Source of the DNA: Candidatus Eremiobacteraceae bacterium
GTDB taxonomy: Bacteria > Vulcanimicrobiota > Vulcanimicrobiia > Eremiobacterales > Eremiobacteraceae
DNA: 64,000 nt
Direction of reading: 5' to 3'
Assembly (NCBI GenBank): GCA_035314825.1
Contig: DATFYX010000072.1
Location: forward strand, 62,001 to 126,000
The translations under genes were made by a program, and so were the position numbers. Of this stretch, positions 1-64,000 are shown in pieces (position 1 is the first letter of the stretch; every line of letters begins with the position of its first letter). The notes under the pieces are model-generated. The model ran no database searches and had not been told where the DNA came from. It saw only the letters and a list, made by a program, of their open reading frames with translations.

Positions 1-2
1 AT

Positions 3-320
3 CACGTCACGATCGGTCACGGCGCGATCCTCGAAGCGTGCCACGTCGGCAGCTACGCGCTCATCGGCATGAACGCCGTGGTGCTGGACCGGGCGAAGAT
101 CGGGGCGCACAGCCTCATCGCAGCAGGTTCAGTGGTGCTTGAGGATCAGGAGATCCCGAGCGGCCATCTCGCGGCCGGCGCGCCTGCGAAAGTGAAGAAG
201 CCGATCGAGGGTGCTGCCGCCGGATGGCTCGAGGTGGCGTCCGATGCCTACAGCCGCCTGACGCGGCAGTATCGTGCGCAGGGACTCGGAATCGTCGACG
301 AGCAGCTCGTCGAAGACTGA
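3..320 (+). CDS. Gamma-carbonic-anhydrase-like hexapeptide-repeat protein (5' end cut off)
   Basis: The frame is open from the window edge, so only the last 105 residues are visible. They form a left-handed beta-helix of hexapeptide repeats (VTIGHG, ALIGMN, SLIAAGSVV), then GAPAKVKKPI and a C-terminal helix, the layout of the YrdA/gamma-carbonic anhydrase family. In that family a GH-x4-LHGC segment supplies two zinc-binding histidines. Here the first His is present (GHGAILEAC) but the second is Glu, so carbonic anhydrase activity is doubtful. The alternative is a general acyltransferase-fold protein. The next gene is convergent, with the stops 14 bases apart. Confidence 0.8.
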   Translation, partial: HVTIGHGAILEACHVGSYALIGMNAVVLDRAKIGAHSLIAAGSVVLEDQEIPSGHLAAGAPAKVKKPIEGAAAGWLEVASDAYSRLTRQYRAQGLGIVDEQLVED

Positions 321-334
321 TCCCCGAGGGAAGA

Positions 335-1936
335 CTAGTAGTACGTGACCACGAGCGAGATCGATTGCAGCTGCGTCAGGCAGACGTGGTTCGCGTTGCC
401 GTGCCACTGATCGTTCTCGTCATCGCCTCGTAGAACGAAACCGAAATTCGGCGGGGGTGCGGTGTTGCCCGTCCATTTCGCGACCGCGCTTGTGACGTCG
501 ATGCCGAAGTCGGGTCCCATGAAATCGCCCGGGGAGATGTAGCTCACCGAGCTGCTGAGGTCATTGTTCTGCCACCAGTGGTCCGTGGCGAGATCGACGA
601 TGGAGACGCAGGCCATCGGGCTCTGCGAGGACAGATGCCAGTGGCAATCCCAACTAGCGCAATCGTAGTCATGCCAAGATGACAACGCCGAAAGCTTGAG
701 GATCGCTTTGCTGATCGGGTGGCCGGCAAGAGAAGAGAGATCGAAGAGCACGCCCGTGCGGTTCACCTGGTCTTCGTAGATGTCACCAAACGGGTTCTCG
801 CCGTAGTGATCCGCGTATCCGACGTCGGCCGTGCCGTCGTAGAAGTCCTTCGGCGGGTCGGTATAGCCGATGGTGCCGGTCCGCAAGTCCCGCTCGCGCA
901 TCCAATGCAGGAGGTTGGTGGGTGAGAGCGTGACGGTCGTCGCCGTGCTGCTCGAACCTGCGCACGCCCAGTTGCTCAGCGCCGACTCGTTCGAGCCTTT
1001 GTAGGCGGTGGCCGCGTAGCATTTGCCGTTGAATCCGTCGCTTGGCGGGCTGAGCAATGCCAGCGTGACGGTCGCATCGTTCCCGTACGCTCCGTTCGAA
1101 GGCTGCAAGTCGTGGCGGCCGCCGTCGACGCGATAGAGCCGGTAGCCGTCGACCTTACAGCTCGGACAATTCCAGACCAATGCGAGCAGCCCGGCTTGCA
1201 GACCCGCGGTGCACGCCAAGCCGCCGCCGAACCCGCCGTGCGCGGAACACGTCGGCGTATCGTGCGTGATGCCCATGCCGCTCGGCGCCGGTACGAAGTT
1301 GGGATTGACGATCGTCGTGTGGCTCAGCCCGGTGTTCGCTCCGCCCATCGCCGGGTTGCTCTGTGTGCTTGCCGATTGGGCGGTAGTTGGGCCGATCGGA
1401 CCGGCTGGAGCGACCGGCCCCACCGGCGCAACGGCGCGCGCGGTGAGCGCAGAAGACAGACACGCGGTGTTGCTCGTCGCGTTTTGCGCCGGATTCGCCG
1501 GGTTGTAGGTCCGGATCGCGACGCAATCCGATGGCTGGAATTGACCCTGCCGTACGCTCAATGCCAGCAGCTTCGACGGCGCCAAGGTCATGTCGCCTCG
1601 GCCTGCTACGTTGTAACTGGGAGTTGCGACGCCATTGATCACGAACTCGACTGACCACCCTGGGTTGCAGCCGGTGCAGGTCCACGCGAACAGCACCAGA
1701 CCATGAGACAGTGCGTCAGCGCACGTCGGCAACCCGGGATGTTGCGCGCAGGCGCTTGGCGCGGTGAACGCTCGCAGGTTTGCAAGCGTCGGCACCGGCG
1801 CGAGCACCGGTTGCGCATTGGTGGTAGTCGTCGTGCCGGTGGTGGTCGAAACTGCCACCAACGCCGATGCCGACGCGCGATGGCACGCGAACGATAGGAT
1901 CGCGATCAGACCACATGCGAGCAAATGCCGGCGCAT
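335..1936 (-). CDS. Secreted protein with C-terminal DNRLRE-like domain
   Basis: This 533-residue exported protein starts at an ATG behind GGAGG. A Sec signal peptide covers about residues 1-24 (hydrophobic core, then ASASA). A Thr-rich spacer follows, then two related Cys-containing blocks (around FAWTCTGCNPGW and LVWNCPSCKVDGY) that look like fibronectin-type repeats. The last 180 residues resemble DNRLRE domains of secreted wall- or carbohydrate-associated proteins: many Trp residues, and GIDVTSAVAKWTG followed by NFGFVLRGDDE. It probably acts outside the cell in adhesion or polymer binding. No catalytic motif is visible. The family call rests on pattern only. Confidence 0.65.
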   Translation of the reverse strand: MRRHLLACGLIAILSFACHRASASALVAVSTTTGTTTTTNAQPVLAPVPTLANLRAFTAPSACAQHPGLPTCADALSHGLVLFAWTCTGCNPGWSVEFVINGVATPSYNVAGRGDMTLAPSKLLALSVRQGQFQPSDCVAIRTYNPANPAQNATSNTACLSSALTARAVAPVGPVAPAGPIGPTTAQSASTQSNPAMGGANTGLSHTTIVNPNFVPAPSGMGITHDTPTCSAHGGFGGGLACTAGLQAGLLALVWNCPSCKVDGYRLYRVDGGRHDLQPSNGAYGNDATVTLALLSPPSDGFNGKCYAATAYKGSNESALSNWACAGSSSTATTVTLSPTNLLHWMRERDLRTGTIGYTDPPKDFYDGTADVGYADHYGENPFGDIYEDQVNRTGVLFDLSSLAGHPISKAILKLSALSSWHDYDCASWDCHWHLSSQSPMACVSIVDLATDHWWQNNDLSSSVSYISPGDFMGPDFGIDVTSAVAKWTGNTAPPPNFGFVLRGDDENDQWHGNANHVCLTQLQSISLVVTYY

Positions 1937-1991
1937 ACGTCCTCCAGTCTGTTTCCATTAGAACGCTTCGCCGCTGCATAGCGTTTCGGCT

Positions 1992-2369
1992 TCATGCTTT
2001 CCGCGCTGCGAAATCCTTGAAGGCCGCGATACCCTTACGCGTCAGCAGCGCCAGCTCGCGGAACAATGGATGATCCACCCGTGTGAAATTGAAGCACGCC
2101 TTGCCCTGCATGCGCCGCTTGAGCGCGGCCGATATGCGTAAACCGCGCGAAGCGATGTATATCGGCATGAAATGGTAGCTCACGTAGTTCTTGTTGATAA
2201 CGACTCCCACCACGAAGATGGGCCGTCCCTTATACGTCGTTGTCTTGGTCTCGAGATAGTACCGGCCCGGCTCATCCTTCGACACGCGGAACCGTCGTTC
2301 GTACGATTTCAACATCCGCTTCAGCGCCTCGAAGACATCTCCGAGCTCAGTTCGGGGTGCTTTGGGCAC
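1992..2369 (-). CDS. Conserved hypothetical protein, small basic
   Basis: The product has 125 residues and starts at a GTG behind AAGGGAGAA. No signal peptide or membrane segment is visible. It is basic and contains FVVGVVINKNYVSYHFMPIY, a beta-rich core reminiscent of DUF1801/YdhG-like proteins, but I cannot assign a family firmly. It overlaps the preceding nucleotidyltransferase gene by 23 bases, which implies translational coupling as the last gene of the ispE operon. Confidence 0.6.
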   Translation of the reverse strand: MPKAPRTELGDVFEALKRMLKSYERRFRVSKDEPGRYYLETKTTTYKGRPIFVVGVVINKNYVSYHFMPIYIASRGLRISAALKRRMQGKACFNFTRVDHPLFRELALLTRKGIAAFKDFAARKA

Positions 2370-3159
2370 GGTTGTTCTCCCTTAAGATCTCTTCGGCGGC
2401 GATGAGATCGTCGAGCCGGTCGACGTTGACGGCGAGGTCGGGCTCGTCGCAGCGTATCCCGCGGCAGCGCAAACCGCTCAGCGCGTCGGCTCGTTCCTCG
2501 AGCTCACCGACGCGCACGCCGCCGAATGGCAAGCGCACCAGCAGACCCGGGGAGAACACGCCCGCCAAGCGCAACGGAGACTTGCGCAGCGCCGCGACCG
2601 TGCGCAGCAGCTCGGCCGCCTGCACCGCCGCGCCAGCGCGCAACACGCTCACGCCGCCACCGCAGAACACGCCTTCGCGCAGCGGCACCCACGTGTGGCG
2701 CACTTGCGGATACTTCGCCATGTGCGATTGGCGGCTCACGAAACCGTAGCCGATGTCGTACTCGGGTCTGAGCGCGCGCGCCTGCGCGACGAAGGCGTCG
2801 ATCGCCGCGCCGCTCAGCAGCGGCAGATCGGTCGCCGTCACGAGGGTCATCGCATGCTCGTCCAAACCAGCCAAGCCGGCGAGCATGCTGTCGATCAGGC
2901 CGGCGCCCGGCGCGATGACGTCATCGGCGAGCGCGCCGCGATCGGTGCCGAACGCGGCGGCGAACGCGTCGGGCTGCGTGACCACTCGGATCCGCCCGAC
3001 CGAGCGCGAGTCTCGAAATGCGCGCAGCACGCGCTCGAGCATGAGCGTGCCTGCGATCGGAAGATACGCTTTGTTGGCGACGTCGTAGCCGGCCTTGCGG
3101 AAATCGCGCTCGAGCGTGCCGCCGGCGAGCGCGACCACCGTGAAGGCCGGATCAGGCAT
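2347..3159 (-). CDS. MobA-like NTP transferase
   Basis: This is a nucleotidyltransferase of the MobA/GlmU N-terminal fold, about 270 residues long. The N-terminus FTVVALAGGTLERDFR is a variant of the LAGG-x-S-x-RxG nucleotide-binding loop. NKAYLPIAGTLMLERVL matches the segment K-x-L-x-P-x2-GxPML after it, and VTATDLPLLSG is the metal-binding D-x-P region. I chose ATG 3159 because it begins just before the fold and overlaps the ispE stop by 8 bases. An upstream in-frame extension is low-complexity Arg-rich shadow. Substrate (molybdopterin, phosphosugar or other) is unknown. Confidence 0.75.
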   Translation of the reverse strand: MPDPAFTVVALAGGTLERDFRKAGYDVANKAYLPIAGTLMLERVLRAFRDSRSVGRIRVVTQPDAFAAAFGTDRGALADDVIAPGAGLIDSMLAGLAGLDEHAMTLVTATDLPLLSGAAIDAFVAQARALRPEYDIGYGFVSRQSHMAKYPQVRHTWVPLREGVFCGGGVSVLRAGAAVQAAELLRTVAALRKSPLRLAGVFSPGLLVRLPFGGVRVGELEERADALSGLRCRGIRCDEPDLAVNVDRLDDLIAAEEILRENNRAQSTPN

Positions 3160-4030
3160 CAGCGAAGCAGGTCGCCGTCGCCCACTCGCCCTCTCCGGTC
3201 TTGAGCGACCTGTGGGCCGCAGCCGCAGCCGCGTGCGTCTCGAAGAACCCCGCGACGCAGGAGCCGCTGCCGCACAGCAGCGTCGCTGCAGCGCCGGCTG
3301 CACGCAGGCGCTGGCGCACCTCCGCGACGCTTGGAAAGATCAGCTCGATGACGGGCTGGAAGTCATTGTAGAGCAACGAGCAAGCGCTCGCGAAATCGCG
3401 TGATTCGATCGCCCTGCACAGCTCGAGCAGGTTGGCTTCGGACGAGGGCGACGGGCCGGCCGGCCTACCCGCGTCGAGCAAGCGATACGCTTCGGCGGTC
3501 GGCACCCCGACAGGCGGACGCAACAGGACCAACCCCCATGGGGGCGCCGCGAGCGGCACGCGCCGCACGATCTCGCCCGTGCCCTCGACGATCTTGAAAC
3601 CGCGCACGAGGCATGCGGCCACGTCGGACCCGGCACGCGCGGCGTTGCGGATGCGCTCGTCGGGTATCGGCGCGCCGCGTTTGGCGAATATATCGCGCAA
3701 GCCGCGCAGCAGGGCGGCTGCATCCGAACTGCCGCCGCCCAAGCCGGACTGCATCGGGATGCGCTTGCGGATGGTCACATGCAGGCCCGCGAGATCGATG
3801 CCGAGCCGCGTCGCTGCCTGCCACGCGAGGTTCTCGCGCTCGGGGATCGCGGCGCCCTCGGTGTCGACGCGAAAGGCGCCGCCGCGCTGGCTGATCTCCA
3901 CGTCGTCGCCGAAGACCAGGTCGCCGACGAGCGACCGCACGCCATGCAGTCCGCCCGCTTGCAGGCCAAGCACGTCTAGCCGCAAGTTGAGCTTGGCCCG
4001 GGCGGCCTGCACAAGCGGGGTGGCAGTCAT
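3152..4030 (-). CDS. ispE: 4-diphosphocytidyl-2-C-methyl-D-erythritol kinase
   Basis: This GHMP kinase phosphorylates CDP-methylerythritol in the MEP isoprenoid pathway in the cytoplasm. It opens with ARAKLNLRLDV, the substrate-binding N-terminus of the family. The ATP loop is MQSGLGGGSSDAAALLRGL, and the C-terminal GSGSCVAGFF is the third GHMP motif. ATG 4030 gives 292 residues, the usual length. A longer frame to 4096 would add an unrelated leader. It is first in a minus-strand operon with the nucleotidyltransferase. The same pathway feeds uppS at 39.6 kb. Confidence 0.93.
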   Translation of the reverse strand: MTATPLVQAARAKLNLRLDVLGLQAGGLHGVRSLVGDLVFGDDVEISQRGGAFRVDTEGAAIPERENLAWQAATRLGIDLAGLHVTIRKRIPMQSGLGGGSSDAAALLRGLRDIFAKRGAPIPDERIRNAARAGSDVAACLVRGFKIVEGTGEIVRRVPLAAPPWGLVLLRPPVGVPTAEAYRLLDAGRPAGPSPSSEANLLELCRAIESRDFASACSLLYNDFQPVIELIFPSVAEVRQRLRAAGAAATLLCGSGSCVAGFFETHAAAAAAHRSLKTGEGEWATATCFADA

Positions 4031-4089
4031 AGGGCTGGCTTCGGACGGCTGAAAACCCCGTCCTTGTCCCACTGCCGCCCCGGCGGTCG

Positions 4090-4118
4090 AGGACAAACGC
4101 CAGAAATGCCGATATAAT
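4090..4118 (+). promoter_or_regulatory. Probable sigma-70-type promoter of pilT
   Basis: A perfect TATAAT lies at 4113-4118, with AGGACA at 4090-4095 as a -35 element that matches 4 of 6 consensus bases across a 17-base spacer. It points at pilT, leaving a leader of about 70 bases. The same gap must hold the divergent ispE promoter, which I cannot place. Confidence 0.55.
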
Positions 4119-4194
4119 AAGTAGACACGCCGGCGGCCCGGGCCATGCGCTTGCCGCGCGACGGCGTGGCCATATCGCCGGGAGTGCCAATCTC

Positions 4195-5325
4195 GTGGAT
4201 AGTTCCAACGGTCGCCCGTCGACCACCCTCGACCTCGACAGTCTGCTGCGGCAGATGCTGGCGATGGGTGCGTCCGACCTCCATCTCAAGGCCGCAGCGC
4301 CGCCGATCGCGCGCGTGCACGGCGTGCTGACGCCGCTGTCGGAGCGGCCGCTCTCGCTGCCCGAATGCGAGAACTTGATCTTCTCCTCGATGACCCGCGC
4401 GCAACAGCAAGAATTCCTCGAGACCAAAGAGGTCGACTACGCATACGGCCTCCACGGTCACGGCCGTTTTCGCGTCAACGCGTATTTCCAGCGCGGCACG
4501 ATCAGCGCTGCATACCGTACCGTGCGCCTCGACATCCCTTCATTCGAAGAGCTGCGCCTGCCGGCATCGTTGCGCGACCTGTGCGAGTATCAGGACGGCA
4601 TCGTCTTGCTGACCGGCGCCACCGGCACCGGCAAGTCGACCACGCTGGCCGCGATGATCGATTACGTCAATTCGACTTCGCGCCGCCACATCGTCACGAT
4701 CGAAGACCCGATCGAGTACATCCACGTCGACAAGCTGTCGATCATCTCGCAGCGCGAGGTCGGCATCGACACCGAGTCGTACACGATCGCGCTCAAACAA
4801 GCGCTGCGACAAGACCCCGATGTCATCCTCATCGGCGAGATGCGCGATCCCGAGTCGATCATCACCGCGCTGACCGCAGCCGAGACGGGCCACCTCGTGC
4901 TCTCGACGCTGCACACGCAGAACACGACGCAAGCCCTCGAACGTATCATGGACGCGTTGCCGGAAGCCAACCGAAAGATGTTCATGGTGCAGTTGGCGAC
5001 CTCGCTGCGCGGCATCGTCTCGCAGCGCTTGCTGCAGCGCATCGACGGCTCGGGTCGCGTGCCCGCGGTCGAGGTGCTCATCGCGACGCCGACGATCAAG
5101 AGCTTGATCATGGAGGCCAAGTTCAGCGAGATGTACGGCTACATGTCGACCGGGCGCATGGAGGGCATGCAGACGTTCACGCAATCGCTGCTCGACCTGT
5201 ACCAGAGCGGCTTGGTCACCGAAAAAGAGGCGTTCTCGAAAGCCGACAAACCGACGGAATTCCGTCTGGCGATCGAAGGCCACATCACCAGCGGTGCCGA
5301 TTTGCAGGGTTCGGCCACGTTCTAA
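4195..5325 (+). CDS. pilT: Type IV pilus retraction ATPase PilT family
   Basis: PilT-type hexameric ATPases depolymerise type IV pili at the inner-membrane base. The 376-residue protein has the N-terminal SDLHLKAAAPP motif, Walker A GATGTGKSTT (about 141-150), the Asp box RHIVTIEDPIEY, Walker B DVILIGEMRDPE and the His box TGHLVLSTLHT. All are diagnostic of PilT/PilU. AIRNLIRE, a C-terminal motif important in classical PilT, is not seen; the equivalent is PTIKSLIMEAKFSEM. It starts at GTG. No other pilus genes are in the window, so this is a stand-alone locus, closed by a terminator. Confidence 0.93.
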   Translation: MDSSNGRPSTTLDLDSLLRQMLAMGASDLHLKAAAPPIARVHGVLTPLSERPLSLPECENLIFSSMTRAQQQEFLETKEVDYAYGLHGHGRFRVNAYFQRGTISAAYRTVRLDIPSFEELRLPASLRDLCEYQDGIVLLTGATGTGKSTTLAAMIDYVNSTSRRHIVTIEDPIEYIHVDKLSIISQREVGIDTESYTIALKQALRQDPDVILIGEMRDPESIITALTAAETGHLVLSTLHTQNTTQALERIMDALPEANRKMFMVQLATSLRGIVSQRLLQRIDGSGRVPAVEVLIATPTIKSLIMEAKFSEMYGYMSTGRMEGMQTFTQSLLDLYQSGLVTEKEAFSKADKPTEFRLAIEGHITSGADLQGSATF

Positions 5326-5346
5326 GCCGTCCCGCGCACGATCAAG

Positions 5347-5369
5347 AAGGCGGCTACGGCCGCCTTTTT
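5347..5369 (+). terminator. Rho-independent terminator after pilT
   Basis: An 8-bp stem AAGGCGGC/GCCGCCTT with loop TACG is followed by TTT. It begins 21 bases after the pilT stop. Confidence 0.8.
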
Positions 5370-5432
5370 GGCGTCCTGGTTGTATCTAGCGGGGTTACGG
5401 CGCCCCGCGCGGCGCTATAGAATCGTATGGAG

Positions 5433-5481
5433 CGGTCGAATTTATTCGACCGAGTTGTAGCGGTCGAATTTATTCGACCGA
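5433..5481 (+). repeat. Two copies of an 18-bp perfect palindrome upstream of pdxS
   Basis: The palindrome GGTCGAATTTATTCGACC occurs at 5435-5452 and again at 5462-5479, in a direct repeat with a 27-28 base period. Copy 2 is directly preceded by TGTAGC and copy 1 by TGGAGC. A TATAGA -10-like element lies at 5416-5421, so both copies fall between the presumed transcription start and the pdxS ribosome binding site. They could be a twin operator, a pair of RNA hairpins in the pdxS leader, or two members of the TGTAG-hairpin repeat family seen at 12.9 and 15.6 kb. Confidence 0.85.
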
Positions 5482-5501
5482 ATCGAACAAGAGGAATCAT
5501 C

Positions 5502-6422
5502 ATGGCGGAAAAAGCGGACAAACAGCAAGACAAGACGCCCAAACACAAGGGCACTGAGAAGGTCAAGCGCGGGCTGGCCCAGATGCTCAAGGGCGGCGTC
5601 ATCATGGACGTCACGACGCCCGAGCAGGCGACCATCGCGCAGGAGGCGGGAGCGGTCGCGGTCATGGCGCTCGAGCGCGTGCCCGCCGACATCCGCAAAG
5701 AGGGCGGCGTCGCCCGCATGGCGGCGATCGAGGTCATCCAGCGCATCATGGACGCGGTGACGATCCCGGTCATGGCAAAAGCGCGCATCGGGCACTTCGT
5801 AGAAGCGCAGGTCCTCGAAGCGCTCGGCGTCGACTTCATCGACGAGAGCGAGGTGCTCACGCCCGCCGACGAGCACTATCACATCGACAAACGTCCCTTC
5901 ACCGTGCCGTTCGTGTGCGGCGCGCGCAATCTCGGAGAGGCGCTGCGGCGCATCGCCGAAGGTGCGGCGATGATACGCACCAAGGGCGAAGCCGGCTCCG
6001 GCAACATCGTCGAAGCGATCCGCCATCTGCGCGAAGTGACGAGCGAGATCCGCCGGCTCTCCACGTTGTCTGAAGAAGAGTTCGTCGCCGCCGCCAAGGA
6101 TCTCGGAGCACCGGTGGAGCTGGTGCGCGATGTGGCCGAGCACGGCCGCTTGCCGGTCGTGACGTTCGTGGCCGGCGGCATCGCGACGCCCGCCGACGCG
6201 GCGCTGTGCATGCAGCTCGGATCCGAGGGCGTGTTCGTCGGTTCGGGCATCTTCAAGAGCTCGAACCCCGCCAAGACCGCCAAGGCGATCGTCGAGGCCA
6301 CGCACTACTTCGATGATCCGAAGGTCGTGCTCGAAGTGAGCAAGGAGCTCGGCGCTGCGATGCCCGGACTCGAGATCAGCCAGATCCCGAAGGATCAACT
6401 GATGGCCGGGCGCGGTTGGTGA
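5502..6422 (+). CDS. pdxS: Pyridoxal 5'-phosphate synthase subunit PdxS
   Basis: PdxS condenses ribose 5-phosphate, glyceraldehyde 3-phosphate and ammonia into PLP. The protein has [18 protein letters not shown], the catalytic-lysine region [24 protein letters not shown] and the phosphate loop [13 protein letters not shown]. All are highly conserved. I chose ATG 5502 (GAGGAA upstream, 306 residues). An in-frame earlier start at 5427 would translate the palindromes. It overlaps pdxT by 4 bases, so the two subunits are translationally coupled. Confidence 0.96.
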
Positions 6423-7012
6423 CGATCGGCGTCCTCGGCCTCCAGGGCGATGTCGAGGAGCATCTCGCGATGCTCGAGCGCATAGGCGCGAGCGCACTGC
6501 GCGTGAAGACGCCGCTCGAGCTGGCACAGGTAGACGGTCTCATCATCCCGGGGGGCGAGTCGACGACCGTCGGCGTCATGCTCAACCGCTTTGGGCTCGC
6601 CAAGCCGCTGCTCGAGCGCGTCAAGAAGGGCATGCCCGTGTGGGGGACGTGCATGGGCATGATCGTGATGGCCGAGCACGTCGTCGGGTCGGACCAGCCG
6701 ACGCTGGGATTGCTGCACATCGACGTCGTGCGCAACGCGTTCGGACGACAGGTCGAAAGCGCCGAGGTCCCGCTGACGATCTCGGGCTTGGGCGGCAGGC
6801 CCTTCCCCGGGGTGTTCATCCGCGCGCCCTGGATCGAGGCCGCGCGCGGCGATGCGAAGATCATGGCATCGCTCGACGGAAAAGGCGTGATGGTCCGCCA
6901 GGGCAACCTGTTGGGCACGTCGTTCCATCCCGAGCTGACGGACGATCCGCGCATCCATCAGCTGTTCGCCGATCTGGTGGCGCGCTCCAGGCCCGCGCTA
7001 GCCGCCCGCTAG
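6419..7012 (+). CDS. pdxT: Pyridoxal 5'-phosphate synthase glutaminase subunit PdxT
   Basis: This class-I glutaminase supplies ammonia to PdxS. Visible are [22 protein letters not shown], the nucleophile elbow VWGTCMGMI (Cys about residue 80) and the His-Glu pair [10 protein letters not shown]. The family consensus after Cys is usually Ala (GTCAG); Met here is a mild variant. GTG 6419 overlaps the pdxS TGA as GTGA. A TTG one codon earlier is also possible. The length of 197 residues is normal. Confidence 0.95.
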
Positions 7013-7086
7013 CCTAGCAGGGCGACCTCCCCCCACGCGCCCAAGACAGTAGCCACAATGGTAGCCGCTTGTCGGGAGCACATGTC

Positions 7087-7617
7087 GTGACCGACGTGCT
7101 GGTCCTCAACGCGACGTACGAAGCGCTAAACGTCACCTCGCTGCAGCGCGCGGTCAAGCTCGTCTTTTCGGGCAAGGCCGAGGTGCTGCACCAGAACGAG
7201 CGGCTGCTGCGCGCCGCGACCTTCCAGATGCGCATGCCCTCGATCATCCGCATGCTCTACTACATCCGCCGCCCGCGCCAACAGGTCGCCCTCACCAAGA
7301 AGAACGTCCTGCTGCGCGACGACTACCGCTGCCAGTACTGCGGCAACAAGTCGAACGGCCCGATGACCGTCGATCACATCGTGCCCAAGAGCGCCGGCGG
7401 TCCGTCGACGTGGGAGAATCTCGTCTGCGCGTGCCTGACCTGTAATAATCGCAAGAACAACCGCACGCCGCAGGATGCGAATCTGCACCTTCTGCGCAAG
7501 CCGCGCCGGCCGAAGTACATCCCCTGGATCCAGGTCAAGCGGCACACCGTGCCGGGCGAGTGGTACAAGTTCTTGTTCTTGTACGACGTGTCGATCGAAG
7601 AGCGGGTCGAATCCTGA
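7087..7617 (+). CDS. HNH endonuclease family protein
   Basis: The 176-residue protein begins VTDVLVLNATYEALNV, the typical start of a widespread bacterial HNH family. It has a CxxC zinc pair (YRCQYCGNK), the HNH core MTVDHIVPKSAGG and a second pair VCACLTCNNRKNNRTP. The role of this family is not settled; it is usually solitary and chromosomal. GTG 7087 has GGGAG 8 bases upstream and is preferred over TTG 7069. It shares its 3' end with the next gene. Confidence 0.85.
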   Translation: MTDVLVLNATYEALNVTSLQRAVKLVFSGKAEVLHQNERLLRAATFQMRMPSIIRMLYYIRRPRQQVALTKKNVLLRDDYRCQYCGNKSNGPMTVDHIVPKSAGGPSTWENLVCACLTCNNRKNNRTPQDANLHLLRKPRRPKYIPWIQVKRHTVPGEWYKFLFLYDVSIEERVES

Positions 7618-8300
7618 AGGTCGCCGAGCTCTGGCGGTATCCAGTCAAGTCGTTTCGCGGCGAGCGCGTGAGCAGTCTTCGGTTCAACGAGGGCGGCCCG
7701 CAAGACGATCGCCGGTTCATGCTCGTCGATGAGGCCGAATTGCGCCGCGGCAAACGTCTGACCGCACGCGAGGTGCCTGGACTGCTCGGTTTCTCCGCCG
7801 CGATGGAAGACGGCGCGGTCGCCGTGGTCGCGCCGGACGGCAGACGCGCGCGCTCGGATGCGGCCGATTTCGAGGCGCGCGTGCGCGAGTTCGTCGGGCG
7901 CCCGGTGTCGCTGCATGAAGACTTCAGCGGGGCGAACCACGACGACTCCGACGTGCTGGTCATCAACCTGGCGTCGGCGCGCGCGCTCGTCCAAGAATAC
8001 GGCGCGCCGCGCAGCTACCGGCGCTTTCGCCCGAACATCGTCTTGGACGGAACGGATCTGGCACCGTACGCAGAACTCGAATGGATCGGGCGGCGTTTCA
8101 CGGTCGGCGATGTGACGCTCGAAGCCGCTGCCCCGAATCTGCGTTGTTCCATCCCGACCGTCGACCCGGACACATTGGAGATCGACCCTGCGTTCCTACG
8201 CTTTGTCGTCGAGCGCCATGACGGCATCTTCGGCGTGTATTGCAAAGTGATCCAAGGCGGCACGGCCCGCGAAGGTGATGACTGGCACTCCGCCAGCTAA
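7560..8300 (+). CDS. MOSC domain-containing protein
   Basis: MOSC domains bind molybdenum cofactor or carry sulfur in Moco enzymes. Residues from LKVAELWRYPVKSFRGE match the MOSC N-terminal beta-barrel domain (YPVKS motif). FRPNIVLDGTDLAPYAE, LEAAAPNLRCSIPTVDP (with the expected Cys) and GVYCKVIQGG are the MOSC core. The first canonical start (GTG 7560) lies inside the HNH gene in another frame and adds 18 residues not seen in the family. CTG at 7614, overlapping the HNH stop, is a plausible true start. Confidence 0.82.
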   Translation: MVQVLVLVRRVDRRAGRILKVAELWRYPVKSFRGERVSSLRFNEGGPQDDRRFMLVDEAELRRGKRLTAREVPGLLGFSAAMEDGAVAVVAPDGRRARSDAADFEARVREFVGRPVSLHEDFSGANHDDSDVLVINLASARALVQEYGAPRSYRRFRPNIVLDGTDLAPYAELEWIGRRFTVGDVTLEAAAPNLRCSIPTVDPDTLEIDPAFLRFVVERHDGIFGVYCKVIQGGTAREGDDWHSAS

Positions 8301-8344
8301 CGCTCTAAGGTCGCTTTGAGGTCGGTCCAATATGATTAAGAGCG

Positions 8345-9028
8345 ATGCCTGACGGCTCAAAAGTGCTCGTCATCGACGACGAGCGTCCGATGCGCGAAAT
8401 GCTGCAGCTAGGGCTTGAGCGGCATGGCTACTCCGTGCGCACGCTGCCTGACGGCCGAGGCGCGGAGGAGCTCGTCAACCAGTGGCAGCCCGATGCGATC
8501 GTGCTCGACGTGATGCTGCCGTTCGCCGACGGCTTCATGCTGCTGCCCGGGCTGCGCCGCCAGACGCAGGCGCCGATCATCATGCTGACCGCCAAGGGCG
8601 CGCTCGACGACAAGCTGACGGGGCTGAACCTCGGCGCCGACGACTACCTCCAGAAACCGTTCGCGTTCCCCGAGCTGGTCGGCAGGCTTGAAGCGTGCAT
8701 GCGCCGCCCCCACATCGCCGCGCCCGAGATGCTGCGCGTGGCCGATCTCGTCGTCGACCTGAAGACGCGCGAAGTACGGCGCGGCGAGATGAGGATCGAT
8801 CTGACGAACAAAGAGTACCGGCTGCTCGTCACGCTGATGCGCGAACCGCGCCGGGTCTTCGGCAAAGAGGAACTGCTGCGGCTGGTGTGGGGCGAAGATT
8901 TCGAAGGCGAGATCGGCAACGTCGAGACGTACATCTCATATCTGCGGGCCAAGATCGACGGAATCGGCCAAGCGAGCCTGATCCACACCGTGCGGGGCGC
9001 GGGGTACTCGCTGCGCGGCGAGCGCTAG
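8345..9028 (+). CDS. OmpR/PhoB-family response regulator
   Basis: The 227-residue protein has a receiver domain (VLVIDDE, phospho-acceptor Asp55 in IVLDVMLP, Thr82, Lys104 in LQKPF) and a C-terminal winged helix (LTNKEYRLLVTLMREPRRV, ending VRGAGYSL). It is a DNA-binding transcription factor controlled by a histidine kinase. The kinase at 9388-11016, on the other strand and separated by the STAS gene, is the obvious partner. It begins at ATG 8345, 44 bases after the MOSC gene, with a TATGAT at 8331-8336. Confidence 0.92.
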   Translation: MPDGSKVLVIDDERPMREMLQLGLERHGYSVRTLPDGRGAEELVNQWQPDAIVLDVMLPFADGFMLLPGLRRQTQAPIIMLTAKGALDDKLTGLNLGADDYLQKPFAFPELVGRLEACMRRPHIAAPEMLRVADLVVDLKTREVRRGEMRIDLTNKEYRLLVTLMREPRRVFGKEELLRLVWGEDFEGEIGNVETYISYLRAKIDGIGQASLIHTVRGAGYSLRGER

Positions 9029-9327
9029 TCGAACACGACGACGCGCGCGTGACGGCGCAATCCGGAGAGCTCGGCGAGCACCCGAAGGCCCGAGTGCATG
9101 AGCACCGTGACCGCGTTGCCCGCCCAGTCCATCGCGCGGACCGAAGCCACTAACGCACCCCAGCCTTCCGACGTCGCGCTGCGCGTCGCGCGCAGATCGA
9201 CGACCGCCTCGCGCCGCAGCGCGCGGCGCAAACGGTCCGGCGCCTTTCGGATCCTGTTGCCGGCTTTTGCATCCAGGCACTCGTCGACGGAGAAGACGAG
9301 CGGGTTGTGTTCGGGCATCGCTTGCAT
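9025..9327 (-). CDS. STAS-domain-like protein (anti-sigma factor antagonist type)
   Basis: About 100 residues with the alternating pattern of a STAS domain: EAVVDLRATRSATSEGWGALVASVR, then NAVTVLMHSGLRVLAELSGL and a final strand ARVVVFD. The usual phosphorylated Ser/Thr in DxSG-x-T is replaced by RATRSATSEG, so SpoIIAA-type regulation is uncertain. Start could be GTG 9348, ATG 9327 or ATG 9318; none has a good ribosome binding site. Its stop overlaps the response regulator stop within a CTAG. Confidence 0.5.
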   Translation of the reverse strand: MQAMPEHNPLVFSVDECLDAKAGNRIRKAPDRLRRALRREAVVDLRATRSATSEGWGALVASVRAMDWAGNAVTVLMHSGLRVLAELSGLRRHARVVVFD

Positions 9328-9387
9328 GAAGCGAACGTACCAGCGCACGCTGGGCCGCTTCTGGGAAACTGGGAGGCGGCTGTGACG

Positions 9388-11016
9388 TCAGGCCGGTGTC
9401 TGCGACGTACGCGGCTTCCAGGCGGGGAAACGCATCTCGACCGTCGCCCCTTTGCCCGGCTCCGTGTGCAGCGAGACCGAGCCGCCCGCGCGTTCCGTCG
9501 TGCGCGCGACGATCGCCAGGCCTAGCCCGGAGCCGGGGATCGAGCCGCTCGTGTCGCCCCGCGCGAAGCGCTCGAAAGCGCGCGCGCGTGTGTCCGGGCT
9601 CATGCCGGGCCCGTCATCGCTCACGGTGATGATGACCTGATCGCCCTCCGAACGGACGCGCGCAGCGATGTGCGATCCGGGGGCGTACTTGAGCGAGTTG
9701 TCGATGAGGTTGCCGATCGCTTGACGCAGCTCGGTCTCCGACACCTGGACGAACGATCCGGGCTCCACCTCTGCGCCCAGCGTCGCGCCGTTGGCGAGGG
9801 ACTTGAACGAATCGATGACGCCTTGCACGACGTCGGCTGCATCGATGATCTTGACGTCGCTCGGCTCCTGGCTGTCGAGCCGCAAGAGAAAAAGAAGATT
9901 TTGGATCAAGGCGCGCATGCGTTCGCCCTGGCCGTCGATCTCGGCGAAGATGCGCCGCTCCATGACATTGTCTTCCGACGATGCGTGACGCAGCAGGTCG
10001 ACGTAGCCTGTGATCACCGCCAGCGGCGTGCGCAACTCGTGGCCTGCATCCGCGACGAAGCGCCTGATGTTGTTCTCCACCTCTTGGCGCGCGGCGACGG
10101 TGCCGGCGACCTCGCTTGCAGCCGCATTGTACTCTTCGACGAGCTGATGCACCACCGGATCGTCCGGGTCGGCCGCGCTCAAGCGCGAATAGTCGCCTTG
10201 TCCGAGGCGCGTGAGCGCGGCGCGCACGACTTCGAATGGACGCGTCGTCGCGCGAAGCAGCCGCCGGCCGAGCAGCAGCGTGATGGCGAACGCCAGCGCC
10301 GCAAGGCCGAATGCGATCCAGCGCGTGCGGCTCAGCACGTCGGCAGCCGTGTCGGTCGTGCGCGTGAAGATGACGCTCGCGCCGTCGATGTGGACGAGCG
10401 ACACGGGTGCGTGCCACGCGTCAGCTCCGCTCGGGCCGAACCCGGGGCGGTGGAACGTGAAGATGACGCTGCGCGCGCCCGGTCGCGGCGCCGGACCAGC
10501 CGCTTGCGGACCGGCGCCGAACACCTGCGGTCCGAATGATCCTGGCGGAGCCCCGGGGCCCGGTGGACCGCCTGGCCTTGGACCACTCGGTCCTGGACCG
10601 CCCGGCACTCCGGGTTGAGCGACGCGCATCGAGCTCGGCGGCGGCAACGGATTCGCGGCTGCAAGCGCCGCGTCGCCCGCCAATACCTTGCCGTCATCGC
10701 CGACGACCGCGGCATCGTAGCCGTGCACCGAGCGGACCGCGGCGACGATCTCATCGGCCATCTGTTTCTTGGTCGCACGTTTGGCGGCCGGGGCTTGCGA
10801 CACCGCGATGATCTCTTCCGCGAGCTGGGAGCGCAGGTTCGCGTCGATCGTCGTCTCGCGCAGCGCAAAGCCGTAGCCGAGATTCACCGCGAAATACACG
10901 AGCAGCGCCATGATCGCGGCCGCGAACGCGAGCGCTACCGCAGAGCTCCATATCCGGTTGTTCACAGATTCCGGACTTCGCGCACCGGGCGGCGCATCTC
11001 TCGCATCGGCGTCCAA
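9388..11016 (-). CDS. Membrane sensor histidine kinase with collagen-like sensor segment
   Basis: In the 542-residue protein, TM1 is about 23-46 and an extracytoplasmic domain runs 50-230. TM2 is about 232-250, then HAMP, the H-box DAGHELRTPL (His326), the N-box NLIDNSLKYAPG (about 436-447), G1 SDDGPGM and G2 GSGLGLAI. It autophosphorylates and presumably acts on the regulator at 8345. The sensor domain contains an unusual Pro/Gly stretch at about 134-180 with collagen-like G-P-x triplets. The gene starts 25 bases before the oxidoreductase stop on the same strand and may be co-transcribed with it. Confidence 0.92.
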   Translation of the reverse strand: MDADARDAPPGARSPESVNNRIWSSAVALAFAAAIMALLVYFAVNLGYGFALRETTIDANLRSQLAEEIIAVSQAPAAKRATKKQMADEIVAAVRSVHGYDAAVVGDDGKVLAGDAALAAANPLPPPSSMRVAQPGVPGGPGPSGPRPGGPPGPGAPPGSFGPQVFGAGPQAAGPAPRPGARSVIFTFHRPGFGPSGADAWHAPVSLVHIDGASVIFTRTTDTAADVLSRTRWIAFGLAALAFAITLLLGRRLLRATTRPFEVVRAALTRLGQGDYSRLSAADPDDPVVHQLVEEYNAAASEVAGTVAARQEVENNIRRFVADAGHELRTPLAVITGYVDLLRHASSEDNVMERRIFAEIDGQGERMRALIQNLLFLLRLDSQEPSDVKIIDAADVVQGVIDSFKSLANGATLGAEVEPGSFVQVSETELRQAIGNLIDNSLKYAPGSHIAARVRSEGDQVIITVSDDGPGMSPDTRARAFERFARGDTSGSIPGSGLGLAIVARTTERAGGSVSLHTEPGKGATVEMRFPAWKPRTSQTPA

Positions 11017-11041
11017 CCTGAGACCAACCTGGGAAGGCGCC

Positions 11042-12022
11042 TCACACCGTGAGCACGATCTTGCCGAAGTTCTCGTTCGCTTCCATGGCGCGGTGCGCCT
11101 CAGCAGCCTGCGCGAGCGGCAGAACGCGGTCGATCGGCACCGCGATCGCGCCGTTGGCGATGAGCGGCAAGACGGCGTTGGCGAAGGCGCGCGTCGCGGC
11201 CACCTTTTCCTCGAGGGTGCGGTTGCGCAGCGTCGCGCCGGCCAGACGCAACCGCTTCATCATCACCGTGCGGATCGAGAGCTTCACGTCCGCACCGCTC
11301 AAGGTCGACACGAAGACGAGCCGGCCTTTCATCGCCAGCGCATTGAGGTTGCGCTCGAAATAGTCCGCGCCGACGAAGTCGATGATGACGTCGACGCCGC
11401 GGCCGTGCGTGACGCGCATCGCTACGTCGTCAAAGAGCTGGGTCGAGACGTCGATCGGAACATCCAGGCCGAGCTCGACCGCGCGCTCAAGCTTGACAGC
11501 GCTGCGCGAGGTGCCGAGCACTTTGGCGCCGATCGCGCGTGCGATCTGCATCGCCGCGAGACCGACACCGGATCCGACCGCGTGCACGAGAACGGTCTCA
11601 CCCGGTGCGAGCGATCCTTGCGCGAAGAGCGCGTCGTGCGCCGTGATATACGCCTCCGCAACGGCGCCCGCTTCCACGTCGGAGATGTTGTCGGGGACGG
11701 GAAGCGCAAGCACGTCGGGAATCGTGATGTATTCGGCCTGCGCACCCCCGCCGGTGAGCCCGAACACGCGCTGGCCGATGCGATGGTGGCGCACGTCGGG
11801 ACCGACCGCCGCGACTTCGCCGGCGAACTCCATCCCCGGAATGTCTTCGGGGAAGCCCGGCGGCGGCGGATAATGTCCGCGCCGCTGCATGGTATCGGCG
11901 CGATTGACGCCGGCGGCACGCACGCGGACCAATAGCTCGTCGCGCTTGGGTTCGGGAGCCGGCACGTCGGCGATCTCGAGGACCTCGGGACCGCCCGGGC
12001 GGGTGATGCGCAGCGCCTTCAT
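11042..12022 (-). CDS. NADPH:quinone oxidoreductase family (zinc-independent MDR)
   Basis: The 326-residue medium-chain dehydrogenase/reductase begins MKALRITRPGGPEVLEI, typical of quinone reductase/PIG3 proteins. It has VRVRAAGVNRADTMQRRG and the cofactor-binding VLVHAVGSGVGLAAMQIA. It lacks the Cys and His residues that bind zinc in alcohol dehydrogenases, so reduction of quinones or enals with NADPH is most likely. The ATG is used, and the end lies just before the kinase gene. Confidence 0.9.
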   Translation of the reverse strand: MKALRITRPGGPEVLEIADVPAPEPKRDELLVRVRAAGVNRADTMQRRGHYPPPPGFPEDIPGMEFAGEVAAVGPDVRHHRIGQRVFGLTGGGAQAEYITIPDVLALPVPDNISDVEAGAVAEAYITAHDALFAQGSLAPGETVLVHAVGSGVGLAAMQIARAIGAKVLGTSRSAVKLERAVELGLDVPIDVSTQLFDDVAMRVTHGRGVDVIIDFVGADYFERNLNALAMKGRLVFVSTLSGADVKLSIRTVMMKRLRLAGATLRNRTLEEKVAATRAFANAVLPLIANGAIAVPIDRVLPLAQAAEAHRAMEANENFGKIVLTV

Positions 12023-12043
12023 CCGAGCCGAGCTTTGCGCGCC

Positions 12044-12214
12044 TTAGATCAGAACCCTCGGACCCCATCCGCGGAAATGGCCGGCGTTGGTGTGGACTTG
12101 CACGATGACCCGTGCGAGGCCTGACGTGGTGTCCCCGTTGACGGCAAGCTCCACGGCGATCTCGTCGCCGTGGTCGATGGACTCATCTTCGCGCGTGAGC
12201 TGACTCGTAGACAC
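12044..12214 (-). CDS. Small conserved-looking protein, 56 residues
   Basis: A short gene starting at GTG 12214 behind GTAGGAGGTCCCC, one of the strongest ribosome binding sites in the window. The product begins VSTSQLTREDESIDHGDEI and ends HFRGWGPRVLI. It is acidic at the N-terminus, with no signal peptide or membrane segment and one predicted beta strand pair (IAVELAVNG, ARVIVQVHT). I do not recognise a family. It follows the ABM gene and its hairpin and precedes the quinone reductase by 21 bases, so it may lead that operon. Confidence 0.65.
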   Translation of the reverse strand: MSTSQLTREDESIDHGDEIAVELAVNGDTTSGLARVIVQVHTNAGHFRGWGPRVLI

Positions 12215-12224
12215 GGGGACCTCC

Positions 12225-12260
12225 TACAAAATGAGGAGCGGCCGGGATTGCGGCCGCTCC
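12225..12260 (-). terminator. Hairpin terminator behind the ABM-type gene
   Basis: The 9-bp stem GGAGCGGCC/GGCCGCTCC (12235-12243 and 12252-12260) is followed on the minus strand by TCATTTTG. It separates the ABM gene from the 56-residue gene. Confidence 0.65.
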
Positions 12261-12284
12261 AGTGGATGAAACGATGTGAACTTG

Positions 12285-12605
12285 TTAGACGGTAGCGTGG
12301 ACGGGGAGCTTGTGGAAGGTCGAACTGCCGACCTCATAGGTCTTGAGTTGCGGGCTACCGTCGAGCATGTTCGACAACGCCTTGAGAAGCTCCGGATAGG
12401 TCGCGGCATTGTATGCCTCTGCGCTATCTTTGCTATCCCACAGGCTGATGGAGACGATTTCCACTCCGTTCGGTCCGACGAGCGTGAATTGATCCTGGAA
12501 GCCCTTCTCTTTGCGCAGCGCGGGAAGGATCTGCTTGTCGAATGCGACGTTCCAGTCGGAGAGGTGGGCAGGTTTGAGATTCATCTTGAGCATGCGAGCG
12601 TACAT
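12285..12605 (-). CDS. Antibiotic biosynthesis monooxygenase-like (ABM fold) protein
   Basis: The 106-residue protein fits a dimeric alpha/beta-barrel: YARMLKMNLKP, then AFDKQILPALRKEKGFQDQ, FTLVGPNGVEIVSISLWDS and AEAYNAATYPELLKALSN. This is the ABM/heme-degrading-like layout. Such small proteins act as oxygenases or stress-linked accessory proteins; the substrate cannot be told. The ATG has AAGGAGC upstream. An extended -10 promoter is predicted at 12742-12750. Confidence 0.7.
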   Translation of the reverse strand: MYARMLKMNLKPAHLSDWNVAFDKQILPALRKEKGFQDQFTLVGPNGVEIVSISLWDSKDSAEAYNAATYPELLKALSNMLDGSPQLKTYEVGSSTFHKLPVHATV

Positions 12606-12741
12606 GGAAGCTCCTTACAGTAATGGACAACAGTCGATATCATTCGTATTCACCAAGAAATAAGCCACCCGACAGTGATGTACGCCGTTGCGGCAGTACG
12701 GGGGGCGGCTATCTGGAAATGCCTAGAGTCGCTGTGCCCCG

Positions 12742-12750
12742 ATTATACCA
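12742..12750 (-). promoter_or_regulatory. Extended -10 promoter element for the ABM gene
   Basis: On the minus strand it reads TGGTATAAT, a perfect TATAAT with the TGn extension. No good -35 is visible, as is common with extended -10 promoters. It lies about 140 bases upstream of the ABM start codon. Confidence 0.5.
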
Positions 12751-12920
12751 CATCCCGTGTCTCCGTGCCGGGATGGAGGGCGACGTACGGCAACCACGAA
12801 AAACGTGCGCGTCATGATCCGGCATGCCGCCCGCCTCGAACAGCGCCACCGACTGCTCCCCGCATGCCGGCACTTCTGGGAATTTTGGTAAGCTAGGCTC
12901 CTCCCGCACCCTTTCGCGAG

Positions 12921-12946
12921 CCCGGCCTCAAGAGGCCGGGACTACA
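12921..12946 (-). repeat. TGTAGT-hairpin repeat, copy in intergenic DNA
   Basis: On the minus strand TGTAGT is followed immediately by CCCGGCCTC-TT-GAGGCCGGG, a perfect 9-bp stem with a TT loop. It ends 12 bases before the start codon of the decarboxylase-family gene. On the plus strand it forms the same hairpin in that gene's leader, adjacent to the AGGAG. The architecture matches the elements at 5456-5479 and 15556-15582. Confidence 0.7.
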
Positions 12947-12958
12947 GGAGCATTTTCC

Positions 12959-14449
12959 GTGCCCCGACTCGATCAACGTCGTACGCCGTATTTCGACGTC
13001 CTCATGGACTACGTCATAAGCGGCACCATTCCGTTCCACACGCCCGGCCACAAGCAGGGTTTGGGCATGCACAAGCGCCTGCGCGATTTCATAGGCGACA
13101 ACGTCCTGGCCATCGACCTCACGCAGGTCGGCAATCTCGACGATCTCAACGCGCCGACCGGAGCACTGCGCGAAGCGCACAAGCTCGCGGCGCAGGCATG
13201 GGGTGCCGACCATACGCACTTCCTCATCAACGGTTCGACGGCCGGCAATCAGGCGATGCTGATGACCGCGCTGCGTCCGGGCGATACCGTGGTACTGCCG
13301 CGCAACAGCCACAAGTCCGCGGTCAGCGCGCTGATCATGAGCGCCGCGCGGCCGGTGTACGTGCAGCCGGAAGTCGACCAAGAGCTGCATCTCGACCATG
13401 CCGTCACGCCGCAGACCGTCGAACGGGCGCTGGCCGAGCATCCTGAGGCGAAGGCGGTCTTCATCACGAGCCCGACCTACTACGGCGCGACCGCAGACCT
13501 CGCCGAGATCGAGCGCATCGTGCACGGGCGCGACAAACTGCTGCTGGTGGACGAAGCTTGGGGACCGCACCTGCATTTCCATCCGGAGCTGCCGCCGTCG
13601 GCGACGTCGATCGGGGCAGATGTCTGCGTCAACTCGACCCATAAGCTGCTGGCCGCCATGAGCCAGTCATCGATGATCCACACGCGTGGCGCGCGCATCG
13701 ACATCGGCAGGCTGAACAGCACGCTGCGCATCTTCCAGAGCACGAGCCCCAACCAGGTGCTGCTGGCCTCGCTCGACGTCGCGCGCATGCAGATGGCGAC
13801 CCAAGGAGAGAAGCTGCTCGGGCGGACGCTCGAGCTGGCGCGCGACGCGCGCAATCGCCTCAACGCCATCCCCGACGTCTACTGCATGGGTCTGGACCAG
13901 GTCGGCCGGCCCGGCGTAGCCGGCTACGATGAGACGCGCATCGTGATCACCGTGAAGGACCTCGGCTACACCGGCTACGAGGCTGAACAGATCCTGCGCA
14001 AGCGCTACAACGTCCAGGTCGAATTGGCCGACCTGTTCAACGTCGTGGCATTGATCAGCCTCGGCAACACGCAAGACCACATCGATCGGCTCGTGTTCGC
14101 CGTCGGCGAATTGGCGCGCGAGGACCGGCAGATCGACATCTATTCCCCGACCGGCGTGCTGGACGAGCGCTTGAAGAAGAAATCGTACCGTTTGCCCCCG
14201 ATTCCCGAACTCGTCGTCACGCCGAGGGAGGCCTTCCTGAGCGACCACGTCGAAGTACCGTTCCGTAGCAGCGCAGGGCGTGTCTGCGCAGAGGTGGTGA
14301 CGCCATATCCGCCCGGCATCCCGATCGTGTGCCCGGGGGAGCGATTGACGAAAGAGACCATCGACTATCTGCGGCTGGAATTGCGCGCCGGCGTCCACAT
14401 CCAAGGACCCGTGGACCAGACGCTGCGCACCATCCGCGTGCTTCCATAG
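12959..14449 (+). CDS. Orn/Lys/Arg decarboxylase-family PLP enzyme (SpeA/YaaO type)
   Basis: The 496-residue fold-type I PLP enzyme begins RLDQRRTPYFDVLMDY followed by IPFHTPGHKQGLG, the family signature. It has HTHFLINGSTAGNQAM, DEAWGPHLHFHPELP and the PLP lysine in NSTHKLLAAMSQSSMIH. It probably decarboxylates arginine, lysine or ornithine, feeding polyamine synthesis; mtnP at 20 kb recycles polyamine by-product. GTG 12959 has AGGAG 8 bases upstream. In Bacillus the homologue yaaO also sits next to tmk and holB, as here. Confidence 0.9.
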   Translation: MPRLDQRRTPYFDVLMDYVISGTIPFHTPGHKQGLGMHKRLRDFIGDNVLAIDLTQVGNLDDLNAPTGALREAHKLAAQAWGADHTHFLINGSTAGNQAMLMTALRPGDTVVLPRNSHKSAVSALIMSAARPVYVQPEVDQELHLDHAVTPQTVERALAEHPEAKAVFITSPTYYGATADLAEIERIVHGRDKLLLVDEAWGPHLHFHPELPPSATSIGADVCVNSTHKLLAAMSQSSMIHTRGARIDIGRLNSTLRIFQSTSPNQVLLASLDVARMQMATQGEKLLGRTLELARDARNRLNAIPDVYCMGLDQVGRPGVAGYDETRIVITVKDLGYTGYEAEQILRKRYNVQVELADLFNVVALISLGNTQDHIDRLVFAVGELAREDRQIDIYSPTGVLDERLKKKSYRLPPIPELVVTPREAFLSDHVEVPFRSSAGRVCAEVVTPYPPGIPIVCPGERLTKETIDYLRLELRAGVHIQGPVDQTLRTIRVLP

Positions 14450-14473
14450 AACAAGTCCAGAGGTGACGATTAC

Positions 14474-16081
14474 TTGAAAGAGGACCTTGCCGCGACCCAA
14501 AGCGGCGACTGGGAACTCTACGCGCTCCTCGACATCTTCCCGCCGGCCATCCGCCAGGCGCTCACCCGACTCTCGAACATCCACGATCTCATCGAAGTCA
14601 TCCTCGACCTCGGGCGGCTGCCGGAGGCGCGCTTTCCGCACGACTTCTGCTATCTGTCCCAGGTTCCGGTGGTCGCCGACGATATCGCGTACGTGGTCGG
14701 GCGCATCGGCGCGTTCGGCAAAGACAACCGGGCGGGCATCGAGCAGACGCTGCACAGGATCTCGTGCCTGCGCAACCGTTCGGGCAAGATCGTCGGCCTG
14801 ACCAGCCGCGTCGGGCGCGCGGTGTACGGCACGATCGACATCATCCTTGACGTCGTGCGCGCGGGCAGATCGATCCTGCTGCTGGGCAAGCCCGGCGTCG
14901 GCAAGACGACCATGCTGCGCGAGGTGGCGCGCGTGCTCTCCTCGGGCGACGTGCGCAAGCGCGTCGTCATCGTGGACACGAGCAACGAGATCGCCGGCGA
15001 CGGCGACGTGCCCCACGCCGGCATCGGCCACGCGCGCCGCATGCAGGTGGACGCGCCCGCCAATCAGCACGCGGTGATGATCGAGGCGGTCGAGAACCAC
15101 ATGCCCGAGGTCATCGTGATCGACGAGATCGGCACCGAGGCGGAGGCGCTGGCCGCGCGCACCATCGCCGAGCGCGGCGTGCAGCTCATCGGCACCGCGC
15201 ACGGCATCGATCTCGACAGCCTGATGGTCAACCCGACGCTGTCGGACCTCATCGGCGGCATCGGCGCGGTCACGCTCTCCGATGAAGAAGCCAAACGCCG
15301 CGGCACGCGCAAGACCGTGCTGGAACGCAAAGCGCCGCCCACGTTCGACGTGGTCATCGAGATCCAGGACCGCAACCGCCTCGCGATCCACGCCCCGGTG
15401 GATGAAGTCGTCGATGCGATGCTGCGCGGCCACGAACCCAAACCGGAGATCCGCGTCCGCAACGAGCGCGGCGGCGTGGAAGTGGTGCAAAAGGCCGAAG
15501 CGCAGACCGTGCAGACGCGGTACGACGGCAACGGAAATGGCCATCATAAGAAAAATGTAGTGGCGCGCTCTTTGAGCGCGCCTTTTGAGGTGGAACCCGA
15601 AGAGGACGACGGCGCCAGCGAGACCGTGCGGGTCTTCCCCTACGGCGTGAGCCGTTCGAAGATCGAGCGCGCGGTCTCCAATCTGCGCGTGTCCGCTCAA
15701 GTCGTGCGCCACTGGGACGATGCCGACGTCGTCCTCACACTCAAAGCGCTCGAGCGGCGCGACCACGGCAAACTCAAAGCGATGGCGGCGCAGAACGTGC
15801 CGATCTACGCGCTCAAGACGAACACGACCTCGCAGATCCAGTCGTGCATGCGCGATCTGTTCGACCTGCCGACCATGGACGATGAAGAGCTCGCGCTGCG
15901 CGAGGCCGAGGAGGCCGTGTATCAGGTGATGCTGCACAGCAAGCCGGTCGAGCTCTCGCCGCAATCGTCTTATATCCGGCGCCTGCAGCACCAGCTGGCC
16001 GAGAAGTACGACCTGCAGTCCCGCTCGACCGGCGCCGAACCAAACCGCCGCGTCCGCGTCTTCAAGGAGGCGCTTCAATAG
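14474..16081 (+). CDS. R3H-domain AAA ATPase (SpoIIIAA-like N-terminal)
   Basis: The 535-residue protein is a stage III sporulation AA-like/secretion-type ATPase with Walker A LLGKPGVGKTTM (about 137-148), VVIVDTSNEIAGDGD and the Walker B region EVIVIDEIGTEAEA. A C-terminal single-strand nucleic-acid-binding R3H domain follows (QSSYIRRLQHQLAEKY, about 498-513, R-x3-H type). Between the two lies a low-complexity linker that contains the translated hairpin repeat at 15556-15586. Such proteins are common in Cyanobacteria, Chloroflexota and Firmicutes without known function. TTG start with GAGGTG 8 bases upstream; its stop overlaps the proposed tmk start. Confidence 0.85.
   Translation: MKEDLAATQSGDWELYALLDIFPPAIRQALTRLSNIHDLIEVILDLGRLPEARFPHDFCYLSQVPVVADDIAYVVGRIGAFGKDNRAGIEQTLHRISCLRNRSGKIVGLTSRVGRAVYGTIDIILDVVRAGRSILLLGKPGVGKTTMLREVARVLSSGDVRKRVVIVDTSNEIAGDGDVPHAGIGHARRMQVDAPANQHAVMIEAVENHMPEVIVIDEIGTEAEALAARTIAERGVQLIGTAHGIDLDSLMVNPTLSDLIGGIGAVTLSDEEAKRRGTRKTVLERKAPPTFDVVIEIQDRNRLAIHAPVDEVVDAMLRGHEPKPEIRVRNERGGVEVVQKAEAQTVQTRYDGNGNGHHKKNVVARSLSAPFEVEPEEDDGASETVRVFPYGVSRSKIERAVSNLRVSAQVVRHWDDADVVLTLKALERRDHGKLKAMAAQNVPIYALKTNTTSQIQSCMRDLFDLPTMDDEELALREAEEAVYQVMLHSKPVELSPQSSYIRRLQHQLAEKYDLQSRSTGAEPNRRVRVFKEALQ
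15556..15586 (+). repeat. TGTAGT-hairpin repeat translated inside the R3H ATPase gene
   Basis: TGTAGT (15556-15561) is followed at once by GGCGCGCTC-TTT-GAGCGCGCC (15562-15582) and TTTT. It encodes VVARSLSAPF in frame, in the linker between ATPase and R3H domains. In RNA it would form a 9-bp GC-rich stem followed by a U run, i.e. a terminator-like structure in mid-gene. Confidence 0.8.
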
Positions 16082-16707
16082 CCCGAGGGCTGTTCGTCAC
16101 CTTCGAGGGCATCGAAGGAGCGGGCAAGACGACGCAGGTCCGCCTGTTGCACGATTATCTGGCGCAGACGACGATCCCGTTCATCTTCACGCGCGAGCCG
16201 GGCGGCACCCCGCTCGGAGAACGTTTGCGCGAACTGCTCATCGATCCGCTCGGCCAGATGTCGCGCGAAGCGGAAGCGCTGCTGCTCTCAGCCTCGCGCG
16301 CCGAGCTGGTCGACAAGGTGATCGAGCCGGCGCTCGATGAGGGCCGCATCGTCGTGTGCGACCGCTTCTGGGATGCGACGCTCGCCTACCAGGGATACGG
16401 GCGCAAGCTGCCGGTCGAGACGCTCATGCAGATCACGATGTTCGCGGCGCGCAACCTCGCGCCGGATCTGACCTTTTTGCTGGACATACCGGTGGAGGTC
16501 TCGCGCGAACGCCTGCGCGGGCGGCGGCGGACGGCCGATCGCATGGAGCGCGAGAAACTCGATTTCCACGAACGCGTCGCGGAGGGCTATCGCCGCGTGG
16601 CCGCGGCAGACCCCGGCCGCGTGATCATGCTCGACGGAACGCGACCCGAAGACGAACTGGCGGCGCAGATCCGCGAAGTCGTCTTGACGCGCCGCACGGG
16701 CGCGTAG
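16078..16707 (+). CDS. tmk: Thymidylate kinase
   Basis: It phosphorylates dTMP to dTDP. The P-loop FEGIEGAGKTTQ, REPGGTPLGE (DRX-type region), VCDRFWDATLAYQGYGR and the LID segment LRGRRRTADRME are all present. The first canonical start codon, TTG 16147, lies after the P-loop and would destroy it. The frame upstream has no ATG, GTG or TTG near. ATA at 16078 overlaps the preceding TAG and sits 7 bases behind GGAGG, giving 209 residues, the normal size. CTG 16090 is the alternative. Confidence 0.88.
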   Translation: MARGLFVTFEGIEGAGKTTQVRLLHDYLAQTTIPFIFTREPGGTPLGERLRELLIDPLGQMSREAEALLLSASRAELVDKVIEPALDEGRIVVCDRFWDATLAYQGYGRKLPVETLMQITMFAARNLAPDLTFLLDIPVEVSRERLRGRRRTADRMEREKLDFHERVAEGYRRVAAADPGRVIMLDGTRPEDELAAQIREVVLTRRTGA

Positions 16708-16742
16708 GCGCGTCCGCGCGAATCGCCGAACCCCGAGGCGCT

Positions 16743-17837
16743 GTGCCCAAGAGAAAGCCCGAGACGGTCGTCGAGCCGCCGCCTAGGCCGCCCGCACCCA
16801 AGCGCTTCGTCGATCAAGAGCAGGTCGTCGAGTACTTCCGGCGCGTCGGACGCGACGGTCTTGCGCATGCCTACATCTTCTACGGTCCGCGCGGCGTCGG
16901 CAAGAAGACGTTCGCTCACGCGTTGGCGCTGACGCTGCAGTGCGAGAACCCCGAGTCGTTTCCAGCCGGCTATTGCGGGGAGTGCAGCGCCTGCAGGCGC
17001 GGCTTGGCGGGCAGTTCGGGCGACACGATCGTGGTCGACGAGGACTTCGTGCGCGCGGCCGACGCGTTCGCCGGCAAGCAAGAGCGCAAGACCAGCGACA
17101 TCGGGATCGAGACGAGCCGGCGCATCATCCAGCTCATGAACCTCAAGAGCTACGAGGGCAACAAGCTCGTCGCCATCCTGCCCGACTTCGACAACGTCAC
17201 CAACGATGCGACGTATAACGCGCTGCTCAAGGAGCTGGAGGAGCCGAATCCCGGCAAGCTCTTCCTCATCACGACCGAGCATCTCGAGAGCATCATCGAC
17301 ACCATCCGGTCGCGCTGCGCACTGGTGCGCTTCGATCCCATCGGCGAGAAGGAGATCGAGCGGCAGCTCGTGGCCGAGTACGATGTGCCACGCGCGCGCG
17401 CCGCGGAGATCGCACGCCGCGCACAAGGCAGCCTCGGCGACGCGATCGACGAGCTCGACGAAGATGCCGCTGCGCTGCGCGCCGCCGCGCGCGAATGGCT
17501 GCTCGCCTGTCTGCGCACGCCGGACCGGCTGCCGCCTATGCCCGAGTTCGACAAAGACGACCGCGAAGAAGCACGGCGCCAGCTGGGCGAGGTGCTGCGC
17601 CAGGCTCGAGTGACGGCGCGAGACGTCATGGTGAGCGCGCTTGGCAACAAGAAAGCGCTCTTCGATGCGTCTGCGGCCGGCGAGTACCAGAAAACGGTAA
17701 GCGCGCTCGGCGCCGACGCCGCGCGCAAGGCGGCCGATGCCATCGATGCGATCAAGGAGGCCGACAGGGTCGCGGGAACCAACGTCGCTCCGGCCACCAC
17801 GTTCGGCTGGCTCCAGATCCAATTGCGCAGCCTGTGA
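16743..17837 (+). CDS. holB: DNA polymerase III delta' subunit (clamp loader)
   Basis: The AAA+ clamp-loader subunit has LAHAYIFYGPRGVGKKTFA (P-loop), a four-Cys zinc module LQCENPESFPAGYCGECSAC, TYNALLKELEEPNPG and LFLITTEHLESIIDTIRSRC (sensor 1 and SRC motif). The 364-residue length and its place directly after tmk fit delta' (holB) rather than dnaX. GTG 16743 has a weak GAGG ahead. Its stop overlaps the next gene's ATG by one base. Confidence 0.88.
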   Translation: MPKRKPETVVEPPPRPPAPKRFVDQEQVVEYFRRVGRDGLAHAYIFYGPRGVGKKTFAHALALTLQCENPESFPAGYCGECSACRRGLAGSSGDTIVVDEDFVRAADAFAGKQERKTSDIGIETSRRIIQLMNLKSYEGNKLVAILPDFDNVTNDATYNALLKELEEPNPGKLFLITTEHLESIIDTIRSRCALVRFDPIGEKEIERQLVAEYDVPRARAAEIARRAQGSLGDAIDELDEDAAALRAAAREWLLACLRTPDRLPPMPEFDKDDREEARRQLGEVLRQARVTARDVMVSALGNKKALFDASAAGEYQKTVSALGADAARKAADAIDAIKEADRVAGTNVAPATTFGWLQIQLRSL

Positions 17838-18475
17838 TGGACCGGCGCGCATTTCTCGCCGCATCGCTGACGGTCGCGTCGTCGCTGCGCTGGCTGCGCG
17901 CGGGCGGGCTGCTCGCCGGCGATCCTATCGCGGTAGCAGCGCCGGCCGGCCCAGCGGGCCAGCCCGCCAGCGCCGTCTTCAGCGCGATCGTCGTAGCACT
18001 GCTGCCATTTGACGATCCGCATTTCCCGCTCACGCCCGCCCAGGTCACCGCCGGGGCCGCTAAGCTCACCGCGCTCGACAACGACGCCGCGCTGCAGCGC
18101 AATCTCGCGCTCTTCGATGATCTCTCGGCGTTCGCCGCGCCGCCGGACTCGCTCGTCGCGGCCGAGGTGGCGATGTATCCGCCCGAGCAGAATGAGAAAG
18201 GCGTCGCCTCGCCTGGCAACGCGCGCGTCGCGGCAGACGCGCATGCCTATCAGGCGCAAAGCGCGCATTGGCCGGCTGGGGCCACGTCGTTCCGACAGCT
18301 CCCGCTCGCCGACGGGCGGGCGTATATGATGCTGTGGGCCCACAGCTCGCTCGGCCTGCGCCGGCGCTTCTATCGCTCCGTGAAGACGCTGGTCATGGCC
18401 GCGGCATACTCGATGGATGCGGCGTGGCCGGCCATCGGCTACGCCGGCCCGCTGCTCCACGCGCGGACGCCGTGA
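17837..18475 (+). CDS. Gluconate 2-dehydrogenase subunit 3-like protein
   Basis: The 212-residue small subunit of a membrane-associated FAD dehydrogenase opens MDRRAFLAASLTVASSL, a twin-arginine-like export signal. It is followed by an Ala/Pro-rich segment and a helical domain with FSAIVVALLPFDDPHFP, the family's start. It is translationally coupled to the GMC oxidoreductase (GTGA overlap), the partner flavoprotein, which it may carry across the membrane by hitch-hiking. Confidence 0.7.
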   Translation: MDRRAFLAASLTVASSLRWLRAGGLLAGDPIAVAAPAGPAGQPASAVFSAIVVALLPFDDPHFPLTPAQVTAGAAKLTALDNDAALQRNLALFDDLSAFAAPPDSLVAAEVAMYPPEQNEKGVASPGNARVAADAHAYQAQSAHWPAGATSFRQLPLADGRAYMMLWAHSSLGLRRRFYRSVKTLVMAAAYSMDAAWPAIGYAGPLLHARTP

Positions 18476-20049
18476 ACGGCCTCGATGCCGACATCCTGAT
18501 CGTGGGCGCCGGCGCGGCAGGCGGCGTCATGGCCGCGACGCTCTCGGAGTTCACCAACAAGAAGATCGTGCTGCTGGAGAAGGGCGGCTACTACACCCAC
18601 GAGTTCTTCGATCAGCGCGAGCTCGACATGAGCGTGCTCTACGCGCAGCGCGGCGCGCGCGCGACGCAGGACGGATCGATGCCGGTGCAAGGCGGTGAAT
18701 GCGTCGGGGGCGGCACGACGGTCAACTTCGCGCTGTGCTTCGATCCGCGTCAAGACGTGTGGGGCCGCTGGCGCCACGATTACGGAGCAGGCCCGTTCTC
18801 GTTCGACCGCACCGCCAACGACTTAGGCATCAGCGGGCTCAACATGGCGACGTGCCTTGCAGAGGTGCGCCGGCGCATCAACGTGCACCAGGCCGCGGAC
18901 GCCGAGGTCAACGACAACAATCGCGTGTTCGCCGCCGGGTGCAAGGCGCTTGGCATCCCCACCAAGCGTTTCGAGCTCAACATGGTGGACTGCATCGGCT
19001 GCGGCTACTGCGGCCAAGGCTGCGCGTACGATCGCAAGATGAGCACGATGGCGACCTATGTGCGCGACGCGCTGCGCCGCAACGTGCAGCTCATCCATCA
19101 TTGCGACGTCGAGTCGATCCAGTTCGCGCAACGCGGCAACGACCGGGTTCCCACCGGCGCGACGGCGACGGTGCGGCCGACATCGGCCGGCTCGGAGCGC
19201 AATTCGGTCGAGCCCGGACCGCTCGCCATCGGCGCGAAGGTCGTGATCCTGAGCGCGGGCGCGATCGAGACGCCGGCGCTCTTGCAACGCTCGCGCGTGC
19301 CCGACCCGAACCAGCTCATCGGATCCGGCCTCGTGCTGCACCCGAGCTTGCCGGTCGCGGGCGCGTTCGACCATGCGCTCGTGAACTATCGCGGCATCAC
19401 GGGCACCATCTACAGCGATCACTTCTATCAAAGCCACGGCTTGTATTACGAGTGCCTGTTCGATCACCCGGTCAGCGCTTCAGTCGCGCTGCCCGGCATC
19501 GCCGGCGATCATTTCTCTTTGATGTCGCGCTACTCGAATCTCGCCGGCTTCGGCGCGATGCTGATCGATGCGTCCGATGCGCATAACCGCGTCACGTGGG
19601 ACGATGCGGTTGGTGCGACGGCGATCCGCTATCGCCTCAGCGAAGATGACAAGAACCGGCTGCGCTTCGCCGCGCGCACGGGGGTGGAGATCATGCTCGC
19701 CGCCGGCGCGAAAGAGGCGGTGCTGACGTCAGAAGAACAGCTTCCCGGTCTCCCAAGCGCGCGTTTCACGAACTCCGCGCAAGCGCGAGCGTGCGATCAA
19801 CTGCAGTTCTTGCCGTGTCAGACGTTCCTGACGTCGGCGCACTGCCAGGCCACCGCGAAGATGGGTGAGGACCCCAAACGCTGCGTCGTCAACTCGCGCG
19901 GTGAGCTCTACGGATCCAGAAATCTCATCGTGTGCGACGCGTCGGTGTTCCCGACGTCGTGCGGCGCCAACCCGATGATCTCGGTGATGACGCTGGCGCG
20001 CTATCAGGGCAGACGGATCGTCGGGGAGCTGGGGCGATACGGCCTCTAG
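18472..20049 (+). CDS. GMC-family FAD oxidoreductase with Cys cluster
   Basis: The 525-residue flavoprotein has the Rossmann loop DILIVGAGAAGGVMAATL, GGECVGGGTTVNFALCFD and a C-terminal SCGANPMISVMTLARYQG, all GMC (glucose-methanol-choline) features. A cluster CIGCGYCGQGCAYDRK (about residue 177) is typical of alcohol-oxidase-like bacterial GMC dehydrogenases and could hold an Fe-S or metal site. It likely oxidises an alcohol, sugar or sterol and passes electrons to the membrane chain via the small subunit. No cytochrome subunit is adjacent. Confidence 0.85.
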   Translation: MNGLDADILIVGAGAAGGVMAATLSEFTNKKIVLLEKGGYYTHEFFDQRELDMSVLYAQRGARATQDGSMPVQGGECVGGGTTVNFALCFDPRQDVWGRWRHDYGAGPFSFDRTANDLGISGLNMATCLAEVRRRINVHQAADAEVNDNNRVFAAGCKALGIPTKRFELNMVDCIGCGYCGQGCAYDRKMSTMATYVRDALRRNVQLIHHCDVESIQFAQRGNDRVPTGATATVRPTSAGSERNSVEPGPLAIGAKVVILSAGAIETPALLQRSRVPDPNQLIGSGLVLHPSLPVAGAFDHALVNYRGITGTIYSDHFYQSHGLYYECLFDHPVSASVALPGIAGDHFSLMSRYSNLAGFGAMLIDASDAHNRVTWDDAVGATAIRYRLSEDDKNRLRFAARTGVEIMLAAGAKEAVLTSEEQLPGLPSARFTNSAQARACDQLQFLPCQTFLTSAHCQATAKMGEDPKRCVVNSRGELYGSRNLIVCDASVFPTSCGANPMISVMTLARYQGRRIVGELGRYGL

Positions 20050-20849
20050 CCCAGCCGCGCTCCTTGGAGCGCCGAGCCGCACGTGCAGGTGCGTTCCTTG
20101 GGCATGCGCGCCACCATTTCGTGGATCACCAGCTTGACGCGTTCGTTGTTCTCGGTGAACACTTTGATCACGCCCTCGTGGGTCACCGGCTCGATGCCCT
20201 CCTCGCCCTCAAGCCCGACGTCGTAATCGGTGATGAGCGAGATGTTCGCGTAGCACATCTCCAGTTCGCGCGCGAGATAGGCCTCCGGGTACTGGGTCAT
20301 GTTGATGACCTCCCAGCCGGCCGACGCGTACCAGCGGCTCTCGGCCACCGTCGAGAAGCGCGGTCCCTGGATGCACACCACGGTGCCGCGCTCGTGCACC
20401 GGGATCTCGAGCTTGCCGATGACGTCGATCGCGAGATCGCGCACCTGCGGGCAGTACGGATGAGCGAACGAGACGTGCGTGGTCACCGGTCCGTCATAGA
20501 ACGTGTCCTTGCGCGCGTTCGTGCGGTCCACCAGCTGGTCGGAGACGACGAAATCGCCGGGCTTCACCCAACCTTGCAGCGAGCCCGCCGCGGTGGGCCC
20601 GATGATGCGCTGCACGCCCAGCTCTTTCATCGCCCACAGGTTGGCGCGGTAGTTGATCATGTGCGGCGGCAGGGAATGCGTCTTGCCGTGGCGCGGCAGG
20701 AATGCGACATGCCGGCCGCCTATCTCGCCGACCGCGACGACGTCCGACGGCGCGCCGTAGGGCGTCTCGATCTTGATCTCGTGCATGCCGTCGATCAGCG
20801 AGTAGAACCCTGAGCCTCCGAAGACGCCGATCTCGGCCGAATGCGCCAT
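20046..20849 (-). CDS. mtnP: S-methyl-5'-thioadenosine phosphorylase
   Basis: It cleaves methylthioadenosine from polyamine synthesis into adenine and methylthioribose 1-phosphate. Visible are IGVFGGSGFY, VAFLPRHGKTHSLPPHMINYRANLWA, GTVVCIQGPRFSTVAES and INMTQYPEAYLARELEMCYANISL. These match the PNP/MTAP family-2 signature, and MTQ rather than MTN favours MTA as substrate. The Cys-rich tail RTCTCGSAL is typical. Its stop overlaps the GMC gene's stop within CTAG. It is 4 bases downstream of the BFN gene and probably in one operon with it. Confidence 0.92.
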   Translation of the reverse strand: MAHSAEIGVFGGSGFYSLIDGMHEIKIETPYGAPSDVVAVGEIGGRHVAFLPRHGKTHSLPPHMINYRANLWAMKELGVQRIIGPTAAGSLQGWVKPGDFVVSDQLVDRTNARKDTFYDGPVTTHVSFAHPYCPQVRDLAIDVIGKLEIPVHERGTVVCIQGPRFSTVAESRWYASAGWEVINMTQYPEAYLARELEMCYANISLITDYDVGLEGEEGIEPVTHEGVIKVFTENNERVKLVIHEMVARMPKERTCTCGSALQGARLG

Positions 20850-20853
20850 CGCG

Positions 20854-21333
20854 TCAGGACTCGGTCTTGAAATCGCTGGGCTTGAGGCTTTCGATGTACT
20901 TTTTGAAGCGCTGCAGCTCTTCTTCCTCAGCCTTCTTGTCGTACACCGATTCTTCCAGGACGATCTTGTCGCTCACGTAGATGGGCGCATTGGCGCGCAA
21001 CGCGAGCGCGATGCAGTCGCTGGGGCGCGCGTCGATCTCCTGATCCTCGCCGTTGCACTCGAGCACCAGCTTCGCGAAGAACGTGCTGTCGCGGATGTCG
21101 TGAATGACGATCTTCGTCAGCTTCGCGTTGAGGCTGTCGAGCATCGACTTCATGAGATCGTGCGAAAGCGGACGCGGCACGGCCTGGCCTTCGAGCGCGA
21201 GCTGGATCGCGGTGGCCTCGAAGGCTCCGATCAAAATCGGCAAGTAGCGCCTGCCCTCCAAGTCCTTGAGTATCACCACTGGATCATGTGTGAGCAGGTC
21301 GATGCCGAGCTTATCCACTTTCATCTGGCGCAT
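20854..21333 (-). CDS. Bifunctional nuclease (BFN/DUF151) domain protein
   Basis: The 159-residue protein matches the BFN family throughout: LLTHDPVVILKDLEGRRYLPI, IGAFEATAIQLALEG, RPLSHDLMKSMLDSLNA and IDARPSDCIALALRANAPIYV. A charged C-terminal helix follows. The family has reported RNase/DNase activity in plants and is conserved in many bacteria with unclear role. Confidence 0.9.
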   Translation of the reverse strand: MRQMKVDKLGIDLLTHDPVVILKDLEGRRYLPILIGAFEATAIQLALEGQAVPRPLSHDLMKSMLDSLNAKLTKIVIHDIRDSTFFAKLVLECNGEDQEIDARPSDCIALALRANAPIYVSDKIVLEESVYDKKAEEEELQRFKKYIESLKPSDFKTES

Positions 21334-21433
21334 GTGAAATCGACGCGCCCTTCGCGCAGAAAAATGGTGGTTCCTATCGTATCGGACGGCGCGGCGCAGG
21401 ACCGTCCGACGACGCCCTGGAAGGCCGCGGGCC

Positions 21434-22288
21434 GTGCAAGCGACGCCGACTCCCGCCGCGCCAGCGTTTCCCGGCGCGCCCTCGTCTGCATATCACGCGC
21501 TTCTCGTCCAAGGCTACGAGACCGCGGGCGCGTTGCTCGTCGCCTTTATCGTGTGGCGCCTCACCCACGCCGGCATCGATCGCTTTTTCGCACGCCGGCT
21601 GCTGCTGCGCCATCCGCGCATCTCGACGTACCTGCAGCCGCTCAAGTCGATCGTCGACATCGCCGTCGCGGTCGTGTTCGTGCTGGTCCTGCTCGATATC
21701 TGGCATATCAACGTCGGTCCGGCGATCTGGTCGGCGGGCGCCATCACGGCCGTGCTTGCATTCGGCGCGCAGTGGGTCGTGCGCGACCTGCTGGCCGGCT
21801 ACTCGATCTTCGCCGAGAACCAGTTCGAAGTCGGCGACCGCATCGAGATCCTCACCGGCATCAACAGCCAGCTCGCGGGCATGGTCGAGGCGATCGGCTT
21901 GCGCAGCACGCGCATCGTCGACCGGCACGGACGCACGGTGTTCATCGCCAACGGCAACATCTACGCCGTCACCAATCTGAGCAAAGGGGTCAAGCGGCTC
22001 GAGATCAGCGTGCCATTGGCCTGGCACGATTCGGTGCAGAACATGAAGCGCGAGATCCTGACGATCGCGACCGGTGCGGTGGCGGGCTCGAAGATCGATC
22101 CCAAGAATCTCGAGGTCTCGCTCGACGATTTCAGCACCGCCGAGGCCAGCTTTCGCATCTCCATCCGCACGCCCGACGCGTTCTTGGACGCGGACGAGAG
22201 CACCGTGCGCGAGCGCATCGCCGCGGCGCTGCAGACCAAAGGATGGCTGCCCGCCGGCGAGGCCTCCGACAGCACGGCGCAGAGCTGA
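21434..22288 (+). CDS. Small-conductance mechanosensitive channel (MscS family)
   Basis: The 284-residue membrane protein has TM segments at about 28-45, 68-88 and 95-118. The pore helix and beta-domain signature is AGAITAVLAFGAQWVVRDLLAGYSIFAENQFEVGDRIEI. A cytoplasmic beta domain follows (VDRHGRTVFIANGNI). It releases solutes on hypo-osmotic shock. GTG start. The stop overlaps the ychF ATG (TGATG). Confidence 0.9.
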   Translation: MQATPTPAAPAFPGAPSSAYHALLVQGYETAGALLVAFIVWRLTHAGIDRFFARRLLLRHPRISTYLQPLKSIVDIAVAVVFVLVLLDIWHINVGPAIWSAGAITAVLAFGAQWVVRDLLAGYSIFAENQFEVGDRIEILTGINSQLAGMVEAIGLRSTRIVDRHGRTVFIANGNIYAVTNLSKGVKRLEISVPLAWHDSVQNMKREILTIATGAVAGSKIDPKNLEVSLDDFSTAEASFRISIRTPDAFLDADESTVRERIAAALQTKGWLPAGEASDSTAQS

Positions 22289-23379
22289 TGTCGCTCGCCT
22301 GCGGCATCGTCGGACTCCCCAACGTCGGCAAGTCGACGCTCTTCAACGCGATCACGCGCAGCAGCGTCGCTGCCGCCAACTATCCGTTCAGCACCATCGA
22401 TCCCAACGTCGGCATCGTGCCCGTGCCCGATCCGCGCCTCGGCGTGTTGGCGGAGATCTTCGCGAGCAAGCAGATCGTGCCGTCCACCACGACGTTCGTC
22501 GACATCGCCGGTCTGGTGCGCGGCGCATCCAAGGGCGAAGGTCTCGGCAATGCGTTTCTGTCGCACATCCGCGAAGTGGACGCCATCGCGATGGTCGTGC
22601 GCTGTTTCGAGGACGGCAACGTCGTGCACGTGGAAGAGCGGCCCGATGCGTTGCGCGACATCGACATCATCACCGTCGAGTTGGCATTGGCCGATCTTGC
22701 GACGGTGGAGAAACGGCTTGAGAAAGCGCGCGCACGCGCCAAGGCCGACCCCAAACTCGCGCCCGAGGTCAACGCGCTCGAGCGACTGAGCGCGGGATTG
22801 AACGAGGGAAAACCGGCGCGCATCGTGGCGCGCGACGAGCTCGAAACAGCGCTGGCGAAGGAGCTGTCGCTGCTCACCGCCAAGCCGCTTCTCTACGTCG
22901 CGAATGTCGATGAAGCAAGCCTGAAATTAGAGCCCCCGCAAGTCGCCGCGGTGCGAGCGCGAGCGGCGTCTGAACAGGCCGAGTGCATCGTCGTCTGCGC
23001 CAAGCTCGAGGCCGAGCTGGCGGCCCTGCCGCCCGATGAGGCCGAGGCATACGCCAAAGAACTGGGAGTGGAGCAAAGCGGCTTGGACCGGCTGATCGTC
23101 GGCGCCTACCGCCTCCTCAATCTGATGACCTTTCTCACGGCCGGCGAGAAGGAGACGCGCGCTTGGACCATCGAGCGCGGCACCAAAGCTCCGCAGGCCG
23201 CCGGCAAGATCCATAGCGACATCGAGCGCGGTTTCATCCGCGCGGAGATCGCGTCGTACGACGACCTCGCGCGCCTGCGCACTCTCGCAGCCGTCCGCGA
23301 AGCCGGGCTCTTGCGCTCCGAAGGTCGCGACTACGTGATGCAAGAGGGCGACGTCGTCAACTTCAAGTTCAACGTGTAA
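22288..23379 (+). CDS. ychF: Ribosome-associated ATPase YchF (Obg family)
   Basis: The 363-residue P-loop protein begins MSLACGIVGLPNVGKSTLFN, then YPFSTIDPNVGIV, DIAGLVRGASKGEGLGNAFL and a C-terminal TGS-like domain ending MQEGDVVNFKFNV. It has the YchF-specific N-x-x-E type base recognition region (YVANVDE), which favours ATP. It binds ribosomes and acts in stress response. The ATG fits the family's exact N-terminus. Confidence 0.96.
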   Translation: MSLACGIVGLPNVGKSTLFNAITRSSVAAANYPFSTIDPNVGIVPVPDPRLGVLAEIFASKQIVPSTTTFVDIAGLVRGASKGEGLGNAFLSHIREVDAIAMVVRCFEDGNVVHVEERPDALRDIDIITVELALADLATVEKRLEKARARAKADPKLAPEVNALERLSAGLNEGKPARIVARDELETALAKELSLLTAKPLLYVANVDEASLKLEPPQVAAVRARAASEQAECIVVCAKLEAELAALPPDEAEAYAKELGVEQSGLDRLIVGAYRLLNLMTFLTAGEKETRAWTIERGTKAPQAAGKIHSDIERGFIRAEIASYDDLARLRTLAAVREAGLLRSEGRDYVMQEGDVVNFKFNV

Positions 23380-23385
23380 GGAACG

Positions 23386-24708
23386 ATGATGGCAACCAAA
23401 GTCGAGAACAGCCAACCGCAGGGGGCGCTTCAGACCAAGGAGCGCTACGCGCACGAACCGGGAGTGTTCGGCGAGGCGATCGCCTATTTCAATGAAGCTG
23501 CCGATCGGCTCGATCTGAGCAAGACCATCCGGCGCATCCTGACCCACCCCTCGCGCCAGATGATCATCTCGATCCCGTTCCAGCGCGACAACGGCGAGTT
23601 CGAGGTCTTCACCGGCTACCGGGTCCAGTACAATTTCGCGCGCGGTCCGGCCAAGGGCGGCATCCGCTACCATCCCGGCGTGACGCTCGATGAAGTGACG
23701 GCGCTGGCGTTTTGGATGACGTGGAAATGCGCGGTGGTGGACCTCCCGTTCGGCGGCGGCAAAGGCGGCGTGACATGCGATCCTTCAAAGCTGTCGATCG
23801 GCGAGCTCGAGCGGCTGACGCGCCGCTACACGGCCGAGATCATCGAAGTGATCGGTCCTGACAAGGACGTCCCTGCCCCCGACGTCGGCACCAACGCGCA
23901 GACGATGGCCTGGGTGATGGACACGGTGTCCATGCACTTGCGCGCGCATACGCCGGCGGTGGTCACGGGCAAGCCGCTGTGCGTCGGCGGTTCGCGCGGA
24001 CGCGTGGAGGCCACCGGGCGCGGCGTGATGATCTGCATCGAAGCGGCGTTGGAGAAGATGGGCAGACAGCTGCGCGGGCAGCGCGTCGCCGTGCAAGGCT
24101 TCGGCAACGTCGGCTCGATCACGGCGCGGCTGCTGCACGAGCGGGGCGCCATCATCGTCGGCATCAGCGATCAATTCACCGGCCTGCACGACAAGAGCGG
24201 CATCGACCCGAACGCCGCGATCGAATACATCGCGCAGCCGAAGAACACCAAGCACAGTCTCGAAGGTTTTCCGGGGGCGACGCCGGTGAGCAACACGCAG
24301 CTGATCGAGCTCGACTGCGACATCCTCGTGCCGGCCGCAATCGAGAACCAGATCACCGAGAAGAACGCGCGTCACATCAAGGCGTTTCTCATCGCCGAGG
24401 GCGCGAACGGTCCGACCACGCCAGAGGCCCACAAGATCCTGTCGGACGCCGGCATCACGATCATCCCCGATATCCTCGCCAACGCCGGCGGCGTGACGGT
24501 CTCGTATTTCGAGTGGGTGCAGGACCGCATGGGCTACTACTGGCGCGAGAGCGAGGTCAACGAGCGCCTCAAAGATGTGATGCGCGAGAACTTCGACGAG
24601 GTCTGGAACATGGCCGAGCGCTACAAAGCGCCGCTGCGCCAGGCGGCATACATGCTTGCCATCCGCCGCGTGGTCGACTGCTATCAGACGCGCGGCATCT
24701 ACGCGTAA
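23386..24708 (+). CDS. gdhA: Glu/Leu/Phe/Val dehydrogenase, probably glutamate dehydrogenase
   Basis: The 440-residue enzyme interconverts glutamate and 2-oxoglutarate. It has VQYNFARGPAKGGIRYHP, the catalytic-lysine motif LPFGGGKGGVTCDP, VPAPDVGTNAQTMAWVMD and the nucleotide fold QRVAVQGFGNVG. These match hexameric GDHs. The ATG start lies 6 bases past ychF behind AAGGAACG. Confidence 0.93.
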   Translation: MMATKVENSQPQGALQTKERYAHEPGVFGEAIAYFNEAADRLDLSKTIRRILTHPSRQMIISIPFQRDNGEFEVFTGYRVQYNFARGPAKGGIRYHPGVTLDEVTALAFWMTWKCAVVDLPFGGGKGGVTCDPSKLSIGELERLTRRYTAEIIEVIGPDKDVPAPDVGTNAQTMAWVMDTVSMHLRAHTPAVVTGKPLCVGGSRGRVEATGRGVMICIEAALEKMGRQLRGQRVAVQGFGNVGSITARLLHERGAIIVGISDQFTGLHDKSGIDPNAAIEYIAQPKNTKHSLEGFPGATPVSNTQLIELDCDILVPAAIENQITEKNARHIKAFLIAEGANGPTTPEAHKILSDAGITIIPDILANAGGVTVSYFEWVQDRMGYYWRESEVNERLKDVMRENFDEVWNMAERYKAPLRQAAYMLAIRRVVDCYQTRGIYA

Positions 24709-24733
24709 CGCCTAGCCGAAGCGGAGTCTTTGC

Positions 24734-26083
24734 CTGAGCACCCGCACGCGAGCGCTCGTAACTTGGGCCGCGGTCGCTGTCGCCGTCATTTCGTGCCGCG
24801 CAAGCGCCCGCGCCGATTGCGATCCGTCGTTCGTCCTGGCGCAGCCGCTCTTCCGTTCGATCGTTCCAGCCGAAGGCGCGACCGACGTTGCGTTCAAGAC
24901 GCCCCGCCTCGTGGTCGCGACCGACGCGGCGAACTTCTCGGCGGTCGAACGCATCCGGCTCGTGCCCGACTCGGGCGACGCGCTCGACCTGCCGGTGCGC
25001 GAGGTGACCTCGCGCTCGAACGATCTCGCCGGCATCGAGTTCACGTCGCTGTACGGCAAGCCCGCAGCGCTTGCGGCCATCCATCCCAAGAGCTTGGCCC
25101 CCTCGACGACGTATGAGCTCGAGTTCGTCGTGCGCACGACTGCGCCGCGAGATTGCCCGCGCGCTCTGACCGAGCGCGTCGGGACCTTCACCACCGAACC
25201 GGCATCTTCACTCGATGCGTTCGGCGACTTCGCCGACGTGCCCGATCAGCAGCCCACAGGCGCGGCCGCAGGGATGTCGGGTCAGGCCATCTTCGACAAG
25301 GCGCGCGAGGTCCTCGAGACCGTGCGCTATCCGACGTATATCACGTTCATCGTGCACGTGCGCTCCAACACCGGCGGTAAGCCCTTTTACGAGTCGTTCC
25401 GCTCGATCGTGCGCGCGCAAGACGACATCGTCTTGACGCACAAGACGCCGATCGAGACGACGAGCAAGCCGGACAATCCGTACGGCACCAACTTCGCGAT
25501 TCTCGGCTTCACCTTCCAGACTCACACCAAGGGCCACCAAGAGGAGCCCTTCGGCGTGCCGCAGATCTCGCCGCTGTATTCGTTCGGCTTGCGCCCCCCT
25601 GGCGAAGTCATGGGGCTCAGCCCAACGCCTGCGCCGGAGCCTTCGGATCTGCGCTCGCTCGGCCACGTCGAGGCGATCGCTCGCGATTATGACATCACCC
25701 TCGTCGACATAAGGCCCTACGGCGTGCGCTGGGCCTATCACTTGAAACTGGTGCCGGTCGAACGTCCCGACGAGTACCGGCTGCGCGACATGCTGGTGGA
25801 CACCGAGACGTTTGTGCCCTGGGAGCTCACAAGCGCCGGCATATTCCCGAAAGGGCCCGCGTCTGGGGTTTCATGGAGAGTCAGATATACGATCGAACAA
25901 GGCGCCTGGCTCATGACGGAGGAGACGACCAGCGCGAGCATACGCGTGGGCGGCTTCATGCAGAGCACGACCTCGCGCGGGTATGACGGCCTGACGTACA
26001 CCTTGACGGACTTCAAGTTCGCCACGACGCCGTCCGATTTTTCGTTCTTCGAAGTCGGCACCAGCGAAGCCTCAGAATATTGA
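24734..26083 (+). CDS. Secreted protein of unknown function, CTG start likely
   Basis: The 449-residue protein has no recognised domain; it contains repeated beta-rich stretches and FIVHVRSNTGGKPFYES. The first canonical start (GTG 24911) lacks a signal. The frame is open upstream and reads, from CTG 24734, STRTRALVTWAAVAVAVIS then CRASARA, a convincing signal peptide. GGAG lies 7 bases before the CTG, and an in-frame TAG at 24713 limits further extension. The last 200 residues resemble outer-membrane-lipoprotein-sorting-type folds only loosely. Confidence 0.65.
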   Translation: MSTRTRALVTWAAVAVAVISCRASARADCDPSFVLAQPLFRSIVPAEGATDVAFKTPRLVVATDAANFSAVERIRLVPDSGDALDLPVREVTSRSNDLAGIEFTSLYGKPAALAAIHPKSLAPSTTYELEFVVRTTAPRDCPRALTERVGTFTTEPASSLDAFGDFADVPDQQPTGAAAGMSGQAIFDKAREVLETVRYPTYITFIVHVRSNTGGKPFYESFRSIVRAQDDIVLTHKTPIETTSKPDNPYGTNFAILGFTFQTHTKGHQEEPFGVPQISPLYSFGLRPPGEVMGLSPTPAPEPSDLRSLGHVEAIARDYDITLVDIRPYGVRWAYHLKLVPVERPDEYRLRDMLVDTETFVPWELTSAGIFPKGPASGVSWRVRYTIEQGAWLMTEETTSASIRVGGFMQSTTSRGYDGLTYTLTDFKFATTPSDFSFFEVGTSEASEY

Positions 26084-26123
26084 TTGCCGGAGCTGCGGCC
26101 ACGCGGCGCGAACCCGGTTCCTC

Positions 26124-26915
26124 ATGAATACCTCGACCGCCGCCGCCAAGCTCGACGAGTTCATCCGTCCGACCACGTTCCCGGTCGCCGTGCGTTTTCT
26201 GCGCGACGGTGAGGCGCCGCCGCCCAAGGCGAAGCGTCCGCTCGCGGACATGGACCGCCATGTCACCGTGTGCCAGGGATGGGGGATCGCGCGCAAATAC
26301 GGCTGGACCACTGTCCTGCGCGCCGAGGACATGAAATGCCCGCTCGGTGCTCTCGTCGCCGGCTTCGCCGCTCCCAACGCCTATTATGAAGAAGGCAATC
26401 TATGCGCCGGCATGTACACCAAGGATGAGGATGCCGGAGCGCGCAGCGAGGCGTCGGTCGAGAAGTTCGCGCCCGGCGAGATCGACGCCATCGTGTTCGG
26501 TCCGCTGGCCCGCGCCGAATACGAGCCGCACGTGCTCATCATCTATGGAAACGCGGCGCAGGTCATGCGCCTTGTGGCTGCCGCCCTGTGGAAAGAGGGC
26601 GGCCGCATCGCGTCGTCGTTCGCCGCCCGGATGGACTGCTCGGATCACCTTGTCGTCCCGTTGCGGACCGGCGAATACCAGGTCGTCCTGCCATGCAACG
26701 GCGACCGCATCTTCGCCGGCGCTCAGGACGATGAAATGGCGTTCAGCCTGCCGTGGCACAAGATCGACGAACTCGTCGAGGGCCTCGAGGGCACCCAAAA
26801 GGGCGGCATCCGATACCCGATCCCATCGTTCCTGACCTACGAACCAGGCATGCCCAAGAAATACCAGGAGCTTCTCGACATGCAGGCCGCGCAGCGCCCA
26901 AAGGCGGCCAAATAG
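26124..26915 (+). CDS. DUF169 family protein
   Basis: The 263-residue cytoplasmic protein has the DUF169 layout: FPVAVRFLRDGE, VTVCQGWGIARKYGW, MKCPLGALVAGF, IVFGPLARAEYEPHVLIIYG and YQVVLPCNGDRIFA. Several conserved Cys residues suggest a metal or cofactor site. Function is unknown. The ATG has no strong ribosome binding site; the gene ends before a hairpin. Confidence 0.82.
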   Translation: MNTSTAAAKLDEFIRPTTFPVAVRFLRDGEAPPPKAKRPLADMDRHVTVCQGWGIARKYGWTTVLRAEDMKCPLGALVAGFAAPNAYYEEGNLCAGMYTKDEDAGARSEASVEKFAPGEIDAIVFGPLARAEYEPHVLIIYGNAAQVMRLVAAALWKEGGRIASSFAARMDCSDHLVVPLRTGEYQVVLPCNGDRIFAGAQDDEMAFSLPWHKIDELVEGLEGTQKGGIRYPIPSFLTYEPGMPKKYQELLDMQAAQRPKAAK

Positions 26916-26927
26916 GGGGTCGCGAAG

Positions 26928-26949
26928 ACTCCGCCCTCTAGGGCGGAGT
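26928..26949. repeat. Perfect hairpin between DUF169 and TonB-like genes
   Basis: ACTCCGCCCT-CT-AGGGCGGAGT, a 10-bp stem with a 2-base loop and no T run. It lies in the gap just before the start of the next gene. It resembles the other short 2-base-loop hairpins of this window but lacks the TGTAG flank. Confidence 0.6.
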
Positions 26950-26951
26950 GG

Positions 26952-27752
26952 GTGGCTCTCATGGGTAGACCCGAAGCAGGCCATATCCCCTTGACCCCCG
27001 GCAGCGCACCGCGATTCCGTCGACGTGCGTTGGTCGGGCTGTTCCTGTTCGTCGGGCTGTCGTTCGCGCTTCACCTCACTCTCGGTCCGACGGTCACCGC
27101 CATCTCGCCGATCTTCCGTACGCCCGACACGCCGGACCAGAGCGTTTCGGTCGTCACCCTTTCGCGCGCCAAACTGGCGACGGTCACGCCGACGCCGACG
27201 CCGCCGCCCAAGATCTACGTGCGGACTATCGCCAACGTCGCGCCGCTCAAGTATCTGGAATTCGGCACAAGATCGGCGCGTCACGCGATCAAGCCGCCGG
27301 CGCGCCGCACGGCGATGCTGTCCGTCCATCCGGAGGTCGGACCAAGCCCGACCGCCGGTCCGGATTCTGCGGCCGCCACCGATTTGATGCCCGCCGGCGC
27401 ACCGCCTAAAGGCGAAAGCGCGCAAGCGGATACCGGCGCGGACAAGAGCCGCATCGCAGGCGCCGTCGTGTGGGGCGATGACAACCCGCCGCGCGTGCTC
27501 TCGCTCGCCTCGCTCGTCGGCGGTGCGACAGGCGCACAAACCGGGCATCACGTGCGCTTGGAAGTCGACATCGGACCGGATGGTGACGTCTTGAACGTCC
27601 GCGTCGTCATCTCGTCAGGTGATGCGGCGCTCGACGCGGCCGCCGTCGACGCTGCGCGCAAATCCACGTACCGCGCAGCGACGCTCAACGGCCTGCCGGT
27701 GCATGGCACGGTCACGCTCGATTTTCCCCAGACGACCGCAACCACGACGTGA
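26952..27752 (+). CDS. TonB-family energy transducer-like protein
   Basis: The 266-residue protein has a single N-terminal TM (about 24-44), a Pro/Thr-rich periplasmic spacer (TPTPTPPPK) and a C-terminal TonB domain. The domain reads VRLEVDIGPDGDVLNVRVV-SSGDAALDAAAVDAARKSTYR, the standard pattern. TonB couples inner-membrane energy to outer-membrane transport, so a diderm envelope is implied, although no ExbBD is nearby. GTG 26952 or ATG 26961 may be the start. Its stop overlaps queG as GTGA. Confidence 0.8.
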   Translation: MALMGRPEAGHIPLTPGSAPRFRRRALVGLFLFVGLSFALHLTLGPTVTAISPIFRTPDTPDQSVSVVTLSRAKLATVTPTPTPPPKIYVRTIANVAPLKYLEFGTRSARHAIKPPARRTAMLSVHPEVGPSPTAGPDSAAATDLMPAGAPPKGESAQADTGADKSRIAGAVVWGDDNPPRVLSLASLVGGATGAQTGHHVRLEVDIGPDGDVLNVRVVISSGDAALDAAAVDAARKSTYRAATLNGLPVHGTVTLDFPQTTATTT

Positions 27753-28942
27753 TCTCGGTCGAGGCCTCGCCTAAAGACCGCATCATCGCCCGCGCCAAAG
27801 AGATCGGCTTCGATCTCGTCGGCATCGCGAGCGCGCAGCCGTTCACGGACACGGAACACGTGTTCAAACGGCGTGTCGCCGAGGGGCTGCTCGCCAATTG
27901 GAATTATCCCGACCAGACCGTCGAACGCGCTTGCCGGCCGGCGGACGCCCTATCGGGCGCCAAGTCGATCGTCTGCACTGCCACCGCATACCTGACCGAA
28001 TACGAGCCCTACGATCCGGATGCACCCGGCCTGCGCGGCGCGATCTCCAGCCACGCCTGGGGCAGCGATTACCATCGCACGATCGGCGCGCGTTTGCGCG
28101 CGCTGGCGGCGTTCATCAGCGTGGAGTTTCCGGGCGAACGGTGCATGCCGTGCGTCGACACCGGACCGCTCGTGGATCGGGCCGCCGCCGTGCGGGCGGG
28201 CATCGGCTGGTTCGGCAAGAACGCCAACGTGTTGACCCGCGATTTCGGCTCGTGGGTTCTGCTGGGAGAAGTGATCACGACGCTTGAGCTGCCGCCGGAC
28301 GAGCCGCTCGCCAAGTCGTGCGGCCAGTGCGTGGAGTGCATCGCGCGCTGCCCGACCGGCGCGATCGGTCCTGACGGCAGCGTCGACGGCACGCGTTGCA
28401 TCTCCGATCTGACGCAGCTGCGCACGCCGATCCCGCGCGGTCTTCGTCCGGCGATCGGCAACCGCTTGTGGGGCTGCGATGACTGCCAAACGGTCTGCCC
28501 GGTCAACCAACGCAAGGAGCTTGCGGCCAAGAGCGCGGCGCGACCCGAGTTCGCGCCGTTGCCGCACATCGGGCCGTCCATGGATCTGCCTTCCGTGTTG
28601 CGCATGACCACGTCGCAATTCCGCGCGTGGTTCGGGCCTACGTCTATGGCGTGGCGCGGCAAAGGCGTGCTCCAGCGCAACGCCGCGGTGGCTCTTGGCA
28701 ACTCGCGCGATCCGGCAGCCATCCCGCCGCTCATCGAGGCGCTGGCGGACCGTAAGCCGCTGGTTCGCGGCCACGCGGGTTGGGCGCTCGGCAACCTGCA
28801 CGCCGTTTGTGAGGGCGATCTCGTAGAGCGCACGAGGGCGGCGCTGCTTCGCGCCGTGGACGCCGAGCCCGATGCGTGGGCGCGCGAGGAGATGATGCTG
28901 GCCTTACAGCAGCTCGACGACCAACGCCAAGAAAGCGCCTGA
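27749..28942 (+). CDS. queG: Epoxyqueuosine reductase
   Basis: The iron-sulfur, cobalamin-dependent enzyme makes queuosine from epoxyqueuosine in tRNA. Features: HAWGSDYHRTIGARL, CVDTGPLVDRAAAVRAGIGWFGKN, two [4Fe-4S] motifs (CGQCVECIARCPTGAI and CDDCQTVCPVN) and a C-terminal HEAT-like segment (NAAVALGNSRDPAAI). The 397-residue length is in the family range. The 3' end overlaps the convergent sirtuin gene by 39 bases. Confidence 0.93.
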   Translation: MISVEASPKDRIIARAKEIGFDLVGIASAQPFTDTEHVFKRRVAEGLLANWNYPDQTVERACRPADALSGAKSIVCTATAYLTEYEPYDPDAPGLRGAISSHAWGSDYHRTIGARLRALAAFISVEFPGERCMPCVDTGPLVDRAAAVRAGIGWFGKNANVLTRDFGSWVLLGEVITTLELPPDEPLAKSCGQCVECIARCPTGAIGPDGSVDGTRCISDLTQLRTPIPRGLRPAIGNRLWGCDDCQTVCPVNQRKELAAKSAARPEFAPLPHIGPSMDLPSVLRMTTSQFRAWFGPTSMAWRGKGVLQRNAAVALGNSRDPAAIPPLIEALADRKPLVRGHAGWALGNLHAVCEGDLVERTRAALLRAVDAEPDAWAREEMMLALQQLDDQRQESA

Positions 28943-29635
28943 GGGCGCCCGCACCGACACGTCGCAGCGCGCCGTGGCCGGCGTCTCGTCCGGGTTGACC
29001 TCGACGACGAACGCGCCGTTCTCGCGCGCGACGTCGACGAGCCCGGCCGCAGGATAGACGATCGCCGAGGTGCCGGCGACGATGAACACCTCCGCGTTGG
29101 CGGCCGCCTCCCGCGCCCGCTCGTAGGCGCCCGGCGGCAACGCCTCGCCGAACCACACCACGTTGGGCCGCAACAGGCCGCCGCACTCGCAGTGCGGAGG
29201 CACCGGGCCTTCCAGCGGCGTGTCCACGCTGCGCGCGCAGCTTGCGCAGCGGGAGGTGCGGACGTCGCCATGCAGCTCGATCACGTCTTTCGAGCCGGCG
29301 CGCAGATGCAGGCCATCCACGTTCTGCGTGATCACGCAGAACGATGGGATGCGGTGCTCGAGCTGGGCGAGGGCGAGATGCCCCGGGTTAGGTGCAGCAG
29401 CGCTATGCGCGCGCAGTCGCTCGCGATACCATTCCCACACGAGCGCGGGATCGCGGGCAAAGGCCTCTGGGGTCGCAAGCGACATCGGGTCGCGATCGCG
29501 CCACAGCGCGCGCGTGCCGCTGCGAAACGTCGGCAAGCCGCTCTCCACGGACATGCCGGCGCCCGAGAGCGCGGCCGCTCGGGCGGCCAATCGCAGCCGG
29601 GCAGCGACCCCTTGTGCTTGTGCCTGAAAAGACAT
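28904..29635 (-). CDS. cobB: NAD-dependent protein deacylase, Sir2 family
   Basis: The 243-residue sirtuin has ALSGAGMSVESGLPTFR, the catalytic ITQNVDGLHLRAGSKDVIELHG and a four-Cys zinc site (CASC and CECG). VVWFGEALPP and IVAGTSAIVYPA follow. It removes acyl groups from protein lysines with NAD. The canonical GAGxSxxSGIPxFR is met with minor changes. ATG start; convergent overlap with queG. Confidence 0.9.
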   Translation of the reverse strand: MSFQAQAQGVAARLRLAARAAALSGAGMSVESGLPTFRSGTRALWRDRDPMSLATPEAFARDPALVWEWYRERLRAHSAAAPNPGHLALAQLEHRIPSFCVITQNVDGLHLRAGSKDVIELHGDVRTSRCASCARSVDTPLEGPVPPHCECGGLLRPNVVWFGEALPPGAYERAREAAANAEVFIVAGTSAIVYPAAGLVDVARENGAFVVEVNPDETPATARCDVSVRAPSGAFLALVVELL

Positions 29636-29724
29636 TGGCGCCCGTTACGATGGAGGCAGTCGTTGCGCCTGGCGTGGGCGAAGAGGGGCCGCCCCTACCC
29701 CTATCTTTTCGGAGTGCGCACATC

Positions 29725-30462
29725 ATGAATCTCGGAGCCCTCGAAATCACGTTTTGCGGCCATGCCGCGTTCTCGTTCAAGACGCCGTCGGGCAAACACG
29801 TCATCGTCGATCCGTGGCTGGAGCAAAACCCCGCCTGCCCGCCGCGCCTCAAGAATCCGGCTAAGGTGGACACGCTGTTGATCACGCACGGCCACTTCGA
29901 TCACATCGCCGATGCGGTCGGCATCGCAAAGAAGCACGACGCGACCTGCATCGCGATCCACGAGACCGTCCTCTGGCTGGGCAAGAAAGGCGTGAACAAG
30001 CTGATCGGCATGAACAAGGGCGGGACTGTCGAGCACGACGGCATGAAGGTGACCATGGTCCACGCGGAGCACAGCTGCGGCATCCAGGACGGAGACCAGG
30101 TGATCTACGGCGGCGAGGCGTGCGGCTACGTCATCACCTTTGAGAACGGTGTCAAAGTGTATCATGCCGGCGACACGTGCGTGCACAGCGACATGACGAT
30201 CGTCGGCGAGCTCTACAAGCCCGACATCGCGCTGCTGCCCATCGGCGATCTTTATACCATGGATCCCCTGCAGGGCGCGTACGCGATCCGCCTGCTCGGT
30301 ACCAAGGTCATCGTACCGATGCACTACGGCACGTTCCCGCAGCTCACCGGCACGCCGGCCCGGCTGCGCGAGCTCACCAAAGACATCCCCGGGCTGCACA
30401 TCGTCGACCTCAAGCCGGGCGAAACACTGACCGGCGAGCTCAATCGCCTGGCGCTCGCGTGA
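29725..30462 (+). CDS. UPF0173 metal-dependent hydrolase
   Basis: The 245-residue metallo-beta-lactamase-fold protein has LEITFCGHAAFSFKTPSGKHV, the metal motif LLITHGHFDHIAD and VYHAGDTCVHSDM. The late LLPIGDLYTMDPLQGAYAI and VIVPMHYGTFPQL also fit. It matches UPF0173/UlaG-like hydrolases whose substrate is unknown. ATG 29725 has GGAG about 10 bases upstream. Confidence 0.9.
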   Translation: MNLGALEITFCGHAAFSFKTPSGKHVIVDPWLEQNPACPPRLKNPAKVDTLLITHGHFDHIADAVGIAKKHDATCIAIHETVLWLGKKGVNKLIGMNKGGTVEHDGMKVTMVHAEHSCGIQDGDQVIYGGEACGYVITFENGVKVYHAGDTCVHSDMTIVGELYKPDIALLPIGDLYTMDPLQGAYAIRLLGTKVIVPMHYGTFPQLTGTPARLRELTKDIPGLHIVDLKPGETLTGELNRLALA

Positions 30463-30469
30463 GGGCGCG

Positions 30470-31090
30470 CTAGGCGACCTTCACGACGATCTTGCCGACC
30501 AACTTGCCGATCGCGTCAGCGCGGTCGGCGCTGTTGCTCAAGTGCCGGTAGATCTCGCGCAGCTTGAAGATGCGTTGGACATCGGTGGTCTTGAACAGAT
30601 CGGCCAGGGTGCGCCGGTACATATCTTCCACCACATCTTCTGCGCTGCTCGCGTCGGCCGCGCGCTGTGCGCTGCGCGTCTGATCGTCCTCGAGGGCCGC
30701 GATCGCTTCGTGGATCGCGTCAGTAGCGCCCGAGATCACTTTGACCATCTCGACCATCGCCGGCGTCGGTTCGACGTCGAACAGCGTGATCTCGCGAGCG
30801 GCGTTGTCCAGATACGCGATCATGTCGTCGAACGCCAAGGCGAGATTGTAGATATCTTGGCGGTCGAACGGAGTGACGAACGTGTCGGTCAGTGCGGCGA
30901 TGGTCTGCCTGAGGATGTCGTGGCTTTGCTGCGTTAGCTGCGAGACACGCGCGATGGCAGCCGGGTCAGGCCGCTCGACGTAGCGTTCGAGCGCCTGCGC
31001 GGCCTGGAGCATCACCTCGGAGTGCTGGCTCAACAGGCTTGCGAACAGCTTCTGCTTGCGGGCAGTGAACATATCGGACAGCCACATCAT
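30470..31090 (-). CDS. DUF47/PhoU-like phosphate transport regulator
   Basis: The 206-residue all-helical protein fits the DUF47 family that accompanies PiT transporters: KLFASLLSQHSEVMLQAA, TPFDRQDIYNLALAFDDMIAYLDN and LREIYRHLSNSADRADAIG. The negatively charged motifs of PhoU-type metal binding are visible. It lies 40 bases downstream of the PiT gene in the same direction and probably controls it. Confidence 0.88.
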   Translation of the reverse strand: MMWLSDMFTARKQKLFASLLSQHSEVMLQAAQALERYVERPDPAAIARVSQLTQQSHDILRQTIAALTDTFVTPFDRQDIYNLALAFDDMIAYLDNAAREITLFDVEPTPAMVEMVKVISGATDAIHEAIAALEDDQTRSAQRAADASSAEDVVEDMYRRTLADLFKTTDVQRIFKLREIYRHLSNSADRADAIGKLVGKIVVKVA

Positions 31091-31130
31091 GGAGCACTCA
31101 CCCTTTCGGCCGCGCGTCCGGCCGACGCGT

Positions 31131-32117
31131 TCATTTTACCCAGCGCACGACGAGGCCCGCCAACGTGCCGAGCGCGAACGCGACCGGCATCGTGATGAGC
31201 CATGCGCCGATGAGCTTGGCCACCACCTGCCAGTGCACGCGCCGCGGCCTGGCGACTGCGCCGACGCCCACGATCGCGCTGGCGGTCGTCTCGGTGGTGG
31301 ACAGCGGAGCGCCGACAAACGACGCGCCCATCACCGTGGCACCGGCGGCCGCCTGGAATGCAAGCGCGTGCTCGGGTCTGATGGTGAACAGTTTGCCGCC
31401 CACCGTCTTGGCCACGCGCATGCCCCCGACCGCAAGGCCGCCCCCGAATGCGGCGATCGCAGCGCCGATCGCCCACAGCGGCACGTGGAACGCCTGGCCG
31501 GCGATCTGCGGGGCGACGGCGGCCGCCATCAGCCCCATCATCTTCTCTGCATCGTTGGCGCCATACCCGAGCGCCTGCAGGGCGACGGTGCCGTACTGCA
31601 GGTTCATCAGCCGGTCGCCGGTCGCGCGCGACACAGGCCGTAAGAGCAGCCGTAAGAGCGCAAACGCGAGCGCGCCCATCACGAAGCCCGCAAGCCCCGA
31701 TCCAAACGCGCTGGCGACGACCTTGACGACCCCTGGCCAGTGGACAAGGTGCATGTCCCCGCCGGTGATGAGCGAGCCGACCATCGCGCTCACCAACGAG
31801 AGCGACATCATGGTCGGCAACCGCATGGCATATGCGAGCAGCACGGCGGCAAGCGAGGCGGCGATGGCGGCCAGGAGCAACGGCATTCCGGCCTTCGCGT
31901 AGTCGGCGATCCCCGTGCCCAACGTCGCCGCGACGGCCGTGCCGAATACGAGCGGCCCGACGAACGCGAACACGACGATGAGCACGAAGGCGGTGGGAAC
32001 AGGAATCGTACGGCTCGAGGCCGCCGCCGCCAGCAGGTTCCCTCCGTCGTTGAACCCGGCGACGACATTGAAGGCAAGCGCTGTGACCACGATCGCGATG
32101 ACGAGCCCGTCGTGCGT
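31131..32117 (-). CDS. Inorganic phosphate transporter, PiT family
   Basis: The membrane transporter couples phosphate uptake to cations. Its two inverted signature repeats are VAGFNDGGNLLAAAASSR and GYGANDAEKMMGLM, and about ten TM segments are visible. Starting at GTG 32090 would cut TM1 to about 10 residues before the first signature. An AAAGGAGG site at 32125-32132 points instead to ACG 32117 (7-base spacing), giving THDGLVIAIVVTALAFNVV, a full TM1. No ATG/GTG/TTG lies between. It follows arginase by 13 bases. Confidence 0.85.
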   Translation of the reverse strand, partial: THDGLVIAIVVTALAFNVVAGFNDGGNLLAAAASSRTIPVPTAFVLIVVFAFVGPLVFGTAVAATLGTGIADYAKAGMPLLLAAIAASLAAVLLAYAMRLPTMMSLSLVSAMVGSLITGGDMHLVHWPGVVKVVASAFGSGLAGFVMGALAFALLRLLLRPVSRATGDRLMNLQYGTVALQALGYGANDAEKMMGLMAAAVAPQIAGQAFHVPLWAIGAAIAAFGGGLAVGGMRVAKTVGGKLFTIRPEHALAFQAAAGATVMGASFVGAPLSTTETTASAIVGVGAVARPRRVHWQVVAKLIGAWLITMPVAFALGTLAGLVVRWVK

Positions 32118-32130
32118 CGCGTGTCCTCCT

Positions 32131-33030
32131 TTACAGGATGCTCTTGCCGAGGGCCGAGCAGATCAGCTCGACGGCGATGGAGGCGGTGCGGTTGTGCTCG
32201 TCGAGCACGGGGTTGACTTCCGCGACTTCGAGCGAATCAGCGCACCCGCTTTGCGCGATCATCTCCATCGCCAAATGCGCTTCGCGGTAGGTGAGACCGC
32301 CCGGCACGGGGGTCCCGGTGCCCGGCGCGAGGGCAGGGTCGAGCGAATCGACATCCAGACTGACGTGCACGCTGCGCGGCCCGCGGCACGCGATCGTCAA
32401 CGCTTGCTCGATGACCTTGCCGATGCCGTAACGGTCGATATCGCTCATGGTGAAGCAGGTGAAGCCGCGATCGCGCAGCGCTTTGCGTTCGCCAGGGTCA
32501 AGATCGCGCAGGCCGACGAAGACGCAGCGCGTGGCGTCGAGCGAAGGCGCTGGGAACTTCGCCGCCGGGAACAGCTCTGGCGCGTCGCCCATCGCGATCG
32601 CGACGGACATGCCATGGAGGTTGCCGGTTGGGCTGGTCGCAGGCGTGTTCAGATCTGCATGCGCGTCGATCCAGATGACGCCGCGCGGGCCGCTCACGCG
32701 GGCAAGGCCTGCGAGCACGCCGATGGCCATCGAATGATCGCCGCCGATCACCACGGGGAAATGGCCTTCCCGCGCGGAGCGCTCGACCGTATCGGCGATA
32801 TGCTCGCTCGCCGTCAGGATCGCCTGGACGTGTCGCGGCCGGCTTGGGCCTCCCCCGGACGTGTCGCTCGATTCGGGCACCACGACATTGCCTTGATCGT
32901 GGACGGAAAGACCCAGCCGTTGCAAGCTCTCCACCAGACCGGCCTCGCGCACGGCGTCGGGCCCGAGGCGCACGCCATGCCTACCGGCGCCATAATCTAT
33001 CGGAACGCCGATAACATCGATATCGAGCAT
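32131..33030 (-). CDS. rocF: Arginase
   Basis: The 299-residue ureohydrolase splits arginine into ornithine and urea. The manganese-binding motifs are GGDHSMAIG, IWIDAHADLNTP and HVSLDVDSLDPALAPGTGTP. The N-terminus MLDIDVIGVPIDYGAGRHGVRLGPDAVRE is typical of arginases rather than agmatinases. ATG 33030 is chosen on this basis; the frame continues upstream as a shadow. It is first in an arginase-PiT-DUF47 unit. Confidence 0.92.
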   Translation of the reverse strand: MLDIDVIGVPIDYGAGRHGVRLGPDAVREAGLVESLQRLGLSVHDQGNVVVPESSDTSGGGPSRPRHVQAILTASEHIADTVERSAREGHFPVVIGGDHSMAIGVLAGLARVSGPRGVIWIDAHADLNTPATSPTGNLHGMSVAIAMGDAPELFPAAKFPAPSLDATRCVFVGLRDLDPGERKALRDRGFTCFTMSDIDRYGIGKVIEQALTIACRGPRSVHVSLDVDSLDPALAPGTGTPVPGGLTYREAHLAMEMIAQSGCADSLEVAEVNPVLDEHNRTASIAVELICSALGKSIL

Positions 33031-33103
33031 CGGGCTGTCGGTTCGTGACCCAGGCCCCGATTCATGCCATTCTGAAGGCGCGGGCAGCCGGTGAGGTAAA
33101 ACG

Positions 33104-34093
33104 ATGACGTCAATGCGTCTTGCATCTTTCGCGATGCTGATCGCCGCTGCGCTTGTCGCGGCGGGCAGCAGCGTGTCGAGCGGCCTCGTGCTCGCGGTCG
33201 ACGATAACGCGCGGCCGGCGCTTGAAGCGCGTTTGCAGGCGCTGGCACCGCAGCTGCGCCGGTTGGCGAACGACACGCCTGGATTGGTGGCGATCACCGT
33301 CTCCGACGCGCAAGGCCAAACGCCGATCGACATCAACGGCGACGAGAATCTTCCAGCTGCGAGCGTGATCAAAGTCGCGGTGATGGTCGAAGTGATGCGG
33401 CAGGTATGGCTCGGCCGTTTCGGCCTCGAGCGCCAAGTGACGCTGCTTCCACAAGACCGCGATTGCGGCTCTGGCGCTTTGTGCGATATGGACGCCGGGA
33501 TGCGGTTCTCCGTGCTCAATCTCGCGCGCATCATGATCGCCAATAGCGACAACACGGCGACCAATATGCTTATCCGCCTCGTCGGGCGCCAGAACATCAA
33601 TGAGACGATGGCCGGCCTCGGCCTGAGCCAGACGCGCCTCGGCGACAGCATCCATGCAAGCGAGAGCAGCATCCGAACGCTGCGCACCAGCACCAATGAC
33701 ATGATGCGTCTGCTGTCGATGATCGCCCAGCGGCGGCTCGTGAACGAGGCGGCCAGCGATCTCATGCTCTCGATATTGGCAGAGCAGCGGCACAACGAGC
33801 TGCTGCCCAAGCCTCTTCCGAAGGGCCTGGTGGTGGCCCACAAGACGGGCACGCTGCACGATACGCTAAACGACGTAGGCATCGTCGATCTCGAGGGATC
33901 GCCCTACATCATCTGCGTGATCACGACCCACCTCGAGGATCTCGATGACGGGGCCCGCTTCATCCGCCGTGCCTCGAGAGCGACCTACCAAGCGTTCGTC
34001 GCGGCGGAAGCTGAAAGCGCTGCCGCTCAGGCGTCCCCCAGTCCCTCGTCGGAAGACGTTCCGCAAGAGCCGGACCCCTCGCCCTCGTCGTAA
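33104..34093 (+). CDS. Secreted serine hydrolase of the class A beta-lactamase fold
   Basis: The 329-residue protein has a signal peptide (about 1-31) and the three active-site motifs of penicilloyl-serine enzymes: SVIK (Ser87, Lys90), SDN (148-150) and KTG (247-249). The omega-loop Glu that deacylates beta-lactams is not found. The segment between SDN and KTG reads LGDSIHASESSIRTLRTSTND, shorter than in true class A enzymes. A peptidase or esterase role seems likelier than resistance. A Pro/Ser tail ends it. Confidence 0.8.
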   Translation: MTSMRLASFAMLIAAALVAAGSSVSSGLVLAVDDNARPALEARLQALAPQLRRLANDTPGLVAITVSDAQGQTPIDINGDENLPAASVIKVAVMVEVMRQVWLGRFGLERQVTLLPQDRDCGSGALCDMDAGMRFSVLNLARIMIANSDNTATNMLIRLVGRQNINETMAGLGLSQTRLGDSIHASESSIRTLRTSTNDMMRLLSMIAQRRLVNEAASDLMLSILAEQRHNELLPKPLPKGLVVAHKTGTLHDTLNDVGIVDLEGSPYIICVITTHLEDLDDGARFIRRASRATYQAFVAAEAESAAAQASPSPSSEDVPQEPDPSPSS

Positions 34094-34206
34094 TTATCCA
34101 CAGTACATAGGCCGTCGAACACGTGTGCGTGATGAGCGTCATACTGTGTTAGCCGCGTCACAAATCCGAGGGGATGTGGGTCACATGTTCGATATACTTA
34201 TACACA
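34094..34206. promoter_or_regulatory. AT-rich leader region with a DnaA box and a TATACT element
   Basis: TTATCCACA, a perfect DnaA box, lies at 34094-34102 and TTATACACA (one mismatch) at 34198-34206. ATGTG-GGT-CACAT (34174-34186) is an inverted repeat just ahead of TATACT (34193-34198), a likely -10 of the HD-GYP-like gene. The region is clearly less GC-rich than its surroundings. Confidence 0.4.
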
Positions 34207-34231
34207 GGGACCGCGACCCCGGGTAACGCTC

Positions 34232-35602
34232 GTGCAAACTTCGATTTCTGGGGCGGCGGATATCCCGCGAAAGGTTCCGGTGAGCGTCATGGCTGTGGCA
34301 GGGCAGGCGCAATTCGATCGGGTTTCGGGTACAGGGCTCGTCCGAGAGCACGCCTCGTGGCGGACGGCAGCTAAGCACTTCTATAATGCTTCACTCTTCG
34401 TCGCCGCCGCGGCTCTCGTTGTTTTCGTTCCGCTGCACCTCGAGTACACGATTTCTGCGTATCTCGCGGTGGCAGTCGTTGGTGTGTTCCTCGTCCTAAA
34501 CGAACGGCCGCAAGACGGATTCCAAGGCGGGCACGTACCGCTTACAGCGATTCAGGCGGCGGCAGTGGCAGCAATCGGCGGCTGGGCTTTGCCGCTGGGC
34601 GTCATCACATGGTCCGTCGTGCACGCGCAACTGCTTCGGAAGGGTAGGCCGCTTCCGACGTTTGTCAGCGGTCTTGCCGGACAGCTTGGCATGACGACCT
34701 TTGTGACCTATGCCATGTTAGCAATATATGCCGGCACGCATGCAGCCACCGTGGCTCTTCCCATCGTTTCAGCGCTGGTAATGTTGCTGGGCATCATAGC
34801 GATGGGTATGGTCGGGCAAACCCTTAATAACGCGTTTGTCGCCGCCGGATTAGTGATCCTCGGCGAGCCCGTGTCCTTCGTGCGGTACTGGCGCGCCGGC
34901 TTCGTCGCTTCGCTGTGGGCGTATCTCCTCGTGGGGATGTACGCGTTCGCCGGCATCCTCGGAGCCATCGTGTTCTATTACGTGGTGGCGCACACGCGGA
35001 TGTTCGAGCGCATCATCCAGGCCGCGGCGGCTCGAGACGAGCGCGACTTCGTGACGAATCAATTCCACGAGATGATTCGGGACTTCATGGGGTTGCTTAG
35101 TCCCCAGGACGCCGAGTTTGCGGCTGACGTCCGATACCTATCGCTCCAGCTGGGCCGGAAGATCGGCATGCCCAAGACCGATCTCGAGAAGCTGGGTTGG
35201 GCCGCAGAATTCCATGAAATAGGGAAATGCAAGCTGTCGGCTGACGTTAGGGAGGGCAAAAATCTAACGCCCGCTCAGCAGGGCGAGGCCCTGCGTTATC
35301 CGATGCTCGGAGCAGATGTCTTACGGAAGGCTTCGAAGGTGATTCCGGAAGAGGTTGCCTACGCAGTTCAGCATCAGTGCGAGGCCTTTGATGGCAGTGG
35401 TTATCCGCACGCCATGAGGGGGACGAATATCCCCCTTATGTCTCGCATTATCGCGATTTCCCGCGACTATGCGCGTCTCCTGACCGGCCATGCCGGCACC
35501 GAGCCACTTCCAAAGCAAACAGCGCTAACCACGCTGCAAGCTCGCGCCGGCAGCCAATACGACCCCTCCCTCGTCGACCTCTTATACCGTGAGATCGCGT
35601 AA
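34232..35602 (+). CDS. Membrane HD-GYP-like protein with degenerate metal site
   Basis: In the 456-residue protein the first 250 residues hold six or seven TM helices (e.g. 55-70, 77-90, 105-130, 160-195, 205-215, 225-250). The last 180 resemble an HD-GYP phosphodiesterase: FHEIGKCKL (327-335), NLTPAQQGEALRYPMLGADVL, HQCEAFDGSGYP (381-392) and IPLMSRIIAISRDY. The GYP is kept, but HD has become HE, the RHP-type His is Tyr, and HHE has become HQC-E, so several metal ligands are missing. It probably senses rather than degrades c-di-GMP. GTG 34232 or ATG 34289 may be the start. Codon use is more AT-rich than that of its neighbours. Confidence 0.75.
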   Translation: MQTSISGAADIPRKVPVSVMAVAGQAQFDRVSGTGLVREHASWRTAAKHFYNASLFVAAAALVVFVPLHLEYTISAYLAVAVVGVFLVLNERPQDGFQGGHVPLTAIQAAAVAAIGGWALPLGVITWSVVHAQLLRKGRPLPTFVSGLAGQLGMTTFVTYAMLAIYAGTHAATVALPIVSALVMLLGIIAMGMVGQTLNNAFVAAGLVILGEPVSFVRYWRAGFVASLWAYLLVGMYAFAGILGAIVFYYVVAHTRMFERIIQAAAARDERDFVTNQFHEMIRDFMGLLSPQDAEFAADVRYLSLQLGRKIGMPKTDLEKLGWAAEFHEIGKCKLSADVREGKNLTPAQQGEALRYPMLGADVLRKASKVIPEEVAYAVQHQCEAFDGSGYPHAMRGTNIPLMSRIIAISRDYARLLTGHAGTEPLPKQTALTTLQARAGSQYDPSLVDLLYREIA

Positions 35603-35615
35603 GGGGCAGGTGGAA

Positions 35616-35777
35616 CTATCTATTGATCAGCTGGTCCTGGATATGCGCGCCGCTGTTGATCATCTGATCTTGGGCATTCATCCCACTGTTGATCATCTGA
35701 TCGAGCATGTGCGCAGCCCATTGCATGAGCATGCTGAGATGATACGAAAAGGCGTGGAACTCACTGCCGAAATGCAT
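35616..35777 (-). CDS. 53-residue protein with three 11-residue repeats
   Basis: It starts at ATG 35777 with GGAGG (35784-35788) 6 bases upstream. After an aromatic N-terminus (MHFGSEFHAFSYHLSML) come three 11-residue units: AHMLDQMINSG, MNAQDQMINSG and AHIQDQLINR. The period suggests an amphipathic helix or coiled coil that self-associates. There is no signal peptide. It lies antisense to the 3' flank of the HD-GYP-like gene. The opposite strand also has an open frame (GTG 35589), but without a ribosome binding site. No family is recognised. Confidence 0.6.
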   Translation of the reverse strand: MHFGSEFHAFSYHLSMLMQWAAHMLDQMINSGMNAQDQMINSGAHIQDQLINR

Positions 35778-36102
35778 GACTAGCCTCCAAGCGGTCTGTT
35801 AACTCGGAGAGCGAGACCACACGCCTCAGATCGCACCGCCACTGCCAGGCGGTGCGGTCGCTCTTTTATCGACTACCCAAGGCTAAGAATGTGGAATCAG
35901 CCCCCCAAGTGTCCTTGAACGATACCACTTCGAACCGCGCTCTGGATATGTTCTGCCAAACATTTTCCATAAGAGTGATCCGCGACTCGCGGTAGCCTTC
36001 GTTCGTTACAGCGCCCACTCGACGTGTGACGCTGGTCACACTCCGTTATAGGAGCCCGCACAGGCTCCTTCTTGGGGTCTCGGGACAGGAATAGGGTAGC
36101 TA
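35778..36102. other. Intergenic region, 325 bases, with two hairpins
   Basis: Besides the terminator at 35832-35868 it holds AGGAGCC-CGCAC-AGGCTCCT near 36050-36070, which could end transcription coming from either side. The rest should contain the promoter of the 53-residue gene (minus strand), but no clear -10/-35 pair is seen. I find no credible gene in it. Confidence 0.5.
35832..35868 (+). terminator. Terminator downstream of the HD-GYP-like gene
   Basis: Perfect 9-bp stem CGCACCGCC/GGCGGTGCG with loop ACTGCCA, followed by GTCGCTCTTTTA. The 230-base interval from the HD-GYP stop means its transcript would run antisense across the whole 53-residue gene. Confidence 0.7.
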
Positions 36103-37074
36103 CTACGAGGCTGCGGCCTTTTCCGTCTGGTGGAGTTTGGCTGCTCCGGTATCGTACGCTGGCGTCAACCAGTGGCGATAACCGGGCAGTTCGCCCATGA
36201 CCGCCTTGCGGTAGAGCTCGCGAAGGGCGGCGGTCTTGGTGCCGACCTTGCCGCGGCCGACCGGGCGGTGATCGACCTCGATGACCGGGGCTACCTCGAC
36301 CGCCGTGCCCACGAGGAACACCTCGTCGGCCACATACAGCTCGCTCCGATCGATGCTGCGCTCGAGCACCTCGATGTTCAGCTCGCGCTGGCAAAGATCG
36401 ATGATGGTGCGCCGCGTGATGCCTTCGAGAATCCCGTCGCTCACAGGCGGGGTGATGGCGATCCCATTCCGGACGATAAAGATGTTCTGCGCGCTGCCTT
36501 CCGCGACGTGGCCTTCGCTGTTGAGCATAATGGCCTCGTCGAAACCGTTGGAGACCGCTTCGGTCTTGGCCAACGCCGAGTTGACGTAGACTCCGGTCAA
36601 CTTGGCCCGCGCCGGCGCGACGTTGTCATCGATGCGCCGCCATGACGAAATGCAGGCCCGCAAGCCGGCTGACGAGTCGAAATAAGCCTTATGCGGCACG
36701 GCGGTGATGGTGAATTCATGGCTGACCTTGTGCAGCCTCACCCCGATCTCTTCCGCGCTCTTGTAGACGAGCGGCCGGACGTAGAGATCCTGGCGGAAGT
36801 TGTTTGCGCGCGCCAATTCGGCCGTGCGAGCGCACAAGCGCTCAGGCGATTCGGTCAGCTCCATCATGAGCAGCTTGGCCGAATCGGCCAGGCGTTCGTA
36901 GTGTTCGAGCAGCCGGAAGAAGTAGAGCTGGTTCGCTTTGGCGTTCCAATAACCGCGGATGCCCTCAAAGCAGCCGGTGCCGTAGTTCAGGCCGTGGGCG
37001 AGAATCCCGACCTTCGTCTCGGCGTACGGCACCAGCGTGCCGCCACGGTAGACGATGAGTTTGTCCAGATCCAT
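36103..37074 (-). CDS. ilvE: Branched-chain amino acid aminotransferase
   Basis: The 323-residue fold-type IV PLP enzyme has HGLNYGTGCFEGIRGYW, the PLP lysine region APARAKLTGVYVNSALAKTEA, EGHVAEGSAQNIFIVRNG and a final ADEVFLVGTAVEVAPV. It makes or degrades Leu, Ile and Val. ATG 37074 with GGAGAG nearby is chosen; longer frames add an unrelated leader. TATAGT on the minus strand at 37201-37206 may be its -10. The livKHMGF uptake operon at 55-60 kb handles the same amino acids. Confidence 0.92.
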   Translation of the reverse strand: MDLDKLIVYRGGTLVPYAETKVGILAHGLNYGTGCFEGIRGYWNAKANQLYFFRLLEHYERLADSAKLLMMELTESPERLCARTAELARANNFRQDLYVRPLVYKSAEEIGVRLHKVSHEFTITAVPHKAYFDSSAGLRACISSWRRIDDNVAPARAKLTGVYVNSALAKTEAVSNGFDEAIMLNSEGHVAEGSAQNIFIVRNGIAITPPVSDGILEGITRRTIIDLCQRELNIEVLERSIDRSELYVADEVFLVGTAVEVAPVIEVDHRPVGRGKVGTKTAALRELYRKAVMGELPGYRHWLTPAYDTGAAKLHQTEKAAAS

Positions 37075-37279
37075 TCCGTGCTCTCTCCTTGGCGCAGCCT
37101 CGAACGACTTTCCGCACAGCGCCGGCGCTGACCTCGCTCCAGCAAGATCACGGCGGCAGCGGGTGGTACGGTAACCGCCCAGAAAATCACGCCCCTCATC
37201 ACTATACGCCGCCGACACGAGCGCTTTGAACGTGCAGGTGGCCAGGGTTTGTCCGAAGCTGGGGGGACGCGCTAGCCAG

Positions 37280-38443
37280 ATGTCGACCTTTGCGGTCGCG
37301 GTCAATTTCGCCGGATTGGGGCTGTTCGTCTGGCACTGGGCGCTCGCGTCGTTCGCGATGTTCTGGGCCGTGCTCTGGTCGTTGCTACTCGGTTTTCTCT
37401 TGTCGGCGATGATCCAGGCGTACGTCCCCAAGGACGGCCTAAGTCGGATTCTCGGCAAAGTCGGGTTGCGCGAGGTCGCGCTTGCCACCGCGCTGGGAGC
37501 CGCAAGCTCTTCATGCAGCTATGCCGCGGCGGCGACCGCCAAATCGCTGTTCAAACGCGGCGCGGCGTTCACGACCGCGATGGTCTTCATGTTCGCATCG
37601 ACCAACTTGGTCATCGAGCTAGGACTTGTGTTGTGGCGGCTGATGGGCTGGCCGTTCGTCATCGCCGAGTGGCTCGGCGGGCTCATCCTTATCGCGGTCT
37701 TCGTGCTGCTCGCGCAACTGCTGCTGCCCAAACGCGTCATCGAAGAAGGTCGCGAGTTCTGTCAGGCCGCTGGCGAAACGAGCAACGAGCACGAGCACGG
37801 CGACATGCTCGCACCGGGCGCGACCTTCGGCGAGAAACTGCGCTCGGCGACCGGCTGGCGCTACATCGCGCACTACTTCCAGATGGATTGGTCGATGCTG
37901 CAGGTCGACCTGATCCTCGGATTCGTCATCGCCGGCTTCTTGGCGGTGGGCGTGCCGAATTCGTGGTGGCAGCATCTATTCGTGAGCTCGGCGCCGCCGC
38001 TGTGGCGCACGTTGGAGAACGCCTTCGTCGGGCCGATCATCGCGGTGTTGAGCTTCGTATGCTCGATCGGCAACGTGCCGTTGGCGGCGGTCTTGTGGCA
38101 GGGCGGTGCCAGCTTCGGCGGGGTGGTCGCGTTCCTCTACGCTGACCTCATCGTGCTGCCGCTCATCGACATCTACCGCAAGTATTATGGATGGAAGCTC
38201 GCGCTGTCCATGACCGGCGTGTTCTATCTGTCCATGGTGGCGGCGGGCCTGATCGTCGAGCTGCTCTTCGCCTGGACGGGTCAGATCCCACATGCGGCCG
38301 GCAACCTGTTGACGGACGTCGAGCATATCACTCTGAACTATACGACCGTGCTCAACGTGGTGTTCCTGGCCGGGGTTCTCGGGCTGTTGTGGTGGGCCGG
38401 TCGGACCGGAGCCGGCAACGAGCATCAGCACGCGCACCACTAG
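37280..38443 (+). CDS. Permease, ArsP/DUF318 (UPF0718) family
   Basis: The polytopic protein has about eight TM helices and the family's two repeats: VALATALGAASSSCSYAAAA and SFVCSIGNVPLAAVLWQGG. The Cys in the SCSYA motif is conserved in ArsP-type transporters. It ends in a His-rich tail (NEHQHAHH) and has a central EHEHGD, both possible metal-binding sites. It may export organoarsenicals or other metal(loid) species; no ars regulator is adjacent. The start could be TTG 37226 instead of ATG 37280. Confidence 0.82.
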   Translation: MSTFAVAVNFAGLGLFVWHWALASFAMFWAVLWSLLLGFLLSAMIQAYVPKDGLSRILGKVGLREVALATALGAASSSCSYAAAATAKSLFKRGAAFTTAMVFMFASTNLVIELGLVLWRLMGWPFVIAEWLGGLILIAVFVLLAQLLLPKRVIEEGREFCQAAGETSNEHEHGDMLAPGATFGEKLRSATGWRYIAHYFQMDWSMLQVDLILGFVIAGFLAVGVPNSWWQHLFVSSAPPLWRTLENAFVGPIIAVLSFVCSIGNVPLAAVLWQGGASFGGVVAFLYADLIVLPLIDIYRKYYGWKLALSMTGVFYLSMVAAGLIVELLFAWTGQIPHAAGNLLTDVEHITLNYTTVLNVVFLAGVLGLLWWAGRTGAGNEHQHAHH

Positions 38444-38445
38444 AG

Positions 38446-38476
38446 TTGCATTTCCACTGACTTTGTGCTACAAAGT
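38446..38476 (+). promoter_or_regulatory. Promoter with palindromic operator ACTTTG-TGCTA-CAAAGT
   Basis: A -35-like TTGCAT (38446-38451) is followed after 17 bases by TACAAA (38469-38474). A perfect inverted repeat with 6-base arms and 5-base centre (38460-38476) covers the -10. It sits 8 bases before the start codon of the membrane-protein/winged-helix pair, so autorepression by that regulator is the simplest reading. Confidence 0.55.
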
Positions 38477-38483
38477 ATAAGGC

Positions 38484-39128
38484 ATGAACGTCGAAGTCGA
38501 ACGGGCGCTCGCTGATCTCACCGAGGTCAGGGACCGGCTCGCCAGCGTCCAGCGCTTCCGGGGCTATTCCAGCCGCGTGGCCGCCATCAGCGGCGGCATC
38601 GCGCTGCTGGGCGGGCTCGTCCAGGCTGCGCTCGTGCCCCACCCGAGCAGCCTGTCAGACGTCCGCCTGTACGTGACCATCTGGATCTCGTGCCTGGTCG
38701 CGGCGCTCGCGGTCTACTACGGCAACTTGCTGGGCTGGTACTTGCGCAACGACGGGCGTCAGGCGCGCTATCAATCCAAGACGGTCAGCTTGAGCCTGCT
38801 GCCGGCGCTGGCGCTGGGCGCTGTGCTGAGCCTGGCGGTCTGCCTCCAGGGCGTACCTGCGATGCTGCCCGGCATCTGGTACGCGTGTTACGGCCTTGCG
38901 CTGTTCGCGTCGCGCAACCACGTGCCGCGCGCAGTGCTTTCGGTCGCCGCGATGTTCGGTCTGATCGGCGCAGCGCTGTTGTTGATGCCCAATCAATGGA
39001 GCGCGCTCGCGTGGTGGGTGATGGCGGCAGGCTTCGCGATCGGGCAGTTCTGGATCGGCTGGCTCATCGCCGCCGAAGGCGCGATCGAGTCGAACACGAT
39101 GTCGGAGATCTCTCATGAACGCCAATAA
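38484..39128 (+). CDS. Multi-span membrane protein of unknown function
   Basis: In the 214-residue protein a charged N-terminal helix (ERALADLTEVRDRLASVQRF) precedes five or six TM segments, e.g. about 33-50, 62-82, 98-120, 126-143, 147-165 and 168-190. It overlaps the winged-helix gene by 14 bases, so the two are coupled. Such membrane-protein/regulator pairs are common, but the function is unknown. Confidence 0.75.
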   Translation: MNVEVERALADLTEVRDRLASVQRFRGYSSRVAAISGGIALLGGLVQAALVPHPSSLSDVRLYVTIWISCLVAALAVYYGNLLGWYLRNDGRQARYQSKTVSLSLLPALALGAVLSLAVCLQGVPAMLPGIWYACYGLALFASRNHVPRAVLSVAAMFGLIGAALLLMPNQWSALAWWVMAAGFAIGQFWIGWLIAAEGAIESNTMSEISHERQ

Positions 39129-39534
39129 CGCCCGCAAGGCGGGCAAGAAGCCCGCGCGCACCAACGGCCGCGAAGCGCCCTACGCGTACAGCGGCTTGCA
39201 GCGCATCTTCCACGAACGCGGCAGGCTCGCCGTGTGCACGTGTTTGGTCGCGCACCCGGAGGGCTTGAGCTTCACCGATCTGCAAGACGCCTGCGGACTC
39301 ACCGACGGCAATCTCAGCCGGCACCTCACCGCGCTGGCCGAGATGGGCGTCGTCTCGATCGTCAAGGAGAGCGGCCACGGACGTCCGACGACGCTGTGCC
39401 GCATCACCCACGCCGGCCGCACGCGTTTTCTCGCCTACATCGACGAACTCGAGTCGGTCGTGCGCGAGGTCCACGCCAAGGCCCAACCGCACGCCGCCGA
39501 CGGACGGTCGCCCGCCCGCCTCGCCACCACTTAG
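39115..39534 (+). CDS. Winged-helix transcriptional regulator
   Basis: The 139-residue protein has a basic N-terminus, then RIFHERGRLAVCTCLVAHPEG and LSFTDLQDACGLTDGNLSRHLTALAE, a winged helix-turn-helix. The wing reads VVSIVKESGHGRPTTLCRITHAG. This fits the MarR/ArsR-like HTH_34 class (dimeric, small). It probably binds the palindrome at 38460-38476 and represses the pair. CTC residues near 45 could sense redox or metal. Confidence 0.82.
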   Translation: MNANNARKAGKKPARTNGREAPYAYSGLQRIFHERGRLAVCTCLVAHPEGLSFTDLQDACGLTDGNLSRHLTALAEMGVVSIVKESGHGRPTTLCRITHAGRTRFLAYIDELESVVREVHAKAQPHAADGRSPARLATT

Positions 39535-39570
39535 CCCTCGCCATCCCGAAAGGCACGTCAGGTCTTATCG

Positions 39571-40308
39571 ATGATTTCGACCAAACCGCATAGGCTCATA
39601 GAGCTCGCCGACGCACCGATGCCCGCGCATGTCGCCATCATCATGGACGGCAACCGCCGCTGGGCGCGCGAACGAAATCTGCCGGTCGCGGAGGGATACC
39701 GCCGCGGTATCGCCACGCTGCGCGAGACCGTGCGCGGGTGCCGCGACTTCGGCATCGGCATGTTGACGGTCTACGGGTTCTCCGAGGAGAATTGGTCTCG
39801 TCCGTGGACCGAGATCTCCGTGCTATTCGACCTTTGCTGCGCATTCGCGTATCAAGAGCTTGACGGGCTATGCCGCGACAACGTGCGCGTCCAGGTGATC
39901 GGCAAATGGGAGGCGCTGCCGGAACGTCCGCGGCGTGCGCTCGAGCATCTCATCGAGAAGACAGCCGGCAACTCCGGCACCGTGCTCAACCTGGCGGTCA
40001 ACTACAGCGCGCGCACCGAGCTGCGCGACGCGGTGCATGCGCTTGCCGGCGACATCCGCAGCGGCGCGCTCGACGCCGACAAGATCGACGACGATACGCT
40101 CGGCACGTATCTGTACACCAAGGGCATGCCGGACCCCGACCTGCTCATCCGTCCGGGCGGCGAATACCGGCTATCGAACTTCTTGCTGTATCAATGCGCG
40201 TATACGGAGCTGTACGTGACCGAGGTCTGCTGGCCGGATTTCAGCCGCGACCATCTCGCGATGGCGGTCGCCGAGTTCCAACGCCGCCAGCGCCGCTTCG
40301 GCAGATAG
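39571..40308 (+). CDS. uppS: Isoprenyl transferase (undecaprenyl diphosphate synthase)
   Basis: The 245-residue cis-prenyltransferase makes the C55 lipid carrier for peptidoglycan. Visible are [19 protein letters not shown] (catalytic Asp), [28 protein letters not shown] and the C-terminal [29 protein letters not shown]. It uses products of the MEP pathway (ispE at 3.2 kb). Confidence 0.94.
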   Translation: [245 protein letters not shown]

Positions 40309-40312
40309 CCGC

Positions 40313-40834
40313 TTAGCGGCCCTTCGCGCACACCGCGCTGTCTGCGGTGATCCACGTTCCGCCGCTGGGATTGCCGAGCTCATCGATCTGCGTCGTCTTC
40401 GCGTCATTGACTTTGACCACCGTCGTGCGGTAGCCCATCGTCGGCATGCCATTGGCGCTGAGCGTGCCGGTCCACACGATGGTGTGCCCGGTCCAGCCCG
40501 ACGACATCTGTGAGCTCGTGCCCTTGGTGGAATCGGCCGTCTGGATCCATTGGCGCTTGTTGGGATCGAGCCACATCTGCCCCGTGCCGTCGCCGCCCGA
40601 CACCGTGCGGTTCAGCATCTTGGTGCCGTCGGCGGACATGGTCGAGACCGTCGTGACCTGCGGATTCGAGCCGTCGACCGCTTTGACCGAACAGGTCCAT
40701 GTCCCCAACAAGAAACGCATGCTGGACATGCTTTGCGCTGCGCTCGGTGCGGTGTCGGCAGCCGCTAGGCTAGCCCCGAGCGCCGAAGCGAGCAGCAGCG
40801 AGGCCGCCGGCAGTCCGTACATCTTCATATTCAT
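40313..40834 (-). CDS. Secreted DUF1579-like protein
   Basis: The 173-residue protein has a signal peptide (about 1-26, cut near LAAADTA). A lipocalin-like domain follows: MRFLLGTWTCSVKAVDG, then WLDPNKRQWIQTADSTKG and YRTTVVKVNDAKTTQIDELG. The W-T-C and repeated beta strands resemble DUF1579/heme-lipocalin-like proteins. The start overlaps the Rieske gene's stop (ATGA), so it is the second gene of that operon. Confidence 0.6.
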   Translation of the reverse strand: MNMKMYGLPAASLLLASALGASLAAADTAPSAAQSMSSMRFLLGTWTCSVKAVDGSNPQVTTVSTMSADGTKMLNRTVSGGDGTGQMWLDPNKRQWIQTADSTKGTSSQMSSGWTGHTIVWTGTLSANGMPTMGYRTTVVKVNDAKTTQIDELGNPSGGTWITADSAVCAKGR

Positions 40835-41949
40835 AGCGACGACTCCATGGCGCTGAGGTAATGGGTGTCAAACGCGTGCAGTAAGCCTTCGGCGTGGGAG
40901 TAGGGCCCGGGCGTGTAGGCGCGCGAGCTGACGCCGGCCTGCGAAAGCTCGCACACGTGCCAGTCCTGGCGATTGGTCATATCCCAGAACTCGACCGCGT
41001 CGCGCGCATCGAAGTCCGGTCTTGCCATCCCATCCGGATCGAAAAGCCACACGCACGCGACCCGCGTGCGATCGATCGCAACCGGCGTCAGATAATGCGC
41101 CATCACGTAGTCGGGATGCAGGCTGAGCAGCAGCGACGGAAATATCTCGTAGTAGTAGACGCGTTCGCGGTCCTGCGGCTGCAGGCCGGGCAGCGGCGGG
41201 CGCGCCGAATGGCCGCTCAGCGTCATGCTGTCGCTGCCTCGGCGCAATGACATGTAGCCGCCCAACACGGGGCCTTCCCCGAGATCGTTGCGGCCGCTAT
41301 CCCACGGCGACACCTTGTCGAGCTGCGGATGCACCAGCGGACAGTGGTAGCATTCCGAATAGTTCTGGAGGATCAGCTTCCAATTGCACGCCAGGTCATA
41401 ATCGATCCGAGCGCCCTCGCGCAACGCGCCGATATTCCAGCGCTCGAAGCGGCCCGCCAGCGCCGCCAGGGCCCGCTCGAACGGCTGGGGCGAGTCGGCG
41501 AGGTTGATGAAGATGAAGCCTTCCCAGATGGCGAGCGCTGCGGCGCGCAGCGGGAACGCACTTTCATCGAAGCCGGGGACGTCGCGCATATTGCGCGCCG
41601 TCATGAGCCGGCCGTCGAGCCCATACGTCCAAGCGTGATACGGACACACGATCGCACCGGTGAACTTGCCGCTGGGCGTCTCGCAGAGGCGCGTGCCTCG
41701 ATGGCGGCATACGTTGTACAGCGCGCGCACTGCGCCGGCCGTATCGCGGACGACGATGAGATTCTCGCCGCCCACCTCGGCGATGAAATAGCTGCCCGCC
41801 TGCGCGAGCTGCTCTTCGCGGCCGACGCAGATCCAGTCGAGGGAGAAGATGCGCTCACGCTCCTGCGCGAACACCTCGGCCGAGGTGTAGTATCGTCCGG
41901 CGAGCGTATGTGCGGCCTTTGAGAGCCGCAGTTTGACGAACGTGGCCAT
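40831..41949 (-). CDS. Rieske aromatic-ring-hydroxylating dioxygenase, alpha-subunit type
   Basis: The Rieske [2Fe-2S] centre is CRHRGTRLCETPSGKFTGAI followed by CPYHAWTYGLDG. The catalytic iron site appears as NWKLILQNYSECYHCPLVHPQL with the bridging Asp/Glu and two His. The family includes SRPBCC-type oxygenases acting on aromatics, quaternary amines and choline. No ferredoxin or beta subunit is adjacent, so a homotrimeric one-component oxygenase is likely. ATG 41949 or 41982 starts it. Confidence 0.9.
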   Translation of the reverse strand: MATFVKLRLSKAAHTLAGRYYTSAEVFAQERERIFSLDWICVGREEQLAQAGSYFIAEVGGENLIVVRDTAGAVRALYNVCRHRGTRLCETPSGKFTGAIVCPYHAWTYGLDGRLMTARNMRDVPGFDESAFPLRAAALAIWEGFIFINLADSPQPFERALAALAGRFERWNIGALREGARIDYDLACNWKLILQNYSECYHCPLVHPQLDKVSPWDSGRNDLGEGPVLGGYMSLRRGSDSMTLSGHSARPPLPGLQPQDRERVYYYEIFPSLLLSLHPDYVMAHYLTPVAIDRTRVACVWLFDPDGMARPDFDARDAVEFWDMTNRQDWHVCELSQAGVSSRAYTPGPYSHAEGLLHAFDTHYLSAMESSL

Positions 41950-42008
41950 GGAAAACACGTTCTCGCGCGAGGGCGGCGTCACCCGCGGACGCGAAGCAGG
42001 GCCGCCAC

Positions 42009-42809
42009 ATGCTTTGCGATCTCCATCTGCACAGCGACCGCAGCGACGGCGAGCTCCCGCCCGAAGCCGTCGTCGACACGGTCGCGTCGGCCGGCGTTGG
42101 CGTGATGGCGCTGACGGATCACGATACGACCTCGGGCCATGTGCCGGCTCGCCGCAGAGCGGCCGAGCGCGGCGTGCGCTTCATCGGCGGAATCGAGATG
42201 ACCACGTACGCGGCGGGGCGCGTCGTCCACGTCTTGGGGCTCGACGTCGCCGATGACGACGATGGGCTGGACTACGCGAACGCGCTGGCACAGCGGGTGT
42301 TCGGCGCGAACCAGCGGCGCTGGATCGAAGCGCTGGCGGACCAGGGGCACGGCGTCGACTGGCGACGGGATTTTCCCGATGCGCCCGTCCGCTTGCCCGT
42401 CTTGATCGAGCGTCTCTGCCTACGCGGCTATGTGGACGGCGATCCCCGTCGCTGTCATGCTGCCTTCAAAGATTTCTTCGGCGCGCTGCCGGCAGCCGCG
42501 TTCGCGGAATTGCCGACGCCGGCACAAGGAGCCGCGGTCATCCGCGCCGCCGGAGGCATCGCGCTGCTGGCTCATCCCGCCGAGCTGGTCGACGACGGTT
42601 ACGCGGACGGGCTGATCGACGAGCTCGACGGGCTCGAAGCGATGTACCTTCGCTACGACGCGGATCGGCGCTCAGAGTTGTGCAGCCTTGCGCGCCGGCG
42701 CGGCAAGCTCTATTCGTGCGGCAGCGATTGGCACGGCTGGTTTCAGGGCGCGTACGTCAACCCGAACTTCGAAGCGCCGCCGGACCTGCTCGCGCGCTTC
42801 AGCGCGTAG
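42009..42809 (+). CDS. PHP-domain phosphoesterase (RNase AM/YciV type)
   Basis: The 266-residue PHP protein has metal ligands in MLCDLHLHSDRSDGELPPE, LTDHDTTSGH, GGIEMTTYAAGRVVHVLG, LLAHPAEL and GSDWHG. These match 5'-3' exoribonuclease/nucleoside-bisphosphate phosphatases of the YciV family. Its 3' end overlaps polX, whose own C-terminus is also a PHP domain, by 11 bases. Confidence 0.88.
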   Translation: MLCDLHLHSDRSDGELPPEAVVDTVASAGVGVMALTDHDTTSGHVPARRRAAERGVRFIGGIEMTTYAAGRVVHVLGLDVADDDDGLDYANALAQRVFGANQRRWIEALADQGHGVDWRRDFPDAPVRLPVLIERLCLRGYVDGDPRRCHAAFKDFFGALPAAAFAELPTPAQGAAVIRAAGGIALLAHPAELVDDGYADGLIDELDGLEAMYLRYDADRRSELCSLARRRGKLYSCGSDWHGWFQGAYVNPNFEAPPDLLARFSA

Positions 42810-44526
42810 CGCGCTTGGCCGCGACGAAGTCGAGAACGGCGTCCGCCTCGCGTGCGTTCAGCACGTCGGCCTTGGTCAAGCCGGCCTTGCGTGCGGTGCC
42901 GACGCCGAAACGCAGATTGTCGAAATCTTCAAAGTGGTGCGCGTCGGTGTCGATCGAGATCGTGCAGCCAAGCTCTTTCGCGCGCCGCGCCATGCCTGCG
43001 CCCAGATCAAGGCGCGCGGGATTCGCGTTGATCTCGAGCGCGGTACCGGACTGCGCTGCCGCGCGGAACACCGCTTCGCTGTCGAAGTCGTAGCCAGCGC
43101 GCTCCTCGATGAGCACCCCGGTCGGGTGGCCGATGATGTTGACGTATGGATTCGCGATCGCGCGCAGCAAGCGTTTGGTCTGCTTGTCTCTGTCGCCAGC
43201 GAAGCCCGAGTGGATGGATGCGACGACGATGTCGAGTTCGGCCAGCACCTCGTCGGGGAAGTCGAGGGAGCCGTCGGCGCGGATGTCGACTTCGGACGAA
43301 CAGAAAAGGCGGATGCCGTAGCTCGTCGCCGCCGCACGCACCTGCGCGATCTGTTCGCGCAGGCGCTCGACCGACAGGCCGTTGCCGACCGACCGGCCGC
43401 GCGAATGGTCGGAGATCGAGAGGTATGCCAGCCCTCGGCTGGCCGCTTCGCGCGCCATCTGTTCGATGCTGCGCGTGCCGTCGCTCCACGTCGTGTGATC
43501 GTGCAGATCGCCGCGGATGTCGCGCAGCTCGATCAGATCCGGAAGCTCGTTGCGGCGCGCAAGGTCGATCTCGTCGAGCCCGAGGCGGATCTCCGGCGGG
43601 ATGAACTGCAGCCCGAGCATCTCGTAGACACCGGCCTCGCTGGCTGAGGTACGCACGCGGCCGCTCTCGACGGTCTCGATGCCCCATTCACTCACTTTGA
43701 GACCCTTGCGGATCGCGTACTCGCGCAGCTTCACGTTGTGCTCTTTGTTGCCGGTGAAATGCTGCAGCAAGTTGCCGAAGCAGCGGTGCGGCACGACGCG
43801 CAGATCGGCTGAGATGCTGGCGCGCAGCCAGACGGTCGCTTTGGTGTCGCCCTTGGCGGAGACGCGTTCGACGCCGCTGCGCGCGCAGAAGAAATCGAGC
43901 GCCTTCTCCGGCGTCGAGCTCGTGCAGATGAAATCCAAGTCGCCGACCGTCGGCTCCATGCGGCGCAGGCTGCCGGCCGCGACGATGTTCTTGGCGATCT
44001 GTGCGCCTTCGAGTGCAGCTGTGATCTCCTGCGCGAGCGCCCACGCGTCGCCGAGCCGCATGCGCTGCGTGCGCTGCGCGAGGCGCGAGAGCGCGAGCTT
44101 GAGATTCTCGACGCCTTTGGCGCCCAAGCGCGGCAGCGTCGCGATCGAGCCGTCGTCTACGGCACGGCGCAGATCTTCGAGCCCGGTGATGCCCAGGGTC
44201 TGGAACATCGCGATCGCGGTCTTGGTGCCGACGCCGGGGACGTGGAGCAGCTCGAGGATGGTCGGCGGGAACTTGGCACGCAGCTCTTCGAGATACTTGC
44301 ACGTGCCGGTGTTCTCGATGTCGACGATCTTCTGCGCGATCGCCTTGCCGACGCCCGGCAGCTCTTGCAGCGCGTCGCCGTCGATCAGCTCGCGCGCGGG
44401 GGTCTCGCTGTCCTCCAAGCTGCGCGCGGCCCGTTCGTACGCTTTGATCTTGAAGAACGGCTCGCCGTCGAACTCCATGAGAGCGGCGATCTCGTTGAGT
44501 TGAGCTGCGATGTCTGTATTGGTCAC
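42799..44526 (-). CDS. polX: DNA polymerase/3'-5' exonuclease PolX
   Basis: The 575-residue family-X polymerase has an N-terminal HhH region (LQELPGVGKAIAQKI, LLHVPGVGTKTA), the nucleotidyltransferase core (AAGSLRRMEPTVGDLDFICTS with catalytic Asps) and a C-terminal PHP exonuclease domain (DLHDHTTWSDGTRSIEQM, LSISDHSRG, SEVDI, IGHPTG, TDAHH). It fills gaps in base-excision repair. GTG 44526 has GGAGG about 8 bases upstream. Confidence 0.94.
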   Translation of the reverse strand: MTNTDIAAQLNEIAALMEFDGEPFFKIKAYERAARSLEDSETPARELIDGDALQELPGVGKAIAQKIVDIENTGTCKYLEELRAKFPPTILELLHVPGVGTKTAIAMFQTLGITGLEDLRRAVDDGSIATLPRLGAKGVENLKLALSRLAQRTQRMRLGDAWALAQEITAALEGAQIAKNIVAAGSLRRMEPTVGDLDFICTSSTPEKALDFFCARSGVERVSAKGDTKATVWLRASISADLRVVPHRCFGNLLQHFTGNKEHNVKLREYAIRKGLKVSEWGIETVESGRVRTSASEAGVYEMLGLQFIPPEIRLGLDEIDLARRNELPDLIELRDIRGDLHDHTTWSDGTRSIEQMAREAASRGLAYLSISDHSRGRSVGNGLSVERLREQIAQVRAAATSYGIRLFCSSEVDIRADGSLDFPDEVLAELDIVVASIHSGFAGDRDKQTKRLLRAIANPYVNIIGHPTGVLIEERAGYDFDSEAVFRAAAQSGTALEINANPARLDLGAGMARRAKELGCTISIDTDAHHFEDFDNLRFGVGTARKAGLTKADVLNAREADAVLDFVAAKRATR

Positions 44527-44596
44527 ACGCGCGCCTCCGCGCGCCTGGCATTCTCGAAGGCGAAGGCATGACCCCGCCCGAACGCTTGGGGCCACC

Positions 44597-45712
44597 ATGG
44601 CGACGCAAGCGCCTGCCAAAGGCAAGCGGCTCGACCCTGCGATCCTGAACCTGCCGGTCGAGAAGATGCGTGACGGATACTATTCCGACACGTACTTCAA
44701 CCGCGTCGTCCAGATCTTGCAGGCCGACGATCATCATCCGCGCGTGCTCATGCAGGTCTTCCAGAAGAAGAACGCGGTGCTGTGCGGGATCGACGAAGCG
44801 ATCGCGATCCTCAAGCTGTGTAGCGGGCGGCGGCACCCCGACGGCTCGTGGGATGAGGGCTGGCGGCAGCTCGACGTGCGCGCCCTCTACGACGGCGACA
44901 CCATTTCGCCGTACGAAGTCGTGCTGACCATCGAAGGCGATTATTCGCTCTTCGCGCATCTCGAGACGGATTATCTGGGCGTGCTCACGCGTCGCACCAA
45001 AGTGGCGACCAACACGAGCGCGGTGGTGGCGGCGGCCAACGGCAAAAACGTGCTGTTCTTCCCGGCGCGCTTCGACCACCATCTCGTGCAGACCGGCGAC
45101 GGCTATGCGGCCTATGTCAGCGGCGCGCTCGGCGTGAGCACCGATGCCCAAGCCGAGTGGTGGGGCAGCAAAGGCATCGGCACCGTGCCCCACGGTCTCA
45201 TCGCAGCCTACGGCGGCGACACCGTGCTCGCGACGGAGAAGTTCGCCGAGCATATGGATCCCTCGATCAACGTCATCTCGCTCGTCGACTTCGACAACGA
45301 CTGCGTCAATACGTCGATCGCGGTGGCCGCGCGGCTCGGCCGGCGATTGTGGGGCGTGCGGCTGGACACGTCGGAGACGCTGGTGGACAAGAGCCTGTGG
45401 CATTCGATGGGGACGTTCAAACCGAATGGCGTCAATGCGGAGCTCGTGCTCAACGTGCGCCGTGGGCTCGATGCGGCCGGGTACGACTGGGTCAGGATCA
45501 TCGTCTCGGGCGGTTTCGACGTCGCCAAGATCAGGCAGTTCGAGGACCGCAAGATACCGGTGGACGCCTACGCGGTCGGATCGGCGCTGTTCCGCGGCAT
45601 CTACGACTTCACGGCCGACATCGCGCTGGTCGAAAAGAGCGGCGCGATGGTGGAATGCCATAAGGTCGGACGGCCATACCGCCCCAACCCTCGTCTGGAA
45701 AAGGTCGTCTAA
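44597..45712 (+). CDS. pncB: Nicotinate phosphoribosyltransferase
   Basis: The 371-residue protein converts nicotinate to NaMN for NAD synthesis. Matches include GYYSDTYFNRVVQIL, LETDYLGVLTRRTKVATNT and FFPARFDHHLVQTGDG. SLVDFDNDCVNTSI, VRLDTSETLVDKSL, RIIVSGGFDVAKIRQFE and DAYAVGSALF follow, the substrate pocket order of the family. The PRPP-phosphate region near its end fits. ATG 44597 is chosen. The stop overlaps the next, convergent gene as CTAA. Confidence 0.88.
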   Translation: MATQAPAKGKRLDPAILNLPVEKMRDGYYSDTYFNRVVQILQADDHHPRVLMQVFQKKNAVLCGIDEAIAILKLCSGRRHPDGSWDEGWRQLDVRALYDGDTISPYEVVLTIEGDYSLFAHLETDYLGVLTRRTKVATNTSAVVAAANGKNVLFFPARFDHHLVQTGDGYAAYVSGALGVSTDAQAEWWGSKGIGTVPHGLIAAYGGDTVLATEKFAEHMDPSINVISLVDFDNDCVNTSIAVAARLGRRLWGVRLDTSETLVDKSLWHSMGTFKPNGVNAELVLNVRRGLDAAGYDWVRIIVSGGFDVAKIRQFEDRKIPVDAYAVGSALFRGIYDFTADIALVEKSGAMVECHKVGRPYRPNPRLEKVV

Positions 45713-46326
45713 GGAAGCAGCGCGTTCTCGCCGGCGAAGAGCCCGTCCGAATTCGGCAGCCACGCCCACACGAGGATGGCGCGCACCGCCGGATGGATGA
45801 AGGCGAACTCGAGCGTCGCGTCGGCGGGCAGCAGCCCGTGCGTCCGTAACGCAGCCGCGCTCGGCTCTTCGTCCGTCGTCCACGGAGCTTGACCATAATG
45901 CTCTTGGCCGCCCCGGAGCGCGTTATAGTGCACGTGCCGCGGGATCTCGTACCACGCGCTCGCCGGAACGGCGCCAAACGCCGCGGGCGGCTGCGCGCCT
46001 GTCAGGAATTGGTAGCCGCACGCGACGAGCCGGCCGGCTTCGTCGTAAACGAGCATCGTCGGATGCGCAAGATCGGGCGGATCGAAGCGATCGTGGTTGG
46101 TGAACATCAGACCGACGCCGTCGACGTAATCGGTGGTCTGCACGTAGTGGTCGCCGCGCGCCCAGGTCACGAGCCGGTATGGTTGTGTGGCGGTCCGCAC
46201 CGCTTGCGCGAACGGCGAGTCGTAGCCGTCGTCGTCAGCGCGCGCGGTCGAAGGCGGCGCTGCTGCCAGCGCGACGAGAGCGGCAAGAGCGACGACAGTC
46301 AAACGCGTCGAGCTATTCATCCTCAT
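45709..46326 (-). CDS. Secreted protein of unknown function
   Basis: The 205-residue protein has a signal peptide (about 1-30, hydrophobic run then STARADDDG). The mature part is rich in aromatic residues (DHYVQTTDYVDGVGLMFTN, AWYEIPRHVHYNALRGGQEH), with scattered His residues. No family recognised. It overlaps the downstream end of the SGNH remnant. Confidence 0.65.
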   Translation of the reverse strand: MRMNSSTRLTVVALAALVALAAAPPSTARADDDGYDSPFAQAVRTATQPYRLVTWARGDHYVQTTDYVDGVGLMFTNHDRFDPPDLAHPTMLVYDEAGRLVACGYQFLTGAQPPAAFGAVPASAWYEIPRHVHYNALRGGQEHYGQAPWTTDEEPSAAALRTHGLLPADATLEFAFIHPAVRAILVWAWLPNSDGLFAGENALLP

Positions 46327-46696
46327 CCACAGTTATCGGCAAACGACAAGGGGGACGAGTCGCCTCGCCCCCTCGATGCCGGTCACGCCGACGCGCGTGA
46401 CTGCGCCGGGAGATGCCGAGGTCAATGAGATTGACGCTATTGGTCGACGTGGTCAAGAATCCGGCGAGAACGGGTACATACCCCTTACCGCCCGGGCAGC
46501 TGACCGGGCTCGGCACGGCGGGGATTCCGGCCGTCGCGCACGGCACCGACGAGCCGACGCCCATGGCATCGCTGGCCCCGAGGGCCGTGTAGTTGGTATG
46601 CGTGAAGACGGTCGAGGCGCTGCTGCTGGAGCAACCCACCGCAGTGAGGCTAGTCACCGCGACGAGAAGCGCTGTCATGAAAGGCGCTTTGTTCAT
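46313..46696 (-). pseudogene. SGNH/GDSL hydrolase lipoprotein, truncated and frameshifted remnant
   Basis: The N-terminus is a lipoprotein signal (LLVAVTSLTAVGC). YTALGASDAMGVGSSVPC follows, the block I Gly-x-Ser region of an SGNH hydrolase, and then CPGGKGYVPVLAGFL and VNLIDLGI. Where IPGA should follow, the frame reads SRRSHARRRDRHRGGE. A shift of one base at about 46415 would restore IPGAVTRVGVTGIEGARRL, but that frame also ends soon. The catalytic His region and two thirds of the domain are missing. ATG 46696 has GAGG upstream. Confidence 0.6.
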
Positions 46697-46809
46697 GAAA
46701 TCTAACCTCACAGCCGATGATTAAGAAGTAGGGAAGCCCTGGGTTGCGCGCAGACCCGTCTGTGGACTTGCTCCGCGCAAGCCGGCCGCAGGCACTCCGG
46801 AGGATCAGC

Positions 46810-47697
46810 TTGCACCATCGCGTCGCGGCGCTCGCCATGTGCGCCCTTGTCGCAGCCGTCAGCGTTCCGAGCCTTGCCGATGCGCCGCACCTGTTGCCCG
46901 GCGACAAGCTCACCTACGACATCACCATTCAGGTGAACGAACGCACGGCGCCGCCGCGCGTATCCGCGTCCAAGGTCCGCAATGATTCCAGTGCGGGCGC
47001 GGGGACGGCGACACTCGAAATCGTCGGCGTCGATCCCGACGGCACGGCGAACGGCAATCTCAGCGTGGAGCTGCTCGGATTCTCGGCCGGCCAGCCCATC
47101 ATCGTGCGCAAGACCGTCGCCGCCAAGATCGCACCCAACGGCGAGATCCATCCGGCGACCAACATCGATCCGCTCTTCGACCAAGCCATCGCGCTCGCCG
47201 ATCAGAGCATTCGCGACCTTGCCGGGCACGATGTCCATTCCCAGCCGAGCTGGCAGTGGCGCCTGCCCGCGGCCACGTATCCGATGACGATCGAGTTCGA
47301 CCGCGTCTTGCGCGGCGAGCAGAGCTACCAAGGGCTGCCGACGCTCATCGTGCAGACGACCGGCAGCGGCCAATACGCCGCAGACGCCGATCCCGTGCAG
47401 GCAAGCGTGAGTCTCGCCGGCACGTACTACTACGACCAGCGCGACGGGCTCTTCATCGGTCAGGCGATGCGCAGCGACACCAACGTCGCGGATGAGACGT
47501 CCGGCAGCGTCGATGCGTCATCGCTGATCACGATCGTGCTGCGCTCGTTCACCCGCGTCCAGCGGCCCGAAGCGTCACCATCTCCTGCGACGACGGAGTC
47601 AGAAGCGACGCCCGCTCCCGCGACGCCGGCGCCGACGCCCGTTCCCAACGAGATCGCGCCCTCCCCATATCCGACGGTGACGCCGAGCCTGCCGTAG
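46810..47697 (+). CDS. Secreted protein with Pro-rich tail
   Basis: TTG 46810 behind GGAGG (46799-46803) gives a signal peptide HHRVAALAMCALVAAVS before PSLADAP. The mature part is beta-rich (LLPGDKLTYDITIQVNERT, LPTLIVQTTGSGQYA, SVSLAGTYYYDQRDGLFIG) and ends in a long Pro/Thr/Ser tail (APATPAPTPVP). No catalytic motif is visible. It forms a pair with the next gene, 4 bases downstream, which has the same design. Confidence 0.7.
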   Translation: MHHRVAALAMCALVAAVSVPSLADAPHLLPGDKLTYDITIQVNERTAPPRVSASKVRNDSSAGAGTATLEIVGVDPDGTANGNLSVELLGFSAGQPIIVRKTVAAKIAPNGEIHPATNIDPLFDQAIALADQSIRDLAGHDVHSQPSWQWRLPAATYPMTIEFDRVLRGEQSYQGLPTLIVQTTGSGQYAADADPVQASVSLAGTYYYDQRDGLFIGQAMRSDTNVADETSGSVDASSLITIVLRSFTRVQRPEASPSPATTESEATPAPATPAPTPVPNEIAPSPYPTVTPSLP

Positions 47698-47701
47698 GCT
47701 C

Positions 47702-48766
47702 GTGACGATGGTGCGCGCCGTTTCGATCGTCATCGCAGCCGTGGCGGCAGCCGCGACGACCGTGGCCGCGCTCGGCGACGCCGGCGCTCCGAGCTCGGTG
47801 CCCGATGCATTTCTTCCGAATCGAGCCTTCGGCATCGGTGAGCAACAGGTCTACGTCATCGAGCGGCATCAGACGGTCGACGTGCGCTTTCGCGCGCCGA
47901 GCGGCGACCTTGTGTCAAAGGAAGTGTCGCGCAACGACCTGCACAGCGTCGCGCTCACCGTGGAGGGTTCGAACGCGGGCGACATCGTGTTGGCGGCGGT
48001 CAGCGATTCGGCGGCACAGGCTGATTCGGCGCCCAGCCCCAGCATCCGCGCGGACGGCACGATCGAAGCGGCAGGCCTTCTGGTCGCTATCGGCGGCGGC
48101 GCGCTCGTGCTGAGCGCTGCTCCCCCGGCGCTCGACGAAGGCGTCACCTGGAGCTCGAGCGGCGCGCTGCAGCTGCCGTTCGGACCGACGCACGTCAAGT
48201 TGACCAACGCGAGTTCCGCCTGGCCTGACCAGGCCGGCATACTGCAAGTCGCGTCCAGCGGATCGCTCGACGAGGCTGGAACGGTGGCGGTTCCCGGCTT
48301 TGGACCCGCGACGCTGCGCGGCAGCGGTTCGGCCAAAGGCATCTCGTTCGTCGACACCGGCCTGCGGCTGTTGCTGGGCTCCACATACACGCTCGCGGGC
48401 AGCGGCAATGCGCAGAACCGGCGCGGCGACCGCGGCACCTACCTTATGAGAGCGACGTATACGCTCAAGCTGGCACGTTACGTCCCTGGCAGGCCCGGGC
48501 CGCCGGCCTACGCGCCGACCGAGTTGCCGCGCATGATCGAAACCGTCGCACCCGACCAGATGATCCACAGCGGGAGTGTGGACGAGATCGCCCATCCGGC
48601 GCCGACCGACAATGTCTTCAGCAACTCGCCGCTGCCGGCCGGTTCGCCGATCCCGCTTCCAGACGCAAGCCTCGCACCCGTTCCGCTGCCCGTGTCGAGC
48701 GGGGCGGCGCTCGCATCGCCCTTGCCGCCGCCCCCGACGCCGGTGCCGACGCACACGCCGCGCTAA
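47702..48766 (+). CDS. Secreted protein with Pro-rich tail, second of a pair
   Basis: The 354-residue protein has a signal peptide (about 1-24). A beta-rich domain follows (VYVIERHQTVDVRFRAPSGDLV, GTYLMRATYTLKLARY) and then a Pro/Ser/Ala-rich C-terminus (PLPPPPTPVPTHTPR). Function is unknown. Its design and 4-base spacing suggest that it works with the preceding secreted protein, perhaps as cell-surface components. Confidence 0.7.
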   Translation: MTMVRAVSIVIAAVAAAATTVAALGDAGAPSSVPDAFLPNRAFGIGEQQVYVIERHQTVDVRFRAPSGDLVSKEVSRNDLHSVALTVEGSNAGDIVLAAVSDSAAQADSAPSPSIRADGTIEAAGLLVAIGGGALVLSAAPPALDEGVTWSSSGALQLPFGPTHVKLTNASSAWPDQAGILQVASSGSLDEAGTVAVPGFGPATLRGSGSAKGISFVDTGLRLLLGSTYTLAGSGNAQNRRGDRGTYLMRATYTLKLARYVPGRPGPPAYAPTELPRMIETVAPDQMIHSGSVDEIAHPAPTDNVFSNSPLPAGSPIPLPDASLAPVPLPVSSGAALASPLPPPPTPVPTHTPR

Positions 48767-48816
48767 CAAGACGCAGTCGTAAAAGAACGGGCCTGCGCTC
48801 GCAGAAAGCCCGCCTA

Positions 48817-50940
48817 GTGATTGCAGCGAGCGAGCTCATCGGGGGGACCGGACAGACCACCGGAATCGTCGCAGTGGAGACCGACGCAGGGGCCGGCACG
48901 GCGACCCTGTACCGTCGCGACGGGGCTGGCGTCGAGCGGCTCGTCACACCTCTGCGCTCGTGGGTATTGGCGCGCAAGACGATGGACGACAGCGTCGAGC
49001 TCGCCGGCCGCCACCCGCTGCGCCATCTGCTCGTCACGAGAACTGGCCGGGCCGTCGAGTTCGCTCGCTCGCTCGCGAGCGATCAGCGCCTGGCCTACCT
49101 CGATCCGATCGCTTCGCACCTCGTCGCCAGCGGCGAGACCTTCTATCGCGGCCTGCCGTTCGAACAGCTGCGCCGGCTGCAGTTCGACCTTGAGACGCTC
49201 GACATCTATCCGGAACGGCCGGACGCTGCCATCGTCCTCATCGGCGTGCACGATTCGAGCGGTTACGAGCGCGTGCTCGCGCTTGACGCATTTCCCAGCG
49301 AGGCGGCGCTCATCGAAGAGTTCGTGCGCATCGTGCGCGAGCGCGACCCGGATGTGATCGAGGGCCACAACGTCTTCAATTTCGACCTATGGTATTTGAA
49401 CGAGCGCGCGCGGCGAGCGGGCGTGGAACTGACCCTCGGCCGCGACGGCGCGCGCATGTGGCTTGACGACAGCCTGCGGCGCAGCGTTCCCAACGGCATG
49501 GTCGCCAGATATCACCGCATCCCGGGCCGCCAGATCGTGGACACGTTCTATAGCGTGATGCGCTGGGACGTGGCGCGCAAGCTTCCCAACTACAAGCTCA
49601 AGCACGTGGTGCGCCATCTCGGCATCGGCGACGAGAGCCGCGCGCTGGTGGACGCCGCCAATATGCGCGCGCTGTGGTCAAACCCGGACGAACGGGCCAA
49701 GCTGAAGCTGTACTGCCTCGACGACGCGCGCGACACCGACCGGCTCTCGCGCCTGGTGACCCCCAACGAGTTCTATCAGGCGCAGCTCGTGCCCGAATCG
49801 CTGCAGGGGATCGCATTTGTCGGCATCGGCAGCCGCATCGAGCGCCTCATGGTGCGCGCGTATCTCGCGCGCCAGCATTCCATACCTCGCCCGCGTACGG
49901 CGGCGCCGATCGAGGGCGCATTCGCAGCCGCGTTCGAAGTCGGCGTGTTCCACGACGTCGTCAAGTGCGACGTCGAAAGCCTCTATCCGTCCCTCATGCT
50001 CGCGCGCGGTATCGAACCGCAAGATGACGATCTACACGCGTTCTTGCCGATGCTGAGCGGCCTGCGCGAGCTGCGCATGCGCGCCAAACGCGAGTCCGAG
50101 GCGGCGCGCGCGTCGGGCGATGTGCGCGCGCATCTCGCCGCGGATGGCCTGCAGCAGGCGTTCAAGATCCTCATCAACTCGTTCTTCGGGTTCTTGGGGA
50201 CCAACGGTCTGCATTTCAACGACCCGGCCGCGGCGGCGCGGGTCACTGCGGCCGGCCGCGAGATCATGGAGCGCATGGTCGCGGCGCTGCGCGAGCGCGG
50301 GGGGCGCGTCATCGAAGTCGACACGGATGGCGCGTTTTTCCAGCCGCCGCCCGGCGCGGATCCAGAACAGCTCGTCGAGGAGGTCGGCGCCTCGCTCGGC
50401 GACAGCCTCCGCCTGGCGCTCGAAGAACGTTACCCGGCCATGCTCTCGCTGATGCCAAAGAACTACGCGCTGCGGCGCTCGGCGGGCGAGCTCATCTTGC
50501 GCGGATCGGCGCTGCGCTCGGCGCGCGACGAGCCGCTTGGCCGCTCGCTGGTGTCGGGCATCGCGCTCGCGCTGCTCGAGGATAGACCAGACGACATCGA
50601 GGGCATCGTCGCCCAGGCTGTGGCGCGCGTGCGCGAGGGGCGCCTGAAGGTCGAAGAATTCAGCCGCCGGGAGTCCATCACGCCGAAGACGTTCAACTCG
50701 CCCGCGAACCAGCGCTTGGCGCGCGCGATCGCCGAGAGGGGCCTTGCCGTCGGCGACAAAGTCCGCGTCTATCAACGGGTCGGCGGCGAGCTCGCACTCT
50801 CGGAGGAGTATGCGGGCGACGAGGACCGCGAACACCTCGTGCGCCGCATCGCCGACTTCGTCGCCCGTTTCGGGTCGCTCGTTCCGGCGAGCGCCCGCGC
50901 GGCAGCGGGCGAGCCCGAACAGCTCTCGATGAGGTTGTAG
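48817..50940 (+). CDS. polB: Family-B DNA polymerase
   Basis: The 707-residue protein has exonuclease motifs FDLETLDIYP (Exo I), GHNVFNFDLWYLNERA (Exo II) and YCLDDARDTDRL (Exo III). The polymerase motifs are A (CDVESLYPSLML), B (KILINSFFGFLG) and C (EVDTDGAFF). Motif B normally reads NS-x-YG; here Tyr is Phe. The size is closer to short bacterial and archaeal PolB than to E. coli Pol II. Its role may be damage bypass or an accessory replicase. GTG 48817 has no strong ribosome binding site; it is followed 4 bases later by the MocA gene. Confidence 0.9.
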   Translation: MIAASELIGGTGQTTGIVAVETDAGAGTATLYRRDGAGVERLVTPLRSWVLARKTMDDSVELAGRHPLRHLLVTRTGRAVEFARSLASDQRLAYLDPIASHLVASGETFYRGLPFEQLRRLQFDLETLDIYPERPDAAIVLIGVHDSSGYERVLALDAFPSEAALIEEFVRIVRERDPDVIEGHNVFNFDLWYLNERARRAGVELTLGRDGARMWLDDSLRRSVPNGMVARYHRIPGRQIVDTFYSVMRWDVARKLPNYKLKHVVRHLGIGDESRALVDAANMRALWSNPDERAKLKLYCLDDARDTDRLSRLVTPNEFYQAQLVPESLQGIAFVGIGSRIERLMVRAYLARQHSIPRPRTAAPIEGAFAAAFEVGVFHDVVKCDVESLYPSLMLARGIEPQDDDLHAFLPMLSGLRELRMRAKRESEAARASGDVRAHLAADGLQQAFKILINSFFGFLGTNGLHFNDPAAAARVTAAGREIMERMVAALRERGGRVIEVDTDGAFFQPPPGADPEQLVEEVGASLGDSLRLALEERYPAMLSLMPKNYALRRSAGELILRGSALRSARDEPLGRSLVSGIALALLEDRPDDIEGIVAQAVARVREGRLKVEEFSRRESITPKTFNSPANQRLARAIAERGLAVGDKVRVYQRVGGELALSEEYAGDEDREHLVRRIADFVARFGSLVPASARAAAGEPEQLSMRL

Positions 50941-50943
50941 CAG

Positions 50944-52023
50944 GTGGCTGCAGAAACGCTCCGCGTCGCCGTGGTGGGCATGGGCTTCGGCGCGCGCGTG
51001 CAACTGCCGGCGTTTATCGAGCATCCGCAATGCCGCATCGCCGCGGTGTGCTCTGGGTCGCTGGAGCGCGCACGGGCGGCGGCGATGCAGTTCGCGATCC
51101 CGCATTTCAGCGCCGACTATCGCGAGGTCGTCAAGCGGCCGGACGTCGATCTGGTCAGCATCGTCACGCCGCCGAACCTGCACATGCCGATCGCGCTGGC
51201 GGCGCTGCGCGCCGGCAAGCACGTGCTGTGCGAGAAGCCGTTCGCGCTCTCCGTGGGAGAGGCACGGCGCATGGTGGCGGCAGCCCGGCGCGCGCGGCGC
51301 GAGGGCATGCTCGACCACGAGTTCCGCTTCATCCCGGCGCGCGCGCGCGCCAAGGCGCTCGTCGATGACGGCTGGTTAGGCGAGGTCGAGCGCATCGTGA
51401 TCAGCGAGGCGACGCCATGGATGCACCCATCGAGCACGCTGCGCTATGGCTGGCAGTCACGCAGGTCCGAGGGCGGCGGCGTGCTGGGCGCGTTGGGATC
51501 GCATTACATCGACTATTGCCGCTGGATCGCAGGCGACGTCGGCGAGGTCAAGGCGACGCTGCAGACGCGCGTGAAGAAGCGCGCGCGCACGGACGGCTCG
51601 ATGGGGACCGTCGACGCCGATGACAATTTCTCGCTGAGCATGGAGATGACCGGCGGCGCGCTCGCGACGATCGACCTCACCGCGACCGCCAACGCGCAGT
51701 TCAGTTCCATCTTCATCAGCGGATCCAAAGGCGCACTGCTGCTGCGCGATGACCGAGAGATCTTCGGACTGCGCGCCGGGCGCGACCCGGTTCCGGTCAC
51801 CGCCCCGAGCCGCTTCCCGCGCCGGCTCGGCGCCACCGGCATCCGGCTGCTCGGTCCGTTTTACACGTTGATCGGCGAGCTGCTGGACCATCTGGCCGGC
51901 AAACCGTCAAGCGTGCCGACGTTCGAAGACGGCTTGAAGGTGCAAGAAGTGCTCGATGCCGCGCGCCAAGCGGCCCGTTCCGGACGCGCCGTGCGCCTCA
52001 CCAAGGCGAGGAGACGTTCATGA
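50944..52023 (+). CDS. Gfo/Idh/MocA family oxidoreductase
   Basis: The 359-residue NAD(P)-dependent sugar-type dehydrogenase has a Rossmann loop VAVVGMGFGARVQLPAF, the EKP motif AGKHVLCEKPFALSVGEA and a C-terminal GGGVLGALGSHYIDYCRWI containing the His-Tyr catalytic pair. The substrate (myo-inositol, sugar or secondary metabolite) is unknown. GTG start; the end overlaps the methyltransferase start (ATGA). Confidence 0.88.
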   Translation: MAAETLRVAVVGMGFGARVQLPAFIEHPQCRIAAVCSGSLERARAAAMQFAIPHFSADYREVVKRPDVDLVSIVTPPNLHMPIALAALRAGKHVLCEKPFALSVGEARRMVAAARRARREGMLDHEFRFIPARARAKALVDDGWLGEVERIVISEATPWMHPSSTLRYGWQSRRSEGGGVLGALGSHYIDYCRWIAGDVGEVKATLQTRVKKRARTDGSMGTVDADDNFSLSMEMTGGALATIDLTATANAQFSSIFISGSKGALLLRDDREIFGLRAGRDPVPVTAPSRFPRRLGATGIRLLGPFYTLIGELLDHLAGKPSSVPTFEDGLKVQEVLDAARQAARSGRAVRLTKARRRS

Positions 52024-52667
52024 CCCTAGACCATGCGCTCGGTCCGGATTTCGAGTATCTTCGGCGCCTCCACGGCGAACCGGACACGCTCATGCGGGAG
52101 CTGGAAGAGCGCGGCGAGCGCGAAGGCATCCCGATCGTCTCGCGCGAGGTCGGCGAGTTTCTGTCCGTGATGGTCAGCGCGATGCTGGCGGGGAACATCT
52201 TGGAGGTCGGCACCGCGTACGGGTGCTCGACGCTGTGGATGGCGCGCGCGCAACCCGAAACCGGCCGCATCTGGACGATCGATCCGGACGTCGCCCGTAC
52301 CGACATCGCGCGCGACTTCTTCGCGCGCGCGGGCGTCGCCGATCGCATCGAGATATTCAATCAGCCCGCGCTCGACGTCATGGGGCGGCTGCCCAAGAAC
52401 ATCTACGACATCGTGCTGCTCGACGCGCTCAAAGAGGAATATTCGGCGTATCTCAAGCTCGCGGTGCCGCTCGTGAAGCATTCCGGCCTTATCATCGTGG
52501 ACAATCTGCTATGGCACCACAAGGCGGCAGCGCCCGCGCAAAAAGACGACGACGCGCCGACGACGGCGATCCGCGCGTTCAACCAAGAGTTCTTGCACCA
52601 CCCTGCGCTCAGGGCGACGATTCTGCCGCTGGGCGACGGCGTCGGGGTGGGCGCAAAGATCGCATGA
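52020..52667 (+). CDS. O-methyltransferase (caffeoyl-CoA OMT-like)
   Basis: The 215-residue SAM-dependent enzyme has ILEVGTAYGCSTLWMA (SAM loop), TGRIWTIDPDVARTDIARDFF, YDIVLLDALKEEYSAYL (Mg-binding Asp) and GLIIVDNLLWHHKA. These match catechol/caffeoyl-CoA-type methyltransferases. It is coupled to the MocA dehydrogenase; together they might modify a small molecule. Confidence 0.88.
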   Translation: MTLDHALGPDFEYLRRLHGEPDTLMRELEERGEREGIPIVSREVGEFLSVMVSAMLAGNILEVGTAYGCSTLWMARAQPETGRIWTIDPDVARTDIARDFFARAGVADRIEIFNQPALDVMGRLPKNIYDIVLLDALKEEYSAYLKLAVPLVKHSGLIIVDNLLWHHKAAAPAQKDDDAPTTAIRAFNQEFLHHPALRATILPLGDGVGVGAKIA

Positions 52668-52677
52668 GGAACCGGCC

Positions 52678-53745
52678 ATGAGAATGCCTCGCTTCATCCT
52701 TCTATCACTTGCGCTCGCCGGCATGGCGATCGCGTCGCTCTCCAGCCCGCGCGACAGCCACGCGGCGGACGTCACCCCGCGCCAGCTCATGACGGTCGCG
52801 GCGCCGATCGCCGTGCCGCGCGCCATCGGGCATTTCGAACAGCTGGCCGTCGACGACAAGTACCGGCGCCTGCTCGCGGTGCACACCAGCAGCAACGAAA
52901 TGCTGGTGATCAATCTCGAAAGCGGCGAGGTGGAGCGCCGCGTCACCGTCGGACCCGGTTACGGGGTCGCGGTGGACGTCTACGACGGCAAGATCTTCGT
53001 GGGCACGTCCGACGGCTATGTCTCCCAGCTCAACCGGCGCTGGCTGGTCGAGAACCAACGCATCTATACGAACGGACCCGTCGGCGCGACCGCATTCGAT
53101 CCGAAGAACGGCAAACTCTACGCGGCGCATGCGGATGGCGCTGAGGATTGGGTGATCGCGGGCAAGACCGATAAGCTGGCGCAGTTCCCCGTAGCGGTCC
53201 CCAAAGGACCCTCGACGATCGTCTACGATCCCGCGACCGACAAGCTCTACCAGAACATCACGCCGGCCAGCTCCGTCGTCGTGATCGATCCCACGACCAA
53301 CACGGTCAGCGCGACCTGGACGCTCGGCCAGGCCACGGAGCCCCAGGGTCTGGCGATCGACAGCAAAGGCAAGCGGCTGTTCAGCGCAGGCAGCAACGGC
53401 AAGCTCGCCGTGCTCGACCTGACCAGCGGGCAAGTGACCCAGACGATCGACATCCCGCCGCGTACGGACCAGATCGCGTACGACCCCGTGCTCAACAAGC
53501 TGTACTGCGCGAGCGGCACGGGCCTGCTCACCATCATCGGCGATAACGGCGAGGCCTTCGACCGTATCGGCGACGTCACCATCCCCCGCGGCGCGCACAC
53601 GCTGGCGATCGATGCGAAGACGCACAACGTGTGGATCGCGTACGGCGGCGATCAGAACGACTACGTGGTCAAGCTCTCACCGCCGGCGTCACCGTCGCCC
53701 TCGCCGCCGCCTGCGACACCGACGCCCGCGCCATCGTCGTCCTAG
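52678..53745 (+). CDS. Secreted YncE-like beta-propeller protein
   Basis: The 355-residue protein has a signal peptide (1-29). Repeated beta-propeller blades follow with YNEN-type motifs (LAVDDKYRRLLAVHTSSNEM, IVYDPATDKLYQNI, IAYDPVLNKLYCASG) and a Ser/Pro tail. YncE-like and 40-residue YVTN repeats bind DNA or surface ligands in other bacteria; here the role is unknown. The ATG has GAGGAA upstream. Confidence 0.8.
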   Translation: MRMPRFILLSLALAGMAIASLSSPRDSHAADVTPRQLMTVAAPIAVPRAIGHFEQLAVDDKYRRLLAVHTSSNEMLVINLESGEVERRVTVGPGYGVAVDVYDGKIFVGTSDGYVSQLNRRWLVENQRIYTNGPVGATAFDPKNGKLYAAHADGAEDWVIAGKTDKLAQFPVAVPKGPSTIVYDPATDKLYQNITPASSVVVIDPTTNTVSATWTLGQATEPQGLAIDSKGKRLFSAGSNGKLAVLDLTSGQVTQTIDIPPRTDQIAYDPVLNKLYCASGTGLLTIIGDNGEAFDRIGDVTIPRGAHTLAIDAKTHNVWIAYGGDQNDYVVKLSPPASPSPSPPPATPTPAPSSS

Positions 53746-53828
53746 GCTTTCTGCACGTCGATTCGGGCAACGACGGTCGCTCCTTCTCACGCAAATCGAA
53801 GCTGTTTCACAGCTAATTCACACGCAAT

Positions 53829-53846
53829 GTGATAACGTCATATCAC
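53829..53846. promoter_or_regulatory. Palindrome GTGATA-ACGTCA-TATCAC upstream of phasin-like gene
   Basis: A perfect 6-base inverted repeat with a 6-base centre, 25 bases before the ATG of the phasin-like gene. TTCACA boxes at 53806-53811 and 53817-53822 could be -35 elements. The arrangement is that of an operator overlapping a promoter. Confidence 0.5.
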
Positions 53847-53870
53847 CACCAATCCGATGAGGTGAAAGCT

Positions 53871-54257
53871 ATGAGTCAAGTCAATGTCAAAAGCCCGCTC
53901 GATCAGGCGCGTGAGAACGCACAGGCGTTCTATAAGAAGATCGAGGCGGCTACCGCCACGAACCACGCTCAGATACGCAGCAACCTCGAGAAGGTCAGCA
54001 CCGACGCGCAGAAACTAGGGATCAATCTCAAGGCGCTTGGAGAGGAGCAGAAAGCTGACGCAAAGCTGCACCTCAAAGAGGCGCAACTAGCGTTTGAGGA
54101 TACGGCCAAGCGGGCCAATGAAGCGCTCGCCGGGACCGACGCGGATCTTAAGAAAAAGAACCAAGCGGTCATCGGGCGCGCACGACAGGCCGTAGCGCAT
54201 CTGAGCCAGGCCGTGGCCGCGCGCCGGGCCAGCACGACCAAACCATCGGCGAACTAA
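53871..54257 (+). CDS. Phasin-like coiled-coil protein
   Basis: The 128-residue all-helical protein has SPLDQARENAQAFYKKIE, NLEKVSTDAQKLGINLKAL and IGRARQAVAHLSQAVAARR, an alternating Ala/Lys/Gln pattern like phasins or apolipoprotein-type helices. There is no TM or signal. It could coat storage granules or membranes. ATG 53871 has GAGGTG about 7 bases upstream. Together with the DUF1269 gene (24-base gap) it forms a two-gene unit. Confidence 0.65.
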   Translation: MSQVNVKSPLDQARENAQAFYKKIEAATATNHAQIRSNLEKVSTDAQKLGINLKALGEEQKADAKLHLKEAQLAFEDTAKRANEALAGTDADLKKKNQAVIGRARQAVAHLSQAVAARRASTTKPSAN

Positions 54258-54280
54258 GGCGCCGCAGAGAGGGGAAGATC

Positions 54281-54838
54281 ATGGACAACTACATCGCCAT
54301 CGTGTTCCCGAACGATGCAAAAGCCTACGACGGCCTTCACCAGCTATGGGGCCTGGACGGCAAGGGTGATGTCACCGTTCATGCCGCGGCGGTGATCCGT
54401 CGCGATGAATTCGGCAAGATCGATGTCGCCACCAAGGATACCGACATCGGGATGCGCACCATGGTCGGCGTTGGGATCGGTGCGCTGTTGGGCGCACTGG
54501 CTGGCCCAGCGGGCATTGCCACCGGCTCAGCGATCGGCGCAGCGGTCGGCGCTGGAGCCGCGGCCGGCGGCGCGATCGGCGTGACCGCCGACGCGATCAA
54601 AGCGGGCGAACAGGACGAAGCGTCCTTCGAAACGGGCTTCGTGCTGCCCAAGGGGCAGTCGGCCGTGCTCGCCGAGGTCTCGGAAGACTGGACCACGCCG
54701 GTTGACACGACGATGACGGGCTTGGGCGGCCGGGTCTTCCGGCGCGCGAAGAGCGACGTCAGAGACGATTCTTTGTTCAGCAGCGACTACGCGGCCTACA
54801 TGTACCCGTACGATTACGATCCACATTTCTACGACTAG
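54281..54838 (+). CDS. DUF1269-type membrane protein
   Basis: The 185-residue protein begins NYIAIVFPNDAKAYDGLHQL, then VHAAAVIRRDEFGKIDV. A Gly/Ala-rich double membrane span follows (GIGALLGALAGPAGIATGS, IGAAVGAGAAAGGAIGV), then a cytosolic tail ending in YMYPYDYDPHFYD. This is the DUF1269 layout. Such proteins often appear with stress-response or general-stress genes. Confidence 0.8.
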   Translation: MDNYIAIVFPNDAKAYDGLHQLWGLDGKGDVTVHAAAVIRRDEFGKIDVATKDTDIGMRTMVGVGIGALLGALAGPAGIATGSAIGAAVGAGAAAGGAIGVTADAIKAGEQDEASFETGFVLPKGQSAVLAEVSEDWTTPVDTTMTGLGGRVFRRAKSDVRDDSLFSSDYAAYMYPYDYDPHFYD

Positions 54839-54868
54839 TCTTGGCGATCGAAAGAATCGATCATACGG

Positions 54869-54896
54869 CGCGGCGCCCGGATTTCCGGGCGCCGCG
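54869..54896. terminator. Long GC-rich hairpin between convergent operons
   Basis: A perfect 13-bp stem (54869-54881 with 54884-54896) and TT loop lies between the DUF1269 stop and the livF stop. There is no T run on either side, so any termination would be structure-driven. Its TT loop matches the hairpin-repeat family, but the TGTAG flank is absent. Confidence 0.6.
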
Positions 54897-54897
54897 G

Positions 54898-55610
<713 letters not shown>

Positions 55611-55614
<4 letters not shown>

Positions 55615-56378
55615 GCGCCTTTGCCGAGGTACGCTTCGATGACGCGCGGGTCGCGGCGCACGAGCTCCGGTTCGCCCTCGCTGATCTTTTCTCCGTAATC
55701 CAGCACGGTCACGCGATCCGAGATCCCCATGACCAAGCGCATGTCGTGTTCGATCAGCAGCACCGTGACGCCGCGGTCGCGGATGGAACGCACCAATGCC
55801 ATGAGGTCGCGCTTCTCCGACGGGTTTGCGCCGGCGGCCGGTTCATCGAGCAGCAGCAGCTGCGGTTGCGGGCCCAGCGCACGCGCTATCTCGAGCCGCC
55901 GCTGCATTCCATAGGGAAGGTTGCGCGCCCACTCGTGCGCATAGGACGTCAGCCCGACGAACTCGAGCAGCTCGCGCGCGCGCTCGGCCACGGCCTGTTC
56001 CTCGCGCTGCGCGCGGGGCGTGTGCAGCGCGTCGTCGAGCGGCGTGGCGTGCATCTTGGTCTGCTGGCCGACCATCACGTTCTCGAGCACCGACATGAAC
56101 GCGAACAGCCGGATGTTCTGGAACGTGCGCATGACGCCGGCCGCTGCGACCTCAAACGGCTTGCGTCCGACCAGCGATGCGCCGTCCAGACTGATGGAGC
56201 CCGCGCTCGGCATGTAGATGCCCGTGATCACGTTGAACACGGTGGATTTGCCGGCGCCATTGGGGCCGATGAGACTCGCGATCGAGCCGCGTTCCACGTG
56301 CAGCGTGAGATCCTTGACCGCGGTGAGGCCGCCGAAGCGCTTGGTCAGACCCTCGATCGCGAGCAGCGGCGCGCTCAT
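55611..56378 (-). CDS. livG: Branched-chain amino acid ABC transporter ATP-binding protein LivG
   Basis: The 255-residue ATPase has Walker A IGPNGAGKSTVFNVITG and a signature LPYGMQRRLEIARAL (LPYGxQRRLEIAR is diagnostic of LivG). Walker B is LLLLDEPAAGANPSE, and the final helix VRRDPRVIEAYLG is typical of LivG. It powers uptake through LivH/LivM. Confidence 0.95.
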
Positions 56379-57478
56379 TCGGTGCCTGCGGCCGCGGCGG
56401 ATTCCGCGGGCTGCGCGTGATGCAGCTCGGCGCGGCGCGACGCATTGGAGATGAGCCCCTCGGGCCGGAACAGCATCACGAGCACGAGGATCAGACCGTA
56501 GATGATGTAGTGCAGGTCGGCGTTCTGAATCGCGTCGTTGTGCAGCGCCGCTCCCAGGGCGTGCGTCCAGTTGGTGATCTGCGGCAGCACCATGAAGTTG
56601 AGCAGCGCGAGGAGCAGCCCGCCGATGAACGCGCCCAGCAGGCTGCCCATGCCGCCGAGCACGATGGCCGACAGGATCGTGACGGACACGGAGAAGTTGA
56701 ACTCATCCGGGCTGATGAGCGTCAGCTTCGCGGCGTAGATGCAGCCGGCCAATCCTGCGAACGAGGCGCCCATGGCGAACGCCAGCAGCTTGGTCGTGAC
56801 GGGGTTGACCCCCATATGCGTCGCGGCGAGCTCGTCCTCGCGGATCGCCATCCACGCGCGGCCGAGGCGCGAACGCTTCAGGTTGTTGAGCAGCACGATC
56901 GCGATGAGGATGACGACGACGTACAGATAGTAATACGGAATGGGATTGAAGCCGAAGTGATAGCCGAAGAACACCGGCTGATCGACGTTGGAGATGCCGT
57001 TGGGCCCGCCGGTGTACTTGTCGAGGTTGAGGAACACCTGCGGCACGATCTCGCCGAAACCCAGCGTGACGATCGCGAGATAGTCGCCGCGCAGGCGCAG
57101 CGTGGGCGCGCCCAGGATCAGGCCGAAAAGCGCGGCGACGCATGCGCTCATGAACAGCATCGGCCAGAAGTTGAAATGCAGGTTGAACTGCGTGGAGGCG
57201 ACCATCGCGTAGGTATAGGCGCCGATCGCGAAAAACGCGGCGTAGCCCAGATCGAGCAGACCCGCGAAGCCCACCACGATGTTCAATCCGAACACCAACA
57301 GAAGGAAGTAGCCGGCGTCCGCCACGGCTGAGATGTGGCCCGCATTGCGGTCGATAAGCGGGAAGAACGCGAACAGCGCGATGACCGCGACCAGTCCGGC
57401 GGCCTGCAGCGGCGAGACGTCGCCGAACCCCAACGGAAGCCGGACGCGCCGACGGTCGAATGAATGCGACCGCTCCAT
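56375..57478 (-). CDS. livM: Branched-chain amino acid ABC transporter permease LivM
   Basis: In the 367-residue membrane protein about ten TM helices start at VAVIALFAFFPLI. The permease signature is RLRGDYLAIVTLGFGEIV, followed by SRLGRAWMAIREDELAA (the EAA loop). ATG 57478 shares one base with the livH stop. The frame extends upstream within livH, but only as shadow. Confidence 0.93.
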   Translation of the reverse strand: MERSHSFDRRRVRLPLGFGDVSPLQAAGLVAVIALFAFFPLIDRNAGHISAVADAGYFLLLVFGLNIVVGFAGLLDLGYAAFFAIGAYTYAMVASTQFNLHFNFWPMLFMSACVAALFGLILGAPTLRLRGDYLAIVTLGFGEIVPQVFLNLDKYTGGPNGISNVDQPVFFGYHFGFNPIPYYYLYVVVILIAIVLLNNLKRSRLGRAWMAIREDELAATHMGVNPVTTKLLAFAMGASFAGLAGCIYAAKLTLISPDEFNFSVSVTILSAIVLGGMGSLLGAFIGGLLLALLNFMVLPQITNWTHALGAALHNDAIQNADLHYIIYGLILVLVMLFRPEGLISNASRRAELHHAQPAESAAAAGTE

Positions 57479-58398
57479 CAGACCTTCTCCGGCAATTGTT
57501 CGCCCAGCAAGCCGGCCGGGCGGAATACCAAGATCAGCACCAAGATCGAGAAGACGACCACGTTGGTCCACTGGTCGGAGATGTAGCCTGAGGTGAACGC
57601 CTCGACGATGCCGATCAAGAACCCGCCCAGCATGGCGCCGGCGATGTTGCCGATGCCGCCCAGCACCGCCGCGGTGAATGCTTTGAGGCCGGCCTGATAG
57701 CCGTTGGTGAACATCGTCGTGCCGAAATACATGCCGGAGATGAAGCCGGCGACGCCCGCAAGCGCCGACCCGATGAAGAACGTCCACGCGATCGTCGAGT
57801 TGACGTTGATGCCCATCAGCGCAGCGGCATCGCGGTCCTGTGCCGTGGCGCGCATGGCCTTGCCGATCTTGGTGTTATAGATGAACAGCTGCAGCACGAT
57901 CATCATCGCCACGCTCACCGCGACGACCAGCAGCTCGCGCGCGTCCACGTGCACGCCGTTGAACGCGAACGTCGGGTTCGGCAAGAACTGCGGGAATGAG
58001 ATCTCCGATGGGCCTTTCCAGTTGCGCATGATGCCTTGCAGCAGGAACGACACGCCGATCGCCGTGATGAGCGGCGCCAGGCGCGGCGCGTTGCGCAGCC
58101 GGCGATACGCCAGGCGCTCGATGAGCACCCCGATGACCCCGCACAGCAGCGCCGCAAGCGCGATGACCAGCAGTGCGATGAGCGCGCCTTGCCAGCCGCC
58201 GATCACGTGGCCGCCCTCCGCGACGCCGATGGCTGCAAGAATCGCGATGCATAGAAACGTCCCGAGCGTGTAGACGTCGCCGTGGGCGAAATTGATCAGC
58301 TCGACGATGCCGTACACCATGGTATAGCCTAAGGCGATGAGGGCGTACATCCCGCCTTGGGCTATGCCGTTGATGAGCTGTTGTAGGAAGTATGCCAA
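57478..58398 (-). CDS. livH: Branched-chain amino acid ABC transporter permease LivH
   Basis: In the 306-residue permease NGIAQGGMYALIALGYTMVYGIVELINFAHGDVYTLG is the conserved LivH N-terminus. TKIGKAMRATAQDRDAAALMGIN is the EAA loop. It begins at TTG 58398, the first possible start after an in-frame stop at 58414; a CTG at 58407 is the other option. Confidence 0.94.
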   Translation of the reverse strand: MAYFLQQLINGIAQGGMYALIALGYTMVYGIVELINFAHGDVYTLGTFLCIAILAAIGVAEGGHVIGGWQGALIALLVIALAALLCGVIGVLIERLAYRRLRNAPRLAPLITAIGVSFLLQGIMRNWKGPSEISFPQFLPNPTFAFNGVHVDARELLVVAVSVAMMIVLQLFIYNTKIGKAMRATAQDRDAAALMGINVNSTIAWTFFIGSALAGVAGFISGMYFGTTMFTNGYQAGLKAFTAAVLGGIGNIAGAMLGGFLIGIVEAFTSGYISDQWTNVVVFSILVLILVFRPAGLLGEQLPEKV

Positions 58399-58413
58399 CG
58401 CGGGCAGCCGCGG

Positions 58414-59664
58414 TTACGGTGTGCCCGCGAAGTTCTGCTGGGTCACGAAGACCCACTTATCCTTGACGGCCTCGTAGAACGAGATGATGCGGTTGGTCGT
58501 GTCGCCGTTCGGGTCGAACGAGAACGTGCCGACGACGCTTGGGAAATCCTTGGTCTGGCGCAGCTGCTCGAGCACCTGCGTGCGCGTCGGCGCTTTGCCG
58601 CCGTTGGCTTTGATCGCCTCGCCGATCGCGTGGATGAGCACCGACGCCGCGGCATACGCGTTGGCCGAATACGGCCCGACCGGCTGCTTGTACTCGGCTT
58701 GGTAGTCCGTGAGGAACCGCGCGGCCGCCGGCAGCTTGGCCGCATTGACCGACGCGACCGTCACCCAGACGTTGTCCGCGGTCGCGCCGGCGTCTTGCAA
58801 GAATTGGTTGTCGCTGATGCCGTCGGCTCCGGCGTACGGAATGGAGCCGAGGCCCGCGTCCGGCATCTGTTTGCGGATCAGTCCGCCCCCCGTCGACGTG
58901 TTGCCGCCGAAGAACACGATGTCGGGATGAGCGCTGGCGATGCGCGTCAGCAACGCGTGGAAGTCCTGCTGGCCCTTGGTGATATGGTCGTGACCGAGCG
59001 ACGTGCCGCCCAGCTTCTTGAACGCGCCCTCCCACTGATCGGCGACGCCCTTGCCGTAGGTCTCGTTATCGTCGACCACATACGCTTTGCGCGCCCCGAG
59101 TTTCGTGTACGCGTAGGTCGCGCCGGCGGGTCCCTGGATGTCGTCGGTCGTGCACACGCGGAAGTAAGCGATCTGGTCCGGGTGGTCTTTGCGCATCGCC
59201 AGCGCATCCGGCCCCTTGGTGAGCGTCGGGTTGGTGTTCGACGGGCTGATGAGCGCGAGCAACAGGCTGTTGGAGAGCGGGATCTCGGCGCGCGCCACGT
59301 TGCTGTTGAACGGTCCGATAACGCCCAGCACGGCAGGATCCGCGCCGAACGATTCGATGTTCTTGGCTCCTTGCGCCGGATCGTGCACGCCGTTGACCGC
59401 GTCGTCGAGCACGTCGGCCTCAAACGTGAATCCGGGCACGACGTTCTTGGCGTTGGCCTGCTTGACCGCGAGTTCGGCGCCGTACTGCGTCGGCACGCCG
59501 ATCGATGCGTCCGCACCCGACACGGGCAGATCGATGCCGATCTTGATGACGTTGCCCGCCGGTCCGGCTCCGCCGGTCGAGGTCGACGACGTCGAGGACT
59601 TTTGCGTGCAGCCGGTCACCAGGATGCCCGCAAGCGCTAATGCGATGACGAAAGGACGATGCAT
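58414..59664 (-). CDS. livK: Branched-chain amino acid ABC transporter substrate-binding lipoprotein
   Basis: The 416-residue periplasmic binding protein has a lipoprotein signal (LALAGILVTGC, lipid at about Cys19) and a Ser/Thr linker. IKIGIDLPVSGADASIG, YGAELAVKQANAKN and VLGVIGPFNSNVARAEIPL follow, the type-I periplasmic fold of LivJ/K. It delivers Leu/Ile/Val or related compounds. ATG 59664 has AAGGAGC nearby. It heads the operon; the divergent NRDE gene starts about 90 bases away. Confidence 0.93.
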   Translation of the reverse strand: MHRPFVIALALAGILVTGCTQKSSTSSTSTGGAGPAGNVIKIGIDLPVSGADASIGVPTQYGAELAVKQANAKNVVPGFTFEADVLDDAVNGVHDPAQGAKNIESFGADPAVLGVIGPFNSNVARAEIPLSNSLLLALISPSNTNPTLTKGPDALAMRKDHPDQIAYFRVCTTDDIQGPAGATYAYTKLGARKAYVVDDNETYGKGVADQWEGAFKKLGGTSLGHDHITKGQQDFHALLTRIASAHPDIVFFGGNTSTGGGLIRKQMPDAGLGSIPYAGADGISDNQFLQDAGATADNVWVTVASVNAAKLPAAARFLTDYQAEYKQPVGPYSANAYAAASVLIHAIGEAIKANGGKAPTRTQVLEQLRQTKDFPSVVGTFSFDPNGDTTNRIISFYEAVKDKWVFVTQQNFAGTP

Positions 59665-59754
59665 GGAGCTCGCTCCTTGATGAAGGTACGAAACGAAAGC
59701 TTTGTCGGGTTCGCGAGCGGGAAAGTCGCTCCTTGCAGACCGAAGCGGACCTGC

Positions 59755-60528
59755 GTGTGCACGCTGCTCATCTGGAAGCACCAGCATCCCGAGTACCCGA
59801 TCATCGTCGCCGCCAACCGCGACGAATTCGAAGGACGTCCGTCCACCGATCCGCTGCGGCTATGCGAACATCCGCTCGTCGTCGGCGGGCGCGACGAGGT
59901 CGCAGGCGGCACGTGGCTGGCGGTGTCTGAGCTCGGCGTCATCGTCGCGCTCACGAATCGGCGCGGAGCTGGGCGGCACGACCCGGCCAAACGCTCGCGC
60001 GGGCAGTTGGTGCTCGAGCTCTCGGGCCTCGCGTCGGCGGCACGGATCGAAGAGCGCCTGCGCCTGGTCGACACAGCCGAATACAATCCATTCGTCTTCG
60101 TGGCGCTCGACCGCGACCGCGGCATCGCAGCGCACGCAGGCGACGACGGCCTGCGCGTCGCCTCGATGCCCGACGGGCTCCACGTGGTCACCAATTGGGA
60201 GATGGACGACGATCGTCATCCGAAATCGCGGCGCACCGCGCAGCTCGCTTCGTCGGTCGACATCGCCGTGGGCGAGCCCGAGTTGATCGATCGCTTGCAC
60301 CGGCTGCTGGGCGACCACGCGCCTGGCGAGCGCGGCGACGACGGGGGCGTGTGCGTTCACCGCCCGCAGGAGCGATACGGCACGCGCTCCAGTGCGATCG
60401 TCACGCTCGCCAAGGGCGGCCCAGCACGCTTCTACTATGGCCGCGGACACGCGTGCGAAAATCGCATGCAAGACGTGTCCGCGCTGTTCCAAAGAGAAGA
60501 TACATCCCGCGCTCGCGTCGAACGATAA
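59755..60528 (+). CDS. NRDE (TANGO2-like) family protein
   Basis: The 257-residue protein starts VCTLLIWKHQHPEYPIIVAANRDEFEGRP, holding the family's N-x-R-D-E motif. GGRDEVAGGTWLAVSE and ALTNRRGAGRHDP also fit. In this family a Cys follows the initiator residue and is thought to act as an Ntn-type nucleophile, which favours GTG 59755. In-frame ATGs at 59659 and 59680 would bury it. Function is unknown; eukaryotic TANGO2 affects lipid and heme handling. Confidence 0.82.
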   Translation: MCTLLIWKHQHPEYPIIVAANRDEFEGRPSTDPLRLCEHPLVVGGRDEVAGGTWLAVSELGVIVALTNRRGAGRHDPAKRSRGQLVLELSGLASAARIEERLRLVDTAEYNPFVFVALDRDRGIAAHAGDDGLRVASMPDGLHVVTNWEMDDDRHPKSRRTAQLASSVDIAVGEPELIDRLHRLLGDHAPGERGDDGGVCVHRPQERYGTRSSAIVTLAKGGPARFYYGRGHACENRMQDVSALFQREDTSRARVER

Positions 60529-60532
60529 AGCG

Positions 60533-61564
60533 ATGCCGTCTCTTTCACCAGACACCCTGATCCGCGAAGTCGTCGAGACGTACAAAGGCTCCGAGGCTGT
60601 CTTCGGCGCGCACGGCCTGCCGTGCGCCGGTTGCCACGTCTCCACGCGCGAAAGCATACGCGGCGGCGCGGGCGTCCACAATCTCGACCTCAACGCGCTC
60701 ATGGCGGATCTCGAACGCTTCATCGCCGACGGAACCGTTCCGCCGCAACGGCACAAGCCGGCCGGCCCGGCGGCTCCGCCCGCTCGCCAGCGAAAGCCGG
60801 GCATCGAACACGTCATCGCGGTGATGTCGGGCAAGGGCGGCGTCGGAAAATCCGCTGTGACGGCGCTGCTTGCGGTCGCATTGCGCCGGCGCGGCGCGAA
60901 CGTCGGCATCCTCGATGCCGACATCACCGGGCCGAGCCAAGCCAAGCTCTTCGGCGTGACCGCCCGCCCGTACCAAGGGGCCGACGGCAAACCGCACCCG
61001 CCCGTCACGCGCACCGGCATCCAGCTCATGTCGATGAATCTGATCCTCGACAACGAGAGCCAAGCAGTGATCTGGCGTGGTCCGATGGTGGCCAAGGCGA
61101 TCAACGAGTTCTACAACGGCTTGGAGTGGGGCAAGGTCGATTACCTTTTCATCGATCTGCCGCCCGGCACGTCCGATGCGCCCCTCACGGTGCTGCAGTC
61201 GCTGCCCGTCTCCGGCACCGTGCTCGTCAGCACGCCGCAGGGGCTAGCGACGATGATCGTCAGCAAAGCGATCAAGCTCGTCCAGCAGCTGCACGCGCCC
61301 ATCTTGGGGCTGGTCGAGAACATGTCGTACTTCATCGATCCGGACACCGGCAAGCGCTTCGAGCCGTTCGGCGCCAGCAAGGGCGTCCAACTGGTCGTCG
61401 AGAGCGGCGCGCCGCTGCTCGCCCAGCTGCCCATCGACCCAACGCTGGCGGCATTGTGCGACGAGGGCAAAGTCGAAGACTACGAATCGTGCGACTATGA
61501 AGCCTTGGCCGGCAACTTCATCAAAGTCTTGCCCGCGCTAGCCGTGGGCGCACCGACCGCGTGA
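60533..61564 (+). CDS. DUF1858-Mrp/ApbC fusion: iron-sulfur carrier P-loop ATPase
   Basis: In the 343-residue protein the first 65 residues form a DUF1858-like module (SPDTLIREVVETYKGSEAVF, then LPCAGCHVSTRESI with two Cys). From about 95 on comes an Mrp ATPase: VIAVMSGKGGVGKSAVTALL, LDADITGPSQAKLFG, VDYLFIDLPPGTSDAPLTV and GLVENMSYF. Mrp proteins load Fe-S clusters onto targets; the usual CPxC near the C-terminus is not seen. Its 3' end overlaps the next gene as GTGA. Confidence 0.88.
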   Translation: MPSLSPDTLIREVVETYKGSEAVFGAHGLPCAGCHVSTRESIRGGAGVHNLDLNALMADLERFIADGTVPPQRHKPAGPAAPPARQRKPGIEHVIAVMSGKGGVGKSAVTALLAVALRRRGANVGILDADITGPSQAKLFGVTARPYQGADGKPHPPVTRTGIQLMSMNLILDNESQAVIWRGPMVAKAINEFYNGLEWGKVDYLFIDLPPGTSDAPLTVLQSLPVSGTVLVSTPQGLATMIVSKAIKLVQQLHAPILGLVENMSYFIDPDTGKRFEPFGASKGVQLVVESGAPLLAQLPIDPTLAALCDEGKVEDYESCDYEALAGNFIKVLPALAVGAPTA

Positions 61565-61953
61565 GGGCCGTCGCGGCCGTCGCGGCCGCGGGGCTGGCGA
61601 TCGTGCTCTCGGGAAGCGTGAGCGGATGCGCGCGCCACGACAACGCGGAGCGCTCGGCGTTACACCTGCCGGTCTATCCGCACGCCAACGCGGTCAGCGT
61701 GCCGCCGCAGATCCGCGCCAAGAACGCCGGCCATGTGATCGAAGTGTTCACGACGTGGGACTCGTTCGACAAAGTGCGCGACTGGTACGCCGCCATGCTG
61801 CCGAAGAGCACGCAGTCGGTGGTCAACGAGGTGGAGCGCCAGGCGACCTTCGCCCTGTTCGACGATCGCCGGCGCAGCGTTCACCTTGAGGTCAGCGGCA
61901 ATCAGGTGGTGATCTATCTATCCGGCACGGACGCGGCCGTCACTGGACGATGA
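61561..61953 (+). CDS. Small lipoprotein of unknown function
   Basis: The 130-residue product has a lipobox (IVLSGSVSGC, Cys23). The mature domain reads LPVYPHANAVSV, IEVFTTWDSFDKVRDWYAAMLPKS and VHLEVSGNQVVIYLSG. The YP-x-A and VxxWY pattern recurs in small secreted proteins of poorly known lineages. It is coupled to the Mrp fusion. The DUF family is not recognised. Confidence 0.65.
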   Translation: MRAVAAVAAAGLAIVLSGSVSGCARHDNAERSALHLPVYPHANAVSVPPQIRAKNAGHVIEVFTTWDSFDKVRDWYAAMLPKSTQSVVNEVERQATFALFDDRRRSVHLEVSGNQVVIYLSGTDAAVTGR

Positions 61954-61962
61954 CCGGCGCTG

Positions 61963-62634
61963 CTACTGGATGATGATGACGGTGCGGATCGGCGGATTCG
62001 ACAAGTAGCCGAAGAAATCGCCGAAGTAGAACATCCCCGTCGTCGCGCCCGTCGAATACGTCTGCGAGCAGACGAAGAGCCCGCAGCCGAGGGCTAGCGT
62101 GCCGGTGGAGAACTCTGGGTACGTGATCGCCGTGCCGGCAGGCAGAGCGGTCGTGCCGTTGGTGTTGGTGAACGTGGCGGGCCAGTTCATGCCGTTGGCC
62201 GGGCCGAGCAAGGATGCGGTGTGTGCGACGGCGTGATCGAAATTCACGAAGACAATCGTCTGGTTGGCGGACACCGTGATGATCTGCGACGGCGCAGCCG
62301 TCGTCACCGGAGACGCGGTGGGCACCGCCGTCAGCACGCCGTATCCGGTGACGACGCCATAAGTCGGATCGGTCGTCGCGGCGACGCCGTTGGAGATCGA
62401 GATGAGGTTCTGCGGCACCGGCGTCGGGGTGGCGCCGGTGGCGGTGGCCGTCGCGGTCGCGGTCGCAGACGGCGTCGGTGTCGGCGTCGTGCTGGTGGCG
62501 CTGTTCGAGCACCCGCCGGCGACCGTCACGGTCGCCATGAGGGCGATCGCCACCGCCGCGGTCGCGCGGACTCCCGGCGAGAGCAGCCATCGAAGCGCGT
62601 CTTGTGTCCGTTGCAATGCGATCCTCGTCCTCAT
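61963..62634 (-). CDS. Cupredoxin-like lipoprotein with low-complexity TPTP/SATAT linker
   Basis: The 223-residue protein has a lipoprotein signal (TVAGGC), then an ATATATATATGATPTP linker encoded by a GC-rich near-repeat. A beta-sandwich follows, with VSANQTIVFVNFDHAVAHTASLLGPA, LPAGTAITYPEFSTGTLALGC and QTYSTGATTGMFYFGDFFGYL. The spacing of His, Cys and Met residues resembles type 1 copper proteins, though the classical C-x-x-H is missing. It is followed with no gap by the TlpA gene's stop. Confidence 0.6.
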   Translation of the reverse strand: MRTRIALQRTQDALRWLLSPGVRATAAVAIALMATVTVAGGCSNSATSTTPTPTPSATATATATATGATPTPVPQNLISISNGVAATTDPTYGVVTGYGVLTAVPTASPVTTAAPSQIITVSANQTIVFVNFDHAVAHTASLLGPANGMNWPATFTNTNGTTALPAGTAITYPEFSTGTLALGCGLFVCSQTYSTGATTGMFYFGDFFGYLSNPPIRTVIIIQ

Positions 62635-63162
62635 CTACATCTGTTCGATGCGCTGCGCCTTTTGCAGCATCATGTCGTAGGTCATCTCGCCGTCGATCGC
62701 TTCGCGGATCACGCCGTTCTTATCGATGAAGAACGAGCTCGGCATGCCCGCGAGGTGCAGCTGCGTTCCCAGCACTTGATCCTGATCGGACCCGACCGGG
62801 AACGTCACGCCGAACCGTTTGGCGAATTGCGCCGCCGTCGCGGGCGCCTCGCCCTGGTCGACCGCGACCACGACGAGTTTGCCACGCTGCTCGCGCGCGA
62901 GGCGCTCGAGCGCGGGCATCTCTCTGCGGCACGGGCCGCACCACGAGGCCCACAGGTTCAACAGCACATCGTGTCCGCGCAGCGTCTGCAGATCCAGATC
63001 ACCGCCCGCGACGAGCGGCACGGTGAGGGCCGGCGTGGTCATGCCGACCACCTGCGCCGGCCCGCGGCTCTGGTCGATCTCGCTCGGGAAAAACGCAGCG
63101 ATCAGGACCACCAGCGCGACCGCGACGACTGCGCCGACGATCCAGCGAAGCACGCCGACCAC
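62635..63162 (-). CDS. TlpA/ResA-type membrane-anchored thiol-disulfide protein
   Basis: The 175-residue protein has an N-terminal TM anchor (about 7-25). A thioredoxin fold follows: LLNLWASWCGPCRREMPALERLA, the redox site CGPC, VVVAVDQGEAPATAAQFAKRFG and LGTQLHLAGMPSSFFIDKNG (cis-Pro loop). ResA-like proteins reduce cytochrome c or copper-site cysteines outside the membrane. With the cupredoxin-like gene downstream, a copper or disulfide role is plausible. Confidence 0.88.
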   Translation of the reverse strand: MVGVLRWIVGAVVAVALVVLIAAFFPSEIDQSRGPAQVVGMTTPALTVPLVAGGDLDLQTLRGHDVLLNLWASWCGPCRREMPALERLAREQRGKLVVVAVDQGEAPATAAQFAKRFGVTFPVGSDQDQVLGTQLHLAGMPSSFFIDKNGVIREAIDGEMTYDMMLQKAQRIEQM

Positions 63163-63246
63163 TTTGCGAGCACGTGCATGCGGCCCTGCCGTACGGCGCG
63201 GCCCAAGCGCGGGTAGGTCGCCGTCGCGGCGCGAAATAGCCGCAGT

Positions 63247-64000
63247 GTGAAGACGATCTCATCCATAGACGACGTGCAGGCGCTGCTGGCCGAGCATCGC
63301 TACGTGGCGGACCGCACGCTCGCCGTGTCCATCTATCTGGCAGCCACGCTTGGCCGCCCGCTGTTCTTAGAGGGCGAAGCCGGCGTCGGCAAGACCGAGG
63401 TCGCAAAGGTGCTGTCCGCGGGCTTGGGCCGGCGGCTCATCCGCTTGCAGTGCTATGAGGGCCTCGACGTCAACCACGCGCTGTACGAGTGGAATTACGC
63501 CAAGCAGATCCTCCACATACGGCTCGCCGAAACGCACGCCGGCGGCGAGGAGCGCGCCAAGATCGAGCGCGAGATCTTCGGTCCGGAATTCCTCATCAAG
63601 CGGCCTCTGCTCCAAGCGATCGACGATCAAAATGCAGCCCCGGCGGTGCTTTTGATCGACGAGATCGACCGGGCGGATGAGGAGTTCGAGGCGTTTCTGC
63701 TCGAGCTGCTCTCCGATTTCCAGGTGACGGTGCCCGAGGTCGGCACGTTCACGGCCACGACGCCGCCGTTGGTCGTGCTGACGAGCAATCGCACGCGCGA
63801 AGTGCACGACGCCCTCAAACGGCGCTGCCTCTATCACTGGATCGACTATCCCGACGTCGCGCGCGAAGCGCTGATCGTCGAATCAAAAGTCCCCGGCGTC
63901 GGACATCGGCTTGCGTTGGAAGCTGCGGCCCTCGTGGCCACGCTGCGCAGCGATTCGTTCTACAAGCATCCAGGCGTGGCCGAGACGATCGACTGGGCGG
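63247..64000 (+). CDS. MoxR-family AAA ATPase, 3' end cut off
   Basis: The frame is open to the window end; the visible 251 residues begin at GTG 63247. They hold LFLEGEAGVGKTEVAKVL (Walker A), QCYEGLDVNHALYEWNYAKQ, AVLLIDEIDRADEEFEAFLLELLSDFQ (Walker B) and PLVVLTSNRTREVHDALKRRC (sensor 1). This is the MoxR subgroup with CoxD-like members that assemble CO dehydrogenase or other metal enzymes. A partner von Willebrand A protein would be expected beyond the edge. Confidence 0.9.
   Translation, partial: MKTISSIDDVQALLAEHRYVADRTLAVSIYLAATLGRPLFLEGEAGVGKTEVAKVLSAGLGRRLIRLQCYEGLDVNHALYEWNYAKQILHIRLAETHAGGEERAKIEREIFGPEFLIKRPLLQAIDDQNAAPAVLLIDEIDRADEEFEAFLLELLSDFQVTVPEVGTFTATTPPLVVLTSNRTREVHDALKRRCLYHWIDYPDVAREALIVESKVPGVGHRLALEAAALVATLRSDSFYKHPGVAETIDWA

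Follow-up and report, generated by a model that had tools for sequence, protein, structure and literature searches.

The window, a 64,000-nucleotide stretch of DNA from a Candidatus Eremiobacteraceae bacterium, contains a minus-strand ORF (positions 35616–35777) that starts with ATG and encodes a product of 53 residues, MHFGSEFHAFSYHLSMLMQWAAHMLDQMINSGMNAQDQMINSGAHIQDQLINR. It is preceded by a GGAGG ribosome binding site (35784–35788, minus strand) with a 6-nt spacer (CTAGTC), exactly as the initial annotation had described it and as direct reading bears out. Residues 26–53 comprise three C-terminal DQ[ML]IN units (LDQMINSGMNA, QDQMINSGAHI and QDQLINR), the motif starting at residues 26, 37 and 48, i.e. 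with a spacing of 11 residues. The exact 7-mer DQMINSG occurs twice, and a repeat of that length was obtained in none of 5000 residue shuffles; Tandem Repeats Finder detects no array at the DNA level, indicating that the DNA repeats score beneath its threshold. The ORF is flanked by (i) a convergent plus-strand gene (34232–35602) for a membrane protein with a degenerate HD_5/HD-GYP domain (Pfam PF13487, E = 3.1e-24), hereafter the HD gene, and (ii) a minus-strand ilvE-like branched-chain amino-acid aminotransferase gene (36103–37074; Pfam PF01063, E = 1.1e-51), its other neighbour conserved by synteny. A structured leader, a CRP-like palindrome and a −10 element lie upstream of the ORF.

Across the bacterial family, we examined the interval that separates the aminotransferase gene from the convergent HD_5 gene. 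All eleven genomes that carry the HD gene (G000, G001, G004, G005 and G007–G013, G000 and G001 being the pair from the window's genus) have there a minus-strand ORF of 35–55 residues, present in a single copy in each and with its position kept across the family. The position of its stop codon varies between genomes: at one extreme it falls 13 nt beyond the HD stop, at the other 96 nt into the HD ORF. The window derives from a Candidatus Eremiobacterota MAG; the closest relative of its HD gene is that of JAFAKE010000107.1 (isolate CP_BE_RX_3). In the second genome of the window's genus that has the locus, the syntenic ORF encodes 55 residues (MHFGSEIHAFSLHAGILVNQLVQWLHQLESLVNPQESLVNPQQLLHTAESLVNPH); its start and ribosome binding site are near-identical to those of the window, and its repeat is a different one, ESLVNP, with spacings of 7 and 13. 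Syntenic small proteins from elsewhere in the family include MHLHELGGVLYNVLHSLGGVLASIGHFMHTFDTGIFPGLHS (G013), MLVLLGGVLSVVHTLGGVLSAAAHFINVFSDSLVF (G009), MHLLIADIILKRMDIILKGAAHFGHVLWTMHDIILLPH (G008) and MHLHEFGGVLLNVINNMGGVLASIGHFMHTLDTGVFGVTPHDTGVFGANKP (G011). The DQMIN repeat is confined to the window's species, the relatives carrying ESLVN, GGVL, DIIL or DTGVFG repeats spaced by 7, 10, 11 or 13 residues, so that the 11-residue repeat singled out by the initial annotation holds for that species but not for the family. The common thread of the members is a short helix together with two or three copies of the motif [GDE]-x-[VIML]-[LIV]. Copies of this motif are more alike inside one protein than they are to those of other genera, and the repeats thus seem to be renewed in step within each protein. 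When assessed by shuffling, repeat significance is strong in G000, G001, G004, G008, G009, G011 and G013, moderate in G005 and G012, and no higher than chance in G007 and G010.

The minus-strand frame contains stops or frameshifts in none of the eleven genomes, whereas the plus-strand frames across it have stops in most of them; a plus-strand ORF of 64 residues over the same bases was rejected on this ground. For same-genus pairs, dN/dS of the small ORF is 0.19 (G005/G012), 0.07 (G004/G013), 0.23 (G004/G011) and 0.38 (G013/G011), with the proviso that in G004, G011 and G013 the ORF extends partly over the HD gene, which may add constraint there. Third codon positions take 8 of the 13 changes in G005/G012 and 4 of the 5 in G004/G013. 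In these other genera, dN/dS on the minus strand is low (0.07–0.38); the opposite-strand frame that shares wobble positions has a selection score similar to that of the small ORF, but plus-strand frames are interrupted by stops in most genomes. The refuting conditions put forward in the initial annotation, disruption of the minus-strand frame or conservation of the plus-strand frame only, thus did not come true. The pair from the window's genus gives 0.65, its sites being saturated and the two sequences too diverged to judge. Dinucleotide shuffling yields an SD-led ATG ORF of 35 or more residues that ends beside the HD stop in 0.4–0.9% of cases per locus, compared to 10 of the 11 real loci; at the eleventh (G007), the small ORF is present and its SD is weak. 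A profile built from nine members recovers these nine at E values of 1e-10 to 1e-19, by construction, and gave no convincing relative in the rest of the phylum, with one weak match in G136 (E = 0.018). Note that G000 and G001 are joined to the GGVL-type members through position, promoter and start, not through an HMM match.

Lack of the HD gene goes along with lack of the small ORF, a co-occurrence resting on one clear case: in G006, which has the aminotransferase gene and lacks the HD gene, a search of the 900 nt downstream of the aminotransferase gene revealed neither an SD-led small ORF nor a palindrome. G002 (72% complete) and G003 (370 contigs) show no match to either neighbour gene. In other families of the class, none of the 18 loci inspected beside the aminotransferase gene has a similar small ORF. 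The window protein itself matches nothing above the curated cut-offs of Pfam, NCBIfam, PHROGs and PADLOC (best hit PF11848, DUF3368, with E = 0.29 and 11.5 bits against a cut-off of 27.3), in agreement with the earlier statement that it resembles no known family. Altogether, we consider it very probable that 35616–35777 is a genuine small-protein gene; synteny in 11/11 genomes supports it and, at 53 residues, it is indeed too short for the usual length cut-offs, as had been anticipated.

An AlphaFold model of the window protein, computed from a two-sequence alignment, consists of a single helix spanning residues 3–51 (pLDDT 82). The initial annotation, which had derived amphipathic helices from the 11-residue periods, is supported in that one long helix is predicted, but the 11-residue unit is not the conserved feature; the helix may stack or bind membranes, as had been suggested there. 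The protein is acidic (net −3) and its maximal hydropathy (KD19) is 0.59, compared with 1.05–2.08 in the relatives, so that its own helix is probably too weakly hydrophobic to span a membrane. We infer that the window protein is amphipathic and that the family makes a short helix, hydrophobic to amphipathic in character, which is placed in the membrane or at its surface.

A sigma70-like −10 element lies on the minus strand 214–318 nt upstream of the small ORF in the eleven genomes; it reads TATAAC in the window (36045–36050), TATAAT or TATACT in most relatives and GATATC in G004 and G013. TTGCNN is found 18 nt upstream of it in G005, G007, G008, G009 and G012, and TTGTCG in G010. A few bases past the −10 element, over the expected transcription start, every genome has GTGAC-N4-GTCAC or a near form (GTGACGCTGGTCAC at 36026–36039 in the window; imperfect in G007). 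The looser palindrome GTGAN6TCACA has 10–26 matches per genome, both strands counted, versus 0–5 for the reversed control, an excess suggesting that these sites mark a real regulon of CRP-like type. The same palindrome is present upstream of the HD gene in G004, G005, G011, G012 and G013, and near forms in G000, G001 and G010; given the genome-wide counts, the pairing of sites beside the small gene and the HD gene in the first five genomes is unexpected by chance. The near-palindromes upstream of the HD gene read GTGATGAGCGTCAT in the window (about 34100–34200) and GTGACACGCGTCAT in L004, upstream of 5001.

The recognition motif of Escherichia coli CRP is RETVGR. The strongest CRP-family protein of G000, and its counterpart in G001, has the recognition helix TTRETVNRML (GTTRETVNRMLNRF), which by comparison with E. 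coli CRP fits the GTGAC-N4-GTCAC site. The locus and its genome thus combine two features expected of a CRP/FNR-regulated promoter, a TGTGA-N6-TCACA-like palindrome at the promoter and a CRP-family protein with an RE---R helix, the CRP-like sites being assigned on sequence alone. The location of the site over the transcription start suggests repression of the small gene. In G001, CRP-like palindromes also occur near pseudopilin-like genes (L125:2072-2159, L126:1998), and the putative regulon may extend to type IV pilus-like systems in that genome. A CRP-family regulator is encoded at L120:1086-1787, beside a prepilin-peptidase-like gene, and at L123:1750-2472, beside a PilM-like gene.

From the palindrome to the ATG, the small gene has a structured 5' leader of about 260 nt in the window (35778–36039, minus strand; folding z −4.4) and of 204–305 nt across the eleven genomes. 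Folding z ranges from −1.2 (G008, the weakest) to −5.2, with a mean of about −3.6, compared with a mean of −0.27 (sd 1.5) for 80 control segments from the same loci; the small ORFs, unlike the leaders, have a z near 0. Low values are obtained on both strands, so that z alone leaves the functional strand of the leader unsettled. Two hairpins stand out in the window: (i) a 12-bp hairpin at 35829–35859, which on the plus strand is followed by GCTCTTTTAT and is a candidate terminator of the HD transcript, and which on the minus strand reads as a leader hairpin with the apical loop UGGCAGU; (ii) a minus-strand hairpin at 35948–35963, with a 5-bp stem and the apical loop UGGCAG (TGGCAG at 35953–35958). 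UGGCAG-loop hairpins number two each in G000 and G001 and one each in G005, G008, G010 and G012; by eye, a hairpin of this kind with a shorter stem can be added for G009, and for G007 one with a UAGCAG loop. There are 8 U(G/A)GCAG hexaloop hairpins in the 11 leaders versus 8 in 421672 control strand-bases, a control that includes most of these leaders. Stem pairs covary within the selected set, in part as a result of the selection, the hairpins having been picked by loop and stem. A hairpin-only model stands out weakly from the genome-wide background, and the UGGCAG hairpin was rejected as a regulon marker, since its matches outside the small-gene locus are mostly at background level. A search of Rfam with the leader gave no family at gathering score, and the identification of the leader as 6S RNA was rejected, 6S RNA being located elsewhere in six of the seven genomes tested.

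The 35829–35859 hairpin lies past the 5' end of the small ORF, so that termination of the HD transcript at this hairpin would make it antisense to the entire small gene. This agrees with the initial annotation, which had placed the ORF antisense to the 3' flank of the HD gene with the HD transcript reading across it. The UGGCAG hairpin is followed by a plus-strand T-run, making it an HD terminator candidate, in G000, G001, G005 and G012 and in none of the others; the lower hairpin of G000 and G001 is better paired when read as a plus-strand terminator. A terminator-like plus-strand hairpin past the small gene is seen in these four genomes and some others, whereas none was found in G007, G009, G010 and G011.

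The HD protein combines hydrophobic N-terminal segments with an HD_5 domain, pointing to a multi-pass membrane protein. None of the eleven homologues retains the HD dyad, where HE is found instead (HQ in G010), and the second histidine of HHE and the late aspartate are replaced as well, in varying form (HQCE for HHE). With its metal-ligand positions altered in this way, the protein is unlikely to be an active HD-GYP phosphodiesterase; it is probably a conserved pseudoenzyme, with a putative role as a receptor. Note that the promoter and its operator, the structured leader, the presence of the operator at the HD gene as well and the degeneracy of the HD-GYP domain in 11/11 homologues were not part of the initial annotation.

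How these elements work together can be viewed in several ways. That there is no protein gene, the ORF being a chance feature of a leader RNA, of an antisense RNA or of DNA repeats, could be argued from the very short length of the ORF, its fast-changing C-terminal repeats and the weak sequence similarity between genera, but is highly improbable in view of a frame that is open in 11 genomes and begins and ends at matching positions in them, the low dN/dS in genera other than the window's, the contrast between an unstructured ORF region and a structured leader, and a profile that matches nine members (by construction) and nothing convincing elsewhere. A different proposal accepts the ORF and assigns regulation mainly to the 200–300 nt leader, which would pair with target mRNAs or bind a protein by means of its UGGCAG-loop hairpins, while the ORF adds a peptide. 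Its precedents are the dual-function RNAs AzuCR and VcdRP: vcdRP, Spot 42 and AzuCR are repressed by CRP, and these enterobacterial and Vibrio systems resemble the small gene in having a short transcript with its own promoter, a CRP-type site, a small protein and, in some, an RNA function (PMC8672173). The small gene differs from them in belonging to another phylum, in its long folded leader, in an operator placed over the expected start, in lying tail-to-tail with a membrane gene bearing the same type of operator, and in showing no sequence relation. The strong folding of the leaders relative to controls, the hexaloop enrichment (against a control that includes most leaders) and the covarying stem pairs of the selected set speak for such an RNA; however, the covariation is partly due to selection by loop and stem, the lower hairpin of G000 and G001 pairs better on the plus strand, and the hairpin-only model is weakly above the genome-wide background. 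We regard this proposal as unlikely.

An improbable alternative of similar standing is a type I toxin-like unit, in which a membrane-active peptide would be silenced by the start-site operator, by a folded leader hiding the SD and by antisense RNA from the 3' end of the HD transcript. TisB has such a layout, with a start-site operator, a structured leader and a small membrane-active peptide. The small membrane protein TimP is toxic, and an sRNA represses it (PMC7667032). Like both, the small gene has an operator near the start, a long folded leader, a small, predicted helical product that may be hydrophobic or amphipathic and a possible antisense RNA in the form of the HD transcript; in addition, several members could fold their SD into a short hairpin (GAAGGAGCC(C)UUC in G004, G009, G010 and G013; GGAGCUCC in G008). 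The likeness is nevertheless one of layout only: the small gene is without library match, single copy, syntenic family-wide and not mobile, and the window protein is acidic (net −3), weakly hydrophobic and amphipathic. Moreover, a short RNA gene dedicated to antisense control is not apparent, this role falling to the end of a protein-coding mRNA, and several members yielded no plus-strand terminator.

The explanation that we favour, at roughly even chances, is that of a separately transcribed, CRP-like-regulated gene for a small helix that works together with the degenerate membrane HD-GYP protein or modulates it; taken by itself, the function of the small protein as a partner or modulator of the HD protein is plausible at even chances or somewhat less. 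In this model, the CRP-family protein with the CRP-type recognition helix would repress the small gene, given the site over its start, and would probably activate the HD gene, where the site lies upstream, so that the two genes might be expressed under opposite or finely balanced conditions. The leader fold would probably hold back translation until a signal or a partner opens it. The short hydrophobic to amphipathic helix would then sit in or on the membrane and act with, or tune, the membrane-bound HD-GYP protein, which would serve as a sensor or receptor and not as an enzyme. In an excludon, coding transcripts overlap in antisense and a regulator may set them in opposite directions. The small gene and the HD gene are comparable in that two coding transcripts would overlap in antisense and the same type of regulator may set both oppositely; they differ in being convergent, not divergent, and their opposite regulation is deduced from site positions only. 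A more ambitious version seems doubtful to us: here the small helical proteins, lineage-specific and with rewritten repeats, would form a new family that acts on the adjacent, catalytically dead membrane HD-GYP receptor; one CRP-like regulator would set the convergent genes oppositely, and translation would be controlled by a structured leader belonging to a new class of RNA.

In conclusion, a gene invisible to length cut-offs and family libraries can be traced across a bacterial family through its position, promoter, operator and leader, although its protein sequence is nearly rewritten between genera. If the proposed link with the HD protein is true, the locus would provide a case of small-protein control of a c-di-GMP-type receptor, and of a convergent gene pair under one CRP-like regulator in an uncultured phylum.
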